Shown here piece by piece: positions 1 to 64,000 of a DNA stretch of 64,000 bases (positions within the stretch are counted from its first letter, which is position 1; the number at the start of each line of letters is the position of its first letter). The DNA is taken from assembly GCA_040755755.1 (NCBI GenBank), contig JBFLZW010000069.1, positions 57,642 to 121,641 on the forward strand, in the 5' to 3' direction. Source of the DNA: a bacterium. GTDB taxonomy: Bacteria > SZUA-182 > DTGQ01. The position numbers and the translations under genes were made by a program. Under the pieces are notes generated by a model that was not told the DNA's origin, did no database searches, and was given only the letters and a program-made list of their open reading frames with translations.

Positions 1-2
1 TT

Positions 3-362
<360 letters not shown>

Positions 363-383
363 TATGATAGAGAGGTAAAAACA

Positions 384-1925
384 ATGAAAAGACAAAAACT
401 TGGAGCTTATTTCTTTCTGGCATTCTTTTTCATATGCTTGTCCATATTCATGGCAGGGACGGTTCTGGCCGCAAGCGATCCGGTCGGGACAGCAACGGGG
501 ACGGCGGCTGACCTTGGAGTTGATGCCGGGACCCTGACAGTAGGGAAACTGGCTGATTTTGTCGGCCATAATACGGTCTCCATCAATTTCATGTGGCTGC
601 TGCTGACCGGCTTTTTAGTCATGTTTATGCAGGCCGGATTCGCCCTGGTAGAGACCGGCTTTTGCCGGGCCAAGAGCGCGGCTGAAACCATGATGATGAA
701 CTTTATGGTCTATGCAGTTGGTATGACCGGCTATTGGATCTGCGGCTATGCGCTGCAAATGGGGGGTGTCGGAGGATTTGCCTCGCTGGGCGGGGGTGCT
801 GCCCTGAGCAGGGAGATTACCATCACCCTGTTTGGAAAACCCTTTGGTCTCTTTGGCGGCACGGGCTTTTTTCTGGCCGGGGCATCCTATGATGTGGCCA
901 TCTTTGCCATGTTCCTCTTTCAGATGGTATTTATGGATACAGCCGCGACCATACCCACCGGAGCCATGGCCGAGCGATGGAAGTTCTCGAACTTTTGCAT
1001 ATTCGGACTGTTCATGTCCATGCTGGTCTATCCCCTTTACGGCAACTGGGTCTGGGGCGGCGGATGGCTGGCGAAACTGGGAGAAAACTTTGGCCTTGGG
1101 CATGGGATGGTAGACTTTGCCGGCTCTTCAGTGGTTCACTGCGTAGGCGGTACGGCTGCACTTGCCGGAGCTATAGTATTAGGCCCCAGGGTTGGGAAAT
1201 ATAATAAAGATGGAACTCCCAATGCCATACCCGGACATGATATCCCCATGGCTATTCTGGGAACCTTCATCCTGGCCTTTGGCTGGTTCGGATTTAACCC
1301 CGGCAGCACTCTGGCTGGTGTGGACCTGCGGCTGGCGGTGGTAGCGGTCAATACCATGCTGGCTTCAGCAGCCGGAGCGCTCAGTGCCATGCTGTACATG
1401 TGGTACACCACCGGCAAGCCCGATCCCAGCATGTCCGCTAACGGCATGCTGGCCGGGCTGGTGGCTATCACCGCACCCTGTGCCTTTGTCAACAGTATCT
1501 CCGCCTTTATCATCGGTGCCATAGCCGGAGTGCTGGTAATTTTAAGCGTCTACTTCGTTGAGCGGGTCCTGAAGGTGGATGACCCGGTAGGAGCGGTTTC
1601 AGTCCACGGAGTCAATGGAATCTGGGGATGCCTGGCTTTGGGAATCTTTGCCGACGGTAGATATGGTGCTGGCTGGAACGGCGTGGAAGGGACCGTACGG
1701 GGTCTTCTCTATGGCGATGCCTCACAGTTCATGGCCCAGTTGATTGGCTGCCTGGTCTGCTTTGCCTTCGTCTTTGTCAGCTTCTATGCATTCTTCAAGG
1801 TCAGCGACCTTCTGGTCGGAATCAGGGTAAGCAAAGAGGCGGAAATCGAAGGTCTGGACATTCCTGAAGTCGGCATCCTTGCATATCCGGATTTTCATAC
1901 AGTAGAGTTATCTCCAGAAGCATAA
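384..1925 (+). CDS. amtB: Ammonium transporter AmtB
   Basis: Ammonium channel of the Amt/Mep/Rh family in the inner membrane, 513 residues, somewhat longer than E. coli AmtB. Residues 1-30 look like a signal peptide ending VLAASD, followed by a Thr/Gly-rich stretch and eleven expected membrane helices. The two pore histidines are in GSSVVHCVGG and VSVHGVNGIWG, and the family signature MDTAATIPTGAMAERWKF is intact. The C-terminal tail after the last helix (FKVSDLLVGIRVSKEAEIEG) contains the conserved cytoplasmic region that contacts P-II. It follows glnK by 21 bp and is almost certainly co-transcribed with it. A strong hairpin lies 55 bp downstream. Confidence 0.96.
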   Translation: MKRQKLGAYFFLAFFFICLSIFMAGTVLAASDPVGTATGTAADLGVDAGTLTVGKLADFVGHNTVSINFMWLLLTGFLVMFMQAGFALVETGFCRAKSAAETMMMNFMVYAVGMTGYWICGYALQMGGVGGFASLGGGAALSREITITLFGKPFGLFGGTGFFLAGASYDVAIFAMFLFQMVFMDTAATIPTGAMAERWKFSNFCIFGLFMSMLVYPLYGNWVWGGGWLAKLGENFGLGHGMVDFAGSSVVHCVGGTAALAGAIVLGPRVGKYNKDGTPNAIPGHDIPMAILGTFILAFGWFGFNPGSTLAGVDLRLAVVAVNTMLASAAGALSAMLYMWYTTGKPDPSMSANGMLAGLVAITAPCAFVNSISAFIIGAIAGVLVILSVYFVERVLKVDDPVGAVSVHGVNGIWGCLALGIFADGRYGAGWNGVEGTVRGLLYGDASQFMAQLIGCLVCFAFVFVSFYAFFKVSDLLVGIRVSKEAEIEGLDIPEVGILAYPDFHTVELSPEA

Positions 1926-1980
1926 AATATTCATGGTCCTGTAAACAGGTAATAAACCTGAGATAGACGATAAACCTGGG

Positions 1981-2019
1981 AAAGTCCCCTGAAAGAGCGA
2001 AATCCTTTCAGGGGACTTT
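1981..2019 (+). terminator. Hairpin after amtB
   Basis: Perfect 15-bp inverted repeat: AAAGTCCCCTGAAAG (1981-1995) pairs with CTTTCAGGGGACTTT (2005-2019) around a 9-nt loop. It sits between amtB and the next small gene. No U-run follows on the plus strand, so it may be a weak or factor-assisted terminator or a processing site. Confidence 0.55.
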
Positions 2020-2042
2020 CTGAATTCGAGAGGAGGATTAAA

Positions 2043-2237
2043 ATGGAATTCTTTAAACCGGTGCTGATGAGTATGTTGTGCGGACTCTTGGTTTGCTCGA
2101 TTCTGATTGTGTGTTTCGCTGCTCCTGCCGGGTCCGTGATTATGGGGGGATTCAGTGTCGTTGTCCTCTCAATGGGAAGGGCAATCTACGACCATTTCAG
2201 AAATCGTATAAGACAGAGAATGAAGCCATTCTTATAG
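2043..2237 (+). CDS. Small membrane protein, unknown function
   Basis: A 64-residue protein that I do not recognise. It starts at an ATG preceded at good spacing by AGGAGG (2031-2036), which is the main argument that it is translated. It has two hydrophobic segments (about residues 8-28 and 31-46) and a basic C-terminal tail (HFRNRIRQRMKPFL), so it is probably a small inner-membrane protein with a cytoplasmic basic tail. It lies 117 bp after amtB, separated by a hairpin, so partial co-expression with the ammonium operon is possible. No function can be assigned. Confidence 0.6.
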   Translation: MEFFKPVLMSMLCGLLVCSILIVCFAAPAGSVIMGGFSVVVLSMGRAIYDHFRNRIRQRMKPFL

Positions 2238-2278
2238 GATGGCTCGTTATCTGTTACTTACAGGAATAGGGAGTAAAA

Positions 2279-2413
2279 TTACTTTACAAATTCAGCTAGT
2301 TGCATATCAATTTTGATAAGATTATTTACTACTGTTGATAAGTCTGAATTTTTCTTTTCAGCTTTGTAGAACTTGCCCCGTTCACCTTCTGAAAAATCAT
2401 GCACTTTCTTCAT
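2279..2413 (-). CDS. Small antitoxin-like protein, internally shortened
   Basis: A 44-residue reading frame (MKKVHDFSEGERGKFYKAEK...) that starts 16 bp after the MFS stop codon, with a GAGGGG Shine-Dalgarno about 12 nt before the ATG. The DFSxGxRGKFY start and the DLSTVVNNLIKIDMQLAE end resemble the two ends of a small ribbon-helix-helix antitoxin family, as I remember it. The usual middle part (beta strand and first helix) is absent, as if deleted in frame. No toxin gene is adjacent. It is either a degenerate antitoxin relic or a minimal paralog. The family call rests on remembered motif similarity only. Confidence 0.4.
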   Translation of the reverse strand: MKKVHDFSEGERGKFYKAEKKNSDLSTVVNNLIKIDMQLAEFVK

Positions 2414-2429
2414 CAGCTTATTACTCCCC

Positions 2430-3563
2430 TCAATATCGTTCGCTCCTGAATACATAAATCCCAAAAGCAGTATTTACGATCAGGAGCAGGCCGGAGATGA
2501 TAAAGGGATAGTGCAGACCTGCCGTATATCCGATCGGAGAAAAAACCAGGGATCCCACCATATGCCCCAGGGTCATTACAGCAAGGAGAATGCCGGAGCT
2601 TCCGCCGATGTTTTCCTTCTCGAACAGCCTGGAGATAAAGACAAAAATCAGGGCGGCCAGAAAACCATCCCCAAGCTCATGAACGACCCGGAAGAAAAAG
2701 GAAACAGATACACTGCTCTGGACCATAAGCACATGACCGATGCCGGAGAGGAGCATGGCGAAAAGAAAAATCCGCTCATTCATCCGGCGGTTATATTTCA
2801 GACAACATAGGGTAAATGAAGCAAAGGAAAGAATAAAGAGAGGCAGGGCAATATAGAGAGCAAGCTGCAGGTTGTTGAGGTGAAAGGTCTCCCGTAAGAA
2901 AGGGCTGTAGACCGTACTTTCCGCACCCCAGTGAAGTGTGAGAATAAAAATCAGGAGCGAAAAAAGGATGGTCTTTTTGTTGAGGAGACTCAGCTTGTAT
3001 TTCCTGATGGGAATGAGATTGAACCTCCCTTCGGGAAGATTCAGCACTCCAAGCAGCACTGCAACAAGATAAGCGGCATAGACCATGAACAGCGTATGAA
3101 AGTCAGTGTAGAAGGTAAATACCCCCCCAAGCAAAACCCCAACCGCAGCGCCCATTGACAGCCAGAAATTCATCAGCCCGTACTTTCTGTTCAGATCCAT
3201 ATCTGTCTCATCTTTATAGTAGAGGCTGTTACAGGACATATCCAGGGCATTATTGGCAACTCCCAGGAGCAGGAAAAGGATCGCCATCAGGATAAAATTT
3301 CTGATGCTGCCCATGAGGAGAAAGAGAATGACCAGGACCACCAGTGCCCCGTGAATCATCCCCCTGATGGAGAGACGGTCGTTGATCCATCCGGTTGGGA
3401 AGGAAAAAAGCAGAGGTGCAAAGGCATAGAGCGAAGTAATCACCCCGATTTGCCACCCCGTGAATCCGATTTGCAGGAAATAAAGGGGGACCAGAAAGAA
3501 TATCGTATTGATGGTCAGTTTCCTGCTGAAATTAATGAAATGGATCTGTCGCAGTGAGGCCAT
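2430..3563 (-). CDS. MFS transporter
   Basis: Integral membrane protein of the major facilitator superfamily, about 377 residues from the ATG at 3563 (an in-frame TTG exists at 3575). It has about twelve hydrophobic segments in two halves. The loop between helices 2 and 3 reads GWINDRLSIRG, the MFS signature position. Substrate is unknown; nothing in the sequence points to a specific drug, sugar or peptide group. It stands alone on the minus strand, convergent with the glnK-amtB group. A small antitoxin-like frame follows its stop by 16 bp. No strong Shine-Dalgarno is visible for either start. Confidence 0.82.
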   Translation of the reverse strand: MASLRQIHFINFSRKLTINTIFFLVPLYFLQIGFTGWQIGVITSLYAFAPLLFSFPTGWINDRLSIRGMIHGALVVLVILFLLMGSIRNFILMAILFLLLGVANNALDMSCNSLYYKDETDMDLNRKYGLMNFWLSMGAAVGVLLGGVFTFYTDFHTLFMVYAAYLVAVLLGVLNLPEGRFNLIPIRKYKLSLLNKKTILFSLLIFILTLHWGAESTVYSPFLRETFHLNNLQLALYIALPLFILSFASFTLCCLKYNRRMNERIFLFAMLLSGIGHVLMVQSSVSVSFFFRVVHELGDGFLAALIFVFISRLFEKENIGGSSGILLAVMTLGHMVGSLVFSPIGYTAGLHYPFIISGLLLIVNTAFGIYVFRSERY

Positions 3564-3665
3564 AATAGCGCTCAATATTAGAAGCTTTGCAAGTGGATTG
3601 TCAAGTGAAAATTCTCACTCATCGCTTCTTCATCCTGGAGTGAAGACGGGAATGGGGAGCGCATG

Positions 3666-3693
3666 GTGGGTGGGGCTTTTTCGCCCCACCCAC
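3666..3693. terminator. GC-rich hairpin between MFS gene and secreted-protein gene
   Basis: Perfect 11-bp stem GTGGGTGGGGC / GCCCCACCCAC with a 6-nt loop. It lies downstream of the minus-strand gene at 3800-4453 and upstream of the MFS gene, so it could end the former. A related but imperfect GGGTGGGG-loop-CCCCTCCC hairpin lies at about 26424-26448, so it may belong to a dispersed family. Confidence 0.45.
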
Positions 3694-3799
3694 TTTATTA
3701 ACGCTGCGCTTCAACTGGACATTGATTTACTACCTTGCCCTTGCCGGTTGTAGTCTATCTGCAGATCCTGACCCCCGGCATATTGAGGGCGCATCGTAC

Positions 3800-4453
3800 T
3801 CAGATAACCGCCGTGCCCAGAATCGCCGCCGGACCAAGCAGGGTCGAGGCTGCGGGGGGCAGGGCCGGTATCGTCGAAGGTAAGGTTGTTGCCCCCAGGG
3901 CCAGCAAAAGAGCCGTAGAGATGGGCAAAGGAGAGGGCGGTGCATACGAGGGATATGCTGCCAGATAGGTTGGATTGGCAATAGGAACGGTAGTCTGTAT
4001 CCAGGTAGCCGGGGTTGGCAGCAGGGCGGCATATCCGCTCGGCAGGGAAATCGGCACTGGTGCCCCGGTGGTCGGATCGACCAGATAGCTTGGCGGCCAG
4101 GGATTTATGCCATAGAGAGGATCGTAGAAAAGCATACCTGACGGCGTATTATACAAAAGCCAGGGGTTTGGCCAGGCCGGATCCCAGGTCAAGCCGGGCT
4201 GAGAAGGCAATACCGTGGTCCTGGCCAGATTGCTGACAATCGGGGTGGGCATACCGGTTACCGGATCGACCGGTGACAAGGCAGGCGACCAGAGCGGCCA
4301 CAGAGTATTATAGGGTGGAAGTGCCTGCCAGTTCTGAGCCCGGACAGATGAAAAATTAATCAGGGAAAACCCGACTACGATCAGAATGAAAAACAAACCC
4401 TTTATCTGAGCTATTGGAGTTATCGGAGCATATATGCGGTGCCTGGTGTTCAT
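3800..4453 (-). CDS. LPPYN-family secreted protein, copy 1 (hybrid C-terminus)
   Basis: Exported protein of 217 residues with an N-terminal signal peptide (cleavage probably after SVRA). The mature N-terminus QNWQALPPYNTLWPLWSP is the hallmark of a family found five more times at 17.9-21.0 kb. Shared motifs follow in order: ALSPVDPVTGMPTP, TTVLPSQP, PWLLYNTPSG, YGINPWPPSYL and DPTTGAPVPISLP. Unlike the other copies, the last ~50 residues are Pro/Ala/Leu/Thr-rich with no SLLTPAQIWGLPPI ending, resembling the neighbouring Pro/Thr family instead. No Cys and no catalytic motif is seen. AAAGGAG precedes the ATG. It follows the Pro/Thr-rich gene at 4513-5058 by 59 bp on the same strand. Function unknown. 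Confidence 0.75.
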   Translation of the reverse strand: MNTRHRIYAPITPIAQIKGLFFILIVVGFSLINFSSVRAQNWQALPPYNTLWPLWSPALSPVDPVTGMPTPIVSNLARTTVLPSQPGLTWDPAWPNPWLLYNTPSGMLFYDPLYGINPWPPSYLVDPTTGAPVPISLPSGYAALLPTPATWIQTTVPIANPTYLAAYPSYAPPSPLPISTALLLALGATTLPSTIPALPPAASTLLGPAAILGTAVI

Positions 4454-4512
4454 GGTTATTTTCTCCTTTGGCTGTACTGAGGCCAGGTATCAGTGCCAAG
4501 TAGGTCTGGTTG

Positions 4513-5058
4513 CTATAAGAGCAAAAAAGAAAGCAGGGTATACGGTGATGTTCCCGCCAGAACCAGCGAGGTCAAAGCGCCATAGACAGAAGTGGTTGCC
4601 AGAGGCAAAACAGGTGCCGGAGCTGTTGCCGGAATCAGGGAGGTAAGCGTCAGCCCGGCTGGTGTGGTCGCAGGGGGAACAACAGTAGCAGCCGGTGCGG
4701 CTGCCGTAACGATGGGCGTGGCAGTAGTAACCACAGCCGCAGTTCTTGACAGGAAAAATGGCGATGGAACGGCCAGCAGGGGAAGAGGGGAAATCAGGGG
4801 CGGAGCCGGCAATACCGGCAGCGGAGGAGGAGGGAGTGTCGGCAGCAGAGGAACGCCTGATGACAAGGGAGTAGAGAAAAACGCAGGTACAAGGGAGACC
4901 TGAGCCTCGGCAGGGAGAGATATTATGGCCGGATTGCTCACGAGCAGGGTGAACAGAATAAATACCGTGAAGCGCAGGGGATACTTTGTCCCTAGTCGGG
5001 GTTTCATAATTGACTTCTGAGGTGATTTCATGGTTGTTGTCATAGGTGATTGTATCAT
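4513..5058 (-). CDS. Pro/Thr/Ala-rich secreted protein, copy 1
   Basis: Exported low-complexity protein of 181 residues. I place the start at the ATG at 5058 because GAGGAAGG lies just upstream; longer in-frame starts reach 5205. A signal peptide (LRFTVFILFTLLVSNPAIIS...) ends near PAEAQ. The mature part is dominated by Pro, Thr, Ala, Val and Leu, with PPPPLPVLPAPP and alternating TTA/PAAT stretches, and ends in hydrophobic residues (LLSFLLL). The composition and layout match the proteins at 21884-22507, 22586-23167 and 23331-23771. It probably lies upstream of copy 1 of the LPPYN family in one transcript. Probably a surface or matrix protein; this is inference only. Confidence 0.65.
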   Translation of the reverse strand: MIQSPMTTTMKSPQKSIMKPRLGTKYPLRFTVFILFTLLVSNPAIISLPAEAQVSLVPAFFSTPLSSGVPLLPTLPPPPLPVLPAPPLISPLPLLAVPSPFFLSRTAAVVTTATPIVTAAAPAATVVPPATTPAGLTLTSLIPATAPAPVLPLATTSVYGALTSLVLAGTSPYTLLSFLLL

Positions 5059-5241
5059 TTTAACCTTCCTCATAACCTTTGATAATTGTTTAATTTTGCA
5101 GGGTCCGGCATTGCCTGATAGTATTACTATTTTATAGTATATATCTTTAAGGTGCGAGTTATCAAATTTTTTTAATACCATCCATCTCCACCGATAATAC
5201 GCCAAAGTCCAAAGTTCAGGGGCAAAACAGCTTTACCCCTC

Positions 5242-5270
5242 TTGACAGACAGATTGTAATGTATTATCTT
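5242..5270 (+). promoter_or_regulatory. Sigma-70-type promoter for vapBC
   Basis: TTGACA (5242-5247), 17-bp spacer, TATCTT (5265-5270), about 50 bp before the antitoxin ATG at 5319. Perfect -35 and optimal spacing, with a fair -10. It is the only plausible promoter for the pair, as the preceding genes are on the other strand. An antitoxin operator would be expected to overlap it, but I see no clear palindrome. Confidence 0.5.
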
Positions 5271-5318
5271 TCTTTACTAGGTAATTTTATATATTGTTTA
5301 GCAAAAGGAGAATATACC

Positions 5319-5564
5319 ATGCGGACAAAGGTATCTTCCAAAGCACAGGTTTCCATCCCTGCGCCTATTCGCAAGGAATTCAATATCCGGCCAAATTCAC
5401 AACTGGAGTGGATTGCCGAAGACGGACTCATCACCGTTGTTCCTGTACCGGAAGATCCGGTAGCTTCATTCAGGGGACGCGGCAAAGGCCATTATTCAAC
5501 CTCTCAACTTGTCCTTGAAAGGCAAAAGGAGCGGGAGGAAGAAGATGGTAGAGACAGCAGGTAA
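5319..5564 (+). CDS. vapB: VapB-type antitoxin, AbrB/SpoVT DNA-binding domain
   Basis: Antitoxin of 81 residues. The N-terminal half MRTKVSSKAQVSIPAPIRKE is a canonical swapped-hairpin AbrB/MazE DNA-binding domain, and the polar C-terminal tail is the usual toxin-neutralising region. AAAAGGAG (5303-5310) sets the ATG at 5319. The 3' end overlaps the toxin gene by 20 bp, which implies translational coupling. It is expected to repress its own promoter together with the toxin, as in other VapBC systems. Isolated pair between minus-strand genes. Confidence 0.87.
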   Translation: MRTKVSSKAQVSIPAPIRKEFNIRPNSQLEWIAEDGLITVVPVPEDPVASFRGRGKGHYSTSQLVLERQKEREEEDGRDSR

Positions 5565-5994
5565 TATTTTTGCCCTGGACACCTCTGCCCTTTTAACCTT
5601 GTGGAATGATGAGCCTGGTGCTGATGAGGTCGAACGGATCCTCAATGATAAACACAAAAGCGTGATTGTTTCGTTCATGTCATATATGGAATGTTATTAT
5701 CGGGTTTGGAAAAGCCGTGGCCGGGAGCGAGGCAGGGAGATTTACACTTACCTGTTCACCTTGCCTATGGAACGGATCAACCTTACCGAAGAGATACTTC
5801 AGTCGGCAGCAGAGATAAAAGCATCTTATGCCCTTTCAGTAGCCGATAGCTGGATCATTGCAACCGCCAGGCTGCATGGCGCTATTCTTGTTCATAAAGA
5901 CCCGGAGTTTTTGCAGGTCGAGCCAGCCGTAAAAATGCTCAGTTTGCCCTTCAAACAAGGGGAAAGCCGGGAACCAGAGCTTGATGCGGGATGA
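5545..5994 (+). CDS. vapC: VapC-type PIN-domain toxin ribonuclease
   Basis: PIN-domain endoribonuclease of 149 residues. The acidic metal-site residues are visible: Asp in FALDTSALLTLW near the N-terminus, Glu in SYMECYYRVW, and Asp in LSVADSWIIATARLHGA, followed by HKDPEF. This is the standard PIN order, so the active site looks complete. The start is the ATG at 5545 because GGGAGGAA lies 5 nt upstream and the gene then overlaps vapB by 20 bp. VapC toxins usually cleave tRNA or rRNA; the target here cannot be predicted. A GC-rich hairpin follows 56 bp after the stop. Confidence 0.87.
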   Translation: MVETAGNIFALDTSALLTLWNDEPGADEVERILNDKHKSVIVSFMSYMECYYRVWKSRGRERGREIYTYLFTLPMERINLTEEILQSAAEIKASYALSVADSWIIATARLHGAILVHKDPEFLQVEPAVKMLSLPFKQGESREPELDAG

Positions 5995-6050
5995 TTGACA
6001 AACTCCCTGGTTCCTGTGAAAGAATCTGGCTGGTAAGAGGATAGCGGAAG

Positions 6051-6079
6051 AGGGGCGGCCCCTTCCGTCACCGCCCCCT
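6051..6079 (+). terminator. Hairpin after vapC
   Basis: AGGGGCGG (6051-6058) pairs with the CCGCCCC stretch at 6071-6079 around a short loop, 56 bp after the vapC stop. The sequence after it is TTATATT, a weak U-tract. Confidence 0.45.
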
Positions 6080-6103
6080 TATATTGTCAGCGGAGATGAT
6101 TTT

Positions 6104-6206
6104 TCGTAACTACCTACCAAACCTTAAAACTTGTTCCGAGCAAAGCGAAGGATATTCCCTTCGCTCCTTTCAGTCACTCGGAATGACAAAGACTGATCAG
6201 TTACGA
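6104..6206. repeat. Nested palindromic element with terminal inverted repeats
   Basis: 103-bp element bounded by TCGTAACT (6104-6111) and AGTTACGA (6199-6206). Inside are two further inverted pairs, TTCCGAG/CTCGGAA (6134-6140, 6177-6183) and AGCGAAGG/CCTTCGCT (6144-6151, 6158-6165), so most of it can fold into one cruciform. It lies between vapC and the end of the HEAT lipoprotein gene. The outer TTTTTCGTAACTAC motif also opens the element at 41316. Confidence 0.6.
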
Positions 6207-6224
6207 TGGTTCAGGGGTTGTTGT

Positions 6225-7436
6225 CTATTCCGGCTCTTCTGTTTTTTGCAGAGAAATTTCTTCCTGACCGGATTGATTGGCTGGCTGGTTGGCCTTGAGT
6301 CTCTCAATTGCTTCTTTGACTGAGCTTATGACCATCTCATCCTGTTCTTTCTTCAGGCACTTTTCTAAAGCCGGAATGGCGGCAGCATCATTGATATTTC
6401 CCAAAGCCAATGCTGCCCGCAGCCGGATGCCGGATCTGCTATCCTCTAATGCCTTGACTAAAGCGGGGATTGCACGGAGATCATTCATCTGACCCAGGGA
6501 TAAGATAGCTTCCTGCTGGTTACTTTGGGGGGTGCAGGTGGAACAGTCTAACAGCGCCAATAACGCAGGAACGGTTTCCTGATCATAAACCCGGCCCAGG
6601 GCATTGATCGCTTCCCATTGTGTCCAGGATGAGCTGTTTTTTAAGCCTTCCTTGAGGATAGGTACAGCTTCTTTCCGGTCAAAGTTGCTCAGGGCCACCG
6701 CCGCATTCCACTTGATTCGTTCATCGGGATCTTCAAGAGCCTTGAGCAGGGGAGGCAGGATATCCTCTTCCGGCATACTGGCAAGAGCCCAGATAGAGCG
6801 CCATCGAACGTGACTATTGGTGGCTTTTAATGATTGCTCCACCAAATAGGGAGCAGCCTTGGCATCCGCGATATACCCCATGATGTTTACCGCTTCCCAG
6901 CAGGGAGTAAAATCAGTGGTGGTTTCCAGAATCCTGGCCAAAGCCGGAATAGCCGCACTTCCCGCTTGAATCAGAGAGTCTCTGGCCTGATCTCTGGCCG
7001 CTTTGTTCCCGCTGCTGAGTTGTTGAATCCAGGTTTGAATATCTCCTTCGATTGAGCCAGGTTCAGACGTTCCCAATCTTGTATGGGAGCCTTCAGTATC
7101 GAGGGGAGAGCCTCCACTACTCTCCTTGAGAGGAGAGCCTTCACTATTCTCTTCCCCCTTGAGGAGGGAGCCTTCCTTACACTCCTCCCCCTTGAGGGGG
7201 GAGGCTGGGTGGGGGTGAGGGTTATTTTCACCCTCCTCATTGAGAGAGGGGAAATGGGGAACATCTGTTTCGGGTTTAGTCGCCTGGACCTTCTCAGGAT
7301 TGGCAGTCAGGTTGATTTTAGCGGTTTCGGGCTTGTCCGGTTTGGTGGCGCGGCTGCTTAGAGTACAACCGTTTACTATTATGCTGATGAATAAGATTGT
7401 GCCAATGCTCATCAAGGTGGTTCTTTTTTTATTCAT
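6225..7436 (-). CDS. HEAT-repeat lipoprotein
   Basis: Predicted lipoprotein of 403 residues. The signal peptide ends in lipobox IVNGC, with Cys24. Residues ~130-390 consist of about seven PBS-lyase/HEAT-like repeats (for example AIPALVKALEDSRSGIRLRAA, written here in shortened form as AIPALVKALED). These make an alpha-solenoid used for protein-protein contacts; no catalytic domain is visible. Residues 57-124 form a Gly/Glu/Pro/Ser-rich linker encoded by a dispersed repeat element (7064-7267). The tail is Gln/Glu-rich. It is a single gene on the minus strand. The likely location is an envelope membrane, with the solenoid held off by the linker. Partner unknown. Confidence 0.8.
   Translation of the reverse strand: MNKKRTTLMSIGTILFISIIVNGCTLSSRATKPDKPETAKINLTANPEKVQATKPETDVPHFPSLNEEGENNPHPHPASPLKGEECKEGSLLKGEENSEGSPLKESSGGSPLDTEGSHTRLGTSEPGSIEGDIQTWIQQLSSGNKAARDQARDSLIQAGSAAIPALARILETTTDFTPCWEAVNIMGYIADAKAAPYLVEQSLKATNSHVRWRSIWALASMPEEDILPPLLKALEDPDERIKWNAAVALSNFDRKEAVPILKEGLKNSSSWTQWEAINALGRVYDQETVPALLALLDCSTCTPQSNQQEAILSLGQMNDLRAIPALVKALEDSRSGIRLRAALALGNINDAAAIPALEKCLKKEQDEMVISSVKEAIERLKANQPANQSGQEEISLQKTEEPE
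7064..7267. repeat. Terminal-inverted-repeat element inside a coding sequence
   Basis: 204-bp segment (exactly 68 codons) bounded by CAGACGTTCCCAAT (7064-7077) and ATGGGGAACATCTG (7254-7267). It matches the intergenic element at 57858-57981 at both ends and in the core (CTTGTATGGGAGCCT, CCTCCCCCTTGAGGGGGGAG, CTGGGTGGGGGTGA). This copy is longer because a GGGAGCCTxC / TCTCCTTGAG unit is reiterated about three times. It is read through in frame by the HEAT lipoprotein gene. Confidence 0.75.
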
Positions 7437-7872
7437 AATATTTTTCCCCTTCTCATCTTTGTGGTTATGCCTTTTAGGGATATATTTTCCCGGTGATGCT
7501 CGCTTTGTTGAGGTTACAAATTGGATTATGAAGAGTTGATGTGCTTGCCGGAGAGATTATCCAGGCTGTATTAAAGTCAGCAAGCAGATGTCTGTGATTC
7601 TTCGCCTATTCCATCAGGCTGCTGATTCAGCCTGTTTTATTGTGAAGATGCTCATGAATTTTGGATTACCTGAAACTTCCCTGAAAAAGACCTGGAAGGC
7701 TCTCATATACCCGCGCCGCGTTATTCTTCAGGGTTACTCTTGTCCTCTATTAGTGAATAGATAAACCAGCAGATAAAAAAATAATCAAGGGTTAAGCAGG
7801 GTCGGGACTTCCTTCCCGATTCCTCTGCTTAACCCTCAAAAATTTTAATTCACCTGACTAATAAGCTCCTTA
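7437..7872. other. Intergenic region between HEAT lipoprotein and GATase-like secreted protein
   Basis: No coding sequence supported. It holds the leader and presumed promoter of the HEAT lipoprotein gene (right part of 7437-7600 on the minus strand) and the terminator of the gene at 7873-9195. A T-rich stretch lies just before the HEAT start codon. Confidence 0.5.
7774..7836 (-). terminator. Intrinsic terminator of the secreted protein gene 7873-9195
   Basis: Minus-strand hairpin with outer arms GGGTTAAGCAG (7789-7799) and CTGCTTAACCC (7825-7835) and a nested TCGGGA/TCCCGA pair. On the minus strand it is followed by TTGATTATTTTTTT, a good U-tract. It lies about 37 bp after the stop codon at 7873. 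Confidence 0.75.
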
Positions 7873-9195
7873 TTACTGCCGCCAAGGTAAAATAGGGGAC
7901 GGAGTATACTGCCCACCACTAAAAATTCTCTTCCTGTCTAATTTAGTCTCGATATCTTGGACTGCGTCTGGGAGATCCTTCACCTTGGTCTGAATGTCGG
8001 TCGTCTTGGTCTGGATGTCGGGAATTTTATCCGTCTGGGTCTTGACATCATCAATATTGTCCGTCTGAGCCTTGACGGCATCCACCTTGCCACTTACCGT
8101 GGTGCAGCAGCTTTGAACATCGTCAATATTGTCCGTCTGTGCTTTGATGGCAGTCAAGGTACCGGGAACGCCGGAAAGACCGGTTGTCTGACTGACCACA
8201 GTATTGAGCTTAGTAACGATATCACCTATTGTTATTGTCAAAGCATCTAATTTAGCTTCAATCGCTTCAAGAGTGGCTGGCGGTGGAGGTGTTACTGACT
8301 GTACACAAGAGATCTCCCTGGTTAACAGCCTTTGATAAGGCGTACTGCCAGCTGGAAGGGCAGAACCATATGCCCATTCCGAAGTCATGGTAGATGCCAA
8401 AACAGCTCCACTCCCAATAGAATAAATAATCATAGTGGGATTGCCGCTTAGTGGATCGACCAATATAGGCGTAGTACCGGCTGGTAGCTGTGATGAATTA
8501 AAATATCCATGAGCAGAATAATTCCAGCCGAAATAGCTTGCATTAGTCGTTCCCGTTACTATGCAGTGGGAGGAAGCACCAGAAGCTATCTGAATGTTAT
8601 TGAGCCCCGTCGAACCTGGTCCAGTAAAACGAGATATAAAACCAGCGTTAAATCCCCCCGTTGTTGTAGGCGCAATTTGATAACCATCTATTACGCCTAA
8701 AACTCCGCCTCCACTGTTGGGTCCTCCATCGGCTAAATGGATGATAGCGTAAAGCCCCTGGTTGATAGCTGCCTGCATCTGTGTAATATTAGCGGAAATA
8801 TTACTATAATAGGTTGCGGGCTGATCCCCTGGTATAATGAGAATTCTATACCTCAACATATCTGTACTCAGCAATGTCCTAAATGTTGCGGAAGTTATTC
8901 GAGAGTATGTTTTGCCGAGCATTGCCAATACATTCTCAACAGCACCAAGGTCGGTATCAAGTGGAGTACAAGCTGCAGAATATTCATAGGGAAGTTTATC
9001 CTGTACCAAAAGCACTTCAGCCGTTTGTGTTGGATTTGGATAAGGATAATTTATTTGAGTTGAAGTACCGGGAATAACACATCCTAACCCGCCGGTGGAT
9101 TGTGACCACGCCACCTTCGCCTGAAGCCCCAACATTGCTGCCAAAGCTACTGTCATACATACAACCAACGTAAGTTTTTTCAAATACCTTTCCAT
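7873..9195 (-). CDS. Secreted protein with GATase-like N-domain and coiled repeat tail
   Basis: Exported protein of 440 residues. Residues 1-32 are a signal peptide ending AWSQS. Residues ~60-285 read like a class-I-glutamine-amidotransferase-like (Rossmann-type) fold: AEVLLVQD, YRILIIPGDQPATYY, LYAIIHLADGG and GSGAVLASTMTSEWAYG, but no catalytic Cys-His-Glu triad can be assigned. After PPPPATLEAI a tail of ~120 residues carries short repeats (KAQTDNIDDV twice, then TQTDKIPDI, TKTTDIQTKVKDLPDAV), predicted to be a long helical coil like tail-fibre or stalk segments. It ends SPILPWRQ. It stands alone with its own terminator. The substrate or partner is unknown; it may be a surface stalk protein. 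Confidence 0.65.
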   Translation of the reverse strand: MERYLKKLTLVVCMTVALAAMLGLQAKVAWSQSTGGLGCVIPGTSTQINYPYPNPTQTAEVLLVQDKLPYEYSAACTPLDTDLGAVENVLAMLGKTYSRITSATFRTLLSTDMLRYRILIIPGDQPATYYSNISANITQMQAAINQGLYAIIHLADGGPNSGGGVLGVIDGYQIAPTTTGGFNAGFISRFTGPGSTGLNNIQIASGASSHCIVTGTTNASYFGWNYSAHGYFNSSQLPAGTTPILVDPLSGNPTMIIYSIGSGAVLASTMTSEWAYGSALPAGSTPYQRLLTREISCVQSVTPPPPATLEAIEAKLDALTITIGDIVTKLNTVVSQTTGLSGVPGTLTAIKAQTDNIDDVQSCCTTVSGKVDAVKAQTDNIDDVKTQTDKIPDIQTKTTDIQTKVKDLPDAVQDIETKLDRKRIFSGGQYTPSPILPWRQ

Positions 9196-10403
9196 TGTTA
9201 TACGCCTCCTTGCTTTCCTTGCACTTTCCAGTTGTCGGTTTACCTGCTTCCATTCCTCACGAGAAAACTACTTCATCTCACTTCACCTGACCTGCACTGC
9301 ACTGCACACCTGCATTACCTGACTTTTCCTCCTCCATGTTCGTTTATTCCGCATTCCACTCGCTCAGTTTATCAAGTCCATCCACTCACCTCCTTTTTCC
9401 CGCCTGTTTGGTAGGGGGTTCTTATTATGGCTGACTGACTGCACTGGCAGATTTATCCCTTTCCTTTATTCATTTTCCTGGTGATCTGCCTTGAGGATTA
9501 ATTTATCTCTTCATCTGACATCTTCAGGAGCACGCGACATCTTTTTCCCTTTGCCAAATACTCTTGCCAAATACCCCTGCCAGATACCACCGCCTGCATC
9601 TAACCGAATTTCGACTACCCTTTTTTCAGGCAGCCCTCAAATGTCCTGCCCCTGATTGAATTTCTTTTTGTGAACTTCCGATTCACTGCTTCTGATTTAT
9701 CACCCTGCCAGCTTTGCCCGGTACTTACAGCTATCCGAGCTCAAGGCCTTGAACTTCTTTTGTTGCTCTACCAATTTTGTTGCTCTACCAATAGGTGAAG
9801 ACTCAATGGATGCATGTTTATGGCTGAGTGGGCTTTATCCAGCCCCAAGTTATAATTTGCTGGTACAAGTAATTTCGATTGTGCAGCATCTCCAGCAGCG
9901 TATTGCAGTGTCGCACCGGGGTTACGAAACCAGCCAGCTAATAAATAAAATAAAAAAAGAGATGGAACATAGCAGTAGTTGAATAAAAATCGACTCATTT
10001 TGTACCCTTTTTGCACGCTATCGAAATTCTTGTTTACTATCCTATATCGATCAATTGGGAGAAAACTACTACATTATTCTGTGATTATTAATAATATTAA
10101 TTTTTATAACGAAATAATGTTACATATATTTTTTGTAATCCTATATCGGAATGGTCCTGCTTTAGGTACTACCGGGATGTTAATTAATATGCCTAAATAT
10201 GTAAGAACTGGCAATTTATCGAACACAGGTAATGACTTATCGGGAGACTGCTTATGATTTTTGGAGGGGGCAAGGCCAATCACCGATAGTTCTCATTCAT
10301 GGGAAACACTGGGATTGTCCCCATGTTTCAATACTTTTCCTTTGACAATTCCCCGATGGATCATCTATCATGAAAGTATCAGCGAATAACGAGAAGAAAG
10401 TGT
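9196..10403. other. Gene-poor stretch of about 1.2 kb
   Basis: No gene supported. The left half (9230-9650) is strongly pyrimidine-rich on the plus strand and contains short direct repeats (CACTG units near 9294; TTGCCAAATAC twice near 9554-9580), possibly the long leader of the gene at 7873-9195. A 15-17-bp direct repeat of TTTTGTTGCTCTACCAA lies near 9758-9790. The right half (10020-10210) is AT-rich and contains ATCCTATATCG twice. Weak frames here have no ribosome site or recognisable protein motif. Confidence 0.5.
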
Positions 10404-11480
10404 ATGAACAAAGAGAATAGCGAGTTTTTGAACCATCCACACGATGCTTTTGTCAAAGAAGTTCTGAGCCGGAAGGAAAACGCCAGGGATTTTTTCTCTA
10501 ACTATCTGCCTGACCGGATTCGGGCTCTGATAGACCTTGACAGCTTGGATATCTGCAAGGACAGCTTCATCGAGCAGGAATTGCGGGAGTATTTCTCAGA
10601 CCTGCTCTATTGTCTCAAATTATCTGGTGATCAGGTAGAGCAGCCGGGTTATCTCTATCTGCTCCTTGAGCACAAGAGTACGCCACAGCATTGGATAGCC
10701 TTCCATCTCTTGCGCTATCAGGTGAAAATCTGGGAGCTCTACCTCAAGCAAAACAAAAAAGTCAGGAAGCTGCCGCCGGTCATTCCGATGGTCCTCTATC
10801 ATGGCCGAACCAGGTGGAGGGTAAGCACCCGATTCTTTGATATAATCCTCAATTCCAGGGAGGAGCTCAGAGTCTTTATCCCTGATTTTTCCTACCTGGT
10901 GTACGATTTTTCGCCTTATGGTAAAGATCGGGTCAGGGGAATGGCTTTCCTGCAGGTTTTTCTTCTTCTGCTCAAGTATATCCATCATCCTGATCTGCTG
11001 AACCATCTGCACACGATCCTTCCTCCTTTTCTCAAGGATACCTCTCAATCCTGGCCTCAGTTGATGGATCGGCTGCTCATTATCCTTCATTACCTCTTCA
11101 ATGCTACCGATAAGGATAGGGTGAGTGTGGATGAGCTCAAGGAAATTATCGAAGAGAATCTGCCCAAAGATAAAGACAAGGAGGGGATTGTCATGACCTT
11201 AGCCGAACATTTAATTCAACAGGGATTACAGCAAGGACTACAGCAGGGAGTTGAACAAGGATTACAGCAGGGAGTTGAACAGGGATTACAGCAGGGAGTT
11301 GAACAGGGATTACGGGAAGCCATTATGGACGTTCTGGAAACCCGCTTTGGTTCTATCCCTGCATCGGTCAAAGAGAAGGTGGCTGGTATTGCCGATCGGC
11401 ACATACTCGCAGATCTGCATCGAAAGGCGATTACGGCTGCCTCAGTGACTGAATGGGAAAAATTGATCCCCATGAGTTGA
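10404..11480 (+). CDS. Rpn/YhgA-type PD-(D/E)XK nuclease-transposase-like protein
   Basis: Protein of 358 residues of the recombination-promoting nuclease family. The N-terminus HPHDAFVKEVLSRKENARDF is the family opening. The PD-(D/E)XK core is visible as YFSDLLY then YLYLLLEHKS, with the catalytic Asp and the E-x-K pair. The Rpn domain spans residues ~8-210. Then come a linker and a tail (residues ~272-305) of 12-bp-encoded units QGLQ/QGVE before the C-terminal helical segment. These proteins promote RecA-independent recombination and are often multicopy and variable. It is a lone gene beside an MNT/HEPN pair, in an accessory region. Confidence 0.85.
   Translation: MNKENSEFLNHPHDAFVKEVLSRKENARDFFSNYLPDRIRALIDLDSLDICKDSFIEQELREYFSDLLYCLKLSGDQVEQPGYLYLLLEHKSTPQHWIAFHLLRYQVKIWELYLKQNKKVRKLPPVIPMVLYHGRTRWRVSTRFFDIILNSREELRVFIPDFSYLVYDFSPYGKDRVRGMAFLQVFLLLLKYIHHPDLLNHLHTILPPFLKDTSQSWPQLMDRLLIILHYLFNATDKDRVSVDELKEIIEENLPKDKDKEGIVMTLAEHLIQQGLQQGLQQGVEQGLQQGVEQGLQQGVEQGLREAIMDVLETRFGSIPASVKEKVAGIADRHILADLHRKAITAASVTEWEKLIPMS
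11219..11312 (+). repeat. 12/24-bp tandem repeat in the Rpn gene
   Basis: Nearly perfect tandem array of 12-bp units CAGGGATTACAG and CAGGGAGTTGAA, alternating about 3.5 times, and encoding QGLQ-QGVE. The length is a multiple of 3, so unit gain or loss keeps the frame. Expected to be prone to slippage. Confidence 0.85.
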
Positions 11481-11574
11481 ATATGCATCATTCGAAAAGT
11501 AAGGACGGATCTGCCAAGGGCAGCATAAAAAATGCCTTTCCTTGATTCCCATTTTGTATAAGGAGGGAGCCCGA

Positions 11575-11961
11575 ATGAGTCTACGAGCACAATCTTCTCA
11601 GCAAAAATCGCCTCTCTATTCAGTGGAGTTATCCAATAGACTTGCCCTGGCTGAAAGGTTGGCACTGGATGATCTTATTTCCTCCGTGAGGATAGATTGG
11701 CCCTGGACCAGATTTGTTCTTTTGGGTTCCAAGGTAAGTGGTCTGGCCGATGAAGAATCAGATTTAGACCTGCTGATAACGCTTCCCTGCCCGGTGAATG
11801 ATGAAATAAGGCGGCGAATCGTTCATGAAGTTTTTGAAGTAAATCTTACTTACGGAAGTAATATCAGTGTACTTATCGTTTCGGAGGAAGAGTGGGAGAA
11901 GGGAGCTGTTTCTGTGCTTCCTATTCATACCTTTATCGAGGAAGAAGGGGTTCCTTTATGA
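11575..11961 (+). CDS. MNT-type nucleotidyltransferase (antitoxin of HEPN/MNT pair)
   Basis: Minimal nucleotidyltransferase of 128 residues with the signature LLGSKVSGLADEESDLDLLI: the GS motif and the paired acidic residues in SDLDL. The start is the ATG at 11575 after AAGGAGG (11561-11567). In HEPN/MNT systems the MNT protein neutralises or modifies the HEPN ribonuclease, in known cases by AMPylation. The stop overlaps the HEPN start codon (ATGA, 11958), typical of this type of operon. The partner is damaged here, so the MNT gene may be an orphan. Confidence 0.8.
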   Translation: MSLRAQSSQQKSPLYSVELSNRLALAERLALDDLISSVRIDWPWTRFVLLGSKVSGLADEESDLDLLITLPCPVNDEIRRRIVHEVFEVNLTYGSNISVLIVSEEEWEKGAVSVLPIHTFIEEEGVPL

Positions 11962-12358
11962 ATGAGCAAGAAAGACTAGGAGAGGTTATCCGCTATTGGC
12001 TTGAAAAAGCGAAGGAATCTCTTAGTGCAGCTCAGGATGAAATGAAAGCCGGCCGTCTTTCTTTCGCGGTAAATCGTATCTACTATGCTTTGTTTTTATG
12101 CTGTAAGTGCAGTTTTACTTCAAGAGAGGCTTCAGTTTAAAAAACACTCTGGTGTAAGAGCCGCTTTTCATCAACACCTTGTCAAACCCGGGATGGTAAG
12201 CCGTGAACACGGGCAATTGTACGATGAACTTTTCGAAGCACGGCAAAGAGGCGATTATCATAGAGCTTATCTATTTTGAAAAGAAAGTGGTGGAAGACTG
12301 GCTTCAACGGGCTCAAGGGTTTATAGACGCAATGAGCTTATTGGTCCAAAAGCATTGA
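11958..12358 (+). pseudogene. HEPN-domain protein (toxin), frameshifted twice
   Basis: HEPN-domain coding sequence of ~133 residues that can only be read through three frames. Frame 1 gives MNEQERLGEVIRYWLEKAKE... to NRIYYALF. An extra T in the T5 run at about 12090-12095 shifts to the frame with YAVSAVLLQERLQFKKHSGV... to RQRGDY. One extra base at about 12256-12258 then shifts to ELIYFEKKVVEDWLQRAQG... and the stop at 12356-12358. All three pieces match a normal HEPN protein in order. Both lesions are +1 insertions, so this is either inactivation of the toxin or two assembly errors. It overlaps MNT by 4 bp. Confidence 0.75.
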
Positions 12359-12370
12359 TCCATTTTTCAT

Positions 12371-12395
12371 CTCCTGACTCCTGACTCCTGACTCC
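12371..12395. repeat. Heptanucleotide microrepeat
   Basis: CTCCTGA repeated three times plus a partial unit, in the 48-bp gap between the HEPN pseudogene and the convergent CPBP protease gene. Confidence 0.7.
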
Positions 12396-12406
12396 TTGCC
12401 CTTTAC

Positions 12407-13102
12407 CTACCACCATATTCCCAGGATCGGAGCAACGACAAGAGGGATGAAGTTAGTGAGAAAGTGAAGAACAATGACCATGGTCAGGCTCTTCTTCCAT
12501 AAAAACAGCAGAGAAAATACCAGGCCGATGTATCCTACGGTCAGCATGCCTGCTGCCCCCTCATAGGCATGCCCAAGGGCAAAAAGAAAAACCGAGAGAA
12601 GAACGCTGATCCAGGTATCGTCCGTAATCTCTTTGATCCGGCTCAGTAAATACCCCCGAAAGATTATTTCCTCGGCAAAGGCAACTACCAGGACCAGGAT
12701 GCCGCCAAGGATTATTTCCCAGATGCCCGTGGGACTGAGCGATACGGGAACTTCCTCGATATGACTGAGACCCAGCCAGGTGAAAAAATCCAATATCACT
12801 CCTACGGTAAAGTAAAAGAGGGGAAAGATCGCCACTCCCCAGAGGATATGCTTTCTCATATCCTGTCTGGTCCATCCGATCCGGCAAAAGGGCTCTTTCC
12901 GTAATCTGAGCAGCCCAAAGACCAGAGCCGATAAACCGACATTCCGCAGGATAGTGACCAGGGCGGTAATGAAAAACGGGCAGGTTTCCTCCGGGCAAAA
13001 TAGTCCGGCTGGAAAGGCCAGAGAAGCGGTGGAGATAGCTAAAAACAGCATCAACTCGCGGAGCTTGCTTCTCTTTGAATCCTTGTGCAATTCTTCGCCC
13101 AC
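12407..13102 (-). CDS. CPBP-family intramembrane glutamic metalloprotease
   Basis: Membrane protease of the CAAX/Abi (CPBP, Rce1-like) family, 231 residues. The three catalytic motifs are present: AEEIIFRGYLL (EExxxR), FALGHAYEG (FxxxH) and HFLTN (HxxxN/B). It has about seven membrane helices. I choose the GTG at 13102 as start because AGGAGAAGG lies 9 nt upstream and this leaves ~110 bp of divergent promoter space with the M50 gene; a longer frame to 13321 would overlap that gene. CPBP proteases process prenylated proteins or peptides such as bacteriocins, and some act in self-immunity. Substrate unknown. Confidence 0.82.
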   Translation of the reverse strand: MGEELHKDSKRSKLRELMLFLAISTASLAFPAGLFCPEETCPFFITALVTILRNVGLSALVFGLLRLRKEPFCRIGWTRQDMRKHILWGVAIFPLFYFTVGVILDFFTWLGLSHIEEVPVSLSPTGIWEIILGGILVLVVAFAEEIIFRGYLLSRIKEITDDTWISVLLSVFLFALGHAYEGAAGMLTVGYIGLVFSLLFLWKKSLTMVIVLHFLTNFIPLVVAPILGIWW

Positions 13103-13219
13103 CTGAAAATACCTTCTCCTCTGGCTCCTCTGGCAGCCAATACGACCTGAATCAGTAGAGTGTTCAACCATCAGGTGCCGATTATACAATAAGTCGGGTA
13201 AAAGGAGAAATTGCTTTTT

Positions 13220-14341
13220 ATGGACAAAAGAGAAAAGGCATCTTACGGGAATGGAAGAGAAACGAGAGTAAAGTGGTCTGTCCAGGTGGGCAGGTTTTTC
13301 GGCATTCCTTTGAAAATCCATATTACATTTTGGCTCCTGCTGCTGTTTGTGGCTCTGTCCTCAGGGAAGCGGGGGGGGATTCAGGGAGGAGCACAGGGGG
13401 TTGTGCTGGTTCTGCTGCTTTTTGGCTGCGTGGTCCTTCACGAGCTGGGGCACAGCGTTGTAGCCCAGCATCGGGGGATCAGGGTGAGGGATATAATCCT
13501 TTTGCCCATCGGCGGGATATCCCAGATGGAAAAAATCCCGGATGAGCCAAAGAGCGAGCTGTTCATCGCCGCTATCGGCCCGCTTATCAGTTTGACCCTT
13601 GCCCTGGGCTTCTATATCCTGGCCCGCCTGCTTGGGCAGAATACGGCTCTTCCGCAGACTTCACTCCTTGATGGGCATGTCCTGGTCAGCCTTTTCTGGA
13701 TTAACCTGATTCTGGGGATTTTCAACCTTCTGCCCGCCTTTCCGATGGATGGGGGAAGAGTGTTGCGGTCTATTCTGGCCATGCGAATAGAATACCTTCA
13801 GGCTACTCACATTGCGGTCAGCATAGGCCAGATGTTCGCCATTCTTTTTTTCTTTTACGGGTTGTTCTATAACTTTTGGCTGGCCCTGATCGGTATTTTT
13901 ATTTACCTGGGAGCAGAGGGCGAGGAGCATGAGACGATTTTACGCAGATCGCTCAGGAGGACGCCGGTAGGACAGGCCATAATCACCAGCTTTAACCGGC
14001 TCTCTCCGGATGATAGTTTGCAGGATGCCATGAATATTGCCTGTCATAGCCTGCAGATGGATTTTCCCGTCATGCGGGATGGTGAGCTTATCGGCCTTTT
14101 GTCCAGGGATCGTTTTGTAAAAGCCATGAGGGATCTCTCGCCGGATGCCCGTATCGGAGATATCATGAGCACCGATTTTATCACCATCCCGGATACCGAA
14201 CCCCTCGATGAGGCATATTCGCAGCTCAGTGAGGCAAAAGCGAGCTTCGCTCCCGTAATGCATGAACATACCCTGGCCGGATTCATCAACCTTGAACAGA
14301 TCGGCAAATACCAGATGATCTGCGGGGCAGGCCGGAAATAG
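13220..14341 (+). CDS. Site-2 protease (M50) with CBS domains
   Basis: Intramembrane zinc metalloprotease of 373 residues. The zinc motif is VLHELGHSVVA (HExxH). The third ligand is in LLPAFPMDGGRVLRSI, in the usual second motif. It has six membrane helices to about residue 230, then two CBS domains (residues ~245-370, with IGLLSRDRFVKAMRD and a second LAGFINLEQIG), the domain order of the Rv2625c/MJ0392 group. CBS pairs bind adenine nucleotides and may gate activity. AAAGGAG (13201-13207) fits either the ATG at 13220 or a TTG at 13211. It diverges from the CPBP protease gene. Confidence 0.87.
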   Translation: MDKREKASYGNGRETRVKWSVQVGRFFGIPLKIHITFWLLLLFVALSSGKRGGIQGGAQGVVLVLLLFGCVVLHELGHSVVAQHRGIRVRDIILLPIGGISQMEKIPDEPKSELFIAAIGPLISLTLALGFYILARLLGQNTALPQTSLLDGHVLVSLFWINLILGIFNLLPAFPMDGGRVLRSILAMRIEYLQATHIAVSIGQMFAILFFFYGLFYNFWLALIGIFIYLGAEGEEHETILRRSLRRTPVGQAIITSFNRLSPDDSLQDAMNIACHSLQMDFPVMRDGELIGLLSRDRFVKAMRDLSPDARIGDIMSTDFITIPDTEPLDEAYSQLSEAKASFAPVMHEHTLAGFINLEQIGKYQMICGAGRK

Positions 14342-14347
14342 ATCACC

Positions 14348-17110
14348 TTACTGCGACTCCTGCCCTTCCATTGCCTCGATTTGCCCGAGGAAAGATCGGG
14401 CTTCCTGGTTATCCGGCTGGAGGCGAAGACTTTCCCGTATTTCGTCATATGCTGCGCGGTAGTTTTTCCGGCGAAAATAAACCGCCCCAAGGTAATAATG
14501 AGGAAGAGGATTTTCAGGGTCAAGGGCCTGGGCTCTTTGCCAGGCAATTATGGCCTTCCTGTCCTGTCCTGCCTGGGAAAAGGCCAGGCCGACATTAATA
14601 AGGTGCGTGGAAAGATCGATCCCTTTTCCTGCCAAAGCTGTCTTCCACTCGTCCAGGGCTTTATCGATAAGATCCTTTTCAAAGTAAGCATTTCCCAGGT
14701 TGAGGTGCGCTCCCGGCAGATCCGATTTGAGGGACAGCGCCTTTTCCCAGGACCGTATGGCCTGGTCGGTCTGGCCGAGGCCCTGCTGGGCCTTTCCGAG
14801 GGAATAATAGGCCAGAGGGTTCTCCGGCTGGCGGCTGAGCAGTTCCTGATATGAAGACAGGGCGGCAGGAAAGTCTCCCTTCTCAAGGTATAAAAGTCCA
14901 AGCTGGTTGTAGCCTTCAGCACAATCTTTATCCAGCCCGATAGCCCGGCGATACTCCTGCTCGGCCAGTGTATAGTCTTTCAGGGCAAAATAGGTCATAC
15001 CCAGATTGATTATTGCGTTCTGGTAAGCCGGACGAAGGGCAACCGCTTTTTTCAGTTCCTCCAGGGCCTCCGCAAAGCGGCCCTGATTCAGATAGATGCT
15101 TCCCAGGTTATTGTGGGCTTCAGGGTTATTGGGATCGAGGGAAATGGCCTGCCGGCAGTACTGTATGGCCAGATCAGGTTTTCCCTGGCTGCCGTAAATA
15201 AGCCCCAGGTTATGGTATGCGGAAGTATTTTGGGAATCGATCCTGATGGCAGTCTCAAAATGGGCTGCGGCCTTGTCCAGGTTCGCCTGACTGAGAAAAA
15301 GATTTCCCGCCTGGGTATGGGCTTCGGCATAGTTCGGGTCGATCCGCAGGGCCTGCTCGATGGCGGTCATGGCCTCATCTTTTTTGCCCAGTTTGTCACA
15401 GGCAATGCTCAGATTATGGTAGATCTCAGGATATTCAGCCCAGACAAGAGCGTGCCTGAATTCATCCAGGGCAAGATCGTAACTGCCCCGCTGATAATGT
15501 ATCAGCCCCAGTTGATTAAGGGCGTCGATATCGTCAGGATTAAGGCTCAGGGCTGTTTTAAACGAAGCTTCCGCCTGGTCGAAAAGCTTTTTTTCCTGAT
15601 AAGCCCGCCCCAGATTGACGTGGGCGGCAGTATTGTCAGGGTTGACCTGAATGATTTTCTGAAAGCAGAGTATGGCCTGATCATAGAGGTGAGCGTAAAG
15701 ATACGATATCCCCTGATCGAGATAATCGATGAGATAAATCATCTCCTTGGGATCCCGCCCTTGCGTTTCTGTGCCGGTCTTGGGTCTGGTCCATACATAG
15801 CCGAGGCTGCGCAGCCGGGCCTTTATATCCCCTTTCATTTCAACTTGCCGGACCGGTTCACCCGCGCGGGCAAGGGATTTTTTCAGCCTTTCAAGGTCGC
15901 TTTTCCCCTGGGCGGAAAGCCTGCTATCCTGTGCAGCCAGGTTCTTCATTTCGCCGGAATCTTCAGTCAGACGGTAAAGCTCTGGCCGGGGTGCCTGAAT
16001 ATATTTCCAATCCGGTCTTCGTATTCCTTCAAGCCTGCTCCAGCCAAAGTTAAGTTCCGGACTGAGGCTTTCCAGGAGGATTTCCTTATGAACCTCAGCG
16101 GCCTGGTTCCGAATCAGGGGAAGCAGGCTCTTTCCTGCCAGTTCAGGAATTGTGCCGAAACCATAGAGCTCAAGAACGGTGGGCAGGATATCCACGGTAC
16201 TCACCATTGCCTGGATGGATTTCCCCCCGGGCAAAAGACCGCCCGGCCCCTTGATGATCAAGGGAACCCTGGTCGTGGATTCATAAATGAAAATGGCATG
16301 GGTGGCCTCCCCATGTTCACCCAGGCTTTCTCCATGATCTGCCGTAAGGATGATAATTGTCCGATCGGTCAGCCCCATCTTCTCCATTTCCTTGAGTAAA
16401 TCACCAAGGCATTGATCGGTATAAGCGATTTCCCCGTCATAGGGACATTTCTGATAGCTGTGCGCAAAAGGGGCAGGAGGAGAATAAAGAGCATGGGGAT
16501 CGAAATAATGGAGCCAGAGAAAGAATTTCTCCCCTCCATGTTCCTGTAACCAGGAGAGCCCAAGGCGCGTGATTTCTTCAGCTTTTCGCTCGTTGTATAA
16601 AATCTCCGTCGGCTTTCCCCGTGCCGGAAGCCTGTCTTCATAAAAATCAAAGCCCTGATCCAGTCCGAAAATTGAGTCAAGGACGAAGGCCCCAATGCAG
16701 GCGGCTGTCTGGAAGCCATGCTCTTTCATGATTTCAGCCAGGGTGCGGGCATCCTTTCCGAGAATGAAGTTACCGTTATTGCGAACACCATGTTGAATGG
16801 GGTACAGGCCGGTCATGATCGAGGAGTGGGCAGGCAGGGTGATCGGGGCAGGGGTAATGGCCTGCCTGAACATTACGCCCTGAGCAGCCAGAGCATCCAG
16901 GGTGGGGGTTTTTATCTGCTGATAGCCATAGCATCCAAGATGATCGGCCCGTAAAGTATCGATGGTGATAAGAAGCAGGTTGAAGTCATTTTCTTTTTGC
17001 CTGCTCTTCAGTGCACCGGCGGAGGGAGCTGCCTGAAAAAAGAGCAGACCCGAAAGAATGACGGCTATCCCGAAAAGATTGCCTTTACCGTAGCAGGTCG
17101 TTGTAGCCAT
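14348..17110 (-). CDS. Exported sulfatase-like hydrolase fused to TPR repeats
   Basis: 920-residue protein with a signal peptide (1-33). Residues ~43-400 form an alkaline-phosphatase-superfamily sulfatase domain: LLITIDTLRADHLGCYGY (metal-binding Asp pair), TLPAHSSIMTGLYPIQHG, and LTADHGESLGEHGE. The position normally holding the formylglycine Cys/Ser (CxPxR) reads ITLPAHSS, so classical sulfatase chemistry is doubtful; Thr or Ser could serve as in phosphodiesterase/phosphotransferase relatives. Residues ~455-910 are about thirteen TPR repeats. It is the last gene of the minus-strand secreted-protein run, 25 bp after the Tyr/Gly-rich gene, so it may modify or organise those products. Confidence 0.83.
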   Translation of the reverse strand: MATTTCYGKGNLFGIAVILSGLLFFQAAPSAGALKSRQKENDFNLLLITIDTLRADHLGCYGYQQIKTPTLDALAAQGVMFRQAITPAPITLPAHSSIMTGLYPIQHGVRNNGNFILGKDARTLAEIMKEHGFQTAACIGAFVLDSIFGLDQGFDFYEDRLPARGKPTEILYNERKAEEITRLGLSWLQEHGGEKFFLWLHYFDPHALYSPPAPFAHSYQKCPYDGEIAYTDQCLGDLLKEMEKMGLTDRTIIILTADHGESLGEHGEATHAIFIYESTTRVPLIIKGPGGLLPGGKSIQAMVSTVDILPTVLELYGFGTIPELAGKSLLPLIRNQAAEVHKEILLESLSPELNFGWSRLEGIRRPDWKYIQAPRPELYRLTEDSGEMKNLAAQDSRLSAQGKSDLERLKKSLARAGEPVRQVEMKGDIKARLRSLGYVWTRPKTGTETQGRDPKEMIYLIDYLDQGISYLYAHLYDQAILCFQKIIQVNPDNTAAHVNLGRAYQEKKLFDQAEASFKTALSLNPDDIDALNQLGLIHYQRGSYDLALDEFRHALVWAEYPEIYHNLSIACDKLGKKDEAMTAIEQALRIDPNYAEAHTQAGNLFLSQANLDKAAAHFETAIRIDSQNTSAYHNLGLIYGSQGKPDLAIQYCRQAISLDPNNPEAHNNLGSIYLNQGRFAEALEELKKAVALRPAYQNAIINLGMTYFALKDYTLAEQEYRRAIGLDKDCAEGYNQLGLLYLEKGDFPAALSSYQELLSRQPENPLAYYSLGKAQQGLGQTDQAIRSWEKALSLKSDLPGAHLNLGNAYFEKDLIDKALDEWKTALAGKGIDLSTHLINVGLAFSQAGQDRKAIIAWQRAQALDPENPLPHYYLGAVYFRRKNYRAAYDEIRESLRLQPDNQEARSFLGQIEAMEGQESQ

Positions 17111-17135
17111 AGGTATCCACGCCTCTTCCCTGAGC

Positions 17136-17660
17136 TCAGTTTTGCGGGGAGAGGAAATTTTCCTGAATGAAGTAGATGATTGACTCCTGAGGGGTCACCC
17201 CGATATTGCTGGCATAGTTATAGAGATTCGCCCCGATATAATCGGCTGTTTGATCATACATATAAAGAAAAGGAGTCTGACTGGCCAGTTCATAAAAATG
17301 GAGAGCATAGTTGAGATAATCGTACAGGGCGCAAATCTGCATAAGAGGATAATACATATTATAAGGACTCATGGTGGAATAATACGGAAGGGAGGTGGAG
17401 AAGAAGGGAGAACCATAATATCCTCCATACAGAGAATTGATCCCTCCGGAAAAGGGACTGAAATTGCCGTAATAGGGCAGGCTGTTCCAGCCGGACAGGT
17501 AATTTCCGTAAAGTCCGGGCAAGTAAAGGCCCTGGGCCGCGACTGAGGTGATAAACAAACCGATGATGAGCCCGCCAGTCAATGAGCTGACAAGAGATTT
17601 AACAAGAGAATGAGCAACTGCCCGGTTAGCTGTAAATTTCAGTAAGGAATTCAATTTCAT
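17136..17660 (-). CDS. Tyr/Gly/Ser-rich secreted protein
   Basis: Exported protein of 174 residues that I do not recognise. The signal peptide runs to SVAAQG. The mature N-half is Gly/Tyr/Ser/Pro-rich (GLYLPGLYGNYLSGW, NSLYGGYYGSPFF, LPYYSTMSPYNMYYP), the C-half is less biased (ALYDYLNYALHFYELA, YIGANLYNYASNIGV) and ends FIQENFLSPQN. Tyrosine content is extreme. The ATG at 17660 has AAGGAGATG upstream. It lies 25 bp before the sulfatase-TPR gene and 216 bp after LPPYN copy 2 on the same strand. Possibly an assembling or cross-linked surface protein; inference from composition only. Confidence 0.65.
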   Translation of the reverse strand: MKLNSLLKFTANRAVAHSLVKSLVSSLTGGLIIGLFITSVAAQGLYLPGLYGNYLSGWNSLPYYGNFSPFSGGINSLYGGYYGSPFFSTSLPYYSTMSPYNMYYPLMQICALYDYLNYALHFYELASQTPFLYMYDQTADYIGANLYNYASNIGVTPQESIIYFIQENFLSPQN

Positions 17661-17876
17661 GATCTCATCTCCTTATATGAGAGTTTATTGGAGAAATACC
17701 TGTCTCTTGACATTACCCTAATTAAAACAAAGGGGGGCCAGGCAAGCGGACCGAGCAATCTGACCTTTTTGCCCCTGCTCTCTCACTCACCCTCATGCCC
17801 CCCTCTTTACTGCATCTCAACATGCCACGGTATCAATAAATTACTTACCTGTTCTTTCATGCCTCCTTCCATTTTG

Positions 17877-18464
17877 CTAGATTGGCGGCAGCCCAAACAC
17901 CTGGGCAGCGGTTAACAGGGATGACGGACTCACGCCCAGTCCACTGCCGTAAGCCAGAAGATACGAGAGGTTAGCCAGATCGAACAGATAGATGGCCTGC
18001 GTTGTCGGCAGTGTAGCCGGCGTTGGATCAATAAGCGAGTAGCCTGCCAATAGACTGATGGGAACAGGGGCTCCGGTTACAGGATCGAGGTATTTGGCCG
18101 GAGGCCAGGGATTTATGCCATACAACACATCAAAATAAACCAGGCCGGTCGGGCTGTTATAAAAGAGCCAGGGCGGCTGCTCACCCATGGGCCAGCCGCT
18201 GGCCGGGCCAGCCAGTGTCCACCAGGTGGGGTCCAGGGCCAGGACAGGCTGTACTGGCAGTATCGTATTGCGGCTCAATGACGTAACCAGAGGTGTCGGA
18301 GTACCCGATGCATTCGGTGGAGAGAGCAGTGGAGACCAGAGCGGCCAAAGGACATTATAGGGCGGCATGGCTGTCCAGTTTTGCGCCTGGGCTGCCGGGA
18401 TAGGTGCTGCCAGCATGGCCAGGGCAAATAACACAATCACGAAATATCTTTTTTCCCTCAACAT
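17877..18464 (-). CDS. LPPYN-family secreted protein, copy 2
   Basis: 195-residue exported protein. Signal peptide cleaved near AQAQ, then NWTAMPPYNVLWPLWSP. Family motifs in order: GTPTPLVTSLSRNTILPVQP, PPWLFYNSPTGLVYFD, LYGINPWPPAKYLDP, VTGAPVPISL, and the C-terminal SLLTAAQVFGLPPI. It contains a ~17-residue insertion (ALDPTWWTLAGPASGWPMGE) before PPWLFYN compared with copies 3 and 5. No cysteine, no charged active-site pattern; rich in Pro, Leu, Trp and Tyr. GAGGAGGAA precedes the ATG. Most similar in its ending to copy 4 (LLAYGSGLGVSPSSLL versus LLGYGFGLGVNPASLL). Function unknown. Confidence 0.75.
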   Translation of the reverse strand: MLREKRYFVIVLFALAMLAAPIPAAQAQNWTAMPPYNVLWPLWSPLLSPPNASGTPTPLVTSLSRNTILPVQPVLALDPTWWTLAGPASGWPMGEQPPWLFYNSPTGLVYFDVLYGINPWPPAKYLDPVTGAPVPISLLAGYSLIDPTPATLPTTQAIYLFDLANLSYLLAYGSGLGVSPSSLLTAAQVFGLPPI

Positions 18465-18496
18465 GGCAATTCCTCCTCATATATATGATCAGGTGA

Positions 18497-19048
18497 TCAT
18501 ATTGGTGGCAAGCCCCAGATTTGAGCAGGTGTCAGCAGGCTGAGGAAAGATGGTCCGGTAATACCATAGGTCAGGGCATAGGTTGCATTGGCCAGCGGGA
18601 TATAGTACTCCAGGTGGGCCAATGACGTTGGCAGCAGGAGACTCCAGGTAAGCGGCAGGGTAATGGGAACCGGAGCACCGGTAGCGGGGTCCTGCATATA
18701 CTTGGGCGGCCAGGTATTGAGCCCGTAGATTTGATCGAAATAGAGCAATCCTCCCCCAAGAGCGGTCGGCGTGTTATAGAGAGCCCAGGGTAAAGCTTGA
18801 GCTGGGTCCCAGGCCAGACCCGGCTGTACCGGAAGTATCGTGTTTCTCGTGATATCGGTTACCAGGGGCGTACCTCCCGGTGACAGGGCAGGTGACCACA
18901 GGGGCCACAGGACATTATACGTGGGCATTGGCTGCCAGTTCGCTGCCCCGGCTGAGGTGATAACCAGCAGACTCAGGCAGCTTACGGTCAGCAGAGTGAA
19001 GGTAAAGATAATAAAGGTAGAGAGCAGGGATTTCCTTTCCTTAAACAT
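18497..19048 (-). CDS. LPPYN-family secreted protein, copy 3
   Basis: 183-residue exported protein. I place the start at the ATG at 19048, with GAAGGAG upstream, rather than the longer frame to 19165. The signal peptide ends near SAGA, then ANWQPMPTYNVLWPLWSP. Motifs: GGTPLVTDITRNTILPVQP, PWALYNTPTALGGG, YGLNTWPPKYMQDP, ATGAPVPITLP and C-terminal FLSLLTPAQIWGLPPI. The spacer after LSP is shorter than in the other copies (only GGTPL). The middle (ALYNTPxxxGGGLLYFD) groups it with copy 5. Its end is 32 bp from the start of copy 2, so the two are probably in one transcript. Confidence 0.75.
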   Translation of the reverse strand: MFKERKSLLSTFIIFTFTLLTVSCLSLLVITSAGAANWQPMPTYNVLWPLWSPALSPGGTPLVTDITRNTILPVQPGLAWDPAQALPWALYNTPTALGGGLLYFDQIYGLNTWPPKYMQDPATGAPVPITLPLTWSLLLPTSLAHLEYYIPLANATYALTYGITGPSFLSLLTPAQIWGLPPI

Positions 19049-19186
19049 AGGTGAATCTCCTTCTAAACCTGATAAACATGGTAAATCTTGCAGAGAATTT
19101 CTCCGGCTCCATTTTCCGGGCCTTGAGTCATCTCCTTCATTCCATAAATGTTTTCCAAAGACCATGCCTTCCCTAAAACTCCTCTC

Positions 19187-19756
19187 CTAGATCGGGGGAA
19201 GCCCCCAGATATCGGAATAGGTCAGGAGTGAGGCTGGATTTACTCCCAGGCCAAAGCCATAACCAAGCAGGTAGGTCAGATTGGCGGTGTCTATGAGCGA
19301 CAGGGCTGTCTCTTTCAGCAACGGCAGTGAGAGAAAGGTATAATCAGGCGGCAGGGTAAGGGGAACCGGCGCGCCGCTGACAGGATCGAGAAGTTTGGCC
19401 GGAGGCCAGGGATTGAGGCCATAGACGATATCATAAAAGACCACGCCTGTCGGCGTATTATAAAAGAGCCAGGGGAACGCGGTACCCATTGAGCCGATAT
19501 AGGTTGGCGTAGGATTCAGGGCCAGAACAGGCTGCACAGGGAGTATGGTATTACGGGAAAGCTCTGGAATTATCGGCGTGGGCAGGCCGGTAACCGGGCT
19601 TTTCGGTGACAGGGTGGGTGACCAGAGAGGCCACAGGACATTATACGGTGGCAGAGCCTGCCAGTTTTGAGCCTGGACCGCAGGGATGGCGAGCGTACCC
19701 GCCAGGGTCAAAAAAGATACCAGGATAACAGTAAAATATCTTGCTTTCTTATGCAT
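19187..19756 (-). CDS. LPPYN-family secreted protein, copy 4
   Basis: 189-residue exported protein with a signal peptide ending AVQAQ. The mature part begins NWQALPPYNVLWPLWSP. Motifs: LSPKSPVTGLPTPI, SRNTILPVQPVLALNP, PWLFYNTPTGVVFYD, YGLNPWPPAKLLDP, VSGAPVPLTLPPDY and C-terminal SLLTYSDIWGLPPI. GAGGAGAGG lies before the ATG. It follows copy 5 by 15 bp and precedes copy 3 by 138 bp. The WLFYNxPTG and AKxLDP variants make it the closest relative of copy 2. Unknown function. Confidence 0.75.
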   Translation of the reverse strand: MHKKARYFTVILVSFLTLAGTLAIPAVQAQNWQALPPYNVLWPLWSPTLSPKSPVTGLPTPIIPELSRNTILPVQPVLALNPTPTYIGSMGTAFPWLFYNTPTGVVFYDIVYGLNPWPPAKLLDPVSGAPVPLTLPPDYTFLSLPLLKETALSLIDTANLTYLLGYGFGLGVNPASLLTYSDIWGLPPI

Positions 19757-19771
19757 AACCTCTCCTCCTCT

Positions 19772-20323
19772 CTATATCAGTGGCGCCACTCCCCAGATAT
19801 CAGCGCTCGTCAGCAGACTGGTTATCGGCACTCCATACTGATAAGAGTAGAGAGCGTTAGCCAGAGGAATGAAGTATTCAAAGCCTTTCAAGGGGGTCGG
19901 CAGCAGAACTGACCAGCTGAGCGGCAGGGTTATTGGCTTCGGAGCCCCGGTGGCTGCATCTACCATATAGCTCGGCGGCCAGGGGTTCAAACCATAATAG
20001 AGATCATAGAACAACAACCCGCCGCCAAAGAGTGGCGGAGTGTTATAGAGGGCCCATGGTTTTCCCGTTCCGGCTGGCTGAAGCGGATCCCAGGCCAGAG
20101 CAGGCTGCACGGGAAGGATAGTGTTCCTGGTGAGGCTGGTTACCAGGGGAGTGGCTGCTCCAGTTGCCGGATTAACCGGTGATAAAGCCGGAGACCAGAG
20201 AGGCCACAGGACATTGTATGGCGGCAGTGCAGCCCACTGGGCCTGGACTACGGCGGGAAGAATAATGCTGATGGCAATTACCATAACAAAGGCAAAAATT
20301 AACGACTTCTTTCCTTTACACAT
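19772..20323 (-). CDS. LPPYN-family secreted protein, copy 5
   Basis: 183-residue exported protein; signal peptide to VVQAQ, then WAALPPYNVLWPLWSP. Motifs: LSPVNPATGAATPLVTSL, TRNTILPVQPALAWDP, PWALYNTPPLFGGGLLFYD, YGLNPWPPSYMVD, ATGAPKPITLPLSW, LLPTPLKGFEYFIPLANALY and C-terminal SLLTSADIWGVAPLI. GAGGTGACG lies before the ATG. It is only 15 bp upstream of copy 4, strong evidence that copies 5 and 4 are one translational unit. With copies 3 and 6 it forms the subgroup carrying a GGG before the (Y/F)D motif. Confidence 0.75.
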   Translation of the reverse strand: MCKGKKSLIFAFVMVIAISIILPAVVQAQWAALPPYNVLWPLWSPALSPVNPATGAATPLVTSLTRNTILPVQPALAWDPLQPAGTGKPWALYNTPPLFGGGLLFYDLYYGLNPWPPSYMVDAATGAPKPITLPLSWSVLLPTPLKGFEYFIPLANALYSYQYGVPITSLLTSADIWGVAPLI

Positions 20324-20463
20324 ACGTCACCTCATCGTCAATTTCTTGATCGCTACATTGTGAAATCACTTTAATTCATGAGGATGAAGAGGCTGGAGTG
20401 AAAAACCTCCTCCAGCCCTTGTCAATCCTTCATACTTCCAGGGGTAAGATACTCTCTCCATGA

Positions 20464-21024
20464 TTAAATGTATGGTATTCCCCACAACTGCGCCGGTGTT
20501 AACAATGATGAGAATTGCGCTGGAGTCAGCCCGTAGAGAAAAGCATAGGTCAAGTTGGCCAAATCGATGACCGGTGCATCGTGTTTCAAGGCAGTAGGCA
20601 GCAGAGTCGAATAACCGATCGGCAAAGTAATGGGAAGCGGAGCACCGCTCGCCGGATCGGTCAAATATGGAGGCGGCCAGGGCTTGAAGCCATATATATC
20701 TTCAAAGAAGGTTATCCCTCCACCAAAAGCAGGAGGAACATTATAGGCGAACCATACCGGCCCTTTGACGTTTAAAACCGGATCCCATACTATGACCGGC
20801 TGCACGGGAAGTACGGTGTTTTTGCTGAACTCCGTGATTATCGGCGTAGCCAGGCCGGTAGCCGGATCAACAGGAGACAGGGGGGGAGACCATAGCGGCC
20901 ACAGGACGTTATACGGCGGAAGTGCCGCCCAGGTCGCCTGTGCCTGCGCCGAGCCGGCACAAAGCAGGCTTCCGACAAGAGCAACCATGAAAATATATAA
21001 AGGAATTAATGATCTTTTCCTCAT
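20464..21024 (-). CDS. LPPYN-family secreted protein, copy 6
   Basis: About 186 residues from the ATG at 21024 (GTG at 21027 is an alternative; GGAAGG lies upstream). The signal peptide ends GSAQAQ, then ATWAALPPYNVLWPLWSP. Motifs: LSPVDPATGLATPI, SKNTVLPVQPVIVWDP, WFAYNVPPAFGGGITFFE, YGFKPWPPPYLTDP, ASGAPLPITLPIGY and C-terminal SLLTPAQLWGIPYI. It is the most diverged of the five clustered copies in the middle. It is first of the LPPYN genes in transcription order and follows a ~420-bp gap that may hold a promoter. Confidence 0.75.
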   Translation of the reverse strand: MRKRSLIPLYIFMVALVGSLLCAGSAQAQATWAALPPYNVLWPLWSPPLSPVDPATGLATPIITEFSKNTVLPVQPVIVWDPVLNVKGPVWFAYNVPPAFGGGITFFEDIYGFKPWPPPYLTDPASGAPLPITLPIGYSTLLPTALKHDAPVIDLANLTYAFLYGLTPAQFSSLLTPAQLWGIPYI

Positions 21025-21068
21025 CACTCAGATCCTTCCAATTAATGGTTGGTTAAAAGTTGTCATTA

Positions 21069-21275
21069 TCATAAGGAACAGGTATAATTAATCTTACTGA
21101 AAGTTGCTGTCTCACCCCCTTCCTGGATGCTCTGATGATGCCTTTTGGTCGGGTCCTTACGGTATCTGTCAAGATATCCGGGCAAGGGGGATTTCCTCCT
21201 GTCCGAGGAATCATCATGAGCAATCACATCGGGCAAAATGGTTAAGAGAGAATATTGAACATAAATTTTCAACAT
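21069..21275 (-). CDS. Possible small protein
   Basis: Reading frame of 68 codons beginning MLKIYVQYSLLTILPDVIAH. Its support is a strong Shine-Dalgarno, AAGGAGGTGAG, ending 11 nt before the ATG at 21275; a minimal ATG-TAA start-stop lies between them. No similarity or signal peptide is recognised, and the C-half is basic and unremarkable. It could instead be the leader of LPPYN copy 6. Low confidence. Confidence 0.3.
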   Translation of the reverse strand: MLKIYVQYSLLTILPDVIAHDDSSDRRKSPLPGYLDRYRKDPTKRHHQSIQEGGETATFSKINYTCSL

Positions 21276-21446
21276 CTTACATCGTCTCACCTCCTTCCTT
21301 TGACATCGGCCCATCAACAAATACGTTCATCAGCCGCTCTTACTCAAGATGCCTTTCGGCTGACAACGAATGCTGATTTAAGCCGTGATGAGAGTTTTTC
21401 AGGAGAAAAATACCAAGCGGGTTTGCATCTGATGCTCAGGTTGATC

Positions 21447-21866
21447 TTAAATTCTCAGAACAGGGGCAAGAGAGATGGGGGATGTCCGGTTTGAGCTTCC
21501 GGATAATAATGCTAAAGGACACGGGGTATTACCAATAGCAGCACCGTGAGCGTATGGCTCCAGGTCGCCAACACCCTTCCGTACAGTTTTTATAATGCCC
21601 CAGACTGGCAATACCTGCTCCAGGACATGAAAGTATCTGCCCGAACAGAATACTATTATTAGTAACTGACCTTGACAGTCAATTCTCCTGACAGGAATGA
21701 TTCCCTGTGCTTCGACAAGGGTATCTTCTTTTTGTGAACTAATTAAGATATCCAGAAATTCATCCGGCAGGAAATGAGTACACCGTGCAAAGGCCGCAGG
21801 ATCAAGAGCCAGTAGAGAAATAAAAATCACCACAAATACCAGGATTCTTTTCTTTCCGCGGTTCAT
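21447..21866 (-). CDS. Small exported protein, unknown
   Basis: About 139 residues from the ATG at 21866 (GAGGT upstream). The N-terminus KKRILVFVVIFISLLALDPAAFA is a convincing signal peptide. The mature region (RCTHFLPDEFLDILISSQKED..., with a hydrophobic middle LLIIVFCSGRYFHVLEQVLP) contains three Cys and no recognisable domain. Its reading frame begins within 20 bp of the end of the Pro/Thr-rich gene at 21884-22507, so it is probably in the same transcript. It differs from both repeated families in composition. Confidence 0.5.
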   Translation of the reverse strand: MNRGKKRILVFVVIFISLLALDPAAFARCTHFLPDEFLDILISSQKEDTLVEAQGIIPVRRIDCQGQLLIIVFCSGRYFHVLEQVLPVWGIIKTVRKGVGDLEPYAHGAAIGNTPCPLALLSGSSNRTSPISLAPVLRI

Positions 21867-21883
21867 CGCTGTGTACCTCAAGG

Positions 21884-22507
21884 TCAAATAAACGGCAATA
21901 ATGCTGTCAGACTCGGAAGAGCAGTGGTTGTAGTCAACGTCGTGGCAGCAGGGGTAACCTTGTTGGCGGCAGCGGCGGCAGGAGCGGCGATCGGTGCAGC
22001 AGGAGTGACGAGAGTTTGAGTCTGGTTATACGGTGGACCGGCTGGAACTGTAGAGGCCAGAAGTGCTGGCAGGAGCAGAGCAGCGGTAGGCGCTATTGTC
22101 GGAACGGTCGTTGTTGGAAGTGTTGTCGTTGGAACCGTGGTGGTCGGTGCAATTGCGGTAATAGGAACGGCACTGACGTTTACTACTGATAATGCAGGGT
22201 TGAAAATGATAGTTATAGTGGCCGCGGCATTTCTTACCATAGGCCGGGGAATACTCAGGGGAACAGGAAGCGGTGCCAAGGGAGATGGGTGCAGGGAAGG
22301 CGGAAGTGAGGGCAAGGGCAAGAAAGGCGCAGGCGTATAGAAAGCGGATGAAACAAACGGTGCAACTGGAGGGAATAGTTGGGGTATAGAGGAATAAGCC
22401 GTTTGCGGTCCAATCCCCCCGGAAAATACGGTCATCTGAGCTATGCCGGAACTGGAGGTGAATAATACAACACTTAATATTGGAAGTAAAATGGTCCACC
22501 TTTTCAT
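21884..22507 (-). CDS. Pro/Thr/Ala-rich secreted protein, copy 2
   Basis: 207-residue exported protein. Signal peptide to SSGIAQ, then MTVFSGGIGPQTAYSSIPQL, a Pro/Leu/Ser block (PFLPLPSLPPSLHPSPLAPL), a beta-rich stretch (AATITIIFNPALSVVNVSAV) and a low-complexity tail (TTTVPTTTLPTTTVP, then Ala/Pro/Thr). It ends SLTALLPFI. The first ~145 residues are nearly identical at both DNA and protein level to the next gene upstream (22586-23167), and the tails differ, so the pair is a recent tandem duplication followed by tail divergence. No cysteine. Likely surface or matrix protein (inference). Confidence 0.7.
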   Translation of the reverse strand: MKRWTILLPILSVVLFTSSSGIAQMTVFSGGIGPQTAYSSIPQLFPPVAPFVSSAFYTPAPFLPLPSLPPSLHPSPLAPLPVPLSIPRPMVRNAAATITIIFNPALSVVNVSAVPITAIAPTTTVPTTTLPTTTVPTIAPTAALLLPALLASTVPAGPPYNQTQTLVTPAAPIAAPAAAAANKVTPAATTLTTTTALPSLTALLPFI

Positions 22508-22585
22508 TGCTGTTTCTCCTCAATACAATACTAACTCAACATAAGCTGCAAAAATTTAAAAGTTACCCCTCTGTGCTCTGTACAC

Positions 22586-23167
22586 TTAAATGATTGGGAG
22601 TAACGGTAAAAGTGCAGAAATCCCGGGTAGAATCCCAGTAGTGGTAAGTCTTTTAACTGTGGGCGTAGCAGTTGGATTGTATGAATAGGGAGGACCAGTT
22701 GCTGCTGGAGCTGCAAGCAGTGCTGGAAGCAAAGCAAGTGCAGTAGGCGCTATTGCCGGAACGGTCGTTGTTGGAAGAGTTGTCGTTGGAACCGTGGTGG
22801 TCGGTGCAATTGCGGTAATAGGAACGGCACTGACATTTACTACTGATATCGCAGGATTGAAAATGATGGTGATCGTGGCCGCAGCATTTCTCAGCATGGG
22901 CCGGGGAATACTCAGGGGAACAGGAAGCGGTGCCAAGGGAGATGGGCGCAGGGAAGGCGGAAGTGAGGGCAAAGGCAAGAAAGACGCCGGTGTATAGAAA
23001 GCGGATGAAACAAACGGTGCAGATGGAGGGAATAGGTGGGGTATAGAGGAATAAGCCGTTTGCGGTCCAATCCCCCCGGAAAATACGGTCATCTGAGCTG
23101 TTGTGAAATCGAAAGATGCTAATAAAATGATAACCACTGTGGCGAGTGCCGCGGTCCATCTTTTCAT
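22586..23167 (-). CDS. Pro/Thr/Ala-rich secreted protein, copy 3
   Basis: 193-residue exported protein; signal peptide to FTTAQ, then the same MTVFSGGIGPQTAYSSIP opening, Pro/Leu/Ser block, AATITIIFNPAISVVNVSAV and TTTVPTTTLPTTTVP tract as copy 2. The last ~45 residues (GPPYSYNPTATPTVKRLTTT, ILPGISALLPLLPII) diverge. It is 78 bp upstream of copy 2. Copies of the 5' part read open in a second frame too, but the signal peptide and protein conservation fix this frame. Function unknown. Confidence 0.7.
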   Translation of the reverse strand: MKRWTAALATVVIILLASFDFTTAQMTVFSGGIGPQTAYSSIPHLFPPSAPFVSSAFYTPASFLPLPSLPPSLRPSPLAPLPVPLSIPRPMLRNAAATITIIFNPAISVVNVSAVPITAIAPTTTVPTTTLPTTTVPAIAPTALALLPALLAAPAATGPPYSYNPTATPTVKRLTTTGILPGISALLPLLPII

Positions 23168-23330
23168 TCCTTAATTTTCTCCTTACCAAACAAGCTGTTT
23201 TAACCTGAAACTTATCTATAAATACACGCTGCAAAGGAACTGAAAAAATACCCCCCCAAGACAGGAATTACCCCCTTCCCCTCTCTTGGGGAGTGATTTT
23301 CCAGGCTGTACGGCCCTATAAAAGCTGAGC

Positions 23331-23771
23331 CTATATAAACAATGATGACAAGTAGGCGAAAAGCAGAGGATTAGCCACAGAAAGAGGAGTCGGGGCGTAG
23401 AGTGAACTGGCGTAAATGATAGCAAGAATACTAAACAAGGGCGCAGGTGCTGCGGTAGTAGTTGTTGGTGTTGTGGAAACAATAGTTGCTGCCGATGTCG
23501 GAGTAACCACTGTTGGCGCTCCAATGACTACCACTCCTGCTGTCGGGCTTACGGCGGTAAGCCCGGGGGAGATGATAATGGTAGCCTGGGGCGATCTTGA
23601 AAACGGTGTCGGCAAGATTGGTGCTGGAAAGAATTGAGATGGCGGAGCCTGTACCCAGGGCATGAATGCAGGATAGGGTACAGGATATTGACACCCGCCC
23701 TCCTGAAAGGCAAATCCTGAGATAATAACGGACAACATGAGGATAAGACAAATCTTTTGAGTATGGCACAT
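23331..23771 (-). CDS. Pro/Thr/Ala-rich secreted protein, copy 4 (short)
   Basis: 146-residue exported protein. Signal sequence MCHTQKICLILMLSVIISGF, with a Cys shortly after (EGGCQYP), so lipid attachment is possible but the lipobox is poor. The mature part is PAFMPWVQAPPSQFFPAPIL, then a beta-rich ATIIISPGLTAVSP stretch equivalent to AATITIIFNPALSVV of copies 2-3, then a Thr/Ala/Pro tract and a hydrophobic end (LLFAYLSSLFI). GGGAGGAGA lies before the ATG. It is the first gene of the minus-strand run, 163 bp before copy 3. Confidence 0.65.
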   Translation of the reverse strand: MCHTQKICLILMLSVIISGFAFQEGGCQYPVPYPAFMPWVQAPPSQFFPAPILPTPFSRSPQATIIISPGLTAVSPTAGVVVIGAPTVVTPTSAATIVSTTPTTTTAAPAPLFSILAIIYASSLYAPTPLSVANPLLFAYLSSLFI

Positions 23772-23799
23772 ATAATGTCTCCTCCCATTTGGTAAATAT

Positions 23800-23831
23800 A
23801 TTATATTTTTATATTATATAATTTTGATCAA
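23800..23831 (-). promoter_or_regulatory. AT-rich promoter-like stretch before the secreted-protein run
   Basis: On the minus strand TTGATC (23831-23826) is followed by AT-only sequence containing TATAAT at 23818-23813 and again at 23805-23800, 29-47 bp before the ATG at 23771. The second spacing is 20 bp, which is long, so this is only a likely promoter region. Confidence 0.35.
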
Positions 23832-23943
23832 TGCTGGGGATTTTTCATGTTTTTCTTTTAAGAGGCGGGGCATCCTGAGCTGGGGGTTTTAAGAGTGTAA
23901 TCCCCGCCTGACAGCAGGTTAGAGTTTCTCTGGTAAATAACCT

Positions 23944-23981
23944 GCCCCCCTGGATGTTAATTGGCATAACATCCAGGGGGC
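23944..23981. repeat. Palindromic hairpin
   Basis: Arms CCCCCTGGATGTTA and TAACATCCAGGGGG around ATTGGCA; nearly perfect, about 15 bp per arm. Neither side has a U-tract. It lies between divergent genes, so it ends no known transcript. It could be a small mobile palindrome or an operator-like site. Confidence 0.6.
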
Positions 23982-24366
23982 TTAAGAAACTCCTCACTCC
24001 GCTATTGCAACCTTCATACCATGCCCGGCAAGAGAGCGGCATTTGAGTGTTGATCTCAAGCCCCCTGCCTGGATATTTATCTGAAATTTTTCATGAATGC
24101 CCTCATTGGGAAAGGATTGACAGGATTGGAGAGTACAACACCTGAATGGCCGGATAATAGCAAAAATAGAGTCTATTTTTAAGACTGGCGTAGCAAAAAT
24201 GGACGAAAATAGAATTTCCCGGATCGATTTTCTCATTTTATCAATTCGGATTTTACCTTGAAAATAACGAAAACATATAATATCATAAGCTGATTAATCT
24301 TGTTTTTGAGGGAATTTTTCATGACCCGATGGAATACTGACAAGTGCAGGGGATGGGAGTGATCAG

Positions 24367-25446
24367 ATGGCCTCAACTAAAATGCCGGGAGAATTCCGGT
24401 TAATCGAGCGTGTTCAGGCTCTGCTTGCTCCGGTTACTGATGAGAAGCAGGTTATTCTCGGCATCGGAGATGACTGCGCAGTGCTTGAGGGATCGGGAGG
24501 AAAATATTCTCTGGTCACGACCGATATGCTGGTCGAGGATATTCACTTCAGCCGGGCCTTTTCCTCCCTCCGTGAGATCGGCCAAAAGGCCATGCTCGTG
24601 AATATCAGCGATATTGCGGCCATGGGCGGAGAGCCGAGGTTTGCCTTTATCTCTCTGGCCCTTCCCCCATGCCATACCCTGGAAGAGTTTGATGAGCTGT
24701 GGCAGGGCCTCATCGAGGCAGCCCAAAAGCATTCTCTCCTGATTCTGGGAGGAGATACGAACGCCAGTTTTCCCCGGATCAAGAGCCGTGGTCTGGTGAT
24801 TAACGTCACCCTGATCGGGGAAGTCTGGCCTGCCCAGATGATCACCCGCACGGGAGCGCGGGAGGGGGATATGATCCTCCTGACCGGACAGATCGGCGAT
24901 TCGGCTGCCGGGCTCGACCTCTTGACTATAAGCAGGCATCCCCGTGCTCAGGGGGCCGGGCTTAACCCCGAAGACACCCGGTATCAGCAGGCGGTCCGCA
25001 GGCACCGGGTTCCCGTTATCCGCCTTGCTGAGTCCAGGATCATCAGTCAGCATCATCTGGCCACCGCCATGATCGATGTCAGTGACGGGGTGGCTGGAGA
25101 CTTGCGGCATCTGTGTTGCCAGGGGGAGGTAGGGGCTATCCTTTGGCCTGACCGCATTCCCGTGTCAGAAGCTGCGGCTGACGTTGCCCGGATGCTCGGC
25201 CAGGATCCCCTCACCTATGCTCTCTGCGGCGGGGAGGATTATGAACTGCTCTTTACCGCTTCGCCTGATAAGGCTTATGAGGCCAAAAGAATAATTGAGC
25301 GGGAAACCGGCACACCGGTCAGTATCATCGGTGAGATTACCGAAAAAACCAGGGGCATTCACCTGATCGATGCCCAGGGACAACTCACCCCTGTTCCGGA
25401 AGCGGGATTTGATCACTTCAAAAAAGAACGACAAGGAGAAGAATAA
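24367..25446 (+). CDS. thiL: Thiamine-monophosphate kinase
   Basis: ThiL phosphorylates thiamine monophosphate to the active coenzyme thiamine pyrophosphate, in the cytoplasm. 359 residues. Recognised from ILGIGDDCAVLEGSGGKYSL at the N-terminus, the metal-binding TTDMLVEDIHF, NISDIAAMGGEPRFAFISLA, LILGGDTNAS, MIDVSDGVAGDL and CGGEDYELLFTA. All family signature blocks are in place and the length is normal or slightly long. The purine nucleoside phosphorylase gene begins 4 bp after its stop, so they are co-transcribed. No other thiamine gene is nearby. Confidence 0.94.
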   Translation: MASTKMPGEFRLIERVQALLAPVTDEKQVILGIGDDCAVLEGSGGKYSLVTTDMLVEDIHFSRAFSSLREIGQKAMLVNISDIAAMGGEPRFAFISLALPPCHTLEEFDELWQGLIEAAQKHSLLILGGDTNASFPRIKSRGLVINVTLIGEVWPAQMITRTGAREGDMILLTGQIGDSAAGLDLLTISRHPRAQGAGLNPEDTRYQQAVRRHRVPVIRLAESRIISQHHLATAMIDVSDGVAGDLRHLCCQGEVGAILWPDRIPVSEAAADVARMLGQDPLTYALCGGEDYELLFTASPDKAYEAKRIIERETGTPVSIIGEITEKTRGIHLIDAQGQLTPVPEAGFDHFKKERQGEE

Positions 25447-25450
25447 TCAT

Positions 25451-26290
25451 ATGGAAGATTCAGGATTGGAAAAGGAGCTTCAGCAGGCTTCGCATTTCAT
25501 TCAGGAGCAAACCGGCATTGTTCCTGCGATCGGCATTATTCTGGGCACCGGTATGGGGGCATTGCTCGACAGGCTGGAGGAGGCCGTGGCTGTCCCCTAT
25601 GCCCGGATTCCGGGCTTTCCCTGCTCAGCAGGGCAGGAGGAGAGTGAACGGGAGCGGCTGTTCCTTGGCAGACTTGCCCAAAAGCCTGTTCTTATCCTTC
25701 CCAAGAGGTTCCATTATTACGAAGGGTATACCGGACACCAGGTTGCTTTCCCGGTCAGGGTCATGAAGCAGCTTGGTGTGCGGACCATGATCGCCTGCAA
25801 CGCTGCCGGCGGGCTCAACCCCCTGTTCAAGGCCGGGGACCTTATGGTCATCGTGGACCATATCAATCTTATGGGAACCAGTCCCTTGATCGGCCCGAAT
25901 CCCGATTGGCTGGGGCTCCGGTTTCCCGATATGAAAGATGCCTATGATCCACAACTCATCAGCCTTGCCGGGCAGATTGCCCTTGAGGAAAGAATACCTC
26001 TCCATAAGGGTGTCTATGTCGCCGTTCACGGGCCGAATCTCGAAACCCCTGCCGAAACCCGGTTTCTTCGGGCAACCGGTGCCGATGCGGTAGGAATGTC
26101 TACGGTACCTGAAGTCATTGTCGGCATTCATGCGGGCTTGCGGATACTCGCCTTTTCAATCATCAGCAATGTCAATCTGCCCGATGCGTTTCAGGCGATC
26201 AGCTATGAGGAAGTTGTTGCCGTGGCAGCCAGGACTGAAGTTACCCTGAGATACCTTATCGAGAAGATCGTAGCCCGGATTGAGGTTTAA
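25451..26290 (+). CDS. Purine nucleoside / methylthioinosine phosphorylase
   Basis: Trimeric-type (PNP/MTAP family) nucleoside phosphorylase of 279 residues that splits a purine nucleoside with phosphate. Start ATG 25451 after AAGGAGAAG. Blocks: IGIILGTGMGALLDRL, RFHYYEGYTGHQVAFPVRVM, ACNAAGGLN, GVYVAVHGPNLETPAETRFL, VGMSTVPEVIVG and FSIISNVNLPDAF. Asn in IISN matches the position where 6-oxopurine-specific PNPs have Asn and MTA phosphorylases Asp. The next two genes encode MTA/SAH-type deaminases, so methylthioinosine or inosine is a plausible substrate. The residue assignment is from memory without alignment. Spaced 4 bp from thiL. Confidence 0.88.
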   Translation: MEDSGLEKELQQASHFIQEQTGIVPAIGIILGTGMGALLDRLEEAVAVPYARIPGFPCSAGQEESERERLFLGRLAQKPVLILPKRFHYYEGYTGHQVAFPVRVMKQLGVRTMIACNAAGGLNPLFKAGDLMVIVDHINLMGTSPLIGPNPDWLGLRFPDMKDAYDPQLISLAGQIALEERIPLHKGVYVAVHGPNLETPAETRFLRATGADAVGMSTVPEVIVGIHAGLRILAFSIISNVNLPDAFQAISYEEVVAVAARTEVTLRYLIEKIVARIEV

Positions 26291-26331
26291 GCATCTGGCC
26301 TTAATAATGATTCTCAATTGCTTATATTACA

Positions 26332-26397
26332 ATAAAAACAAAGACAAAGGCAAAGGACACCACAGAGACACAGAGGCACTGAGGTACACAGAGTAAA
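26332..26397 (+). repeat. CAGAGACACAGAGG-type dispersed repeat, copy 1
   Basis: AAAAACAAAGACAAAGGCAA, then CACAGAGACACAGAGGCACTG. It appears in inverted orientation at 27873-27939 on the other side of the first mtaD gene. Low-complexity repeats of this kind are common between genes in several uncultured lineages. A GGGTGGGG-type hairpin follows at about 26424-26448. Confidence 0.6.
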
Positions 26398-26490
26398 GCA
26401 GAGGAGTGGGAGTAAACAAATGTCGGGTGGGGCTTTTCACCCCTCCCCAATACCAGAGGCGAGCAGTGAAAGAGAAAAAGGAGAAGCAGC

Positions 26491-27837
26491 ATGACACCGA
26501 TTGAAACGTCAGACCGCCAGCAGGCCGATTCACTTATCCTGGGCCGATGGCTCCTGTCTATGGCCCCCCGGTCAAACCCGCTCGAATATGGCGGCGTGGC
26601 CATTAAGGCTGACAGGATCCTCGACGCAGGCCGCGCTGAGGAGCTTGAGCAGAAATACCGGGCCAAAAAAGTCTATCATCTCCCCCACCATTTGATTATG
26701 CCGGGTCTTATCAATGCCCACACCCATGCGGCCATGACCCTCTTCCGGGGGCTGGCGGATGACATCCCCCTGATGGACTGGCTGCAAGGGTATATTTTCC
26801 CCGCTGAGCAAAAACTGTCGGACAGCCTGGTCTACGCAGGCACACAGCTTGCCTGCCTGGAGATGATGCTTTCGGGAATCACAACTTTCTGCGATATGTA
26901 TCTTTTTGAAAAATCCGCAGCCCAGGCTGCACGGGACATGAACATGCGCGCTATCGTGGGTGAGGTCCTCTACGATTTTCCCTCGCCTAATTATGGCCCG
27001 CCGGAAGCGGGTTTTCAATATACCGAAGAGCTGATTCAGCAATGGCAGGGCGATCCGCTCATTTATCCTGCCGTGGAGCCTCATTCTCCCTACACCTGCT
27101 CGCCTGAGCTGTTGAAAAAATGTAAAGAGATAGCTGAAAAATATGATGTCTCCCTGATTATTCACCTGGCTGAAACCAGGCAGGAAGCGCAGATAATCCA
27201 GGAGCGGTACGGGAAGAATCCCGTGCAGCATCTTGCGGCCCTGGGAGTGCTGGACCATCAGCTCCTGGCTGATCATTGCGTCTGGCTGGAGGAGCAGGAT
27301 ATCGAACTCTTCAAAGAGCGCAAGGTCAGGGTGGCCCATATGCCCGAAAGCAACATGAAGCTGGCTTCAGGCATCGCCCCTGTTCCCCGCCTGCTCGAGC
27401 AGGGAATCATCGTGGGACTTGGCACCGATGGATGCGCCAGCAACAACAACCTGGACCTTTTTCAGGAAATGGATACGGCTGCCAAGCTCCACAAGGTATC
27501 TACCGGGGACCCGACCGTCATGAGAGCGCAGGCAGTGCTGGAAATGGCCACCATCGGGGGAGCCCGCGCCGTCGGCCTGGAGCATGAGATCGGCAGCCTG
27601 GAGCCGGGAAAGAAGGCGGACCTTATCGCCCTTAATCTCAACCAGCCGCACCTTTTGCCATTGTACAATATCCATTCTCACCTGGTCTATGCCGCGCGGG
27701 GGGCTGATGTTGACAGCGTCTGGATCAACGGCGAACTGGTGGTCAAAGACCGCTCACCCGTCAAAGCCGACCTTGAAAGGATCCTGCACCAGGCCGGGGA
27801 GTTGAAAGAGCGGGTACTTGGGTTTTTGAAACAATGA
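26491..27837 (+). CDS. mtaD: MTA/SAH deaminase-like amidohydrolase, copy 1
   Basis: Metal-dependent amidohydrolase of 448 residues, of the group that deaminates 5'-methylthioadenosine and S-adenosylhomocysteine to the inosine forms. Metal ligands are visible: NAHTHAAMTLFRGLADDIPL (HxH), HLAETRQE, a His in LADHCVWL, and GTDGCASNNNLDLFQEM (the Asp). C-terminal ...IGSLEPGKKADLIALN is the amidohydrolase beta-sandwich. The second mtaD-like gene follows at 122 bp. Downstream of a nucleoside phosphorylase, the order fits a salvage route deamination then phosphorolysis. The true substrate could also be another aminopurine or guanine-like compound. Confidence 0.88.
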   Translation: MTPIETSDRQQADSLILGRWLLSMAPRSNPLEYGGVAIKADRILDAGRAEELEQKYRAKKVYHLPHHLIMPGLINAHTHAAMTLFRGLADDIPLMDWLQGYIFPAEQKLSDSLVYAGTQLACLEMMLSGITTFCDMYLFEKSAAQAARDMNMRAIVGEVLYDFPSPNYGPPEAGFQYTEELIQQWQGDPLIYPAVEPHSPYTCSPELLKKCKEIAEKYDVSLIIHLAETRQEAQIIQERYGKNPVQHLAALGVLDHQLLADHCVWLEEQDIELFKERKVRVAHMPESNMKLASGIAPVPRLLEQGIIVGLGTDGCASNNNLDLFQEMDTAAKLHKVSTGDPTVMRAQAVLEMATIGGARAVGLEHEIGSLEPGKKADLIALNLNQPHLLPLYNIHSHLVYAARGADVDSVWINGELVVKDRSPVKADLERILHQAGELKERVLGFLKQ

Positions 27838-27872
27838 GTTATCGAGAACCGGACATTGAGGTTTCCACCAGG

Positions 27873-27939
27873 TGTTTTTCTCTGTGCCTCTGTGCCTCTG
27901 TGTCTGTGTGGTTTCTTTTGTCTTTTTTTTGTCTTTGTA
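27873..27939 (-). repeat. CAGAGACACAGAGG-type dispersed repeat, copy 2 (inverted)
   Basis: Reads CTCTGTGCCTCTGTGCCTCTG then GTGTGGTTTCTTTTGTC on the plus strand; its reverse complement matches copy 1 at 26332-26397. The two copies flank mtaD copy 1 as inverted repeats. It lies immediately before the ribosome site of mtaD copy 2. Confidence 0.6.
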
Positions 27940-27958
27940 TTTTCCCTGAGGAGATGCG

Positions 27959-29272
27959 ATGCAGAATGCTGATTTATTGATTTGCGGAGGGAAGGTGCTG
28001 ACCCTGGATGAGGGGGATACAATTCTTGATCCGGGAGATATTGCCATCAGGGGAGACACCATCCTGGAGATCGGACAGAATTTACCGGAAAAATACCAAA
28101 GCTCCACAACCCTGGATGCCAGGGACCAATTGCTCATGCCGGGTCTCGTCAATGCTCATGCCCATGCGGCCATGACACTCTTCCGTGGTCTGGCCGATGA
28201 CCTTGCCCTGATGGACTGGCTGGAAAATCACATCTTCCCGGCTGAAAACCGGTTCATGAGTCCGGAGCATGTTTATCTGGGAACCCTTCTGGCCTGTTGT
28301 GAAATGATCAGATCCGGCACCACCACCCTGTGTGATGGATATTTCTTTGAAGAAGAGGCCGCCCGTGCTGTCCATGACGCTGGCCTTCGGGGTGTCATGG
28401 CCCAGGGAATCATCGATTTTCCTTCTCCCGATGCTCCCGATCCCCAGGAAGGTTTGCGTCTGGCTGAAGAGTTTATCTGCCGGTGGAAAGGGTCGGACCG
28501 GATCAGACCGGCGCTCTTTTGTCATTCAACCTATACCTGCGGTCCCCAAACCATCCGGGAAGTTAAAAAGGTGGCTGAGAAGCATCATGTTCCCCTTGGC
28601 ATTCACCTTGCGGAAACGCAGCAGGAAGTCCGGGAAATCATGCAGCGGTACGGAAAACGGCCGGTCCGGCATCTGGCCGATCTTGGCGTCCTGGATGAGA
28701 CGCTCATGGCCGTTCATTGCGTATGGCTTGATCCGCACGAGATCGACCTGCTCCACAAATTCAAGGTAAAGGCAGTCCATGTGCCGGAAAGTAACATGAA
28801 GCTGGCCAGTGGCATATCGCCGGTTCCTGCTCTTCTCCAGAGGGGAATAACGGTTGGACTCGGCACCGATGGCTGCGCCAGCAATAATGACCTCGATCTT
28901 TTTCAGGAGATGGATAGCGCAGCCAAGCTCCACAAGGTCTTCGCTCAGGATCCCACTGTCCTCAACGCCAGGCAGGTTGTTCGCATGGCCACTGCGGAAG
29001 GGGCCGCAGTATTGGGCCTGCCCCGTGAGATCGGCTCACTCGAACCTGGCAAGAAGGCGGATATAATCACCCTCGACCTTCAAAAACCTCACCTTCTGCC
29101 CCTGTATAACCTGTATTCTCACCTGGTGTATACCTTCAACGGTGCCGATGTCAACAGCGTGATAGTCAATGGAACCCTGCTCATGAGAAATCGAAAATTC
29201 CTGCACCTGGATGAAGATCAGCTCCTGGAGCGCATTGTCGATCTGTCCGGGGAGATTACCAAAGTTCGATAA
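27959..29272 (+). CDS. mtaD: MTA/SAH deaminase-like amidohydrolase, copy 2
   Basis: 437-residue paralog of the preceding gene, with the same metal motifs: NAHAHAAMTLFRGLADDLAL (HxH with Ala for Thr), HLAETQQE, VHCVWLD and GTDGCASNNDLDLFQEM. Similarity extends along the full length (AAKLHKV, IGSLEPGKKADIITLD, LLPLYNLYSHLVY), and both active sites look complete. The two copies have clearly diverged, so they may have split substrates (for example MTA and SAH). GAGGAG (27948-27953) precedes the ATG. It is the last gene of the thiL-PNP-mtaD-mtaD run; the next promoter begins 25 bp after its stop. Confidence 0.88.
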   Translation: MQNADLLICGGKVLTLDEGDTILDPGDIAIRGDTILEIGQNLPEKYQSSTTLDARDQLLMPGLVNAHAHAAMTLFRGLADDLALMDWLENHIFPAENRFMSPEHVYLGTLLACCEMIRSGTTTLCDGYFFEEEAARAVHDAGLRGVMAQGIIDFPSPDAPDPQEGLRLAEEFICRWKGSDRIRPALFCHSTYTCGPQTIREVKKVAEKHHVPLGIHLAETQQEVREIMQRYGKRPVRHLADLGVLDETLMAVHCVWLDPHEIDLLHKFKVKAVHVPESNMKLASGISPVPALLQRGITVGLGTDGCASNNDLDLFQEMDSAAKLHKVFAQDPTVLNARQVVRMATAEGAAVLGLPREIGSLEPGKKADIITLDLQKPHLLPLYNLYSHLVYTFNGADVNSVIVNGTLLMRNRKFLHLDEDQLLERIVDLSGEITKVR

Positions 29273-29296
29273 AATTAAAGTAATCAAGATGCATAT

Positions 29297-29326
29297 TTGA
29301 CGGTTTGATATCACGTTGGATATAAT
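29297..29326 (+). promoter_or_regulatory. Sigma-70 promoter of the radical SAM/peptide unit
   Basis: TTGACG (29297-29302), 18-bp spacer, TATAAT (29321-29326): a near-consensus promoter 112 bp before the radical SAM start at 29438. Within the leader, AAGGAGG (29347-29353) stands before a six-codon GTG frame (29358-29378), which may be a leader peptide or chance. Confidence 0.65.
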
Positions 29327-29437
29327 TAAAAGTAATTAAAAATCGTAAGGAGGAATAGTGATCAAACGTCTGTCCTGATAAATATTTAAATTTATTATAA
29401 CTTTATTCAGTAATCAACAAGAGGATATTGCTAACCG

Positions 29438-30778
29438 ATGGACAGCCATAAGGGATCACAATTCAATCTGTTCATACCAATTGATGGTTCCGAAGAGACC
29501 CTGATCTACAACACGCTGCGCGGTTCGGAAGTGGTGGTTGACAGCCATCTTCGGGCTCTCATCGAAACAGGCCGACAATCCGGAAAGACGCTGTCTTCTG
29601 CCGATCAATCCAACCTGGAGCAGCTCAGGGAACTTGGCATTATCGTTTCTGAATATGTCGATGAAGACCGGGAGCTGGAATACTGGTTTCAGAAAATCAA
29701 ATTTGATAATTCTGACTTGACTGTCACGATCCTGCCCACCTTTGCCTGTAATCTGAGATGTACGTACTGCATCCAGGAGGATATCAAGACCAGTGCCTTT
29801 ATGGACGGCGAGACCTGCAGCCTGGCAGTAGCCTGGATTACGAAGAAGCTGGAGCATGTTTCACCGCGAGCTCTGACCATTTTATTTTATGGCGGCGAGC
29901 CTCTTTTGAACATGCCTGCCATTCATTACCTGAGCCGGGCGCTCCATAAGGCGACTGCGGACAGGGGAATTGAGCTGGCCATTCATATCGTCACCAATGG
30001 AGTTTTTTTGACCGGCGAGATCGTGGATTCACTCCTGCCTCTTGGTCTTCGCGGCATAAAGATAACCTTGGATGGCGATGAGGAGGCTCATGACCTCAAA
30101 CGTCCCTTTCAGAATGGAGAGGGCACTTTTCAGCAGATATTCCGGAATCTGGTTGAGATTTATGGCCGGGTGCCCATCCGCCTGGGAGGAAATTTCGATG
30201 ATTCCACCAAAGAATCTATCCCCGCTCTTCTCGATCGCCTTGTTGAAGCAGGCATCAAAGAGAAGATAGAGCAGGTCCATTTTAAACCGATAATCACCAG
30301 TCTGGCCCACAAGAAATCGAATGGAGGCGGCTGCGAGGTCTGCACCTTCTCCGATGTAAGGCCAGAAGACATTCTCCGGATCAGAAGAGAGATCGAACAG
30401 AGGGGCTTTCACCCCAATAACGGCATAGCTCTGGGGCCGTGCTCCGTCATCAAGGAGCACTCGTATACCATAGATCCCTGCGGCAGAATCTATAAGTGCG
30501 GCGGTTTTGCCGGGATGGAGGAATTTGCAGTTGGTGATATCCGAAGCGATTCCTTCAATTACCGGCTGACTGAATTCATGACCGCAGACCTTTGGAAGAA
30601 ATGCCGCGGATGTCCCTATATTCCTCTGTGCGGAGGAGGCTGCCGAAACAGTGCTTTCCTGAAAGGAGGTGACTTTCTCCAGCCGGCATGTGAGCGAAGG
30701 TACTTTGATCAGGTAGCCATCCCGTTGATTAAAGAGGAATACCTCGAGATCATCAGCCAAGGAGGTGAAATTCAATGA
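29438..30778 (+). CDS. Radical SAM/SPASM peptide-maturase-like enzyme
   Basis: 446-residue radical SAM enzyme with a SPASM domain, the type that modifies ribosomally made peptides. Cluster cysteines C104, C108 and C111 lie in TFACNLRCTYC; the GGE motif is LFYGGEPLLN. The C-terminal SPASM cysteines are in GPCSVIKEHS, CGRIYKCGGF, CRGCPYIPLCGGGCR and a last Cys in PACERR, enough for two auxiliary Fe-S clusters. The first ~95 residues (FNLFIPIDG...LIYNTLRGSEVVVDSH...LGIIVSEYVDE) are the substrate-recognition-like N-domain usual in peptide maturases. The stop overlaps the ATG of a 24-codon gene. Own promoter upstream, terminator downstream. Reaction unknown. Confidence 0.9.
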   Translation: MDSHKGSQFNLFIPIDGSEETLIYNTLRGSEVVVDSHLRALIETGRQSGKTLSSADQSNLEQLRELGIIVSEYVDEDRELEYWFQKIKFDNSDLTVTILPTFACNLRCTYCIQEDIKTSAFMDGETCSLAVAWITKKLEHVSPRALTILFYGGEPLLNMPAIHYLSRALHKATADRGIELAIHIVTNGVFLTGEIVDSLLPLGLRGIKITLDGDEEAHDLKRPFQNGEGTFQQIFRNLVEIYGRVPIRLGGNFDDSTKESIPALLDRLVEAGIKEKIEQVHFKPIITSLAHKKSNGGGCEVCTFSDVRPEDILRIRREIEQRGFHPNNGIALGPCSVIKEHSYTIDPCGRIYKCGGFAGMEEFAVGDIRSDSFNYRLTEFMTADLWKKCRGCPYIPLCGGGCRNSAFLKGGDFLQPACERRYFDQVAIPLIKEEYLEIISQGGEIQ

Positions 30779-30849
30779 AGATCATCAAGAAGGGCAGTAA
30801 AATTGTCGTTCCGAGGCCTGATTGTCAGGTAGTCATTGACTGGAGGTAA
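30775..30849 (+). CDS. 24-residue peptide, candidate RiPP precursor
   Basis: Very short gene whose peptide begins MKIIKKGSKIVVPRP and ends DCQVVIDWR. The ATG overlaps the radical SAM stop (ATGA) and is preceded at 6-nt spacing by AAGGAGGTGA (30759-30768), a full-length anti-SD match and the best ribosome site I saw in this region. A terminator follows 50 bp after the stop. A basic N-half could be the recognition leader and DCQVVIDWR the modified core (one Cys, one Trp, Asp and Arg as possible targets). I do not recognise the sequence as a known precursor family. Translation is well supported, its role as enzyme substrate is inference from coupling. Confidence 0.65.
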   Translation: MKIIKKGSKIVVPRPDCQVVIDWR

Positions 30850-30899
30850 GATCATCGGATCGGGATGTATATTTATCGTAAGGCGGAAAAGTTTGCAGC

Positions 30900-30933
30900 A
30901 GGGCTGGATCCAAAAGGTCCAGCCCTGATTTTT
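30900..30933 (+). terminator. Intrinsic terminator of the radical SAM/peptide unit
   Basis: AGGGCTGGA (30900-30908) pairs with TCCAGCCCT (30918-30926), with a further CC/GG pair and an AAAA loop, followed by GATTTTT. It isolates the radical SAM/peptide transcript from the peptide-binding lipoprotein gene. Confidence 0.8.
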
Positions 30934-30975
30934 GTGATCACCACACCTTTATCACTCTGAGGATGCTTTTTACCG

Positions 30976-32571
30976 ATGCAGGTTAAAAAATCAGCCACTT
31001 TGTCTTTCCGTGTCTTTATTCTTATTCTCTTTTCCCTGGGACAGGTCTCGTGCCGGAATAAGGATAAAAAGGTACCTGCCCGATCATTCGGAGGCACCCT
31101 TACTATCGGCAAGATTACCAGCTCAAATACTACCTTAAATCCTCTCCTGGAGACCACTGGCGTCTCAGCCCATCTGGTAAATATCATATTCGATGGCCTG
31201 GTCAGACTGGGGGAAAAAGGCGAAATCCTGCCATGCCTGGCGGATTCCTGGGAGATCGGTGAAGGAGGCCGGGAATTTACCTTTCACCTCAGAAAGGGGG
31301 TAAAGTTCCATGATGGTCACCCGCTTACCGCCGATGACGTAGCATTTACTCTGGATCTGGTCAGAGACCGTCAGGTAATGAACGATCTTATCTGTATTAC
31401 TAGTCAAATTCAGGAAATAAAAATCAGGGATCCCTATACGATCAGTATTCACCTGGACAAGCCTTCAGCCTCTTTTATCCATGGACTGACTCTGCGCATC
31501 GTACCCAGGCATCTTCTTCAGGATAAGGATATCCGCACTGCTCCATTCAATTATCATCCGATAGGCACCGGTCCCTTTCGTTTCGTCCGATGGGCTTCGG
31601 ACAGGATCGAGCTTGGGGCGAATGAGGAATACTTTCTCGGAAGGCCGCATCTTGACCGGATTGTGGTAAGAATGTTCGCCAGTCAGCGCCTTATCTGGGC
31701 AAACCTGATGAAGGGAGATATCGATGCCTTTGAGCTTCTCCAATCCGACTCATACGAGATCGTTACAAGAATTTCCTCTTTCAATGTCTACTCCGCCTTG
31801 CGACCTTACTATTATCTCATCGGTTTTAATATGACCAATCCTCTGTTTCAGGACAAAAGAGTCCGCCAGGCACTGAATTACGCCATAGATAAAAAGGGCA
31901 TTATCAGCAGGGTATTACACGGGAGAGGGAAGGTTTCATCAGGCACCGTCTTCCCCGGTTCCTGGGCTTTTGATGACAGGATTGGGCCATACCCGTATGA
32001 TCCTCGCAAGGCCGTGCAGCTCCTGAAAGATGCGGGATGGCAGGATACCGATGATGATCACATCCTGGATAGAGGCAAGCAGCCCTTTGAATTTCATCTC
32101 CTCCTGCCCGAAGGTCATGATGAGCTTGAAACCGCCTCTCTCATGATTATGGAGCAGTTATCGAATATCGGAGTAAAGGCTATGGTAAGAAAGCTGCCCG
32201 TGAACATTTACAGCCAGGAGCATCTTTTTGCCAGGAAGTTTGAAGCTGCCTTCACGTATGCCCTCGCCGGCAGTGATCCTGATAAAAATTATCAGTTCTG
32301 GCACTCCTCACAGATCAAGGCAGGGCTTAATTTCTCTTCGTATCATAATCCCAGGATCGACCTGTTGCTTGACCAGGGCAGAAATACCCTCGACCAGGAG
32401 CAGAGAAAAAGCATCTACCGGCAATATCAGGAGGAGATGCTGGATGATCCTGCGGGTATATTTCTTTTCTGGCGGGAGTATCTTCTTGGTGTAAGCAAAA
32501 AATTTGGCGGGGTAGAGATCTCTTCGTATGGAGTATTCAATAACATCCGCGAGTGGCACATGCTCCAATGA
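30976..32571 (+). CDS. Peptide/oligopeptide-binding lipoprotein (SBP family 5)
   Basis: Extracytoplasmic solute-binding protein of 531 residues, of the DppA/OppA type. The signal peptide ends LGQVSC with probable lipid-bearing Cys26. Family blocks: LNPLLETTGVSAHLVNIIFD, LADSWEIGEGGREFTFHLRK, VKFHDGHPLTADDVAFTLDL, PIGTGPFRFVRW, VRQALNYAIDKKGII and the C-terminal FLFWREYLLGVSKKF. No permease or ATPase gene is adjacent, so it either serves transporters elsewhere or has another role. It follows the radical SAM/peptide unit by 126 bp behind a terminator; a functional link is possible but unproven. Confidence 0.88.
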   Translation: MQVKKSATLSFRVFILILFSLGQVSCRNKDKKVPARSFGGTLTIGKITSSNTTLNPLLETTGVSAHLVNIIFDGLVRLGEKGEILPCLADSWEIGEGGREFTFHLRKGVKFHDGHPLTADDVAFTLDLVRDRQVMNDLICITSQIQEIKIRDPYTISIHLDKPSASFIHGLTLRIVPRHLLQDKDIRTAPFNYHPIGTGPFRFVRWASDRIELGANEEYFLGRPHLDRIVVRMFASQRLIWANLMKGDIDAFELLQSDSYEIVTRISSFNVYSALRPYYYLIGFNMTNPLFQDKRVRQALNYAIDKKGIISRVLHGRGKVSSGTVFPGSWAFDDRIGPYPYDPRKAVQLLKDAGWQDTDDDHILDRGKQPFEFHLLLPEGHDELETASLMIMEQLSNIGVKAMVRKLPVNIYSQEHLFARKFEAAFTYALAGSDPDKNYQFWHSSQIKAGLNFSSYHNPRIDLLLDQGRNTLDQEQRKSIYRQYQEEMLDDPAGIFLFWREYLLGVSKKFGGVEISSYGVFNNIREWHMLQ

Positions 32572-33052
32572 GCGTGGGTGGTACACCGCAAAATCTCCCA
32601 AAAACTCACATGCACTTGATTTACTTCAACCTTTATCGAAAACAGGCAGTTTCTTTGGTTAAAAAAATACTCAATCTCATTTCCCTCCGATTAACTGACC
32701 CCCCCATGCCGAAAAATCATTTAGCAGTCAATTAAAGGGAAAGGGTGCAAGGCGGAAGTTTAAAACTGAAATTATCCCTGCCCCTACTCCATGGTGAATG
32801 ATTTTACCTAGATAATTTCACGAATTTTACTGATACCACACTGGCCTACCCCGGAGGGCCGAGTGAAGAGCACAGGACCCTCTATGGATGAGCTTTGTCG
32901 TTTCGCCAGTCGAATTCTCTTGACATATCATCCTCAGAATGGAATAAAGGTACAGCTAGATTTTCTCTCCATGTCTCCGACATCGTTTAAACTCATTCAA
33001 TTAGATATGGTTAATTTCAACCTTTTACCAGGAAAAATAAGGAAGTAGAAAA
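32572..33052. other. Intergenic region before the pilus operon
   Basis: 480 bp with no gene I can support. A 61-codon frame at 32863-33048 lacks a ribosome site. It contains the promoter-like site at 32920-32948 and the AAGGAAG ribosome site of pilM. I looked for a cyclic-di-GMP riboswitch, given the downstream pilus genes, and did not find a convincing one. Confidence 0.5.
32920..32948 (+). promoter_or_regulatory. Possible sigma-70 promoter of pilMNOPQ
   Basis: TTGACA (32920-32925), 17-bp spacer, AATAAA (32943-32948), 105 bp before the pilM ATG. Perfect -35 and spacing but weak -10. Confidence 0.35.
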
Positions 33053-34114
33053 ATGGGGCCTTTCAGGAAAAAGGAATTAATCGGGCTGGACATCGGTACC
33101 AATTCCCTTAAGCTGGCCCAACTGAAAAAGAATGCCAAGGGGTATGAGCTGGTCAAGGCGGGGTTAAAACCCTTGCCTCAGGGAGTTATTTCCGAAGATG
33201 AGATTCTGGACAAGCAGGTGGTCATCGAGGCCATCAGACAATTGGTCCAGGAGCAAAAGATCTCCATTAAAAATGTTGCCACCTCGGTGTCCGGGCGATC
33301 AGTAATTATCAAGAGAATCAAGCTGCCGGCTATGAGTGAAGATGAGCTGATGGAATCCATCCTCTTCGAGGCCGAGCAGTATATCCCCTTCGATATCAAT
33401 GATGTCAGTCTGGATTTTCAGATCATGCAGAATGCTCTCAAAAAAGATGAAGGGGAGATGGATGTCCTCCTGGTAGCGGTTAAAAAGGAGCGCATCCAGG
33501 ATATGGTATCGATCATTACCAAGGCCGGCCTTAATCCTTCGGTCATCGATATCGATGTATTTGCTCTGGAAAACCAGTATGAGCTGAATCATGCTCAGGA
33601 GTCGGGCAATTATGTAGTTCTGCTCGATATTGGTGCTGATACCATGAATATGAATATCTTATGGGAAGGGGGAACGGTCTTTACCCGTGATGCCTCACTG
33701 GGAGGAAATGATTACTCCAAGATTCTGCAAACCAGCCTGGGACTGGACTTCGCTCAGGCCGAAAAGCTGAAGCAGGGAGAAAGTGTCGAGGGGGTTGCAG
33801 CGGACCAGGTGGTTCCATTGCGGGAGAGTTTTTATGAGGAAATTTTCTCGGAAATTCAGCGGTCCTTTGATTATTTTCGGGCTACGGCGGACAATATTCC
33901 GATAACCAAAATTCTGCTCAGTGGAGGCACATCCAAAGCAGATGGGATCGATCTGGCTCTGGCCCACCGGTTTGAAGTGGAAGTGGAAAAGGTTAACCCT
34001 TTTCGGAAAATCCAAATCAATTCGAATCAATTTGACACCAACTGGCTAACCTCCGTGGCTCCCACGATGGCCGTGGTTGTCGGATTAGCCCTCAGAAGGA
34101 TGGATGACCGTTGA
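33053..34114 (+). CDS. pilM: Type IV pilus assembly ATPase-like protein PilM
   Basis: 353-residue actin/FtsA-like protein of the inner-membrane alignment complex of type IV pili; it binds the cytoplasmic N-terminus of PilN. The opening KKELIGLDIGTNSLKLAQLK is the family signature, followed by SVSGRSVIIKRIKLPAMSED, the nucleotide-binding VVLLDIGADTMNMNIL and ILLSGGTSKADGID. Length is typical. AAGGAAG precedes the ATG. The stop overlaps the TTG start of pilN, so translation is coupled. First gene of pilMNOPQ. Confidence 0.95.
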   Translation: MGPFRKKELIGLDIGTNSLKLAQLKKNAKGYELVKAGLKPLPQGVISEDEILDKQVVIEAIRQLVQEQKISIKNVATSVSGRSVIIKRIKLPAMSEDELMESILFEAEQYIPFDINDVSLDFQIMQNALKKDEGEMDVLLVAVKKERIQDMVSIITKAGLNPSVIDIDVFALENQYELNHAQESGNYVVLLDIGADTMNMNILWEGGTVFTRDASLGGNDYSKILQTSLGLDFAQAEKLKQGESVEGVAADQVVPLRESFYEEIFSEIQRSFDYFRATADNIPITKILLSGGTSKADGIDLALAHRFEVEVEKVNPFRKIQINSNQFDTNWLTSVAPTMAVVVGLALRRMDDR

Positions 34115-34680
34115 TCAGAATCAACTTGCTTCCCCAAAAAAAGAAAGCTCTTGCTGTCGGGCGGGAATTGATGACCGGAGTCATCTTCCTGGTACTGCTG
34201 ATCGGAGCAGGGACTCTGTGGTATTATCAGTTGAATTTTAAGATCAAGAGTCTCCAAAACCAGATCAGTGAGACGAAACAGAAAATCGAGACATCTCAGG
34301 TCGAGATGGAGAAAATCAATAAGCTGAAAGAAGAGAAAAAGGAAGTGGAGAAAAAGCTCAACCTTATTAAGGAGTTGAAATCGAAGCAAAAAGGCCCTGC
34401 TCCATTACTGAATCAGCTTTCCCTGATCATCCCGGATGAAACATGGCTCTCCTGCCTGGCCACGAAGGGGCCCCAGCTTACTCTGGAGGGAATGTCACTG
34501 ACGGCCAATAATGTGGCTGACTTTATGAAGAGCCTTGAGAACACCAGGGTGCTGACCCAGATAGAGCTGGATAAAACCGAGCAGGAATCCATGGCCGATA
34601 ACAAAAAGGTACAAAGGTTCAAGATCACCTGCAACCTTACTGATTCGAACTCTCAAGATTCGAATTCTCAAGTGAAATAA
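34111..34680 (+). CDS. pilN: Type IV pilus assembly protein PilN
   Basis: 189-residue bitopic membrane protein. It begins MIRINLLPQKKK, the conserved PilM-binding motif, and has one membrane helix (about residues 22-45). A coiled coil (KSLQNQISETKQKIETSQVE...EKKEVEKKLN, cut here) and the ferredoxin-like periplasmic domain follow. The start is a TTG that overlaps the pilM stop (TTGA). It pairs with PilO to form the periplasmic connection to PilP and PilQ. Confidence 0.92.
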   Translation: MIRINLLPQKKKALAVGRELMTGVIFLVLLIGAGTLWYYQLNFKIKSLQNQISETKQKIETSQVEMEKINKLKEEKKEVEKKLNLIKELKSKQKGPAPLLNQLSLIIPDETWLSCLATKGPQLTLEGMSLTANNVADFMKSLENTRVLTQIELDKTEQESMADNKKVQRFKITCNLTDSNSQDSNSQVK

Positions 34681-34714
34681 GCAGATACGTACGTCCGGAG
34701 AAGGTGAAAGATCT

Positions 34715-35368
34715 ATGAACATAAAGGCTCTCAACAACAAGCTGGCTTCCCTGCCTCGGGGGAAAAAAATTCTGCTCCTGGTCTCTGTCAGCGTGATGGT
34801 CGGTACTTTTTGGTACTATACTCTTCTGGGGCCCAAACAGGCTGAAATCAGCCGGATGAACGATGAACTCGCCAGCCTGAACAAGGCATTGAAAGAGAAT
34901 CAGGAGGTCTGCAAAAACATCCCGGCCTTTCAGCAGGAGGTAGAAAAAGTCCGGCAGGATTTTCTTCTCGCTCAGATCCAATTACCCACGGAAAAGGAAA
35001 TCCCCACCCTCCTGAAAAAAATTGCTGACCTGGGAAGTAATGCCGGGCTTGAATTCGCGCTTTTCAAGCCGCAGGCAGAAGTCAAGAAGGAATTCTACCA
35101 GCAGCTCCCTATCGATATCAAGGTACGGGGGCCCTACCACAACGTAGCCAATTTCTTTCAGCTCATCAGTGCCCTGGACCGTATTGTCAACATTGAAGAA
35201 TTTAATATGGGAAACCCTCAATTCACGGGTAATCTTGTCACTCTCGAAACCACGTGTGTCGCTACCACCTATCGGTTCCAGCCGAACGCTTCGCCGGAAG
35301 GCAAGCAGCAGCAGGAAGGTGCCTCTTCAGGACAAGGAGAAACAGATGCAGGAACACAGCAAGAATAG
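34715..35368 (+). CDS. pilO: Type IV pilus assembly protein PilO
   Basis: 217-residue bitopic inner-membrane protein. Membrane helix at about residues 19-38 (ILLLVSVSVMVGTFWYYTLL), coiled coil to about residue 80, then the PilO core (LPTEKEIPTLLKKIADLGSN, LPIDIKVRGPYHNVANFFQL, RIVNIEEFNM). The C-terminal tail is Gln/Gly-rich. It partners PilN. The last 23 bp overlap the start of pilP. Confidence 0.92.
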   Translation: MNIKALNNKLASLPRGKKILLLVSVSVMVGTFWYYTLLGPKQAEISRMNDELASLNKALKENQEVCKNIPAFQQEVEKVRQDFLLAQIQLPTEKEIPTLLKKIADLGSNAGLEFALFKPQAEVKKEFYQQLPIDIKVRGPYHNVANFFQLISALDRIVNIEEFNMGNPQFTGNLVTLETTCVATTYRFQPNASPEGKQQQEGASSGQGETDAGTQQE

Positions 35369-35789
35369 AAAACCGCTTATTATTCTTCTCTTTCTCCCGC
35401 TGGTTTTCGGAATGTCGCCGGTGGAGATCGACCCGGTGGGGAAAATACGGGATCCTTTCAAATCACCTTTTGCCGTAGAGCTTATGCGGGCTCCGGAACT
35501 GCCTTCCTCGCCGCTCCTCAACTATGACCTTCCCGAGCTCAAACTCGTCGGCATTGTCTGGGGGGAACTGGGGAGAGCAGCCGTTGTGGAGGCACCCGAT
35601 GGAAAATGTTATCTGGTTAAAAGGGGTGAAGAGATTGGCAAAATGAAGGGGAGAGTCATCGAGATCGGTAACGATCACATCAACATTCAGACCATAGTAA
35701 CGGACTATCTGGGAAGGACAAAGACGGAAGAGACTACAGTCAGACTCTACAAAGAAGGGACCCCTGTTCCTGCTGTCGTCAGCAGATAA
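35346..35789 (+). CDS. pilP: Type IV pilus assembly protein PilP
   Basis: 147-residue pilus assembly protein. The N-terminus (KNRKPLIILLFLPLVFGMSP) is an export signal without an obvious lipobox Cys, unlike many PilP lipoproteins. RDPFKSPF, LKLVGIVWGELGRAAVVEAP, YLVKRGEEIGKMKGRVIEIG and a final beta strand make the PilP beta-sandwich that bridges PilN/PilO to the secretin. The start is the ATG at 35346 with AAGGAGA at 35334-35340, inside the end of pilO. Confidence 0.87.
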   Translation: MQEHSKNRKPLIILLFLPLVFGMSPVEIDPVGKIRDPFKSPFAVELMRAPELPSSPLLNYDLPELKLVGIVWGELGRAAVVEAPDGKCYLVKRGEEIGKMKGRVIEIGNDHINIQTIVTDYLGRTKTEETTVRLYKEGTPVPAVVSR

Positions 35790-35958
35790 AAGTGCGGCAG
35801 GATAGAGGAGGGGATGATCTCGTGCAAGCGGATTGGATACGATCGATTATCCATGAGAGAGACCGGAAAATTTCAAAGGTGAAAAACGGCACCTGAGCGA
35901 CCATACCAATATTCGTCTTGGGTGGAGGGGGACACCCTGTCCCGCAAGGGGGAAGAGA

Positions 35959-37692
35959 ATGGATTCCAGATGGGGATGTAATCGGCTGAAAACCCAAGCC
36001 AAAGTAATCCTGATCCTGTTCCTGTGCTGCCAAGGAAGCGCTTGCAGTTTCGGTAACCGCAAAACCGCCAATGCAATACCTCCCAAGCCAGCATCCACTT
36101 GGGAAGTCAATAAGACTCAAAATAATTCAAATTCATCACCGGATCGAGCATCGGGAGCTGCTGCAGGGCTGGACTCGACAACCCAGGCGGCAGCCGCCGG
36201 TAATTTATCCTCACCCGCTTCCGGCTCCGCAGATCAGTACCTTTCACGAGAGCCGATCCTGGAGCAGGACATCTCAACCGAGCCGGTCCTGGAGCGGGAT
36301 ATCATCCGGTCATCCAGCCGGGCTTCAACCAGAGGCAATTCTTCTCAGCATGATGATGCCAGGTTTCTTTCCGTCAAGTCCGCTCATGACCAAAATCCTT
36401 CGAAAGCTGCGGCCTCCCAGCCCGTTCCTCAAAAAGTTTATCACGGCAAGCCTATTTCGCTTGATTTTCAGGATGCGGATATCAGGTCGGTGCTTCGGAT
36501 CATCGGCGAAGTCAGCAATCACAATCTGGTTGTTGATCCGGACGTCAAGGGAAGGGTTACGGTCACCCTCCAGAATCCGGTTCCGTGGGATCAGGCACTG
36601 GATATTATTCTCAAGACCAACCAGTTGGCCATGAGAATGGAAAACAACATCATCCGGATAGAGACTCACAAAACCTACATGGAAGAGGAAGATGCCGTAG
36701 TGAAGGCCATTCTGGCCAAGCAGTTGGCCGAGCAGACACAGAAAAACAGCCGGCCGCTGAAGACGGAAATTATCCGGGTCAATTATGCCCAGGCCAGCAA
36801 ACTCAAAGAGCAGATCAGCCCTATCCTCAGCGATCCCAAGGGATTGCAGGAACCCTCATCCATCATTGTGGATGAGCGGACCAATTCCCTGATCGTTAAG
36901 GACCTGCCGGAGAATCTTGCCAAGATCAAGGAAGTCCTGGCCAATCTGGACCGGGAGACCCCGCAGGTCATGATTGAAACCCGGATTGTTGAAACCAGCA
37001 AAGCCTATATGAAGGAACTGGGCATCCGGTGGGGTGGAGAATATGGAAAGCAAACCAATTATCGCTTCCCCCGGACCATTGGTATTTCGGGAGGTCTCAA
37101 CGACAGCTATGCAGTCAACCTCTCCAATAAAAATGATGCCTTTGGAGGCATCGGATTCAATCTGGGACATATCAATAATCTCGTCAAGCTCAACTTCGAG
37201 CTTGAATCCATGGAGTCTCAAGGCAAGGGGAGAATCGTTTCCAATCCCCGAATCGCCACCCTGGATAATGAAAAGGCGGAAATCAAAAGCGGGTCTCAGA
37301 TTCCTTACCCATCCGTGGACAAGGATGGAAATCCCTCCACCAAATTTATCGATGCGGTAATCAAACTGGGAGTCACTCCTCATATTACCCCGAACGAATA
37401 CATCACCCTGGAGATTGAGGCGGATAAGAGCGAACCGAATTGGGCTCAGACGGTAAATGGCGTCCCGGCAATTACCACCCGGACAGCTACCACCAAGCTG
37501 ATTGTCAGGGACGGAGACACCACGGTAATCGGAGGGCTCTATCAGCGCACTCAGCAGCAGAGTGAGCGGAAAGTGCCCTGGTTTGGCAATATTCCCGGCA
37601 TCAGGTGGCTCTTTAGATCACAGGGTGCTGTTGAAAACTACGACGAGTTGCTGATCTTTATTACCCCCCGGATTGTGAAAAAAAACGGTTAG
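35959..37692 (+). CDS. pilQ: Type IV pilus secretin PilQ (short form)
   Basis: 577-residue outer-membrane secretin through which the pilus passes. The N-terminus has a signal sequence ending CCQGSAC, so Cys29 may be lipidated. A ~120-residue low-complexity Ser/Ala/Glu/Arg stretch follows where other PilQ proteins carry AMIN domains. Then come the STN/N0 domain (ISLDFQDADIRSVLRIIGEV), one secretin-N domain (IIRVNYAQASKLKEQISPIL) and the secretin channel (GRIVSNPRIATLDNEKAEIK, TVIGGLYQRT, GIRWLFRS, ELLIFITPRIV). It is shorter than typical PilQ. It is preceded by 169 bp containing only minor frames. Confidence 0.93.
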   Translation: MDSRWGCNRLKTQAKVILILFLCCQGSACSFGNRKTANAIPPKPASTWEVNKTQNNSNSSPDRASGAAAGLDSTTQAAAAGNLSSPASGSADQYLSREPILEQDISTEPVLERDIIRSSSRASTRGNSSQHDDARFLSVKSAHDQNPSKAAASQPVPQKVYHGKPISLDFQDADIRSVLRIIGEVSNHNLVVDPDVKGRVTVTLQNPVPWDQALDIILKTNQLAMRMENNIIRIETHKTYMEEEDAVVKAILAKQLAEQTQKNSRPLKTEIIRVNYAQASKLKEQISPILSDPKGLQEPSSIIVDERTNSLIVKDLPENLAKIKEVLANLDRETPQVMIETRIVETSKAYMKELGIRWGGEYGKQTNYRFPRTIGISGGLNDSYAVNLSNKNDAFGGIGFNLGHINNLVKLNFELESMESQGKGRIVSNPRIATLDNEKAEIKSGSQIPYPSVDKDGNPSTKFIDAVIKLGVTPHITPNEYITLEIEADKSEPNWAQTVNGVPAITTRTATTKLIVRDGDTTVIGGLYQRTQQQSERKVPWFGNIPGIRWLFRSQGAVENYDELLIFITPRIVKKNG

Positions 37693-37717
37693 CCCTTATT
37701 TGAGGAGAGATGGAAAG

Positions 37718-40700
37718 ATGGCCGAGAATATTCCTGCAAAATCAATCCTGACATTGGTAGCATCGATGGTGCTCGTTATCAATTCCTTCCTCGTAACCTC
37801 GTGCAGCAAGACTCCTTCAGACGATGCTCCGGGTAAAAGTGAACAGAATATTACTCCCGGCGGTTCTGCTGATACAACCGGAATGAGTGCTATCAGATTG
37901 TCTTCAGAGAATGGCAATACGGTCATTGGTATCAACAGCAACCTGGAGATCAGAGTAGACCTGATGACCAAGAGCGGCCAGCCGGTGAATGGCAAGACGA
38001 TAATAAACTTTGAACTGAGTGATCCGACACGGGGCAGGATTACCAGCCCGGCCATAATCAGCGAAGGAAGCGGAACGGTTAATTTTATTTCGAAGGATAG
38101 CGAAGGGATCGTCACCCTTACCGCCAGCAACGAAAAAGGGGATATCAAGGGAACCCTTGATATTCAGGTTTCCGATGTTCCTCCGCCAGCGACATTGGAC
38201 ATCAGCGCCGACCCTCCCCGGATATCGATCAGGGGAACATCGCACATCATCGCGACTGTATTGGATAAGAATGGCAATTCAGTAAAGGATGGAACACAAG
38301 TTAATTTCATGGTCAGCAAAGATGCCTACGGTACAGTAACTGAAAGCGCCTTGACTATCAGCGGGAAAGCATCGGCTACCTTCACGGCTGCTGAAACTTC
38401 CGGCGAAGTTGAAATTACCGCCACATCCGGCTCAGCATCAGAGACTACTCAAGTAACCATTGCCAGCGCCGATGTAGGAAGCATAGAGTTTGTATCGGCA
38501 GTACCGAATATCGTGGGCTTGAAGGGAGCGGGACAGGTCGAAGTTTCAGCGGTTACTTTTTTGGTTAAAAACAGCCAGGGAACTCCTGTCCAGGATGCCC
38601 AGAGCGTATATATTGAATTATTTGGTCCGGGCGGCGGAGAGTACCTTGAAGAGGTCGGTCGGGAAACAATTACCGTCAGCACGGAAAATGGTGCAGCCAG
38701 AGTGAATTTTCACAGCGGGGTAATTCCCGGGCCGGTGACACTCAGAGCAACCGTGACCGCCGCGGGAGGAAACAAACTGTCAACCTCTTCGGGAATAATT
38801 TCCGTAGGTGGCGGGAAACCTACGGAGAGCCAGTTCTCTCTATCCGCTTCCGTCTTGAATCTTGAAGGTCTGGCGTATGATGGAATCGAATCGAAGATAA
38901 ACATCAATCTCGCCGACCGATATGGCAATGTCGAGGTTCTGGAGGGAACGACGGTCTCCTTCTATACCGAGAGCGGGGGTATCTCCCGGTCGGTAGCCAT
39001 GAATAAAACAGGCTCCGGATCGGTTACTTACCGGACTCAGCGCCCCATTCCTCATAAAACTCTTCCTGAACAGTCCGAGATTGACTTTATGGATCAACTC
39101 CATTCCCTGTTCAATATTCCAATGAACTATACCGATCCTAACAGCCCGAATCCCCGCGATGGTCTGTGTACGATTATCGCCGTTGTTGACGGGGAGGAAG
39201 AGTTCACCGATCGGAATGCGAATGGACAGTATGACCCCAATGAACCATTTATCGATTCATATAGTGATATTTTTATCGACATGGACGACGACAACTCCAT
39301 TGATGAAGAATTTGAAGACCTGGTAATTGACCAGAACAACAATGCAGTATTTGATGGAGAAAACGGGCGCTGGGATGGAAATAAAAAAATTTATAAAGCC
39401 ATCAATCTGCTGATTACCGGCGAACCATCAATCCATACCGATATTCATACCCAGCTGAGTTCGGTCCCGAATGGTATCGTTACCAGTAAAAGCTCACTGG
39501 TTTTCCATGTATTTATCGGCGATCGTAATTTCAATATCCCGATTGGAGGAACATCCTTTTCCATCTCGACTGATAAGGGTAAATTAAGCGGGACAAAATC
39601 CTATATATTTGGAAATACCTGCTCCACTGCCGGAGGGCCAATCTTTTCCTATGTCCTGTCGTATGAAAACGAGAAAGACCCGCCATCGATGGCTGAAGTG
39701 ACTATGAGCCTGTCCTGGAAGGGACAGACGAAATCATTGAGCTGTGCCGTACCGGTAGGTCCGGCCTCAAGCGGACCGGTGAACATCGTCAGCGACGATG
39801 TCGGAAGCATCGAGTTCGTATCGGCAACCCCTGCAGCTATCGGGCTGAAAGGATTAGGACAGGTTGAAATTTCAACGGTTACTTTCCTGGTTAAGAACAA
39901 TAAGGGAACTTTTATCCAGGATCCCCAGGATGTAAGCTTTGAGCTCTTTGGACCTGGTGGCGGAGAGTATCTTGAGGAAGGAGACCCGAATATTAATCAG
40001 GGCAAAACAGCCACAGTCAGCTCAGAAGGGGGTATGGCCAGAGTGAATGTTCACAGCGGTATAATTCCCGGCACCGTGACACTCAAGGCAACCGTAGCAA
40101 TGGCAGGAGGCACCACCCTGACGGCGTATTCAGGGACAATTTCCATAGGGGGAGGAAAACCTTCGGAAAGCCATTTTTCGCTGTCGGCAGTTAGTCCCCT
40201 GACCCCACCCCACCCCTACGTCTCAGGCGGTCCTCTCAATCTCCCGGGACTGGCTTTTGATAATTTCATATCAGAAATATGGGTTCATCTGGCTGACCGC
40301 TATGGCAATGTCGAAGTCCTGGAGGGAACGACGGTGTCCTTCTACAGCGAGGCAGGCGGTATCAACCGGTCGGCGGCCCTGGATCAAAGCGGTTCCGGGG
40401 TAGTTACCTTTAGAACCCAGGACCCTGTTCCGTATAAGACACTCCCGAAAGAGTATGAAATCACCTTTATGAACCGATTAAATTCTCTGTTCGGTATTCC
40501 TATTGACATCACTGATCCTGAGAGTCCAAATCCACGGGATGGCCTGTGCACGATTGTCGCGGTCGTCGATGGGGAAGAGGAGTTTACCGATACCAATGCC
40601 AACGGGCAATTTAACCCCACCGAACCCTTTGTCGATACCTATGACGATATTTTTATTGATATGGATGATGATAATATCATTAATACGAATTTTGAAGATT

Positions 40701-41146
40701 TGTTAATTGACCTGAACGGAGATTCAGCCTTCGATGGAATAAACGGCCGATGGGATGGAAATAAGAAGATTTGTAAAACCATTAAGCTCCTGCTGACCGG
40801 TGAACCCTATATCTGGACAAACCTTGAGACCAACCTCTGGCAGATAGGGGGTATAGTTACACCGTCTAACCCGTTGTATTTCGAGGTGTTCATTGGAGAC
40901 CGCAACTATAACATACCCTGTGGCGGGACCTCCTACAGCATCTCAACTGATAAAGGTATTCTGGCCGGATCAAAATCGTTCGTGTTTTCCGATACAAGCT
41001 CCACGGCTGGAGGACCCATCAAGGCGTATAGTTTCTCCTATGCCGATCCCAACAATGTCGCCCCGCCTGATACGGCTACGCTGAACATGAGCTTAAGCTG
41101 GCAGGGAATGACAAAATCCGAATCGTACACCATACCCATTGACTGA
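37718..41146 (+). CDS. Large Ig-like lipoprotein with duplicated module
   Basis: 1142-residue lipoprotein; signal peptide ends FLVTSC (Cys29). The start is the ATG at 37718 with GAGGAGA upstream (TTG at 37700 is in frame). Residues ~45-250 are two or three bacterial Ig-like (Big1/invasin-type) domains. Then a ~430-residue module occurs twice: DVGSIEFVSAxP...LKGxGQVE...FLVKN, FGPGGGEYLEE, a second Ig-like part (ADRYGNVEVLEGTTVSFY), and an acidic segment with Asp/Asn calcium-loop-like runs (DxNANGQxxPxEPFxDxYxD, DMDDDN). It lies 25 bp after pilQ, so it is probably a pilus-associated surface protein or adhesin; that role is inference. Confidence 0.82.
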   Translation: MAENIPAKSILTLVASMVLVINSFLVTSCSKTPSDDAPGKSEQNITPGGSADTTGMSAIRLSSENGNTVIGINSNLEIRVDLMTKSGQPVNGKTIINFELSDPTRGRITSPAIISEGSGTVNFISKDSEGIVTLTASNEKGDIKGTLDIQVSDVPPPATLDISADPPRISIRGTSHIIATVLDKNGNSVKDGTQVNFMVSKDAYGTVTESALTISGKASATFTAAETSGEVEITATSGSASETTQVTIASADVGSIEFVSAVPNIVGLKGAGQVEVSAVTFLVKNSQGTPVQDAQSVYIELFGPGGGEYLEEVGRETITVSTENGAARVNFHSGVIPGPVTLRATVTAAGGNKLSTSSGIISVGGGKPTESQFSLSASVLNLEGLAYDGIESKININLADRYGNVEVLEGTTVSFYTESGGISRSVAMNKTGSGSVTYRTQRPIPHKTLPEQSEIDFMDQLHSLFNIPMNYTDPNSPNPRDGLCTIIAVVDGEEEFTDRNANGQYDPNEPFIDSYSDIFIDMDDDNSIDEEFEDLVIDQNNNAVFDGENGRWDGNKKIYKAINLLITGEPSIHTDIHTQLSSVPNGIVTSKSSLVFHVFIGDRNFNIPIGGTSFSISTDKGKLSGTKSYIFGNTCSTAGGPIFSYVLSYENEKDPPSMAEVTMSLSWKGQTKSLSCAVPVGPASSGPVNIVSDDVGSIEFVSATPAAIGLKGLGQVEISTVTFLVKNNKGTFIQDPQDVSFELFGPGGGEYLEEGDPNINQGKTATVSSEGGMARVNVHSGIIPGTVTLKATVAMAGGTTLTAYSGTISIGGGKPSESHFSLSAVSPLTPPHPYVSGGPLNLPGLAFDNFISEIWVHLADRYGNVEVLEGTTVSFYSEAGGINRSAALDQSGSGVVTFRTQDPVPYKTLPKEYEITFMNRLNSLFGIPIDITDPESPNPRDGLCTIVAVVDGEEEFTDTNANGQFNPTEPFVDTYDDIFIDMDDDNIINTNFEDLLIDLNGDSAFDGINGRWDGNKKICKTIKLLLTGEPYIWTNLETNLWQIGGIVTPSNPLYFEVFIGDRNYNIPCGGTSYSISTDKGILAGSKSFVFSDTSSTAGGPIKAYSFSYADPNNVAPPDTATLNMSLSWQGMTKSESYTIPID

Positions 41147-41180
41147 GCAGAGGGTACAGTAAATACGCAGTCAGCATTGA

Positions 41181-41209
41181 GCGGGGCGGCCCCCAAAGGG
41201 CCGCCCCGC
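41181..41209 (+). terminator. Hairpin at the end of the pilus operon
   Basis: Perfect 12-bp stem GCGGGGCGGCCC (41181-41192) / GGGCCGCCCCGC (41198-41209) with a 5-nt loop, 34 bp after the stop of the Ig-like lipoprotein. No U-tract follows. Confidence 0.6.
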
Positions 41210-41315
41210 GAATAGGCGGGGTTGCGTTCTGTGGACACTGATGGCTTGCAATTTGTTTGTCCATCTATAGAGTATAGAGTAAAATAGCGGTAATTTTATT
41301 TCCAAATTATTTTTC

Positions 41316-41476
41316 GTAACTACTCAGGTACAAAGGGGCAAAGGCAGAAAGTTACCTTTGCCTATTTGTGTCTATTTGCTGTTTAACTTCCCAGCTAAAT
41401 TGCCCAGCATGCATTGTATCTTCATTTCCCCTTGCTGCCTTTGTCTCTCTATATGCCTTTGTGCCTGAGTAATTAC
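41316..41476. repeat. 161-bp element with terminal inverted repeats
   Basis: The left arm at 41316-41336 (GTAACTACTCAGG...) and right arm at 41456-41476 match at 19 of 21 positions when one is reverse-complemented. The interior holds further AAAGGCA/TGCCTTT repeats and no coding potential. The left flank TTTTTCGTAACTAC is shared with the element at 6104. MITE-like. Confidence 0.65.
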
Positions 41477-41788
41477 TATTTTTCTATCTTTCGATAGAGA
41501 TTAACGGCTCAACCATATTCATTGTCATTGTGCTCAATGGCTTGATAACTAATTGATTGTATGGTAAAAATTTATTATTTCCTATTTCTATGAATTTTAC
41601 CGTGGAAACGCCACTTTTGATAAAAATTATACTTTACTCAATAACATTTCCATCTTTGGGGGTGGCCAATAAGTAACTGGCCATGAATGTTTAGTTCCAT
41701 ATTTGGGGGGAAATGATAGATCATGATTCAACTTATAAATAAGATACCTGGGCTTAAAGAATTTGGTGTTAAGCGCGTTGAAGTCCTC

Positions 41789-41850
41789 AAAGATGAAATT
41801 GACTAGAAATGGCAACCGAAAATTGACCCAGTGTGGTAACGTAAAATTGA
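41789..41850. mobile_element. IS21-type terminal repeat units
   Basis: Three spaced copies of AAATTGAC (near 41791, 41813 and 41835; two as AAATTGACCCA), read on the minus strand as TGGGTCAATTTT. Multiple short terminal repeats of this kind mark the ends of IS21-family elements. They lie just beyond the istB remnant, as expected for the element's end. Confidence 0.55.
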
Positions 41851-42163
41851 CCCACCCTGGGGTTGGCCATAGGCGATGGGTGGGGGGCGTAGGGAGTCCG
41901 TAGGACGACCGGAGCCCCCCACCCATCGATGCCTGTGTCTTAAGGTTTCTTTAAATCTGTAACTCTCCCAACTGCACGTAATAATATGGGCCTTATGAGT
42001 GAGGCGGTCCAAGAGGGCTGTGGTCAGAATTGGATCACCAAAAACCTGGGTCCAGTCAGAAAACCCCAGATTGGTAGTGATAATGACTGATCCTCTCTCA
42101 TGCCGCTCCGCGAGAACCTGGAACAACAACTCAGCTCCCTGCCTGGAGAAGGGAATATAGCCC
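41803..42163 (-). pseudogene. istB: IS21-family istB helper ATPase, C-terminal fragment
   Basis: The minus strand encodes GYIPFSRQGAELLFQVLAER, then HERGSVIITTNLGFSDWTQV, FGDPILTTALLDRLTH and AHIITCSWESYRFKETL, the C-terminal third of IstB, the AAA+ helper of IS21 transposases. The N-terminal ATP-binding part and the IstA transposase are absent: upstream of 42163 similarity stops abruptly. After ETL the frame runs into low-complexity sequence to a stop at 41803. Non-functional remnant. Confidence 0.8.
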
Positions 42164-42463
42164 GAATGGCACTTACATAAGAATTAGTAATTCTCCCGCA
42201 GAGACGCTGAGACGCAGAGGATATCATTGAAAAGTAAAAGTAAAACAAGTTCCTCCTTGTGCCTTTTTACTTTTTGCTTGCTTCCAGGCCGTTGACACAT
42301 CGATATATCCCGACTTTCATCAGGACCTTGCCGGATTGGTTGTTCTCTGCGTCTCTGATGTTAGACCATCTATCCCCCCATTTTTTACCCTCAAAAACCT
42401 TCTGGGGCTAGTGTTTTTAGAGGTTTTCGATGATCTAATGTATTGAAATCTTGAAGAAAGGAG

Positions 42464-42540
42464 TGGTGGCGGTGCAGGGATTTGAACCCCGGACACTGCG
42501 GATATGAGCCGCATGCTCTGACCAACTGAGCTACACCGCC
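42464..42540 (-). tRNA. tRNA-Met (CAT anticodon, elongator type)
   Basis: On the minus strand the acceptor stem GGCGGTG pairs with CACCGCC. The D-arm is TAGCTCAGTTGGTCAGAGCA, the anticodon stem TGCGG/CCGCA with loop CTCATAT (anticodon CAT), the T-arm GGGGTTCAAATCCC, then discriminator A and an encoded CCA (42464-42466). The first base pairs with position 72 (G-C), unlike initiator tRNA-fMet, so this is elongator tRNA-Met; lysidine-modified tRNA-Ile2 cannot be excluded. 77 nt. It lies between the IS21 remnant and murA. Confidence 0.95.
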
Positions 42541-42893
42541 TGCCGATGTTCTACAGCATCCTTGTGTTCAGAATGCAGTAGCTTCCTTGGAAGGAACTTC
42601 TCTCCTGCTTCTTTGAATTAGCGCTGAAAATGCAAAAACATCTTAATAATACAGAGATTTCGATTTCTTGTCAAGTAAATTGCCTCAGGGTCAGGTAAAT
42701 TGTCCAAAAATATTCCCCTGTCCGGAGAGAGTCGGCAATCCGGCAAAAAACTTTACCCGCTGATCAACTGTTGATTTTTGCTGGTTGAAGCGATATTATG
42801 AGAACTTTCGATACATCAAACATCGTATGCTCATAATCAATTTAGCTTTTTTCCCCTCTGATCTCTCAGTTGATCTCAGGGAGAGGGTAAAAA
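42541..42893. other. Leader region between tRNA-Met and murA
   Basis: 353 bp, no gene supported. It should contain the divergent promoters of the tRNA (minus) and murA (plus). AGGGAGAGGG (42880s) is the purine-rich ribosome site of murA. Confidence 0.5.
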
Positions 42894-44204
42894 ATGACGA
42901 AGTATTATAAAATTCGGGGTGCCAGGCCGCTTTCTGGCAGCATAAGAGTAGGTGGAGCCAAAAATACTTTACCCAAGAGCATTGTTGCCTCCCTGCTGAC
43001 CGATGAGCCATGTGTACTTTCTAATGTATCAAACATCGGAGATGTGACCGTAACCCTGGACATGTGCAGATCCATCGGTACTGAATTTGAATGGCTAAAT
43101 CATTCAACAATCAGAATCTCGACTCCACGGGTTACTTCTCCCGCCATCAATTCAGGATTTTCCGGCATCAACCGGATTCCCATCCTCATGCTGGGTCCCC
43201 TGCTCCATCGGGTTGGCATAGCTGAGATTCCTCTTCTTGGCGGCTGCAAGATAGGTCCTCGCCCGATTGACTTTCATATTGATGCCTTACGGGCCCTCGG
43301 TGCTCAGGTTGACCTGGTTGAGGGAGTATACCGGGCTGAAGCCTCCAAACTGCACGGTACTACCATTTCGCTTCCCTATCCGAGTGTCGGAGCAACAGAA
43401 ACAATCCTCCTGTCAGCGAGCCTGGCTGAGGGCACTACAGTAATCAGGAATGCAGCCATAGAGCCGGAGGTAATTGACCTGATAGCGGTTTTGCAGAAAA
43501 TGGGAGCGATCATAGCCGTAGATGTAGACCGAACCATCATTATTGATGGAGTAAAACGGCTGCGCAGTTTCAAACACCATGCCCTGACCGACAGGATAGA
43601 GGTAGCTTCCTGGGCCTGTGCGGCTATTGCCACCGGGGGTGATGTAGTCGTGGAGAACTCGGACCAGCTTGGGATGATGGCCTTTCTCAATATCATCCGC
43701 AAGATTGGAGCTGAATATGAGGTTCTGGAAAACGGCATTCGTTTCTTTTCCGGGGGAAACCGTCTGCATCCTACCTTTCTTGAGACCGATGTCCACCCGG
43801 GATTTATGACCGATTGGCAGCAGCCTTTCGTTATCCTGATGACTCAGGCGGAAGGGTTATCGGTTTTACATGAGACCGTGTATGAGAACCGGTTCGGCTA
43901 CACCAATGAATTGAGGCGGATGGGGGCAGAAATCCAGGTTTATCAGCAATGTCTGGGAGGAAAGCCCTGCCGGTTCTTGCACCGCAATTATCCTCACAGT
44001 TGTGTGATTAAAGGCCGGACACCTTTACAGGGAATAGAAATGACCATTCCTGATCTGCGGGCAGGATTTTCTTATATCATTGCAGCTCTGGTCGCTTCCG
44101 GAGAATCGGTCATTAAGGGTGTAAACTACATCGAACGGGGATATGATTCCATCCCTGAAAAGGCCAGGTCCCTGGGTGCTGATTTTGAAGTAGTCGAGGA
44201 CTGA
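42894..44204 (+). CDS. murA: UDP-N-acetylglucosamine 1-carboxyvinyltransferase
   Basis: MurA catalyses the first committed step of peptidoglycan synthesis, transfer of enolpyruvate from PEP to UDP-GlcNAc. 436 residues with the inside-out alpha/beta barrel blocks: LSGSIRVGGAKNTLPKSIVA, LLGGCKIGPRPIDFHIDALR (active-site Cys and the PEP-binding Arg), VGATETILLSASLAEG, AAIEPEVIDL, DRIEVASWACAAIATGG, and DVHPGFMTDWQQPF. The last block differs from the usual PHPGFPTDMQAQ, as in a divergent MurA subgroup. Monocistronic or with the following small membrane gene. Confidence 0.88.
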   Translation: MTKYYKIRGARPLSGSIRVGGAKNTLPKSIVASLLTDEPCVLSNVSNIGDVTVTLDMCRSIGTEFEWLNHSTIRISTPRVTSPAINSGFSGINRIPILMLGPLLHRVGIAEIPLLGGCKIGPRPIDFHIDALRALGAQVDLVEGVYRAEASKLHGTTISLPYPSVGATETILLSASLAEGTTVIRNAAIEPEVIDLIAVLQKMGAIIAVDVDRTIIIDGVKRLRSFKHHALTDRIEVASWACAAIATGGDVVVENSDQLGMMAFLNIIRKIGAEYEVLENGIRFFSGGNRLHPTFLETDVHPGFMTDWQQPFVILMTQAEGLSVLHETVYENRFGYTNELRRMGAEIQVYQQCLGGKPCRFLHRNYPHSCVIKGRTPLQGIEMTIPDLRAGFSYIIAALVASGESVIKGVNYIERGYDSIPEKARSLGADFEVVED

Positions 44205-44246
44205 TAGCTTTTTCACTTTTAGAAGAAATCATCTGCAGTGCTTTTC

Positions 44247-44876
44247 ATGGGAACAAAAGCGATGGATAATACATTTTTGTATAAAGAGTACGAATTGAGC
44301 TTTGAGCAGTTGCGTTTCTATGATAACCGTCAGATGGACCTCCTCAAGTATCTGTTTACCCTCACCTCATCAGTCGCCACAGCCCAATTTGCAATTTACG
44401 AGTTCCTGAAGTCCCCTACAAAAGGGTTTTTCCTGTGCCAGACATTTCTCTCTTCAGTGGTCTTCATTGCTTCCATGTTGCTGTACCTGTCAATGATCCA
44501 AAACAGGCTCTATTTTGTTTTTACCGCACGGCAACTGAATGCGCTTCGAAAGTTTTTTCTGGAAACCGAAGCAACAGATTTCAAAAGCAATGAGCTCTAC
44601 ACTTCGGTTGACTTTCCTGCAATCAGCCCATCCAGCGTACATACATTTCAACTGCTTGGCGCATCCTTCCTGTCAGCCCTTTTCGGTGCGATTTCCGTAT
44701 ATTCCCTCTCCCAGGCACTGCAGCAGTATCCCTGCTGGTGGTTAATTGCCGGATCGTTTGTACTCATATCCGGAGCAGAGATTGCCAGTGGCGTCACCTA
44801 TCTTGTTTGCGTCGGCAGCAAACCAGCCGATATCGCTGTTCATGGTAGTATGATCCGTCCGCAAGGCTCCGGATGA
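44247..44876 (+). CDS. Conserved-looking membrane protein, unknown
   Basis: About 209 residues; start could be ATG 44247 or 44262, with no strong ribosome site to decide. Four probable membrane helices in two pairs: LFTLTSSVATAQFAIYEFL and TFLSSVVFIASMLLYLSMIQ near the N-terminus, FLSALFGAISVYSLSQAL and WWLIAGSFVLISGAEIASGV near the C-terminus, with a soluble middle. The N-terminal FLYKEYELSFEQLRFYDNRQ is amphipathic. I do not recognise the family. It begins 43 bp after murA on the same strand and is convergent with the PFL gene. Confidence 0.65.
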   Translation: MGTKAMDNTFLYKEYELSFEQLRFYDNRQMDLLKYLFTLTSSVATAQFAIYEFLKSPTKGFFLCQTFLSSVVFIASMLLYLSMIQNRLYFVFTARQLNALRKFFLETEATDFKSNELYTSVDFPAISPSSVHTFQLLGASFLSALFGAISVYSLSQALQQYPCWWLIAGSFVLISGAEIASGVTYLVCVGSKPADIAVHGSMIRPQGSG

Positions 44877-44896
44877 TTGCTTCCCCCGGAAAAATA

Positions 44897-46255
44897 TTAA
44901 TTTTTCAGGCTGCTTATCGGTGCCGGGATCCTGCCCCCTCGCCTGATAAATTCGCTGCTTGAAAATTTATTGAGCTCCATAACAGGTGCCTTTCCCAATA
45001 AGCCTCCAAATTCCGCAACTTCTCCAACCCCTTTCCCCCAGACAGGGATAATCCGAACCGCCGTGGTTTTATTGTTTATGACCCCGATGGCCGCTTCATC
45101 AGCAATAATTGCCGAGATAGTTTCAGCGCTGGTATCCCCGGGAATGGCAATCATATCAAGCCCAACCGAGCAGACACAGGTCATTGCCTCGAGTTTTTCC
45201 ATGCAGAGCGAACCTTTGAAAACCGCATCGATCATCCCTTCATCCTCACTGACCGGGATAAAAGCCCCGCTTAATCCCCCCACATGAGATGAAGCCATAG
45301 TGCCGCCTTTTTTGACCGCATCATTCAAAAGTGCCAGAGCGGCAGTCGATCCTGGAGCCCCAAAGCTTTCAAGCCCCATCTCCTCGAGTATCCTGGCAAC
45401 GCTGTCACCGATGGCCGGTGTTGGAGCAAGTGAAACATCGACAATGCCGAAAGGCACATGGAGTCTTTTTGATGCTTCCATGGCCACCAGTTGTCCAAGC
45501 CTGGTTATTTTAAAAGCGGTTCTTTTTATCGTCTCGGCTACGGTATCGAAGTTTGCACCTTTTACCTTTTCAAGCGCAGATTTAACTGCACCAGGGCCGC
45601 TTATTCCAATATTTATCGAACATTCGGGTTCTCCAAGTCCGTGGAATGCACCGGCCATAAAAGGATTGTCTTCCACCGCATTGGTGAATACCACAAGCTT
45701 GGCGCATCCAATGCTGTCTTTATCCCGGGTGAGGTAGGCGGTCTCTTTGATAATCTCACCCATGTGTCTGACCGAATCCATATTGATACCGGATTTTGTA
45801 GTAGCCAGATTTACGGATGAGCAGACCCTTTCAGTAGCCGCAAGGGCCTCCGGTATCGAGGCAATAAGCTTTATGTCGCCCTTGGTACATCCTTTATGTA
45901 CCAGGGCGGTAAACCCGCCGATAAAATTTACCCCAACGGTTTGTGCAGCCTGATCAATAACCTGAGCGAAGGCCACATAATTCTCATCATCCGATGGCTC
46001 GGCAACTATGGAAATCGGTGTGACGGCAATCCTCTTATTAATTATCGGAATGCCATACTCAAGGGATATATCGTTGCTGACGCGAACAAGATTCTTTGCG
46101 CAATAGGTAATCTTATCGTAGATCTTCCTCCTGGCAACAGCTCCATCAGAATCAGCACAATCCTTGAGAGATATACCCATGGTGATGGTTCTGATATCAA
46201 GCTTCTCCGATTCAATCATCCGAATTGTTTCTACTATTTCACTTTGATTTATCAT
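44897..46255 (-). CDS. PFL family protein (UPF0210/DUF711)
   Basis: 452-residue protein of the UPF0210 family, related in fold to pyruvate formate-lyase barrels but with no known reaction. Family blocks: [20 protein letters not shown] at the N-terminus, [67 protein letters not shown] and [20 protein letters not shown]. Length is normal. In many bacteria it is next to the UPF0237 ACT-domain gene, as here (ACT gene 123 bp upstream), so the pair probably works together. Confidence 0.92.
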
Positions 46256-46378
46256 TTTTGCACCTGAATCCGCTTTCTTACTCCCTCGCCCTCTGAAGGG
46301 GAGAGGGAAAGGAGTGAGGGGTTTTATTAGTGAGGAGTTCTTATAGTAACGCGGGAAGGAAGAATTGTATGAAACATT

Positions 46379-46648
46379 CTATATTTGGTGCATAGCCTTA
46401 AACACCTCTTCCCGCTGTATCTTGATCTGTAATCCTATTGTTTTTCCTTTTTCTTCCAATATGCTATGGAGCTCGGAAAAAGAGATTTTCATATTTGAAA
46501 GATCAACCAGCATAATCATGGTGAAGTAATCCTGAAGTATTGTCTGGCTGATATCCAGGATATTTACCATATTGTCCGCCAGAACTGTGCTTACCTGGGC
46601 AATAATTCCTGTTTTGTCCTTACCTATTACGGTAACAATTGCTTTCAT
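46379..46648 (-). CDS. ACT-domain protein (UPF0237)
   Basis: 89-residue protein made of one or two ACT-type ligand-binding subdomains, beginning KAIVTVIGKDKTGIIAQVST. VLADNMVNILDISQTILQDY and FTMIMLVDLS follow. ACT proteins bind amino acids or other small ligands and regulate partners. It is directly upstream of the PFL-family gene in the usual conserved pair; the ligand is unknown. Confidence 0.9.
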   Translation of the reverse strand: MKAIVTVIGKDKTGIIAQVSTVLADNMVNILDISQTILQDYFTMIMLVDLSNMKISFSELHSILEEKGKTIGLQIKIQREEVFKAMHQI

Positions 46649-46765
46649 GCCGTGTTCTCCCTGTCATTTAATTATCCTTTTGGATGGATTTTGGGGGCCG
46701 TAGCGCTAGATGAGCCGCAGTGGGTGATCATTGGCCGCGGACTTATTATATCGAGTGACTAGAGC

Positions 46766-47296
46766 TTAACTCAATTCGTAACGATTCTTTATCCGGGAGA
46801 GGATTACCTTGATAACATCTTCATGCCCCATCTCTGTACAGTCAATCGTACTGTCTGCATATTGCTGATAGAGCGGCATTCTCTCATTATAGAGTTCGAT
46901 GAGTGTCTGGGTAGATTTTTTGACAACACCACGCGTTAAAATATTGGTCAGCCTTTTTTCCAAAAGGTGAACAGGCAGATGAAGGTGTAAGACCATCCCC
47001 TGTGACTTGAGATGTGCCATTGCAAGGGCACTATAGACAACACTTCCACCTGTGGCAATGACAGATCCCCTTTTGGTTATAGAGATTATATACCGCTCTT
47101 CAAGCTCACAAAATTTTTCCAAACCTTCTCTGTCAATAATCTCTTGAAGGGTTCTTCCTTCTTCTACCTGGATGTAGACATCCGTGTCGAGAAAATCTCG
47201 CGACAGTACCTTTGCCAGAATAACACCGATTGTGCTTTTACCAACTCCCGGCATCCCGATGAGAACTATATTGTGATCTTTTTGGAAGTTGACCAT
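46766..47296 (-). CDS. Shikimate-kinase-like P-loop kinase, atypical
   Basis: 176-residue P-loop kinase of the shikimate kinase fold. Start ATG 47296. Walker A is IVLIGMPGVGKSTIG; DFLDTDVYIQVEEGRTLQEI keeps the substrate Asp of the SK family. The shikimate-binding Arg of the FRxxE motif is replaced (EKFCELEERYI), and the GGG loop reads ATGGSVVYS. The lid and NERMPLYQQYAD (usual RxPLYxxxA) are kept. It is therefore probably not a normal AroK; a related small-molecule kinase is more likely. It lies 16 bp after the M16 protease gene. Confidence 0.75.
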   Translation of the reverse strand: MVNFQKDHNIVLIGMPGVGKSTIGVILAKVLSRDFLDTDVYIQVEEGRTLQEIIDREGLEKFCELEERYIISITKRGSVIATGGSVVYSALAMAHLKSQGMVLHLHLPVHLLEKRLTNILTRGVVKKSTQTLIELYNERMPLYQQYADSTIDCTEMGHEDVIKVILSRIKNRYELS

Positions 47297-47312
47297 GTAT
47301 TTCTCCCTCCCC

Positions 47313-48611
47313 TCACGGCGAAAATTCCCTCGCCAGGGCGTTGACCCGCATTTCTTCCTCTTGCGCATACTGGCCGACAACGACGATATTCAGCCCTGAA
47401 TTGACAAAGTATTCCCGGCATACCCGCCGTATCTGCTCCCGCGTTACCTGTTCAATCTTTTTCCGCTCCGATTCCAGAGACTCACCCTGGCGGTAGAGCT
47501 CGTTCCAGCCGAACCGGTCCGCCATCTTGGCCACATTGTCCAGCGAAAAGTCAAATTCAAGGATATAACGGCGCTTGGCCCGCAAAAATTCTTCCTGGGA
47601 AACCATTGTGGTGGCAGTTTTGCGGACCTCGCGGAGTACCTCCTGCACGACCCGGGAAATTTTTTCCGGAGCTACGGAAAAATCGATATCAAAGGTGCCC
47701 GTGTCATGAAAGGAGGAAACACCGGCGGAAATATCGTAGACCAGCCCCTGCCGCTCACGGATGTTCCACTGGAGGCGGGAGGAATTGCCGTAGTCCATGA
47801 TTCTCTGGAGAAGCAGTATGGCGTAGTAATCCGGCGAGTTATACGATACGGCCCGAAAGCATACCTGAACATTGGCCTGGCTGCCGGAATTATTCTTGAA
47901 CAGAACCTGGGCAGCTTTCTGACAGGACGGTTGAGGGGGAATCTGGACTTCCCGTCCTTTCGGAAGCTCGGAAAAATGCTTACCGGCACAGGTTAGAACC
48001 TGCTCGTGTTTGATTTTTCCGGCAACACAAAGGACCATGTTCGAGGCTGTATAATGGGTTTCAAAATATGTCCGGACTTCCTCTTCGGTAAAGCCGAGAA
48101 CATTCTCTTTGGTGCCAAGGGTCGGGAACCCCAGACTGCCTTCCGGCCAGAGCAGCCTGGAGGAGAGGTTATCGATGTCGATATCCTCTCCCTTTTCATT
48201 GGTTTCATTCAGGATTTCTTCCAGGATGATTTGCTTTTCCGTCTCCATGTCGGCAAACCTGGGGGAGATAAACAGCTCGGAAAACAGCGCCATGCCCCTG
48301 GCGAAATAGCGGGGATGCAGGCTCAGCCAGTAGCAGGTGTCTTCAACCCCGGTTACGGCGTTGATATCTCCGCCCAGAGATTCAAAGCGCTTGTGCAACT
48401 GGTAGGAACTGGGCATATTCCTGGTGCCCCGAAACAGCATATGTTCGAGGAAGTGAGAGATACCGTTATTGCCTGCAGTTTCAAACCGTGTGCCTGCTCT
48501 GACATACAGACTGATTTCCACGGAATGAAGGTGGGGCATCTCCACGGTAATAACCCGAAGGCCGTTATTCAATACTGACTTGGTGCAGGTAAGCGAGAGG
48601 TTTTCCTTCAA
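47313..48611 (-). CDS. M16-family zinc metalloprotease
   Basis: 432-residue M16B peptidase (pitrilysin/processing-peptidase type). The inverted zinc motif HFLEHMLFRGT (HxxEH) and the downstream third ligand region QIILEEILNE are present. The second inactive half carries QANVQVCFRAVSYNSPDYYA and the R/Y pair region NIRERQGLVYDIS. The start is a TTG at 48611, limited by an upstream stop. Usually periplasmic or cytoplasmic in bacteria; no signal peptide is seen here. In several genomes it is next to pnp/dut genes; here it sits between hisI and the kinase-like gene. Confidence 0.9.
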   Translation of the reverse strand: MKENLSLTCTKSVLNNGLRVITVEMPHLHSVEISLYVRAGTRFETAGNNGISHFLEHMLFRGTRNMPSSYQLHKRFESLGGDINAVTGVEDTCYWLSLHPRYFARGMALFSELFISPRFADMETEKQIILEEILNETNEKGEDIDIDNLSSRLLWPEGSLGFPTLGTKENVLGFTEEEVRTYFETHYTASNMVLCVAGKIKHEQVLTCAGKHFSELPKGREVQIPPQPSCQKAAQVLFKNNSGSQANVQVCFRAVSYNSPDYYAILLLQRIMDYGNSSRLQWNIRERQGLVYDISAGVSSFHDTGTFDIDFSVAPEKISRVVQEVLREVRKTATTMVSQEEFLRAKRRYILEFDFSLDNVAKMADRFGWNELYRQGESLESERKKIEQVTREQIRRVCREYFVNSGLNIVVVGQYAQEEEMRVNALAREFSP

Positions 48612-48642
48612 AGAGATTGACCTTCAACACCCGAGCGGTGAG

Positions 48643-49005
48643 CTACAATTTTTGCGAAACAATCCTGGGCTCCCGATCGTCTCCCTGATACTGGCGGTAA
48701 AAGCAGGTCCGGTATCCGGTGTGGCAGGCCGGACCGTTCTGTCTGACTTTTATCAGCAGGGTATCCGCATCACAATCATACAGGATTTCCTGAACTTCCT
48801 GAATATGTCCGGAGGTTTCTCCCTTTTTCCACAGACAATTCCTCGACCGGCTCCAAAAGTGAGTAATGCCGGTTTCAATCGTCAACTGTAGCGATTCGGC
48901 ATTCATATAGGCAAGCATCAGGATTTCCTTGTCGTTGACATCCTGAATAATTGCCGGAATCAGTCCATCCGGGCCAAACTTTAACTCCTTAACTAAATTC
49001 GTCAT
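48643..49005 (-). CDS. hisI: Phosphoribosyl-AMP cyclohydrolase
   Basis: HisI opens the purine ring of phosphoribosyl-AMP in step three of histidine synthesis. 120 residues, the stand-alone form without HisE. Blocks: [40 protein letters not shown] and the metal-ligand Cys in [12 protein letters not shown] and [12 protein letters not shown]. The gene overlaps the end of the sigma-54 regulator gene by 17 bp. No other his gene is in the window. Confidence 0.95.
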
Positions 49006-50410
49006 ACCTTTTCCTCTGGCTATCTAAGTAATCATTCTTACTGTCCGGCTTACTGTCCGGATATTCATTTTTGGGCTCAAGCCCATACATTTTCAACTTC
49101 TGGTACAGGAGACTGCGATCGATTTTCAGGATCTTGGCACTTTTGGAGATATTACCCCGATTTGCCTGCAGGGTCTGGGTGATTAAATATTTTTCAAATT
49201 CCTGCTTGGCTTCCCGTAAAGAGGGTTGATTTTTCTCCCTGAGAGAGATCGGAATATCAAGAGCTGTAATGATGTTGCCAGGGACCATGATCACCAGTCT
49301 CTCGATCAGGTTTTTTAATTCTCTTACATTGCCGGGCCAATCGTAGCGGCATAAAAGATCCATGGCTTCGGCGGTGACTTTTTTCAACTTGCGCCCGTTT
49401 TCAGCACAAAATTCCTTTAAAAAGTGATCGACCAGATGCGGGATATCCTCTTTTCGCTCCTTCAGGCTCGGAACCTTGATGGGGATAACACTCAGCCGGT
49501 AATACAGGTCCTCCCGGAAATTTCCCTGCTCGATTTCATCTTTTAAGTTTTTATTCGAGGCAGCAATGACGCGCACGTCAACTTTAATCGGCTCCCCCCC
49601 CCCGACGCGCTGCACTGCTTCCTCCTCCAGAACCCGCAGCAGCTTGGCCTGGGTTTTGAGGCTCATATCGCCTACTTCATCCAGAAACAGTGTCCCGCTG
49701 TCGGCCAATTCGAATTTCCCCTGCCTGCGGGCTGTTGCTCCGGTAAAAGCTCCCTTTTCGTGCCCGAACAGCTCGCTCTCGATAAGGTCTTCAGGGATGG
49801 CCGCACAGTTCACCCCGATAAACGGATTATCCCTTCTCCTGCTTTTTTCGTGGATTTCCCGGGCAATTAATTCTTTTCCCGTGCCGTTTTCCCCATAGAT
49901 TAAAACCCGGCCATTCGTCGGGGCAGCGATTTGGACCTGCTTTCTCAATTCATTCAGCGCCCTGCTCTGGCCGATAATTTCATATTTTTTGTTGATCCGC
50001 ATTCGTAAGTTTTTATTTTCCGCTTCCAGCCGCCGCTGGTCCAGTGCATGTTTCACGATCAATACGGTTTTTTCCAGGGAAAGCGGCTTTTCGATAAAGT
50101 CGAAGGCCCCCATTTTAATGGCCCTGACTGCCGTTTCAATCGTGCCATGACCTGAAATCATGATCACCGGAATATCCGGATTTGTCTCCCGTACCCGGTG
50201 TAAAAGCTCCATGCCGTCGATTTTGGGCATCCAGATATCGGACAGGATCAGGTCAGGGGGAGAATCACTCTGGATTTTTGCAAGACCTGCCTCACCATCT
50301 TCAGCCAGAGAGACTTCATATCCCTCGTCGGTCAGGATACCGGCCAGTGAGGAGCGGATGCGGCCTTCATCATCGATAACCAGAATATGGGCACAGGGCA
50401 TGCGATGCAT
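48989..50410 (-). CDS. NtrC-type sigma-54-dependent response regulator
   Basis: About 473 residues in three domains. The receiver is at residues ~6-120 (phospho-Asp in [13 protein letters not shown], Lys in [11 protein letters not shown]). The AAA+ domain is at ~140-370, with Walker [10 protein letters not shown], the sigma-54 contact loop [12 protein letters not shown] and Walker [11 protein letters not shown]. The C-terminal Fis-type helix-turn-helix is [20 protein letters not shown]. It activates sigma-54 promoters when phosphorylated. No sensor kinase is adjacent; the nearest in the window is 13 kb away and carries its own receiver. The start ATG 50410 (GTGs at 50413 and 50416 possible) abuts the rhomboid stop. 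Confidence 0.92.
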
Positions 50411-51129
50411 CACCACCTTATTTCATCCCGGCCGAAATATTTTCGTATTCCGAGCCTCCGGCGGCGTTTCCTGAACAGAAAGATAAGCGCCATTCCCATG
50501 ATAAAGCCGCCGATATGGGCAAACCAGGCAACCCCACCGGATATCGAATGGGAGGTCAGGCTGAAGGCTCCGCTGAGGAACTGAACAACGATCCAGAAAG
50601 TCAGCAGGAGGCTGGCGGGAAGCCGGACTGTTTCAATCAGGAATCCGAAAAAAACCAGGGTCATCACTCTTGCCTGGGGATACAGCAGCAGATAAGCCCC
50701 TAAAACGCCGGATATGGCTCCGCTGGCCCCGATCATGGGGATGGTTGAACTCGGGGAAACCATGACCTGGGTGATTGCCGCCGCAGTTCCGCACAGAAGA
50801 TAAAAGACGGCAAACCGGACATGCCCCATCGCGTCTTCCACATTATCGCCAAAAATCCACAGATACAGCATATTTCCCAGAAGATGAGCCAGCCCTCCGT
50901 GGAGAAACATGGATGTCACAATCGTAAAGGGCAAGGGAACAGGAGCCAATGGAGGGAGGTCCGTAAAATGACTCAGCTCATAAGGGATGATGCCAAGGAT
51001 TTTGATAAGCCGATCGCCGTATGCTCCCAGAAGAAGCTGATAAACAAAAACCACGCAGTTCAAACCGATAATGGTCACGGTAACTACCGGAAAGCTATCG
51101 CTTGGAATATCATCCTTCAGGGGAATCAA
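50410..51129 (-). CDS. Rhomboid-family intramembrane serine protease
   Basis: 239-residue membrane protease. The catalytic Ser is in GASGAISGVLGAYLL, the catalytic His in AWFAHIGGFIMG. About seven helices, with the first-loop region HGGLAHLLGNMLYLWIFGDN of the family. The C-terminus is strongly basic (FRKRRRRLGIRKYF). It belongs to a larger group with the N-terminal MIPLKDDIPSDSFPVVT. It is coupled by one base to the regulator gene. Substrate unknown. Confidence 0.92.
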   Translation of the reverse strand: MIPLKDDIPSDSFPVVTVTIIGLNCVVFVYQLLLGAYGDRLIKILGIIPYELSHFTDLPPLAPVPLPFTIVTSMFLHGGLAHLLGNMLYLWIFGDNVEDAMGHVRFAVFYLLCGTAAAITQVMVSPSSTIPMIGASGAISGVLGAYLLLYPQARVMTLVFFGFLIETVRLPASLLLTFWIVVQFLSGAFSLTSHSISGGVAWFAHIGGFIMGMALIFLFRKRRRRLGIRKYFGRDEIRW

Positions 51130-51161
51130 CCGGCTTGCTCCTTGCTACTTATACTGCCACG

Positions 51162-51596
51162 TTATTCGCCGCCTCTCATTTCTTTTTCCAAAAATGCCTT
51201 CAAGGTATTATAGATAAATTCCCCCTGCTTCAGTGCATCGCCTGCTTCATCCGGCCCGTACACCTTGGATGGAACCCACAAGGGAAGGTCCCCGCGCTGG
51301 TAGAGTGGAAATCTGGTTCTGGCTCCGTGCTTTTCCAAAATCAAAGCTGCTTTTTGGATTTCATCGATATTATCGATTTCATTCCTGAATACAGCTACAA
51401 ACAGCGTTGAAGTTTTGTGATCACGGGTAAAAATTTCGCGGAGGGCTAAACAGGCCTTGGTTATTTTCTCCACACACTCCTGGGAAAAATGAATTGTACG
51501 GCTGTAGAGCCCGTTGATGTTGGTCAGCCGTGCAGTTTCAATATCTACGGTGCTTTCAGTCAAATATGCCTCGGCTATATCCTTTGGATCGTGCAC
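51162..51596 (-). CDS. HEPN-domain protein
   Basis: 144-residue all-alpha protein of HEPN type. DIAEAYLTESTVDIETARLT and YSRTIHFSQECVEKITKACL show the two-helix pattern with amphipathic spacing of HEPN domains, though the R-x4-6-H ribonuclease motif is not evident. The start is a GTG at 51596 with AAAGGAGAG upstream. No MNT gene is adjacent, so it may be a lone HEPN protein or non-toxic relative. It is 32 bp upstream of the rhomboid gene in a housekeeping run. Confidence 0.72.
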   Translation of the reverse strand: MHDPKDIAEAYLTESTVDIETARLTNINGLYSRTIHFSQECVEKITKACLALREIFTRDHKTSTLFVAVFRNEIDNIDEIQKAALILEKHGARTRFPLYQRGDLPLWVPSKVYGPDEAGDALKQGEFIYNTLKAFLEKEMRGGE

Positions 51597-51766
51597 GTAT
51601 TCTCTCCTTTCTTCTTATACCCCACACACAATAACTGTGTCTTACATGGCCTCAAAAGCTCATTACCAGCCCTCTATCCTGCTTCTGCAATATACAAAAT
51701 AAAATAAAAAAAGTCAACGGTTTAGGTGATATTCCAGCCCTTTTGGCCGGAAAAAGTCCAATTTCC

Positions 51767-52540
51767 TCACTTGATCTTTTTTCTGTCGTTCTGTTCCCTG
51801 AGTAACCTTTGCGTAAACGGGGAATCGGGGTACTGACCTGTCAGTGTCTTTTCAGCTTCCTTTTCCAGCTCTCTCTTGCCGCTCTTTTCAGCGGCCCTGG
51901 CCAGATAGTAGAATACCTCATCCTTGCGGCTGAACTGAGGATAACTATTCAGAACTTCCTGGAGCCGGGCAATAGCCACCTCATACGACTTGCTCTTAAG
52001 GTAAAATCTGGCTATGTACAGCTCGTTACCTCCGAGACGGTCTTTGCAGATTCGATATTTCTCTCTGGCTTCAGCGACCAACGGACTTTTCGGATATTGG
52101 GCTAAAAATGTTTCAAAAGCCGAGCAGGCTTTCTGCGTCTCTTCCTGGTCCCGGTCCTCCGGCAGCATTTGCAGAAAGTGACACATCCCGATCCGATACT
52201 GAGCCCAGTCCGAAAGTTTTCCCAGGGGGTAAAACTCAAGGATTTTCTGGTATTCCAGGACAGCCTCATCGTAAGCACCTTCTTCATAATAGGTATTGGC
52301 GATCCCCACTCTGGCCAGCGAAAGATACCGGCTTTCAGGGTAGAGGACTTCTATGTCCTGGAAATCTTGCCGGGCTTCCAGGTACTTTTTCTTTTCAAAG
52401 AGATTCATTCCCCCCTGATACAGCTCGAAATCCGAACGCACCCGCTCCTGCTTGGTGCATCCCCAATAGCCCGCACAGCACAAAACCAGTGCCACGAGGA
52501 TCAGCCATTTCCTGAAGGCAGTTGCAAACTTATTCATCAT
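51767..52540 (-). CDS. bamD: Outer-membrane assembly lipoprotein BamD
   Basis: 257-residue lipoprotein of the Bam complex, which inserts beta-barrel proteins into the outer membrane. The signal peptide ends CAGYWGC (Cys28). Five TPR-like repeats follow, starting YQGGMNLFEKKKYLEARQDF and including YYEEGAYDEAVLEYQKILEF and YIARFYLKSKSYEVAIARLQ, the BamD/YfiO layout. It is firm evidence for a Gram-negative envelope. A 36-residue lipoprotein gene lies just upstream. Confidence 0.92.
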   Translation of the reverse strand: MMNKFATAFRKWLILVALVLCCAGYWGCTKQERVRSDFELYQGGMNLFEKKKYLEARQDFQDIEVLYPESRYLSLARVGIANTYYEEGAYDEAVLEYQKILEFYPLGKLSDWAQYRIGMCHFLQMLPEDRDQEETQKACSAFETFLAQYPKSPLVAEAREKYRICKDRLGGNELYIARFYLKSKSYEVAIARLQEVLNSYPQFSRKDEVFYYLARAAEKSGKRELEKEAEKTLTGQYPDSPFTQRLLREQNDRKKIK

Positions 52541-52637
52541 CTATCTTCCATCTTCTCTTTCCGCATTCGGACAAAAAAGAGGGAATGACCGTTCGATGAG
52601 CCAATCCCTCTTTGATGATCTATCCCGGCTTCCCTTA

Positions 52638-52748
52638 TTAAAGGCAGGGAATGCAGGGCATATTCGGCTTCAGACTGCAGCCGGTTATGGGTAAAAGCAA
52701 GAGCACCAGTGCAGTCGCCAACAATACATAGTAATACTTTCGACTCAT
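52638..52748 (-). CDS. 36-residue small lipoprotein
   Basis: Very short gene beginning MSRKYYYVLLATALVLLLLP and continuing ITGCSLKPNMPCIPCL before TAA. It has a basic start, hydrophobic core and a lipobox ITGC, leaving a mature part of only 16 residues after the Cys, with two further Cys. A GGGGGATGGGG purine run precedes the ATG. It lies between trpB2 and bamD on the same strand. Such mini-lipoproteins are usually missed in annotation. Function unknown. Confidence 0.55.
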   Translation of the reverse strand: MSRKYYYVLLATALVLLLLPITGCSLKPNMPCIPCL

Positions 52749-52794
52749 TTCCCCATCCCCCTTTGATTTCTGATATCACCCTGTTTCATGAGGT

Positions 52795-54153
52795 CTATTT
52801 GTCGATCACCGGCAATTCATCGAGGGCCTGGCGGATTTTCTCTTCAGGATATTCATAATCCTGGAGCTGGCTGGCCAGGTAGCTGTCGTATGAGGCTAAA
52901 TCAAAATGCCCGTGACCGCTCAGGGAAAATACGATTACCTTTTCCTCACCTGACTGTCGGCACTTTTCCGCCTCATCGATCACGCACCGGATAGCATGGG
53001 CTGATTCCGGAGCAGGAATGATCCCCTCGGTCCGGGCAAAGGTCAGGGCGCTTTCAAAGATTGCCGTTTGCTTGCAGCCTACAGCTTCGATAATTCCGTC
53101 ATGGAGGAGATTACTGACAATGGGAGATGCCCCATGATACCGGAGCCCGCCAGCATGAATTCCCGGCGGGACAAAGGTGTGGCCCAGGGTAAACATCTTG
53201 AGAAGGGGGGTAAGATGAGCGGTATCCCCGAAATCATACCGGAATTCCCCCCGGGTGAGCGAGGGGCAGGCGGTCGGCTCAACGGCGATGATCCGCAGAT
53301 TCCGGCCACTGATCTTCTCCCTGACATAGGGAAGGGCCAGCCCGGCGAAATTGCTCCCACCGCCGCAGCAGCCGATCAGAATGTCCGGCTCAAGGCCGAT
53401 CTTCTTGAACTGCTGCTGAGTCTCCAGGCCGATAATAGTCTGGTGGAGCAGCACATGATTCAGGACGCTTCCCAGGGCATACTTGGTATCGGCATGCTGG
53501 GCCGCATCCTCCATGGCCTCACTGATGGCGATCCCCAGGCTTCCCAGAGAATCCGGATCCCTGGCCAGAATATCCTGGCCCGATTTGGTTTTCATGCTGG
53601 GGCTCGGGATCACCTCTGCACCCCAGACATGCATCATCGACCTTCGATAGGGCTTTTGCTGGTAGCTGACCTTGACCATGTACACCGTGCACTCGAGGCC
53701 GAAGTGGTTACAGGCAAAAGCAAGCGCGCTTCCCCATTGCCCCGCTCCGGTTTCCGTAGCCAGCCTCTTCACCCCGGCCTGCTTGTTATAATAGGCCTGA
53801 GCCACGGCAGTATTCGGCTTATGGCTTCCGGGAGGACTCACCCCTTCATTTTTATAGTAAATTTTCGCCGGTGTGTTCAACTTCTTCTCCAGGCCATAGG
53901 CCCTGACCAGAGGTGTCGGCCGCCAGAGGCGGTAAACATCAAGGACTTCCTCCGGGATTGGAATGGTTGACTTGCCGCTCACCTCCTGCTCGATCAGCGC
54001 ATCGGGAAATACCGCCTGCAGGGCTTCCGGACCGATGGGCTCATGAGTGGCCGGATGCAGCGGCGGACTCAAAGGGGTAGGCAAGTCAGGCAGAACATTA
54101 TACCATGTCGAGGGCATCTCCTTTTCGGAAAGCATTATCTTTCGATCTTGCAT
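52795..54153 (-). CDS. trpB: Tryptophan synthase beta chain, TrpB2 type
   Basis: 452-residue PLP enzyme that makes tryptophan from indole and serine. The longer N-terminus ([40 protein letters not shown]) is typical of TrpB2. The PLP Lys is in [20 protein letters not shown], the catalytic Glu region in [20 protein letters not shown], and the phosphate loop in [14 protein letters not shown]. TrpB2 usually acts without a TrpA partner, often as indole salvage; no trpA is in the window. Confidence 0.93.
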
Positions 54154-54205
54154 TTCTCCTTATCTCCTTTCCTCAATGGATTTCTTTTCCACTTTTGACA
54201 CAGGA

Positions 54206-54508
54206 TCAATCTTGACGTGAATCGAGCTTGATACGAATCGAATTCAGAAATTCCAGGTCATGCTGATTGATTTCAAAACGAAGCTCATGGTCAGCATCTT
54301 CAGGCAGACAAGATGCCGATGGGCTCTCATCCTCCTTTTGGTCCCGGTATAAACAGACTCCGACGGCCAAAGACAGGTCTACATGATATCCATGCTCCTT
54401 GATCCGCTGCAGCACATCCTGAACAGCATTCGACTGGATCAGATTATCACTGATGGCATCACCCAACTCACGGATCATGGCTTTCAACTTATCCTTGTTT
54501 TTGCCCAT
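54206..54508 (-). CDS. Conserved-looking small protein, unknown
   Basis: 100-residue soluble protein: an N-terminal helix (KNKDKLKAMIRELGDAISDN) with a helix-loop region, then a beta-rich part YHVDLSLAVGVCLYRD, an acidic linker, and LRFEINQHDLEFLNSIRIKL. I recall similar small proteins next to housekeeping genes in related anaerobes but cannot name a family. It sits between proS and trpB2 on the minus strand, with 52-56 bp gaps. Confidence 0.65.
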   Translation of the reverse strand: MGKNKDKLKAMIRELGDAISDNLIQSNAVQDVLQRIKEHGYHVDLSLAVGVCLYRDQKEDESPSASCLPEDADHELRFEINQHDLEFLNSIRIKLDSRQD

Positions 54509-54564
54509 GGTTTCTTACCCCTCTTCTTCTCAAGTAAATGAACTCTCGAATAATTAGCCTGTCA

Positions 54565-56289
54565 TCACACCTTCAGCATCTCGCTGACCATTTGCCGAAC
54601 TTTCTGCCGGCATTCATCTTTCAGAACCTGAATGACCTGGCCCGTCTTTCGGATACGAATCTCTACTGAATTCTGCTTCAATGATTTACTGCCAATGGTT
54701 ATTCGAAGAGGGATACCCAGTAAATCCGAATCCTTGAATTTGACTCCGGGTCGCTCCTCCCGGTCATCGATAATCACCTCAAGGCCGGCGGCCAGTAGTT
54801 CCTGATAAATTGCCTGTGCGGTTTCCCTGATATTTTTATCGGTGGTATCCGTCGGAAGCACCATGACCTGATACGGAGCAATCGGCATTGGCCAGATAAT
54901 ACCGTCCTGGTCATGGTTCTGCTCGATCGAAGCAGCCATGGTCCTGCCGACTCCTATGCCGTAGCAGCCCATGATGATAATCTGCTCTTCGCCATTCTGG
55001 TCAAGATAGGTGGCCTTCAATGCCTTGCTGTATTTGGTCCCCAGCTTGAAAATGTGGCCCACCTCGATACCCTGGCTGATTCGCAGCGGCCCCTGGCACC
55101 AAGGACAGGGGTCACCTTCCTGGACCACCCGTAAATCAAAGAAGTCCGGCCTGGGGCAGTCTCTCCCCCAGTTCACATTCGTGAAATGGGTGTCCTTCCG
55201 ATTGGCCCCGGTCACAAAATTTTCCAGATTCCGTACCGAGTGATCAGCCATGATCCGAACGCCGGTCAATCCCACGGGTCCGGAGAAACCTGCACTCCCG
55301 CCGGTTATTGATTCGACCGTTTCCGGGGTGGCCATAACGATTTCAGCCGCACCGGTCAGATTTTTCAATTTTATTTCATTCAATTCCTGATCCCCCCGGA
55401 TCAGGACGGCAATAACCTGCCCATCAGCCGCAACGAGCAGGGTTTTGACAATCTGCGAAGGAGCCACCTTCAGGAATGCGGCGACATCCTGGACTGACGA
55501 AAGATCAGGAGTCGATACCGGCTGCATCACCGGCCAGGCAGGGGAATTATGCACAGGCTCTTCAGCCGGCAGGGTAGAGGTGGCCTTTTCGACGTTCGAG
55601 GCATATTCACACCGGGTGCAACTGGCAATCCGGTCCTCGCCAGCTTCCGCCAGCACCATGAACTCATGGGAAAAACTCCCGCCAATGGCACCCGTATCAG
55701 CCTCAACAGCCCTGCATACCAGTCCGCAGCGGCGAAAGATATTCTGATACGTCTCTTTCATCTTCTGATAGCTGATATCCGCCCCGGCATTGTCACGGTC
55801 GAAACTGTAGGCATCCTTCATGATAAATTCCCGGCCCCTCATCAGTCCGAAGCGAGGGCGGATTTCATCACGGAATTTGGTCTGAATCTGATATAAATTC
55901 AGCGGCAATTGGCGGTAGGACCGTACCTCGCGCCGGACCAGGTCGGTGATGACCTCCTCATGGGTCGGCCCCAGACAGAATTCCCGGTTATGCCGGTCAC
56001 GCAGCCGCATGAGCTCCGGCCCGTACAAAGACCAGCGCCCGCTCTCCTGCCAGAGCTCCGCAGAGCACAGCACCGGCAGGTGCACCTCCAGTGCTCCGGC
56101 ACGGTTCATCTCCTCCCGGATGATTTCCTCGATTTTCTGAATAACCCGATATCCCAGCGGCAGATAGATATAAACGCCAGCCGCCAGCTTTCTGATCATG
56201 CCCGCCCGCAGCATCAACTGATGGCTGATGACCTCCGCCTCTGCCGGTAGTTCCTTGACCGTATTAATCAATGCCTCAGAGAATCGCAC
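54565..56289 (-). CDS. proS: Prolyl-tRNA synthetase
   Basis: 574-residue class II synthetase of the bacterial type with an editing (INS) domain between motifs 2 and 3. Motif 1 region LMLRAGMIRKLAAGVYIYLP, motif 2 RFGLMRGREFIMKDAYSFDR, INS editing domain about residues 230-385 with TSI-like LKVAPSQIVKTLLV, motif 3 GVGRTMAASIEQ, then the anticodon-binding domain LEVIIDDREERPGVKFKDSD. Length is normal. Possibly one transcript with mtaB (139 bp upstream) and the next small gene. Confidence 0.97.
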   Translation of the reverse strand: MRFSEALINTVKELPAEAEVISHQLMLRAGMIRKLAAGVYIYLPLGYRVIQKIEEIIREEMNRAGALEVHLPVLCSAELWQESGRWSLYGPELMRLRDRHNREFCLGPTHEEVITDLVRREVRSYRQLPLNLYQIQTKFRDEIRPRFGLMRGREFIMKDAYSFDRDNAGADISYQKMKETYQNIFRRCGLVCRAVEADTGAIGGSFSHEFMVLAEAGEDRIASCTRCEYASNVEKATSTLPAEEPVHNSPAWPVMQPVSTPDLSSVQDVAAFLKVAPSQIVKTLLVAADGQVIAVLIRGDQELNEIKLKNLTGAAEIVMATPETVESITGGSAGFSGPVGLTGVRIMADHSVRNLENFVTGANRKDTHFTNVNWGRDCPRPDFFDLRVVQEGDPCPWCQGPLRISQGIEVGHIFKLGTKYSKALKATYLDQNGEEQIIIMGCYGIGVGRTMAASIEQNHDQDGIIWPMPIAPYQVMVLPTDTTDKNIRETAQAIYQELLAAGLEVIIDDREERPGVKFKDSDLLGIPLRITIGSKSLKQNSVEIRIRKTGQVIQVLKDECRQKVRQMVSEMLKV

Positions 56290-56428
56290 CTTCTTCCTCT
56301 CCTTCAGAATCAGAATGTTACCGAATCCTGGAATCTTGTTTTACAATTCACCCTGTAATAAGGGGTATCTCTGTTTTTTTGCTTCGCTCATGGTAGCAAA
56401 GAGCCCTTGCTTTTGCAAGCCCCAATAC

Positions 56429-57751
56429 TTATGCGTGTATCTTCCCCAGGGTCTTTCCTTCGAGAACCTCAGTTATTTCCACCATAACCTGCCGGTTGAT
56501 CAAGTCCTTGGCCTCATCGACCACTACCTTGATATAATTTCCGGTCAGGGCAATAAGTCCTCCGGTCTGCTCATCCTTCTGCCCCAGAACGAGAGCCGGA
56601 AGGGGAACATTCAGGAATTGCCGCCTGAAGTGAAAAAATTTCCTCCTGCTCAAAGCCCGCAAGGTGGTGCAGCGTTCCTTCTTGATGCGGCCATCGATCT
56701 GATGGGGCATCCGGCTGGCTTCCGTTCCCGGCCGCGGGGAAAAACTGAAAACGTGCAGGTACGCCAGGGGCAGAGCTTCGATAAACTGGAAGGTCCGCTG
56801 AAAGCTCTCCTCAGTCTCACCGGGAAAGCCGACTATGACATCCGCTCCAATGGCTGTCTCAGGCCTGCAGGAGACAATCTCTTCGATAAGCTCCCGGTAA
56901 TGGGCGCTCAGATAAGGCCTTCGCATGGCTCGAAGAATCTCGTCGTCCCCGCTCTGGAGGGGAATATGCAAATGAGCACAGATTTGAGGCGACTGGGTCA
57001 CCAGCCTTTTCAAGGCCGGAGTGAACTCCGTGGGCTCGATGGAGCTCAAGCGCACCCGGAAATGGCCGGACCGGGGACCAGGGCAGGCAAGCATGGCCTC
57101 AAGCAGGTCAGAGAGGGTGATCTTCTCCGCCATGTCCTGGCCGTAAGTGCCAAGGTGAACGCCGGTCAGAACCAGTTCCTGATAGCCGTTTTCAAGCAGC
57201 CGCCGAACCTGGGCAAGGACATCCTCAAAGCGGGCGCTCCGGTTCTTCCCGCGGGCAGCGGGCACGATGCAGTAACTGCACTGGTGGTCACACCCTTCCT
57301 GGATTTTCAAAAAGGCGCGGGTGTAGCCGGAAAAATAATTGATAACCTGGGGCTGAAATCGGGTCTTTTGGCCAAGCTCGCTTACCCGGACTTCCGAATG
57401 ACCTTTTTGGGTTAGTGAGGTAAGATAGCGGATGAGATCGCCCTTTTCAGCATTGCCGAGAACCAGATCCACGCCGGGCATGGCGGCAAGCCGCTGCGGA
57501 TTGACCTGCGCCGAGCATCCCGTGGCCACAATCAACGCCTCGGGATTGGTCTGCTGGGCCTGCCTGATCTTCATCCGGGAGTGATAATCTCCTTTATTGG
57601 TAACCGTGCAGGTATTGATAATATATACATCCGCCACACTCTCGAAAGGAACAATAGCATAGCCGCATTTTTCCAATTGCTCCTGCAGGAACATGGTTTC
57701 GTATTGGTTCAACTTACAGCCAAGGGTAAATAATGCTGCTTTTGGGGTCAT
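56429..57751 (-). CDS. mtaB: tRNA t6A37 methylthiotransferase
   Basis: 440-residue radical SAM methylthiotransferase that converts t6A37 to ms2t6A37 in tRNA. N-terminal UPF0004 domain (FTLGCKLNQYETMFLQEQLE, with Cys in TCTVTNKGDYHSRM and VATGCSAQVNP for the auxiliary cluster). The radical SAM motif is QEGCDHQCSYCIVP. C-terminal TRAM domain ...ALVLGQKDEQTGGLIALTGN. The opening GCKLNQYET distinguishes MtaB from MiaB and RimO. 139 bp upstream of proS. Confidence 0.94.
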   Translation of the reverse strand: MTPKAALFTLGCKLNQYETMFLQEQLEKCGYAIVPFESVADVYIINTCTVTNKGDYHSRMKIRQAQQTNPEALIVATGCSAQVNPQRLAAMPGVDLVLGNAEKGDLIRYLTSLTQKGHSEVRVSELGQKTRFQPQVINYFSGYTRAFLKIQEGCDHQCSYCIVPAARGKNRSARFEDVLAQVRRLLENGYQELVLTGVHLGTYGQDMAEKITLSDLLEAMLACPGPRSGHFRVRLSSIEPTEFTPALKRLVTQSPQICAHLHIPLQSGDDEILRAMRRPYLSAHYRELIEEIVSCRPETAIGADVIVGFPGETEESFQRTFQFIEALPLAYLHVFSFSPRPGTEASRMPHQIDGRIKKERCTTLRALSRRKFFHFRRQFLNVPLPALVLGQKDEQTGGLIALTGNYIKVVVDEAKDLINRQVMVEITEVLEGKTLGKIHA

Positions 57752-57857
57752 GGGTCTGGTATTTATTTTTTCCTGTTTTTAGAGTATATGTTTCCATGCA
57801 TATTTAATGCCCATTATAGCAGATTATTCCAATTATTTCAAACGCTCATGTCTGGAT

Positions 57858-57981
57858 CAGATGTTCCCCATCTTGTATGGGAGCCTCCATAACTCCCCTC
57901 CCCCTTGAGGGGGGAGTCTGGGTGGGGGTGATGGTCATTTTTCACCTTCCTCATCGAGAAAAGGAACATGGGGAACATCTG
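57858..57981. repeat. 124-bp element with perfect 14-bp terminal inverted repeats
   Basis: CAGATGTTCCCCAT (57858-57871) and ATGGGGAACATCTG (57968-57981) are perfect inverted repeats. The core contains CCCCTCCCCCTTGAGGGG and a CTGGGTGGGGGTGA block. It is the shorter relative of the element inside the HEAT lipoprotein gene at 7064-7267. MITE-like. Confidence 0.8.
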
Positions 57982-57984
57982 CCA

Positions 57985-58217
57985 GCTATAATTATAGCAA
58001 AAGTAAAAGACCTTTGTCAGAGGTTAGAATTCCTTGGGATAAAAGTAGGAGATGCCAGAAAGCATCCCCGAATTTCTCCTGTCGATATTTTTAAATCACT
58101 TCTTTTGATACCTATCCTGAGACTCAAGAGCCTGAACCAGCTTGATAACAAGCTGCGACTGCCAGAAGCAAGAGATTCTGTGAGGATGATACTCAAGGCG
58201 GTAGTAACAGGGTCGTT
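57985..58217 (+). pseudogene. Transposase N-terminal fragment
   Basis: Plus-strand frame with IIIAKVKDLCQRLEFLGIKV, then DARKHPRISPVDIFKSLLLI and RLKSLNQLDNKLRLPEARDS. This resembles the N-terminal domain of a transposase group in which RKHPxIP is followed by a small helical domain and LDxxLR. It is cut at the left by the 57858 element and at the right by the 58218 palindrome; there is no catalytic domain. The family call is from memory of the motif. Confidence 0.45.
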
Positions 58218-58274
58218 GGGGTCAGCCCTTGAAATTTGACAAATAAAGGATGTCAAATTTCAAGGGCTGACCCC
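58218..58274. repeat. 24-bp perfect inverted repeat (REP/BIME-like)
   Basis: Perfect 24-bp arms at 58218-58241 and 58251-58274 around a 9-nt loop; each arm starts GGGGTCAGCCC and ends TTTGACA in mirrored order. It separates two truncated gene fragments. It looks like a REP or small-transposon palindrome, not a terminator, because it has no flanking gene ends. Confidence 0.8.
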
Positions 58275-58550
58275 CAGAACGTAAATGAAGATCAGGAAAT
58301 CCTGGCCGTCGAATGTGTCTTTGGAGAATTGCTCCAGGGTGCCAGGGATGAAAGAGAACGCGATATAATAATGAGCTACTGGAAGTATTTACCCAAAGCT
58401 GAAGAATCGGGTATATGGATCGAAGCAGGTCTGTGCTCTGGAAAAAATAAATTCCTATCACAAGGGGTTGGCCTGATAGATGCGGCTTTACTCATCATAG
58501 CCAGGAGGAAAAAGGCCACAAGTTTGGATAAGTGGAGATTAATGTGTTGA
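58275..58550 (+). pseudogene. PIN-domain toxin, C-terminal fragment
   Basis: Frame with EILAVECVFGELLQGARDER, then ESGIWIEAGLCSGKNKFLSQ and GVGLIDAALLIIARRKKATS, the middle and end of a VapC-like PIN domain. The N-terminal segment with the first catalytic Asp is missing and the 58218 palindrome stands in its place. The last 56 bp overlap the minus-strand gene at 58495-58806. Non-functional. Confidence 0.65.
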
Positions 58551-58806
58551 TAAGGTTTCCTTCGGGACACCCCCTCCATCCTATATCTTTGCCTCTTCCA
58601 TCGTCAAATATAAGGACTATTCCAAGGTCAACGGTGTAAATATTGAGCTGCCCGACAGCCTGAACAAGGGCATTCGGGATATCGTATTCCCTGCCATTCT
58701 TCACTAATTTGATCTCAACCAAAAACGCGCATGGCCCTTTTTTATTTGACGTGTTGAGAAATACCGCTTCCCTATGATTGACCTCTGTCTTTTTTTCTCG
58801 TGCCAT
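58495..58806 (-). CDS. Small PD-(D/E)XK-like protein
   Basis: 103 residues; start ATG 58806 with AAGGAG 6 nt upstream. CAFLVEIKLVKNGREYDIPN and ALVQAVGQLNIYTVDLGIVL look like the C-terminal half of a PD-(D/E)XK nuclease core (the E-x-K of VEIK and a helix with QxxxY), but the domain's N-terminal helix and Asp are absent. It may be a truncated restriction-type enzyme or a stand-alone small member. Its 3' end overlaps the PIN fragment in antisense. Confidence 0.4.
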   Translation of the reverse strand: MAREKKTEVNHREAVFLNTSNKKGPCAFLVEIKLVKNGREYDIPNALVQAVGQLNIYTVDLGIVLIFDDGRGKDIGWRGCPEGNLINTLISTYPNLWPFSSWL

Positions 58807-58854
58807 TGTGGGCTCCTTATGCAAACATACCGTTCTGTTTTGGCTTTGTTACTG

Positions 58855-59064
58855 TCAGGCGATCTTTTCCCAGAGTCGCCAACTGGCACAGAAGTTAATG
58901 GAGCTAATCTTACGGTTCTTATTCACCATACAAACTGCGCTTCCGGCTGCAGCCTGAATATACGTAGGCTTATTCATCCGCAATTCAATCCTTCGTTCAC
59001 CATCCCAATAGGCGCAGGTCGCGCACTTCTTCTCGGAAACTTGGTATGTTCCATACGATTCCAT
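58855..59064 (-). CDS. Small Cys-containing protein
   Basis: 69 residues with KKCATCAYWDGERRIEL, a central AGSAVCMVNKN and a last SINFCASWRLW, that is CxxC plus two later Cys spaced like a small zinc-binding protein. I recall similar small proteins in phage or accessory regions (CxxCxxWxGxR ... G.C ... C..W), but I cannot name a family. Start ATG 59064 after GAGAGG. It is upstream of the PD-(D/E)XK-like gene on the same strand. Confidence 0.5.
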   Translation of the reverse strand: MESYGTYQVSEKKCATCAYWDGERRIELRMNKPTYIQAAAGSAVCMVNKNRKISSINFCASWRLWEKIA

Positions 59065-59206
59065 AGAGTCCTCTCTCGTCTGGAATGATAAATATAGATT
59101 ATCCGTTTAACGGCCTCTAACCTTAGAATCGGCACAAAAATAAATCACCATTGGATTTTTTAATCAGGATGTTATCCTAAAACTCTTCAATTTGTATTCA
59201 GCTAAC

Positions 59207-59243
59207 AAAAAAGCCTGCCTGAATCATCTTCAGGCAGGCTTTT
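59207..59243 (-). terminator. Intrinsic terminator of fhs
   Basis: 15-bp stem AAAAGCCTGCCTGAA / TTCAGGCAGGCTTTT with a 5-nt loop. On the minus strand it is followed by TTTTTTGTTAG, about 35 bp after the fhs stop. Confidence 0.88.
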
Positions 59244-59277
59244 GAAGGAAACTTTTCCCAATAAGCCGGAAAACCCC

Positions 59278-61041
59278 TTAAAACAACCCCCTCACCTTAC
59301 CGGTTTCGGTATCCACATCGACTCGCCGGAAAGCAGGATCGGAGGCAGTTCCGGGCATCAGTTTGATATCTCCGGCCACTGGCACCACAAATCCAGCTCC
59401 CCGGTACAGCATGATGTCCCGGATGGGCAGAGTCCATCCCTTGGGACGGCCCTTGATATTCGGATCATGGGAAAGGCTGAGGTGGGTTTTGACCATGCAG
59501 GTGCCCAGTTTGGCAAGCTCCGGGTCCTCCTCGATCTTTTTGGCTTTGGCCAGAGCATCGGGAGAATAGGTCACATCACTGGCTCCATAGACCTCGGTGG
59601 CCAGGAGTTTGATTCGCTCCCGCAGCGGCGTGGTATCGGCATACAGGAAGCGGAAGTCATTCTCATCCCTGCAGGCATCCATTACCGCGTCTGCCAGCTC
59701 CAGGGCTCCTTCTCCACCCTTCAGCCAGTGCTCCGAGAGAGCCACTCTGGCACCTGTCTGCTCGGCCAGGCGGCGGATGGCGGCGATTTCGTCCTTCGTG
59801 TCGGTATGGAAGGCATTGATGCAAACCACCGGGTTGATTCCGGCCTTTTTGACTGTCTCGATATGGGCAATCAGGTTCTGGCAGCCCTTTGCGACCAGGT
59901 CCACGTTTTCGGAAGTATAGGCTTCGTCCAGCGGCTTTCCGGGCACGACCTTGGGGCCGCCTCCGTGCATCTTGAGGGCCCGGACCGTGGCCACAATGAC
60001 CGCGCAGTGCGGCTTCAGGCCGCTGAAGCGGCACTTGAGGTTCCAGAACTTCTCAAAACCGATGTCGGCGCCGAATCCGCTTTCCGTGACCACGTAATCA
60101 GCCAGTTTCAGCCCTATCTGATCGGCCACGATCGAGGACTGGCCAATGGCGATATTGGCAAAAGGACCGGCATGAACCAGAACCGGCTGTCCTTCGAGGG
60201 TTTGCAACAGGTTCGGATTGAGGGCCTGCACCATCCAGGCAGTCATGGCCCCATCGACCTCGAGGTCTCCGGTAGTGACCGGCTCACCGCGCTTGTTGTA
60301 AGCCACGACGATCTTGCCCATCCGCTCCCGCATATCCTTCAGACTGGTGGAGACAGCCAGAATGGCCATGATTTCGGAGCTGACGGCAATGGCAAAACCG
60401 GATCTCATGAGTACGCCATCCATCTTGCCGCCATGTCCAATGATAATATCCCGCAGCGACTGGGCACAGAAATCGATGACCCAGCGCATCTCGACATTCT
60501 TGGGATCGATATCCAGCCGTTTCAAACCCCGTTTGGCCAGTTCGGCATCGGTATAATTACACTCATGCTGCAGCCGTGAAGTCAGGGCCACCATGGCCAG
60601 ATTGTGGGCATTGGTCACCTTGTCGATGTCTCCGGTCAGGCCCAGCGAGAAAGGAGTCAGGGGGATACACTGGGCCAGTCCTCCTCCGGCTGCACTTCCC
60701 TTGATGTTAAAGGTTGGCCCGCCGGATGGCTGGCGGATGGCTCCTATGACCTTAATTCCTTTCTTTCCAAGCCCTTCGACCAGACCCATGGTAGTAGTGC
60801 TTTTTCCCTCGCCCAGCGGGGTCGGAGTAATGGCCGTTACATCGATGTATTTACCATTTGGTTTATCTTTCAATCGCTTCAGGATAGCAGCAAAATCCAG
60901 CTTCCCCAGGTAGTGTCCCATGGGAAGCAGCTCCGTGTTTTCCAGGCCGAGCATCTCCCCCAATTCGGATACAGTCTTCATCCGGCCTTCTGCTTCTTCA
61001 GCAATTTCCCAGTCTTTGTGCTGTCTTGGATCTAAAGGCAT
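59278..61041 (-). CDS. fhs: Formate-tetrahydrofolate ligase
   Basis: 587-residue enzyme that joins formate to tetrahydrofolate with ATP, giving 10-formyl-THF for C1 metabolism or the methyl branch of the Wood-Ljungdahl pathway. P-loop [20 protein letters not shown], then [59 protein letters not shown] and [16 protein letters not shown]. The length is the longer monofunctional type. A terminator follows. No other pathway gene is in the window. Confidence 0.96.
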
Positions 61042-61324
61042 GGTTACCCTCCATCAGTTTTTTGAGATGATGTTTTGGTTTGAGGAATGCAGCGATAGTA
61101 TCGCTTGGTTGAATCTTTCACCTGCTACTGCTGCTGGGTCTTTACTTCCTGTTGGGTCTTTTATTACTGCTGCTATTCGGTTGATCCGGCCTGCTATCCT
61201 TACCATCGCCTGGAATATGCGCTGGTTCTGGAACGAAGGTAGTATACCACAGGGGAAAATATAAAACAACGTTTAAAAAATTGATAGAGATGCCGGATGC
61301 TGTTTTTCAACCTTCATTTTTTGG

Positions 61325-61353
61325 TTGACAAGTATTTCATCATCAATTATTAT
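61325..61353 (+). promoter_or_regulatory. Sigma-70 promoter of the His-rich small protein
   Basis: TTGACA (61325-61330), 17-bp spacer, TATTAT (61348-61353), 62 bp before the ATG at 61416. Confidence 0.65.
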
Positions 61354-61415
61354 ATACAGCTTATTTGGGCTGCTGCTATATTTCCTGTTTTATTCAGTCC
61401 TTACAGGGAGGGGCA

Positions 61416-61658
61416 ATGCGTTTCGTGGAAGGACATTGTTTTGAATTAAAAGGCGAAGAAGTTGCATTGTTTGCCAGGGAAGGGCAAACATCCAGAATTG
61501 AAAGATGCACTGGGACTTATCACCGAGCAGAGGATGAAGAGGTATTAATATTCAGGGAGTGGAAGCGTGAACAAGATCATGGATATAACCATAATCATAC
61601 CCATGCCTGTGATCTTGACCATGGTCATGTTTATATTAACAAGGAAGCAAATGCATAA
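61416..61658 (+). CDS. Small His-rich protein
   Basis: 80 residues from the ATG at 61416 (AGGGAGGGG upstream; a longer frame to 61365 adds a poor start). MRFVEGHCFELKGEEVALFA looks like a small beta domain. The C-terminal DHGYNHNHTHACDLDHGHVY has eight His and a Cys within about 20 residues, a likely Ni, Zn or Co-binding tail. A near-consensus promoter precedes it. Convergent with the histidine kinase gene. Probably a metal-storage or metallochaperone-type protein; inference only. Confidence 0.65.
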   Translation: MRFVEGHCFELKGEEVALFAREGQTSRIERCTGTYHRAEDEEVLIFREWKREQDHGYNHNHTHACDLDHGHVYINKEANA

Positions 61659-61672
61659 GCAATAAGGTCAGG

Positions 61673-63907
61673 TCATGAGGTGGTGTTTGGTGCTTTCGCT
61701 TCGATAAGCTCTCTCAGAGTTCGAAGCAGGTCGGACAAAGAATATGGTTTCTGAAGGTAGCGGAATCCTCTCTCTCTAATAATGGGCCATTGTGCCTTTT
61801 GGTCCGTATAGCCGCTAACCAGAAGGACCTGGAGGTCGGACTGGCGCAGAAGGAGTTGATCGACTAAATCAAGCCCCGTTTGATCAGGTAAAACGACATC
61901 GCTTACCACCACCGTAAACTTTCCCCTCTCCTGATCAAAGTCATTCAACGCCTCCTGGACGCTTGAAGCCTCCTCCACAGTATAGTGGTTTTCCCGAAGT
62001 ATTCTTGCCGTCAATTGGCGAACTTCCTCTTCATCCTCCACCAATAAAATGTGCTCACCCTTACCCTGAAGCTTCGGTAAAGGGAGAGCTTCTTCTTCTT
62101 CTTCTTTCTTCTTTGCCTCAGTTAAAAGGGCTGGCAGGAAAATCTCAAATACCGACCCTTTGCCCGGCTCACTGGAGACATTGATCCATCCCTCATGCTG
62201 CTTGACTATGCCATAGACCACCGATAGGCCAAGGCCGGTCCCTTTCCCGACCCCCTTGGTGGTGAAAAAGGGCTCAAAAATCCGCTCAATGGTCTGTGCA
62301 TCCATACCGCTGCCGGTATCCGCAATCGAGAGGCGGATAAAATTGCCTGGCCGTGCCTCAATAATGGTTTTGGCATGCTCTTCATCCATGGTCAGGTTTT
62401 CAGTTTTGATGGTGAGCCTGCCCCCTTTCGGCATTGCATCTCTGGCATTGACGGCCAGATTCATGATTACCTGCTCAATGGTCCCCTCATCAGCCATAAT
62501 TGGCCAGAGATGAGATTCCAGCTCGGTAATAATGACAATATCCTCACCAATGAGGCGGTAGAGCATCTTAAGCAGATCGTCGATTATTCCGTTAAGGTCC
62601 AGAGGAGCCGGTTCCATGTGTTGCTTGCGGCTGAAAAGGAGCAACTGGCGGGTAAGATTAGCTGCCCGGTCAGCCGATTTCCTTACCTGGTGGAGATTCC
62701 TGGTTGCGGCATCTGAATCGGATATGTGCATCAGAGCCAGGGTGGTATACCCCTGGATCGTGGTCAGCAGGTTATTGAAATCATGGGCCACACCTGCGGC
62801 CAGGATGCCGATGGCTTCCATTTTTTGCGATTGAAGGAGTTGAGCCTGAATTTTCGCTTTTTCCTCCTCCGCACGCTTGTACCCGGTAATATCCCTGCCA
62901 TAGAGATTGGCATAACCATAGTCAATTATCGGTGCGACAAAGAAGGAAAAGACATGACCGTTGCAGCTCAATTCCATTTCTTTATTCTGCCTGGAGTCAA
63001 ACGATTCCTTTATCAATTGATAGTACTTATCAGGGAGATATTCCCCGATGGATCTACTCCATTCAGCTAATAACAGTGAGCTGGCACCATTGGCATACAA
63101 AATCTTACCATCCCTGGCAATGCGCATGATAGGGTTTGGGTTTTCTGCAGGTAATTTCGCAAGAAAGCTGATTTTTTCTTCCGCCAGTTTGCGCTCGGTG
63201 ATATCTATACCCTGGGCTATGGTGGCCAATAAGGTCGTGCCGTCTTCTGCATAAATGTTTGCTGAATTCCAGAGTACATGGTGTATGTCGCCAGCCTTGC
63301 AGCGGATGGGAATTTCCACTGTCTGCCAGTGTTCCCCGGTCAAGGCGCGGGTTATTTTATCCATCGATTCGTTTTGGTTTGCTTCAGAGAAAAGTATGTT
63401 CACTTTCCGGCCAACGACTTCATCAGCCGTATATCCGGTAAGACGCTCGAAAGCCTGGTTAAAGCGTGCGATAGTCATATCGGGATTCCAGACAATGATT
63501 GGTGCATTAGCGTACTGAATCAGCTTCTCGAGGTAATTACTCGTCTCTCTTAGTGCCTTCTCCGCCCGCTTGCGCTCGGTAATATCTTTAAAAGTCACAA
63601 CAGAACCAACAATTTTTCCTTTCTCTTGAACTGGAGTACTCACATATTCAACCGGGAAACTTGAACCATCTTTCCTCCAAAATACTTCCTCAGTGGTATA
63701 ACGAGGGATCCCATCCCTCATAGTTGCATAGATTGGACATTCCTCAGAAGAATAAAGACTTCCGTCAGCTTTTGAATGATGGAGAAGCTCATGCTGGTGG
63801 CGGCCAATGAGCTCTTCGGCTTCATAGCCGGTTACAGCTAATGCGGTTGGATTGACAAAAGTGGTCTTTCCCTCTAAGTACAGGTCGCCATAAATACGCG
63901 ACCACAT
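61673..63907 (-). CDS. PAS-domain hybrid histidine kinase with receiver
   Basis: About 744 residues. Two or three PAS domains (residues ~5-115, 125-240, ~250-345; for example FVNPTALAVTGYEAEELIGR and ARFNQAFERLTGYTADEVVG). The His-kinase H-box is GILAAGVAHDFNNLLTTIQG, the ATPase N-box NLAVNARDAM and G-boxes IADTGSGMDAQTIERIFEPF and GKGTGLGLSVVYGIVKQHEG. The C-terminal receiver has HILLVEDEEE and its phospho-Asp in VVVSDVVLPDQTGLDL. No membrane helix, so probably cytoplasmic. The first PAS starts almost at residue 1, and the frame is open upstream only as far as a TGA near 63960, so the N-terminus may be truncated. No output partner adjacent. Confidence 0.88.
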   Translation of the reverse strand: MWSRIYGDLYLEGKTTFVNPTALAVTGYEAEELIGRHQHELLHHSKADGSLYSSEECPIYATMRDGIPRYTTEEVFWRKDGSSFPVEYVSTPVQEKGKIVGSVVTFKDITERKRAEKALRETSNYLEKLIQYANAPIIVWNPDMTIARFNQAFERLTGYTADEVVGRKVNILFSEANQNESMDKITRALTGEHWQTVEIPIRCKAGDIHHVLWNSANIYAEDGTTLLATIAQGIDITERKLAEEKISFLAKLPAENPNPIMRIARDGKILYANGASSLLLAEWSRSIGEYLPDKYYQLIKESFDSRQNKEMELSCNGHVFSFFVAPIIDYGYANLYGRDITGYKRAEEEKAKIQAQLLQSQKMEAIGILAAGVAHDFNNLLTTIQGYTTLALMHISDSDAATRNLHQVRKSADRAANLTRQLLLFSRKQHMEPAPLDLNGIIDDLLKMLYRLIGEDIVIITELESHLWPIMADEGTIEQVIMNLAVNARDAMPKGGRLTIKTENLTMDEEHAKTIIEARPGNFIRLSIADTGSGMDAQTIERIFEPFFTTKGVGKGTGLGLSVVYGIVKQHEGWINVSSEPGKGSVFEIFLPALLTEAKKKEEEEEALPLPKLQGKGEHILLVEDEEEVRQLTARILRENHYTVEEASSVQEALNDFDQERGKFTVVVSDVVLPDQTGLDLVDQLLLRQSDLQVLLVSGYTDQKAQWPIIRERGFRYLQKPYSLSDLLRTLRELIEAKAPNTTS

Positions 63908-63930
63908 AGAAAACAAAAAGAGGTTCGGAC

Positions 63931-64000
63931 ATGGTAAAATATCCTTGGTACCAGAGAAGAGGTATCAAAAAAGGTCTGAAAGGAGTGATTATCATGCCAG
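63931..64000 (+). CDS. Start of a plus-strand gene, cut by the window
   Basis: Frame beginning MVKYPWYQRRGIKKGLKGVI at ATG 63931, with AGAGG (63919-63923) 7 nt upstream. A second in-frame ATG at 63994 has AAAGGAG (63979-63985) before it, so either could be the true start. Too short to identify. Only 23 bp separate it from the divergent histidine kinase start. Confidence 0.4.
   Translation, partial: MVKYPWYQRRGIKKGLKGVIIMP

Follow-up and report, generated by a model that had tools for sequence, protein, structure and literature searches.

Several kinds of exported structural proteins are known in bacteria, such as chaplins, BslA, CsgA and S-layer proteins, which are typically small, Sec-exported and often paralogous, with many aromatic or hydrophobic residues and few charged ones. 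The protein family described here resembles them in all these respects, but matches none of them in sequence or fold; it is very rich in proline, its copies in the window contain no cysteine, and its predicted structure is not repeat- or amyloid-like. Functional amyloids have been reviewed (PMC5618241), and a second point of comparison is provided by the FESNov families, which are novel families found in uncultivated taxa and include order-level synapomorphies (PMC10849945). Like these, our family occurs in all genomes examined of one uncultivated order, is absent elsewhere, has no homologs, and is under purifying selection in a conserved gene context. It differs from them in its 13-33 old paralogs per genome, its variable-loop architecture, and two confident structure models without a match in the PDB. 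A family without known relative and a candidate fold are what is new here, whereas the general notion of an exported structural protein peculiar to one lineage is not.

We estimate a probability of roughly one half that the family provides the building blocks of an exported or surface structure, on the grounds of its uncharged make-up, its high and stable number of paralogs, its variable-loop domain and a dedicated exported partner. An earlier note on this DNA had proposed a multi-copy exported structural or matrix protein; the multiple copies were confirmed, the predicted export was supported, and a structural or matrix role is still our best guess, but the globular models do not agree with a low-complexity matrix chain.

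Array layout, composition and export

The window, i.e., the whole stretch of 64,000 nucleotides that was analyzed, belongs to a genome of 5.26 Mb in 88 contigs (98% complete). All six genes of the earlier note were found as open reading frames on the minus strand (Table 1), and their predicted products share the ordered motifs that it lists, can be aligned from end to end of the mature part, where 46 columns are invariant, and are 49-61% identical to the first copy. Because HMM matches within the same genome reached 1e-82 and numbered 33, the shared motifs are not due to chance. The description of five tandem copies and a distant one applies within the window, but was too low as a total, as this genome alone has 33 copies and the five genomes together 101. 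Copy 2 most likely begins at 19048, where a good ribosome-binding site precedes the start (AGAAGGAGATTCACCT-ATG), and not at 19165, so that the intergenic gaps in the array are 32, 138, 15 and 140 bp, instead of the 15-32 bp given before. Copy 5 starts with either an ATG at 21024 or a GTG at 21027.

Table 1. Family copies and neighboring genes in the window, with coordinates, strand and remarks.
Feature	Coordinates	Strand	Remarks
Family copy 1, 195 aa	17877..18464	-	End of the array in the direction of transcription; ortholog L039:8001-8588, dN/dS 0.057
Family copy 2, 183 aa	18497..19048	-	Orthologs L039:7405-7959 and L040:2059-2634
Family copy 3, 189 aa	19187..19756	-	Best HMM score of the genome, 1.8e-82; orthologs L039:6631-7203 and L040:1269-1874
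Family copy 4, 183 aa	19772..20323	-	AlphaFold2 model (pLDDT 93.6, pTM 0.88); ortholog L039:6008-6574
Family copy 5, 187 aa	20464..21027	-	First of the array; orthologs L039:5322-5882 and L051:6420-6998
Family copy 6, 217 aa, longer Pro/Ala loop	3800..4453	-	Second AlphaFold2 model; ortholog in L042
Tyr/Gly-rich exported protein, likely partner	17136..17660	-	217 bp downstream of the array
Exported sulfatase-fold (PF00884) and TPR protein, 920 aa, PITLPAH	14348..17110	-	Similar neighbor at other family loci
Small exported protein (RCTHxxxxEFL)	21447..21887	-	Upstream of the array

The composition of 85 mature sequences was dominated by proline (17.7%), leucine (15.8%), threonine (9.7%), alanine (8.4%), tyrosine (5.9%) and tryptophan (4.7%), with approximately 5% charged residues and 0.1% cysteine. 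The mature proteins of the window contain no cysteine, 1-4 Lys plus Arg, 4-8 Asp plus Glu and 6-8 Trp, in agreement with the earlier characterization of the family as nearly free of cysteine and of charged catalytic residues and rich in Pro, Trp, Leu and Tyr. As charged residues are this scarce and D80 (87%) is the sole well-conserved one, catalysis is unlikely, which argues against the family being an enzyme. A leader with Lys or Arg and a hydrophobic stretch was recognized by a simple rule in 82 of 84 members, and an AxA-like box in 59 of 84; the family is thus predicted to be Sec-exported.

Taxonomic range, age and selection

The family was present in all five genomes of the window's order, with 33 copies in the window genome and 20, 14, 21 and 13 in the others. 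Among 60 relatives, it was confined to these five genomes. A search with a 60-sequence profile found it in 5 of 386 genomes, with no member in the four genomes of other families of the class or in 377 further genomes, so that the expected taxonomic restriction was borne out (5/5 genomes of the order, 0/381 other genomes searched). When approximately 85,000 named species genomes were scanned by a procedure that depends on near-exact matches to short peptides and may overlook distant relatives, the motif family appeared in only four MAGs, HOT.CON.50, Zod_Metabat.896, CSMAG_150 and CSMAG_2299. Zod_Metabat is the bin prefix of the Zodletone spring MAGs (PMC8248873), and CSMAG is the prefix of a cold-seep catalogue (PMC10491686). 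CSSED10-310 was considered as the phylum on account of the Zodletone MAGs, but was not adopted, since Zod_Metabat.896 is outside the five genomes of that paper (PMC8248873). No relative was found on viral contigs or plasmids, both of which were searched. The family is specific to one uncultured bacterial order and has been found there alone so far; it is an order-level synapomorphy as defined by presence in at least 90% of a clade's genomes with 100% specificity (PMC10849945), the order comprising five genomes here. It marks a bacterial order that is known here from metagenomes alone. The 101 genes of the five genomes fall into 76 loci, most copies being dispersed single genes or pairs; arrays are the exception, contrary to the expectation that members would usually occur in them.

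The relationships among the copies were examined with a tree of 146 columns and 85 rows, in which many deep forks were left open. Most copies of the sister genome HOT.CON.50 had a one-to-one counterpart in the window genome. The array arrangement 20464, 19772, 19187, 18497, 17877 was identical in L039, and was retained for three members in L040, which comes from another family of the order. Between orthologs, dN/dS of the mature part (NG86; rough values, as dS is near 1) was 0.04-0.08 for the array copies and 0.17 for the copy at 3800, and the mature part is under strong purifying selection, in line with the reading of the earlier note. The copies are an old, stable set of distinct paralogs and not the outcome of a recent amplification, and the presence of 13-33 of them in each genome points to a considerable investment in an exported structure of some kind.

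These data bear on two other explanations. A housekeeping domain of the periplasm or outer membrane, e.g., a chaperone or a spacer in the envelope, with copies multiplied for dosage, would fit the Sec leader, the Gram-negative envelope genes in the window and the presence of the family in all five genomes of the order. We regard it as clearly unlikely, since the paralogs differ by approximately 40-50% and are kept one-to-one, which points to distinct roles rather than dosage. Secreted proteins for antagonism or signalling, diversified in the loop, would likewise be exported, occur as multiple paralogs and carry a variable segment between conserved ends; however, the very low dN/dS and stable one-to-one orthology, together with the lack of an adjacent immunity-like gene, a toxin domain or hypervariability, make this the least probable of the explanations.

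Predicted fold and the variable loop

Pfam and NCBIfam gave no family for the six window copies, and neither did Pfam and PHROGs for 60 members; a lone sub-threshold match to YL1_C (E 0.076) was taken as chance. PDB sequences yielded no match at E ≤ 1 with profiles of 6 and 60 sequences. The mature region is thus without a match to any characterized family in Pfam, NCBIfam, PHROGs and the PDB, and the earlier note was right not to recognize it.

AlphaFold2 models were obtained for two different members, copy 4 (Table 1) and the copy at 3800 (pLDDT 91.6, pTM 0.83), from input alignments of 60 and 61 sequences. Both models show the same elements, namely, six short strands, one long helix and, at the C terminus, a short helix, and the mature protein is confidently predicted to be a compact globular domain rather than a low-complexity matrix chain. 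A Foldseek search of PDB structures gave no significant match for either model (best E 2.9 and 4.3), VIA-align found no Z ≥ 2 among 107 and 104 PDB chains for the two models, and no viral structure model matched the predicted domain. Because Foldseek can miss folds with little regular secondary structure, and because a confident model does not by itself establish a fold, we consider the domain a candidate for a new fold. If the fold is new, a well-defined domain without PDB relative that is nearly uncharged and contains approximately 18% proline would be unusual for a folded protein.

The conserved ending (SLLTPAxIxG) was confidently modelled, with a pLDDT of approximately 92-95, and the loop preceding it was lower in the second model, at 74-79 against 92 for the ending. 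In 71 members, the distance from the long helix to the ending varied from 15 to 163 residues, with the ending still recognizable; in long-loop members, the loop contains 29% Pro, 18% Thr and 15% Ala, also Val, and no charge. The pattern of a divergent middle and a conserved ending reported earlier was thus seen again, but on the models it is best understood as a folded domain, the ending included, that is interrupted by an inserted loop. The SLLTPAxIxG helix is predicted to return to the core and dock there, as judged from pLDDT alone. A role of the ending as a sorting signal was considered and is less likely, since the models confidently include it in the domain.

The main rival to the building-block reading is that the proteins are exported ligand-binding or adhesion modules, in which a conserved Trp/Tyr/Asn pocket would bind a glycan or hydrophobic compound and the loop and tail would set the specificity of each paralog. 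The invariant aromatic and amide residues W3, Y9, N10, W13, W16, Y66 and N129 and the many old, non-redundant paralogs are consistent with such modules. Nevertheless, the most conserved residues are mostly of the core type (Pro, Trp and Leu) and no carbohydrate-binding or adhesin fold appeared among the structure-search matches, so that we consider this rival rather unlikely.

The motif DPxTGxPxPI is present twice per protein, once in each half of the domain. A comparison of the halves by hhalign gave a probability of 43% and an E-value of 2.4e-4 in a single comparison over 22-24 columns, which is suggestive of a trace of internal duplication, although we do not claim one.

Linked neighbor genes and a possible assembly

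Nine genomes of the class were searched for the Tyr/Gly-rich protein next to the array; all six copies belong to the order, and five of them lie 195-244 bp from a family gene at two types of locus. Of 57 exported sulfatase-fold/TPR proteins (750-1000 aa), 9 are encoded no more than 1 kb from a family gene, all on the same strand; TPR was confirmed by Pfam in five linked proteins or relatives, and the others were assigned from the sulfatase domain and reading-frame length alone. Within 2 kb, 1.5 were expected (binomial P 1.5e-5, with shared descent ignored). The window array and its relatives have this neighbor, as does a second conserved locus (G000 C76, G002 C4, G003 C273); it is also encoded upstream of family copies in G000 C83, G003 C31 and G004 C84. 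The linkages perhaps represent four to five independent events for the sulfatase-fold protein and two for the Tyr/Gly-rich protein. Weak homologs of the small exported protein upstream of the array lie beside the second Tyr/Gly-rich locus (blastp E of about 1e-4 between loci), a tentative relationship.

The domains of the sulfatase-fold protein are known ones, of the alkaline-phosphatase superfamily. It carries PITLPAHSSIMTG at the position of the catalytic motif, with similar residues in four other copies, and the formylglycine sulfatase motif C/S-x-P-x-R was not found in it. Because PITLPAH stands in place of that motif, the protein probably acts through a Thr nucleophile and would be a phosphodiesterase or transferase, not a formylglycine sulfatase. 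An enzyme of this fold could act on glycans, a further point for the ligand-binding modules discussed above, but no polysaccharide locus was tied to the family copies.

In the building-block reading, we infer the following arrangement. The motifs PPYNxLWPLWSPxLSP, T(V/I)LPVQPxLxWDP, LYNTP and WPP would form the core, followed by the long helix, and the short C-terminal helix SLLTPAxIxG would cap it. Between helix and cap, the uncharged Pro/Thr/Ala/Val loop, from 15 to more than 160 residues long, would provide each paralog with an individual exposed face. The common domain may pack against its own copies and other uncharged exported proteins, with the Tyr/Gly-rich protein as a likely partner in the structure, and the sulfatase-fold/TPR protein would probably modify or handle the assembly or a surrounding polymer. 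The most specific version, a modular block of a new fold whose uncharged scaffold displays varied Pro-rich loops in 13-33 paralogs of a multi-component structure unique to the order, with the Tyr/Gly-rich partner and the modifying enzyme, is possible but doubtful.

Multiheme cytochromes near some copies raise another explanation, namely, that the uncharged aromatic proteins package them as a scaffold for extracellular electron transfer. An eight-heme protein with a Pfam cytochrome c7 domain (L079:5210-6742, +) lies 274 bp downstream of a five-copy array, another lies 392 bp from a copy in L062, and a six-heme NapC-like protein lies 346 bp from a copy in L091. However, the density of multiheme genes was about the same at a distance from the family (4 in 380 kb) as close to it (5 in 360 kb), only 3 of 34 cytochrome-c3 loci are within 6 kb of a copy, and the window array has no cytochrome. 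With multiheme genes not enriched near the family, we rejected this explanation as improbable. The N-terminal part of the eight-heme cytochrome in L079 is itself uncharged and aromatic.

The window also encodes other short exported proteins that are uncharged and rich in Pro and Thr but show no sequence relationship to the family, at 4513-5205, 21884-22507, 22586-23167 and 23331-23771 (-). Random genome stretches contained approximately nine uncharged Pro-rich exported proteins per 380 kb, so that short proteins of this kind may number around 100 in the genome. Co-location with the family was dismissed as a signal, because such proteins are equally common far from it and their proximity does not speak for a joint structure. 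A second tandem array (L106:16031-18532, -) encodes five exported proteins with a common ATIIL motif, three of which end like ANPLLFAxLSxL and whose make-up is akin to that of the protein at 23331-23771. Tails of the APTVVAPTVI type are very similar in family members (L002, L004, L055) and in an unrelated exported protein (L105:17524-18441). The similarity of tails to other exported proteins reached Z values of up to 11, where both sides are P-x-x-P repeats whose periodicity is removed by shuffling; the tails may be either a shared module or convergent repeats.

Elsewhere in the window, a pair of a MazE-type antitoxin and a PIN-domain toxin (5259-5994, +) lies near the copy at 3800, and a protein of 1148 aa with invasin-type Ig domains (37700-41146, +) is encoded directly behind an apparent pilM-pilQ operon.
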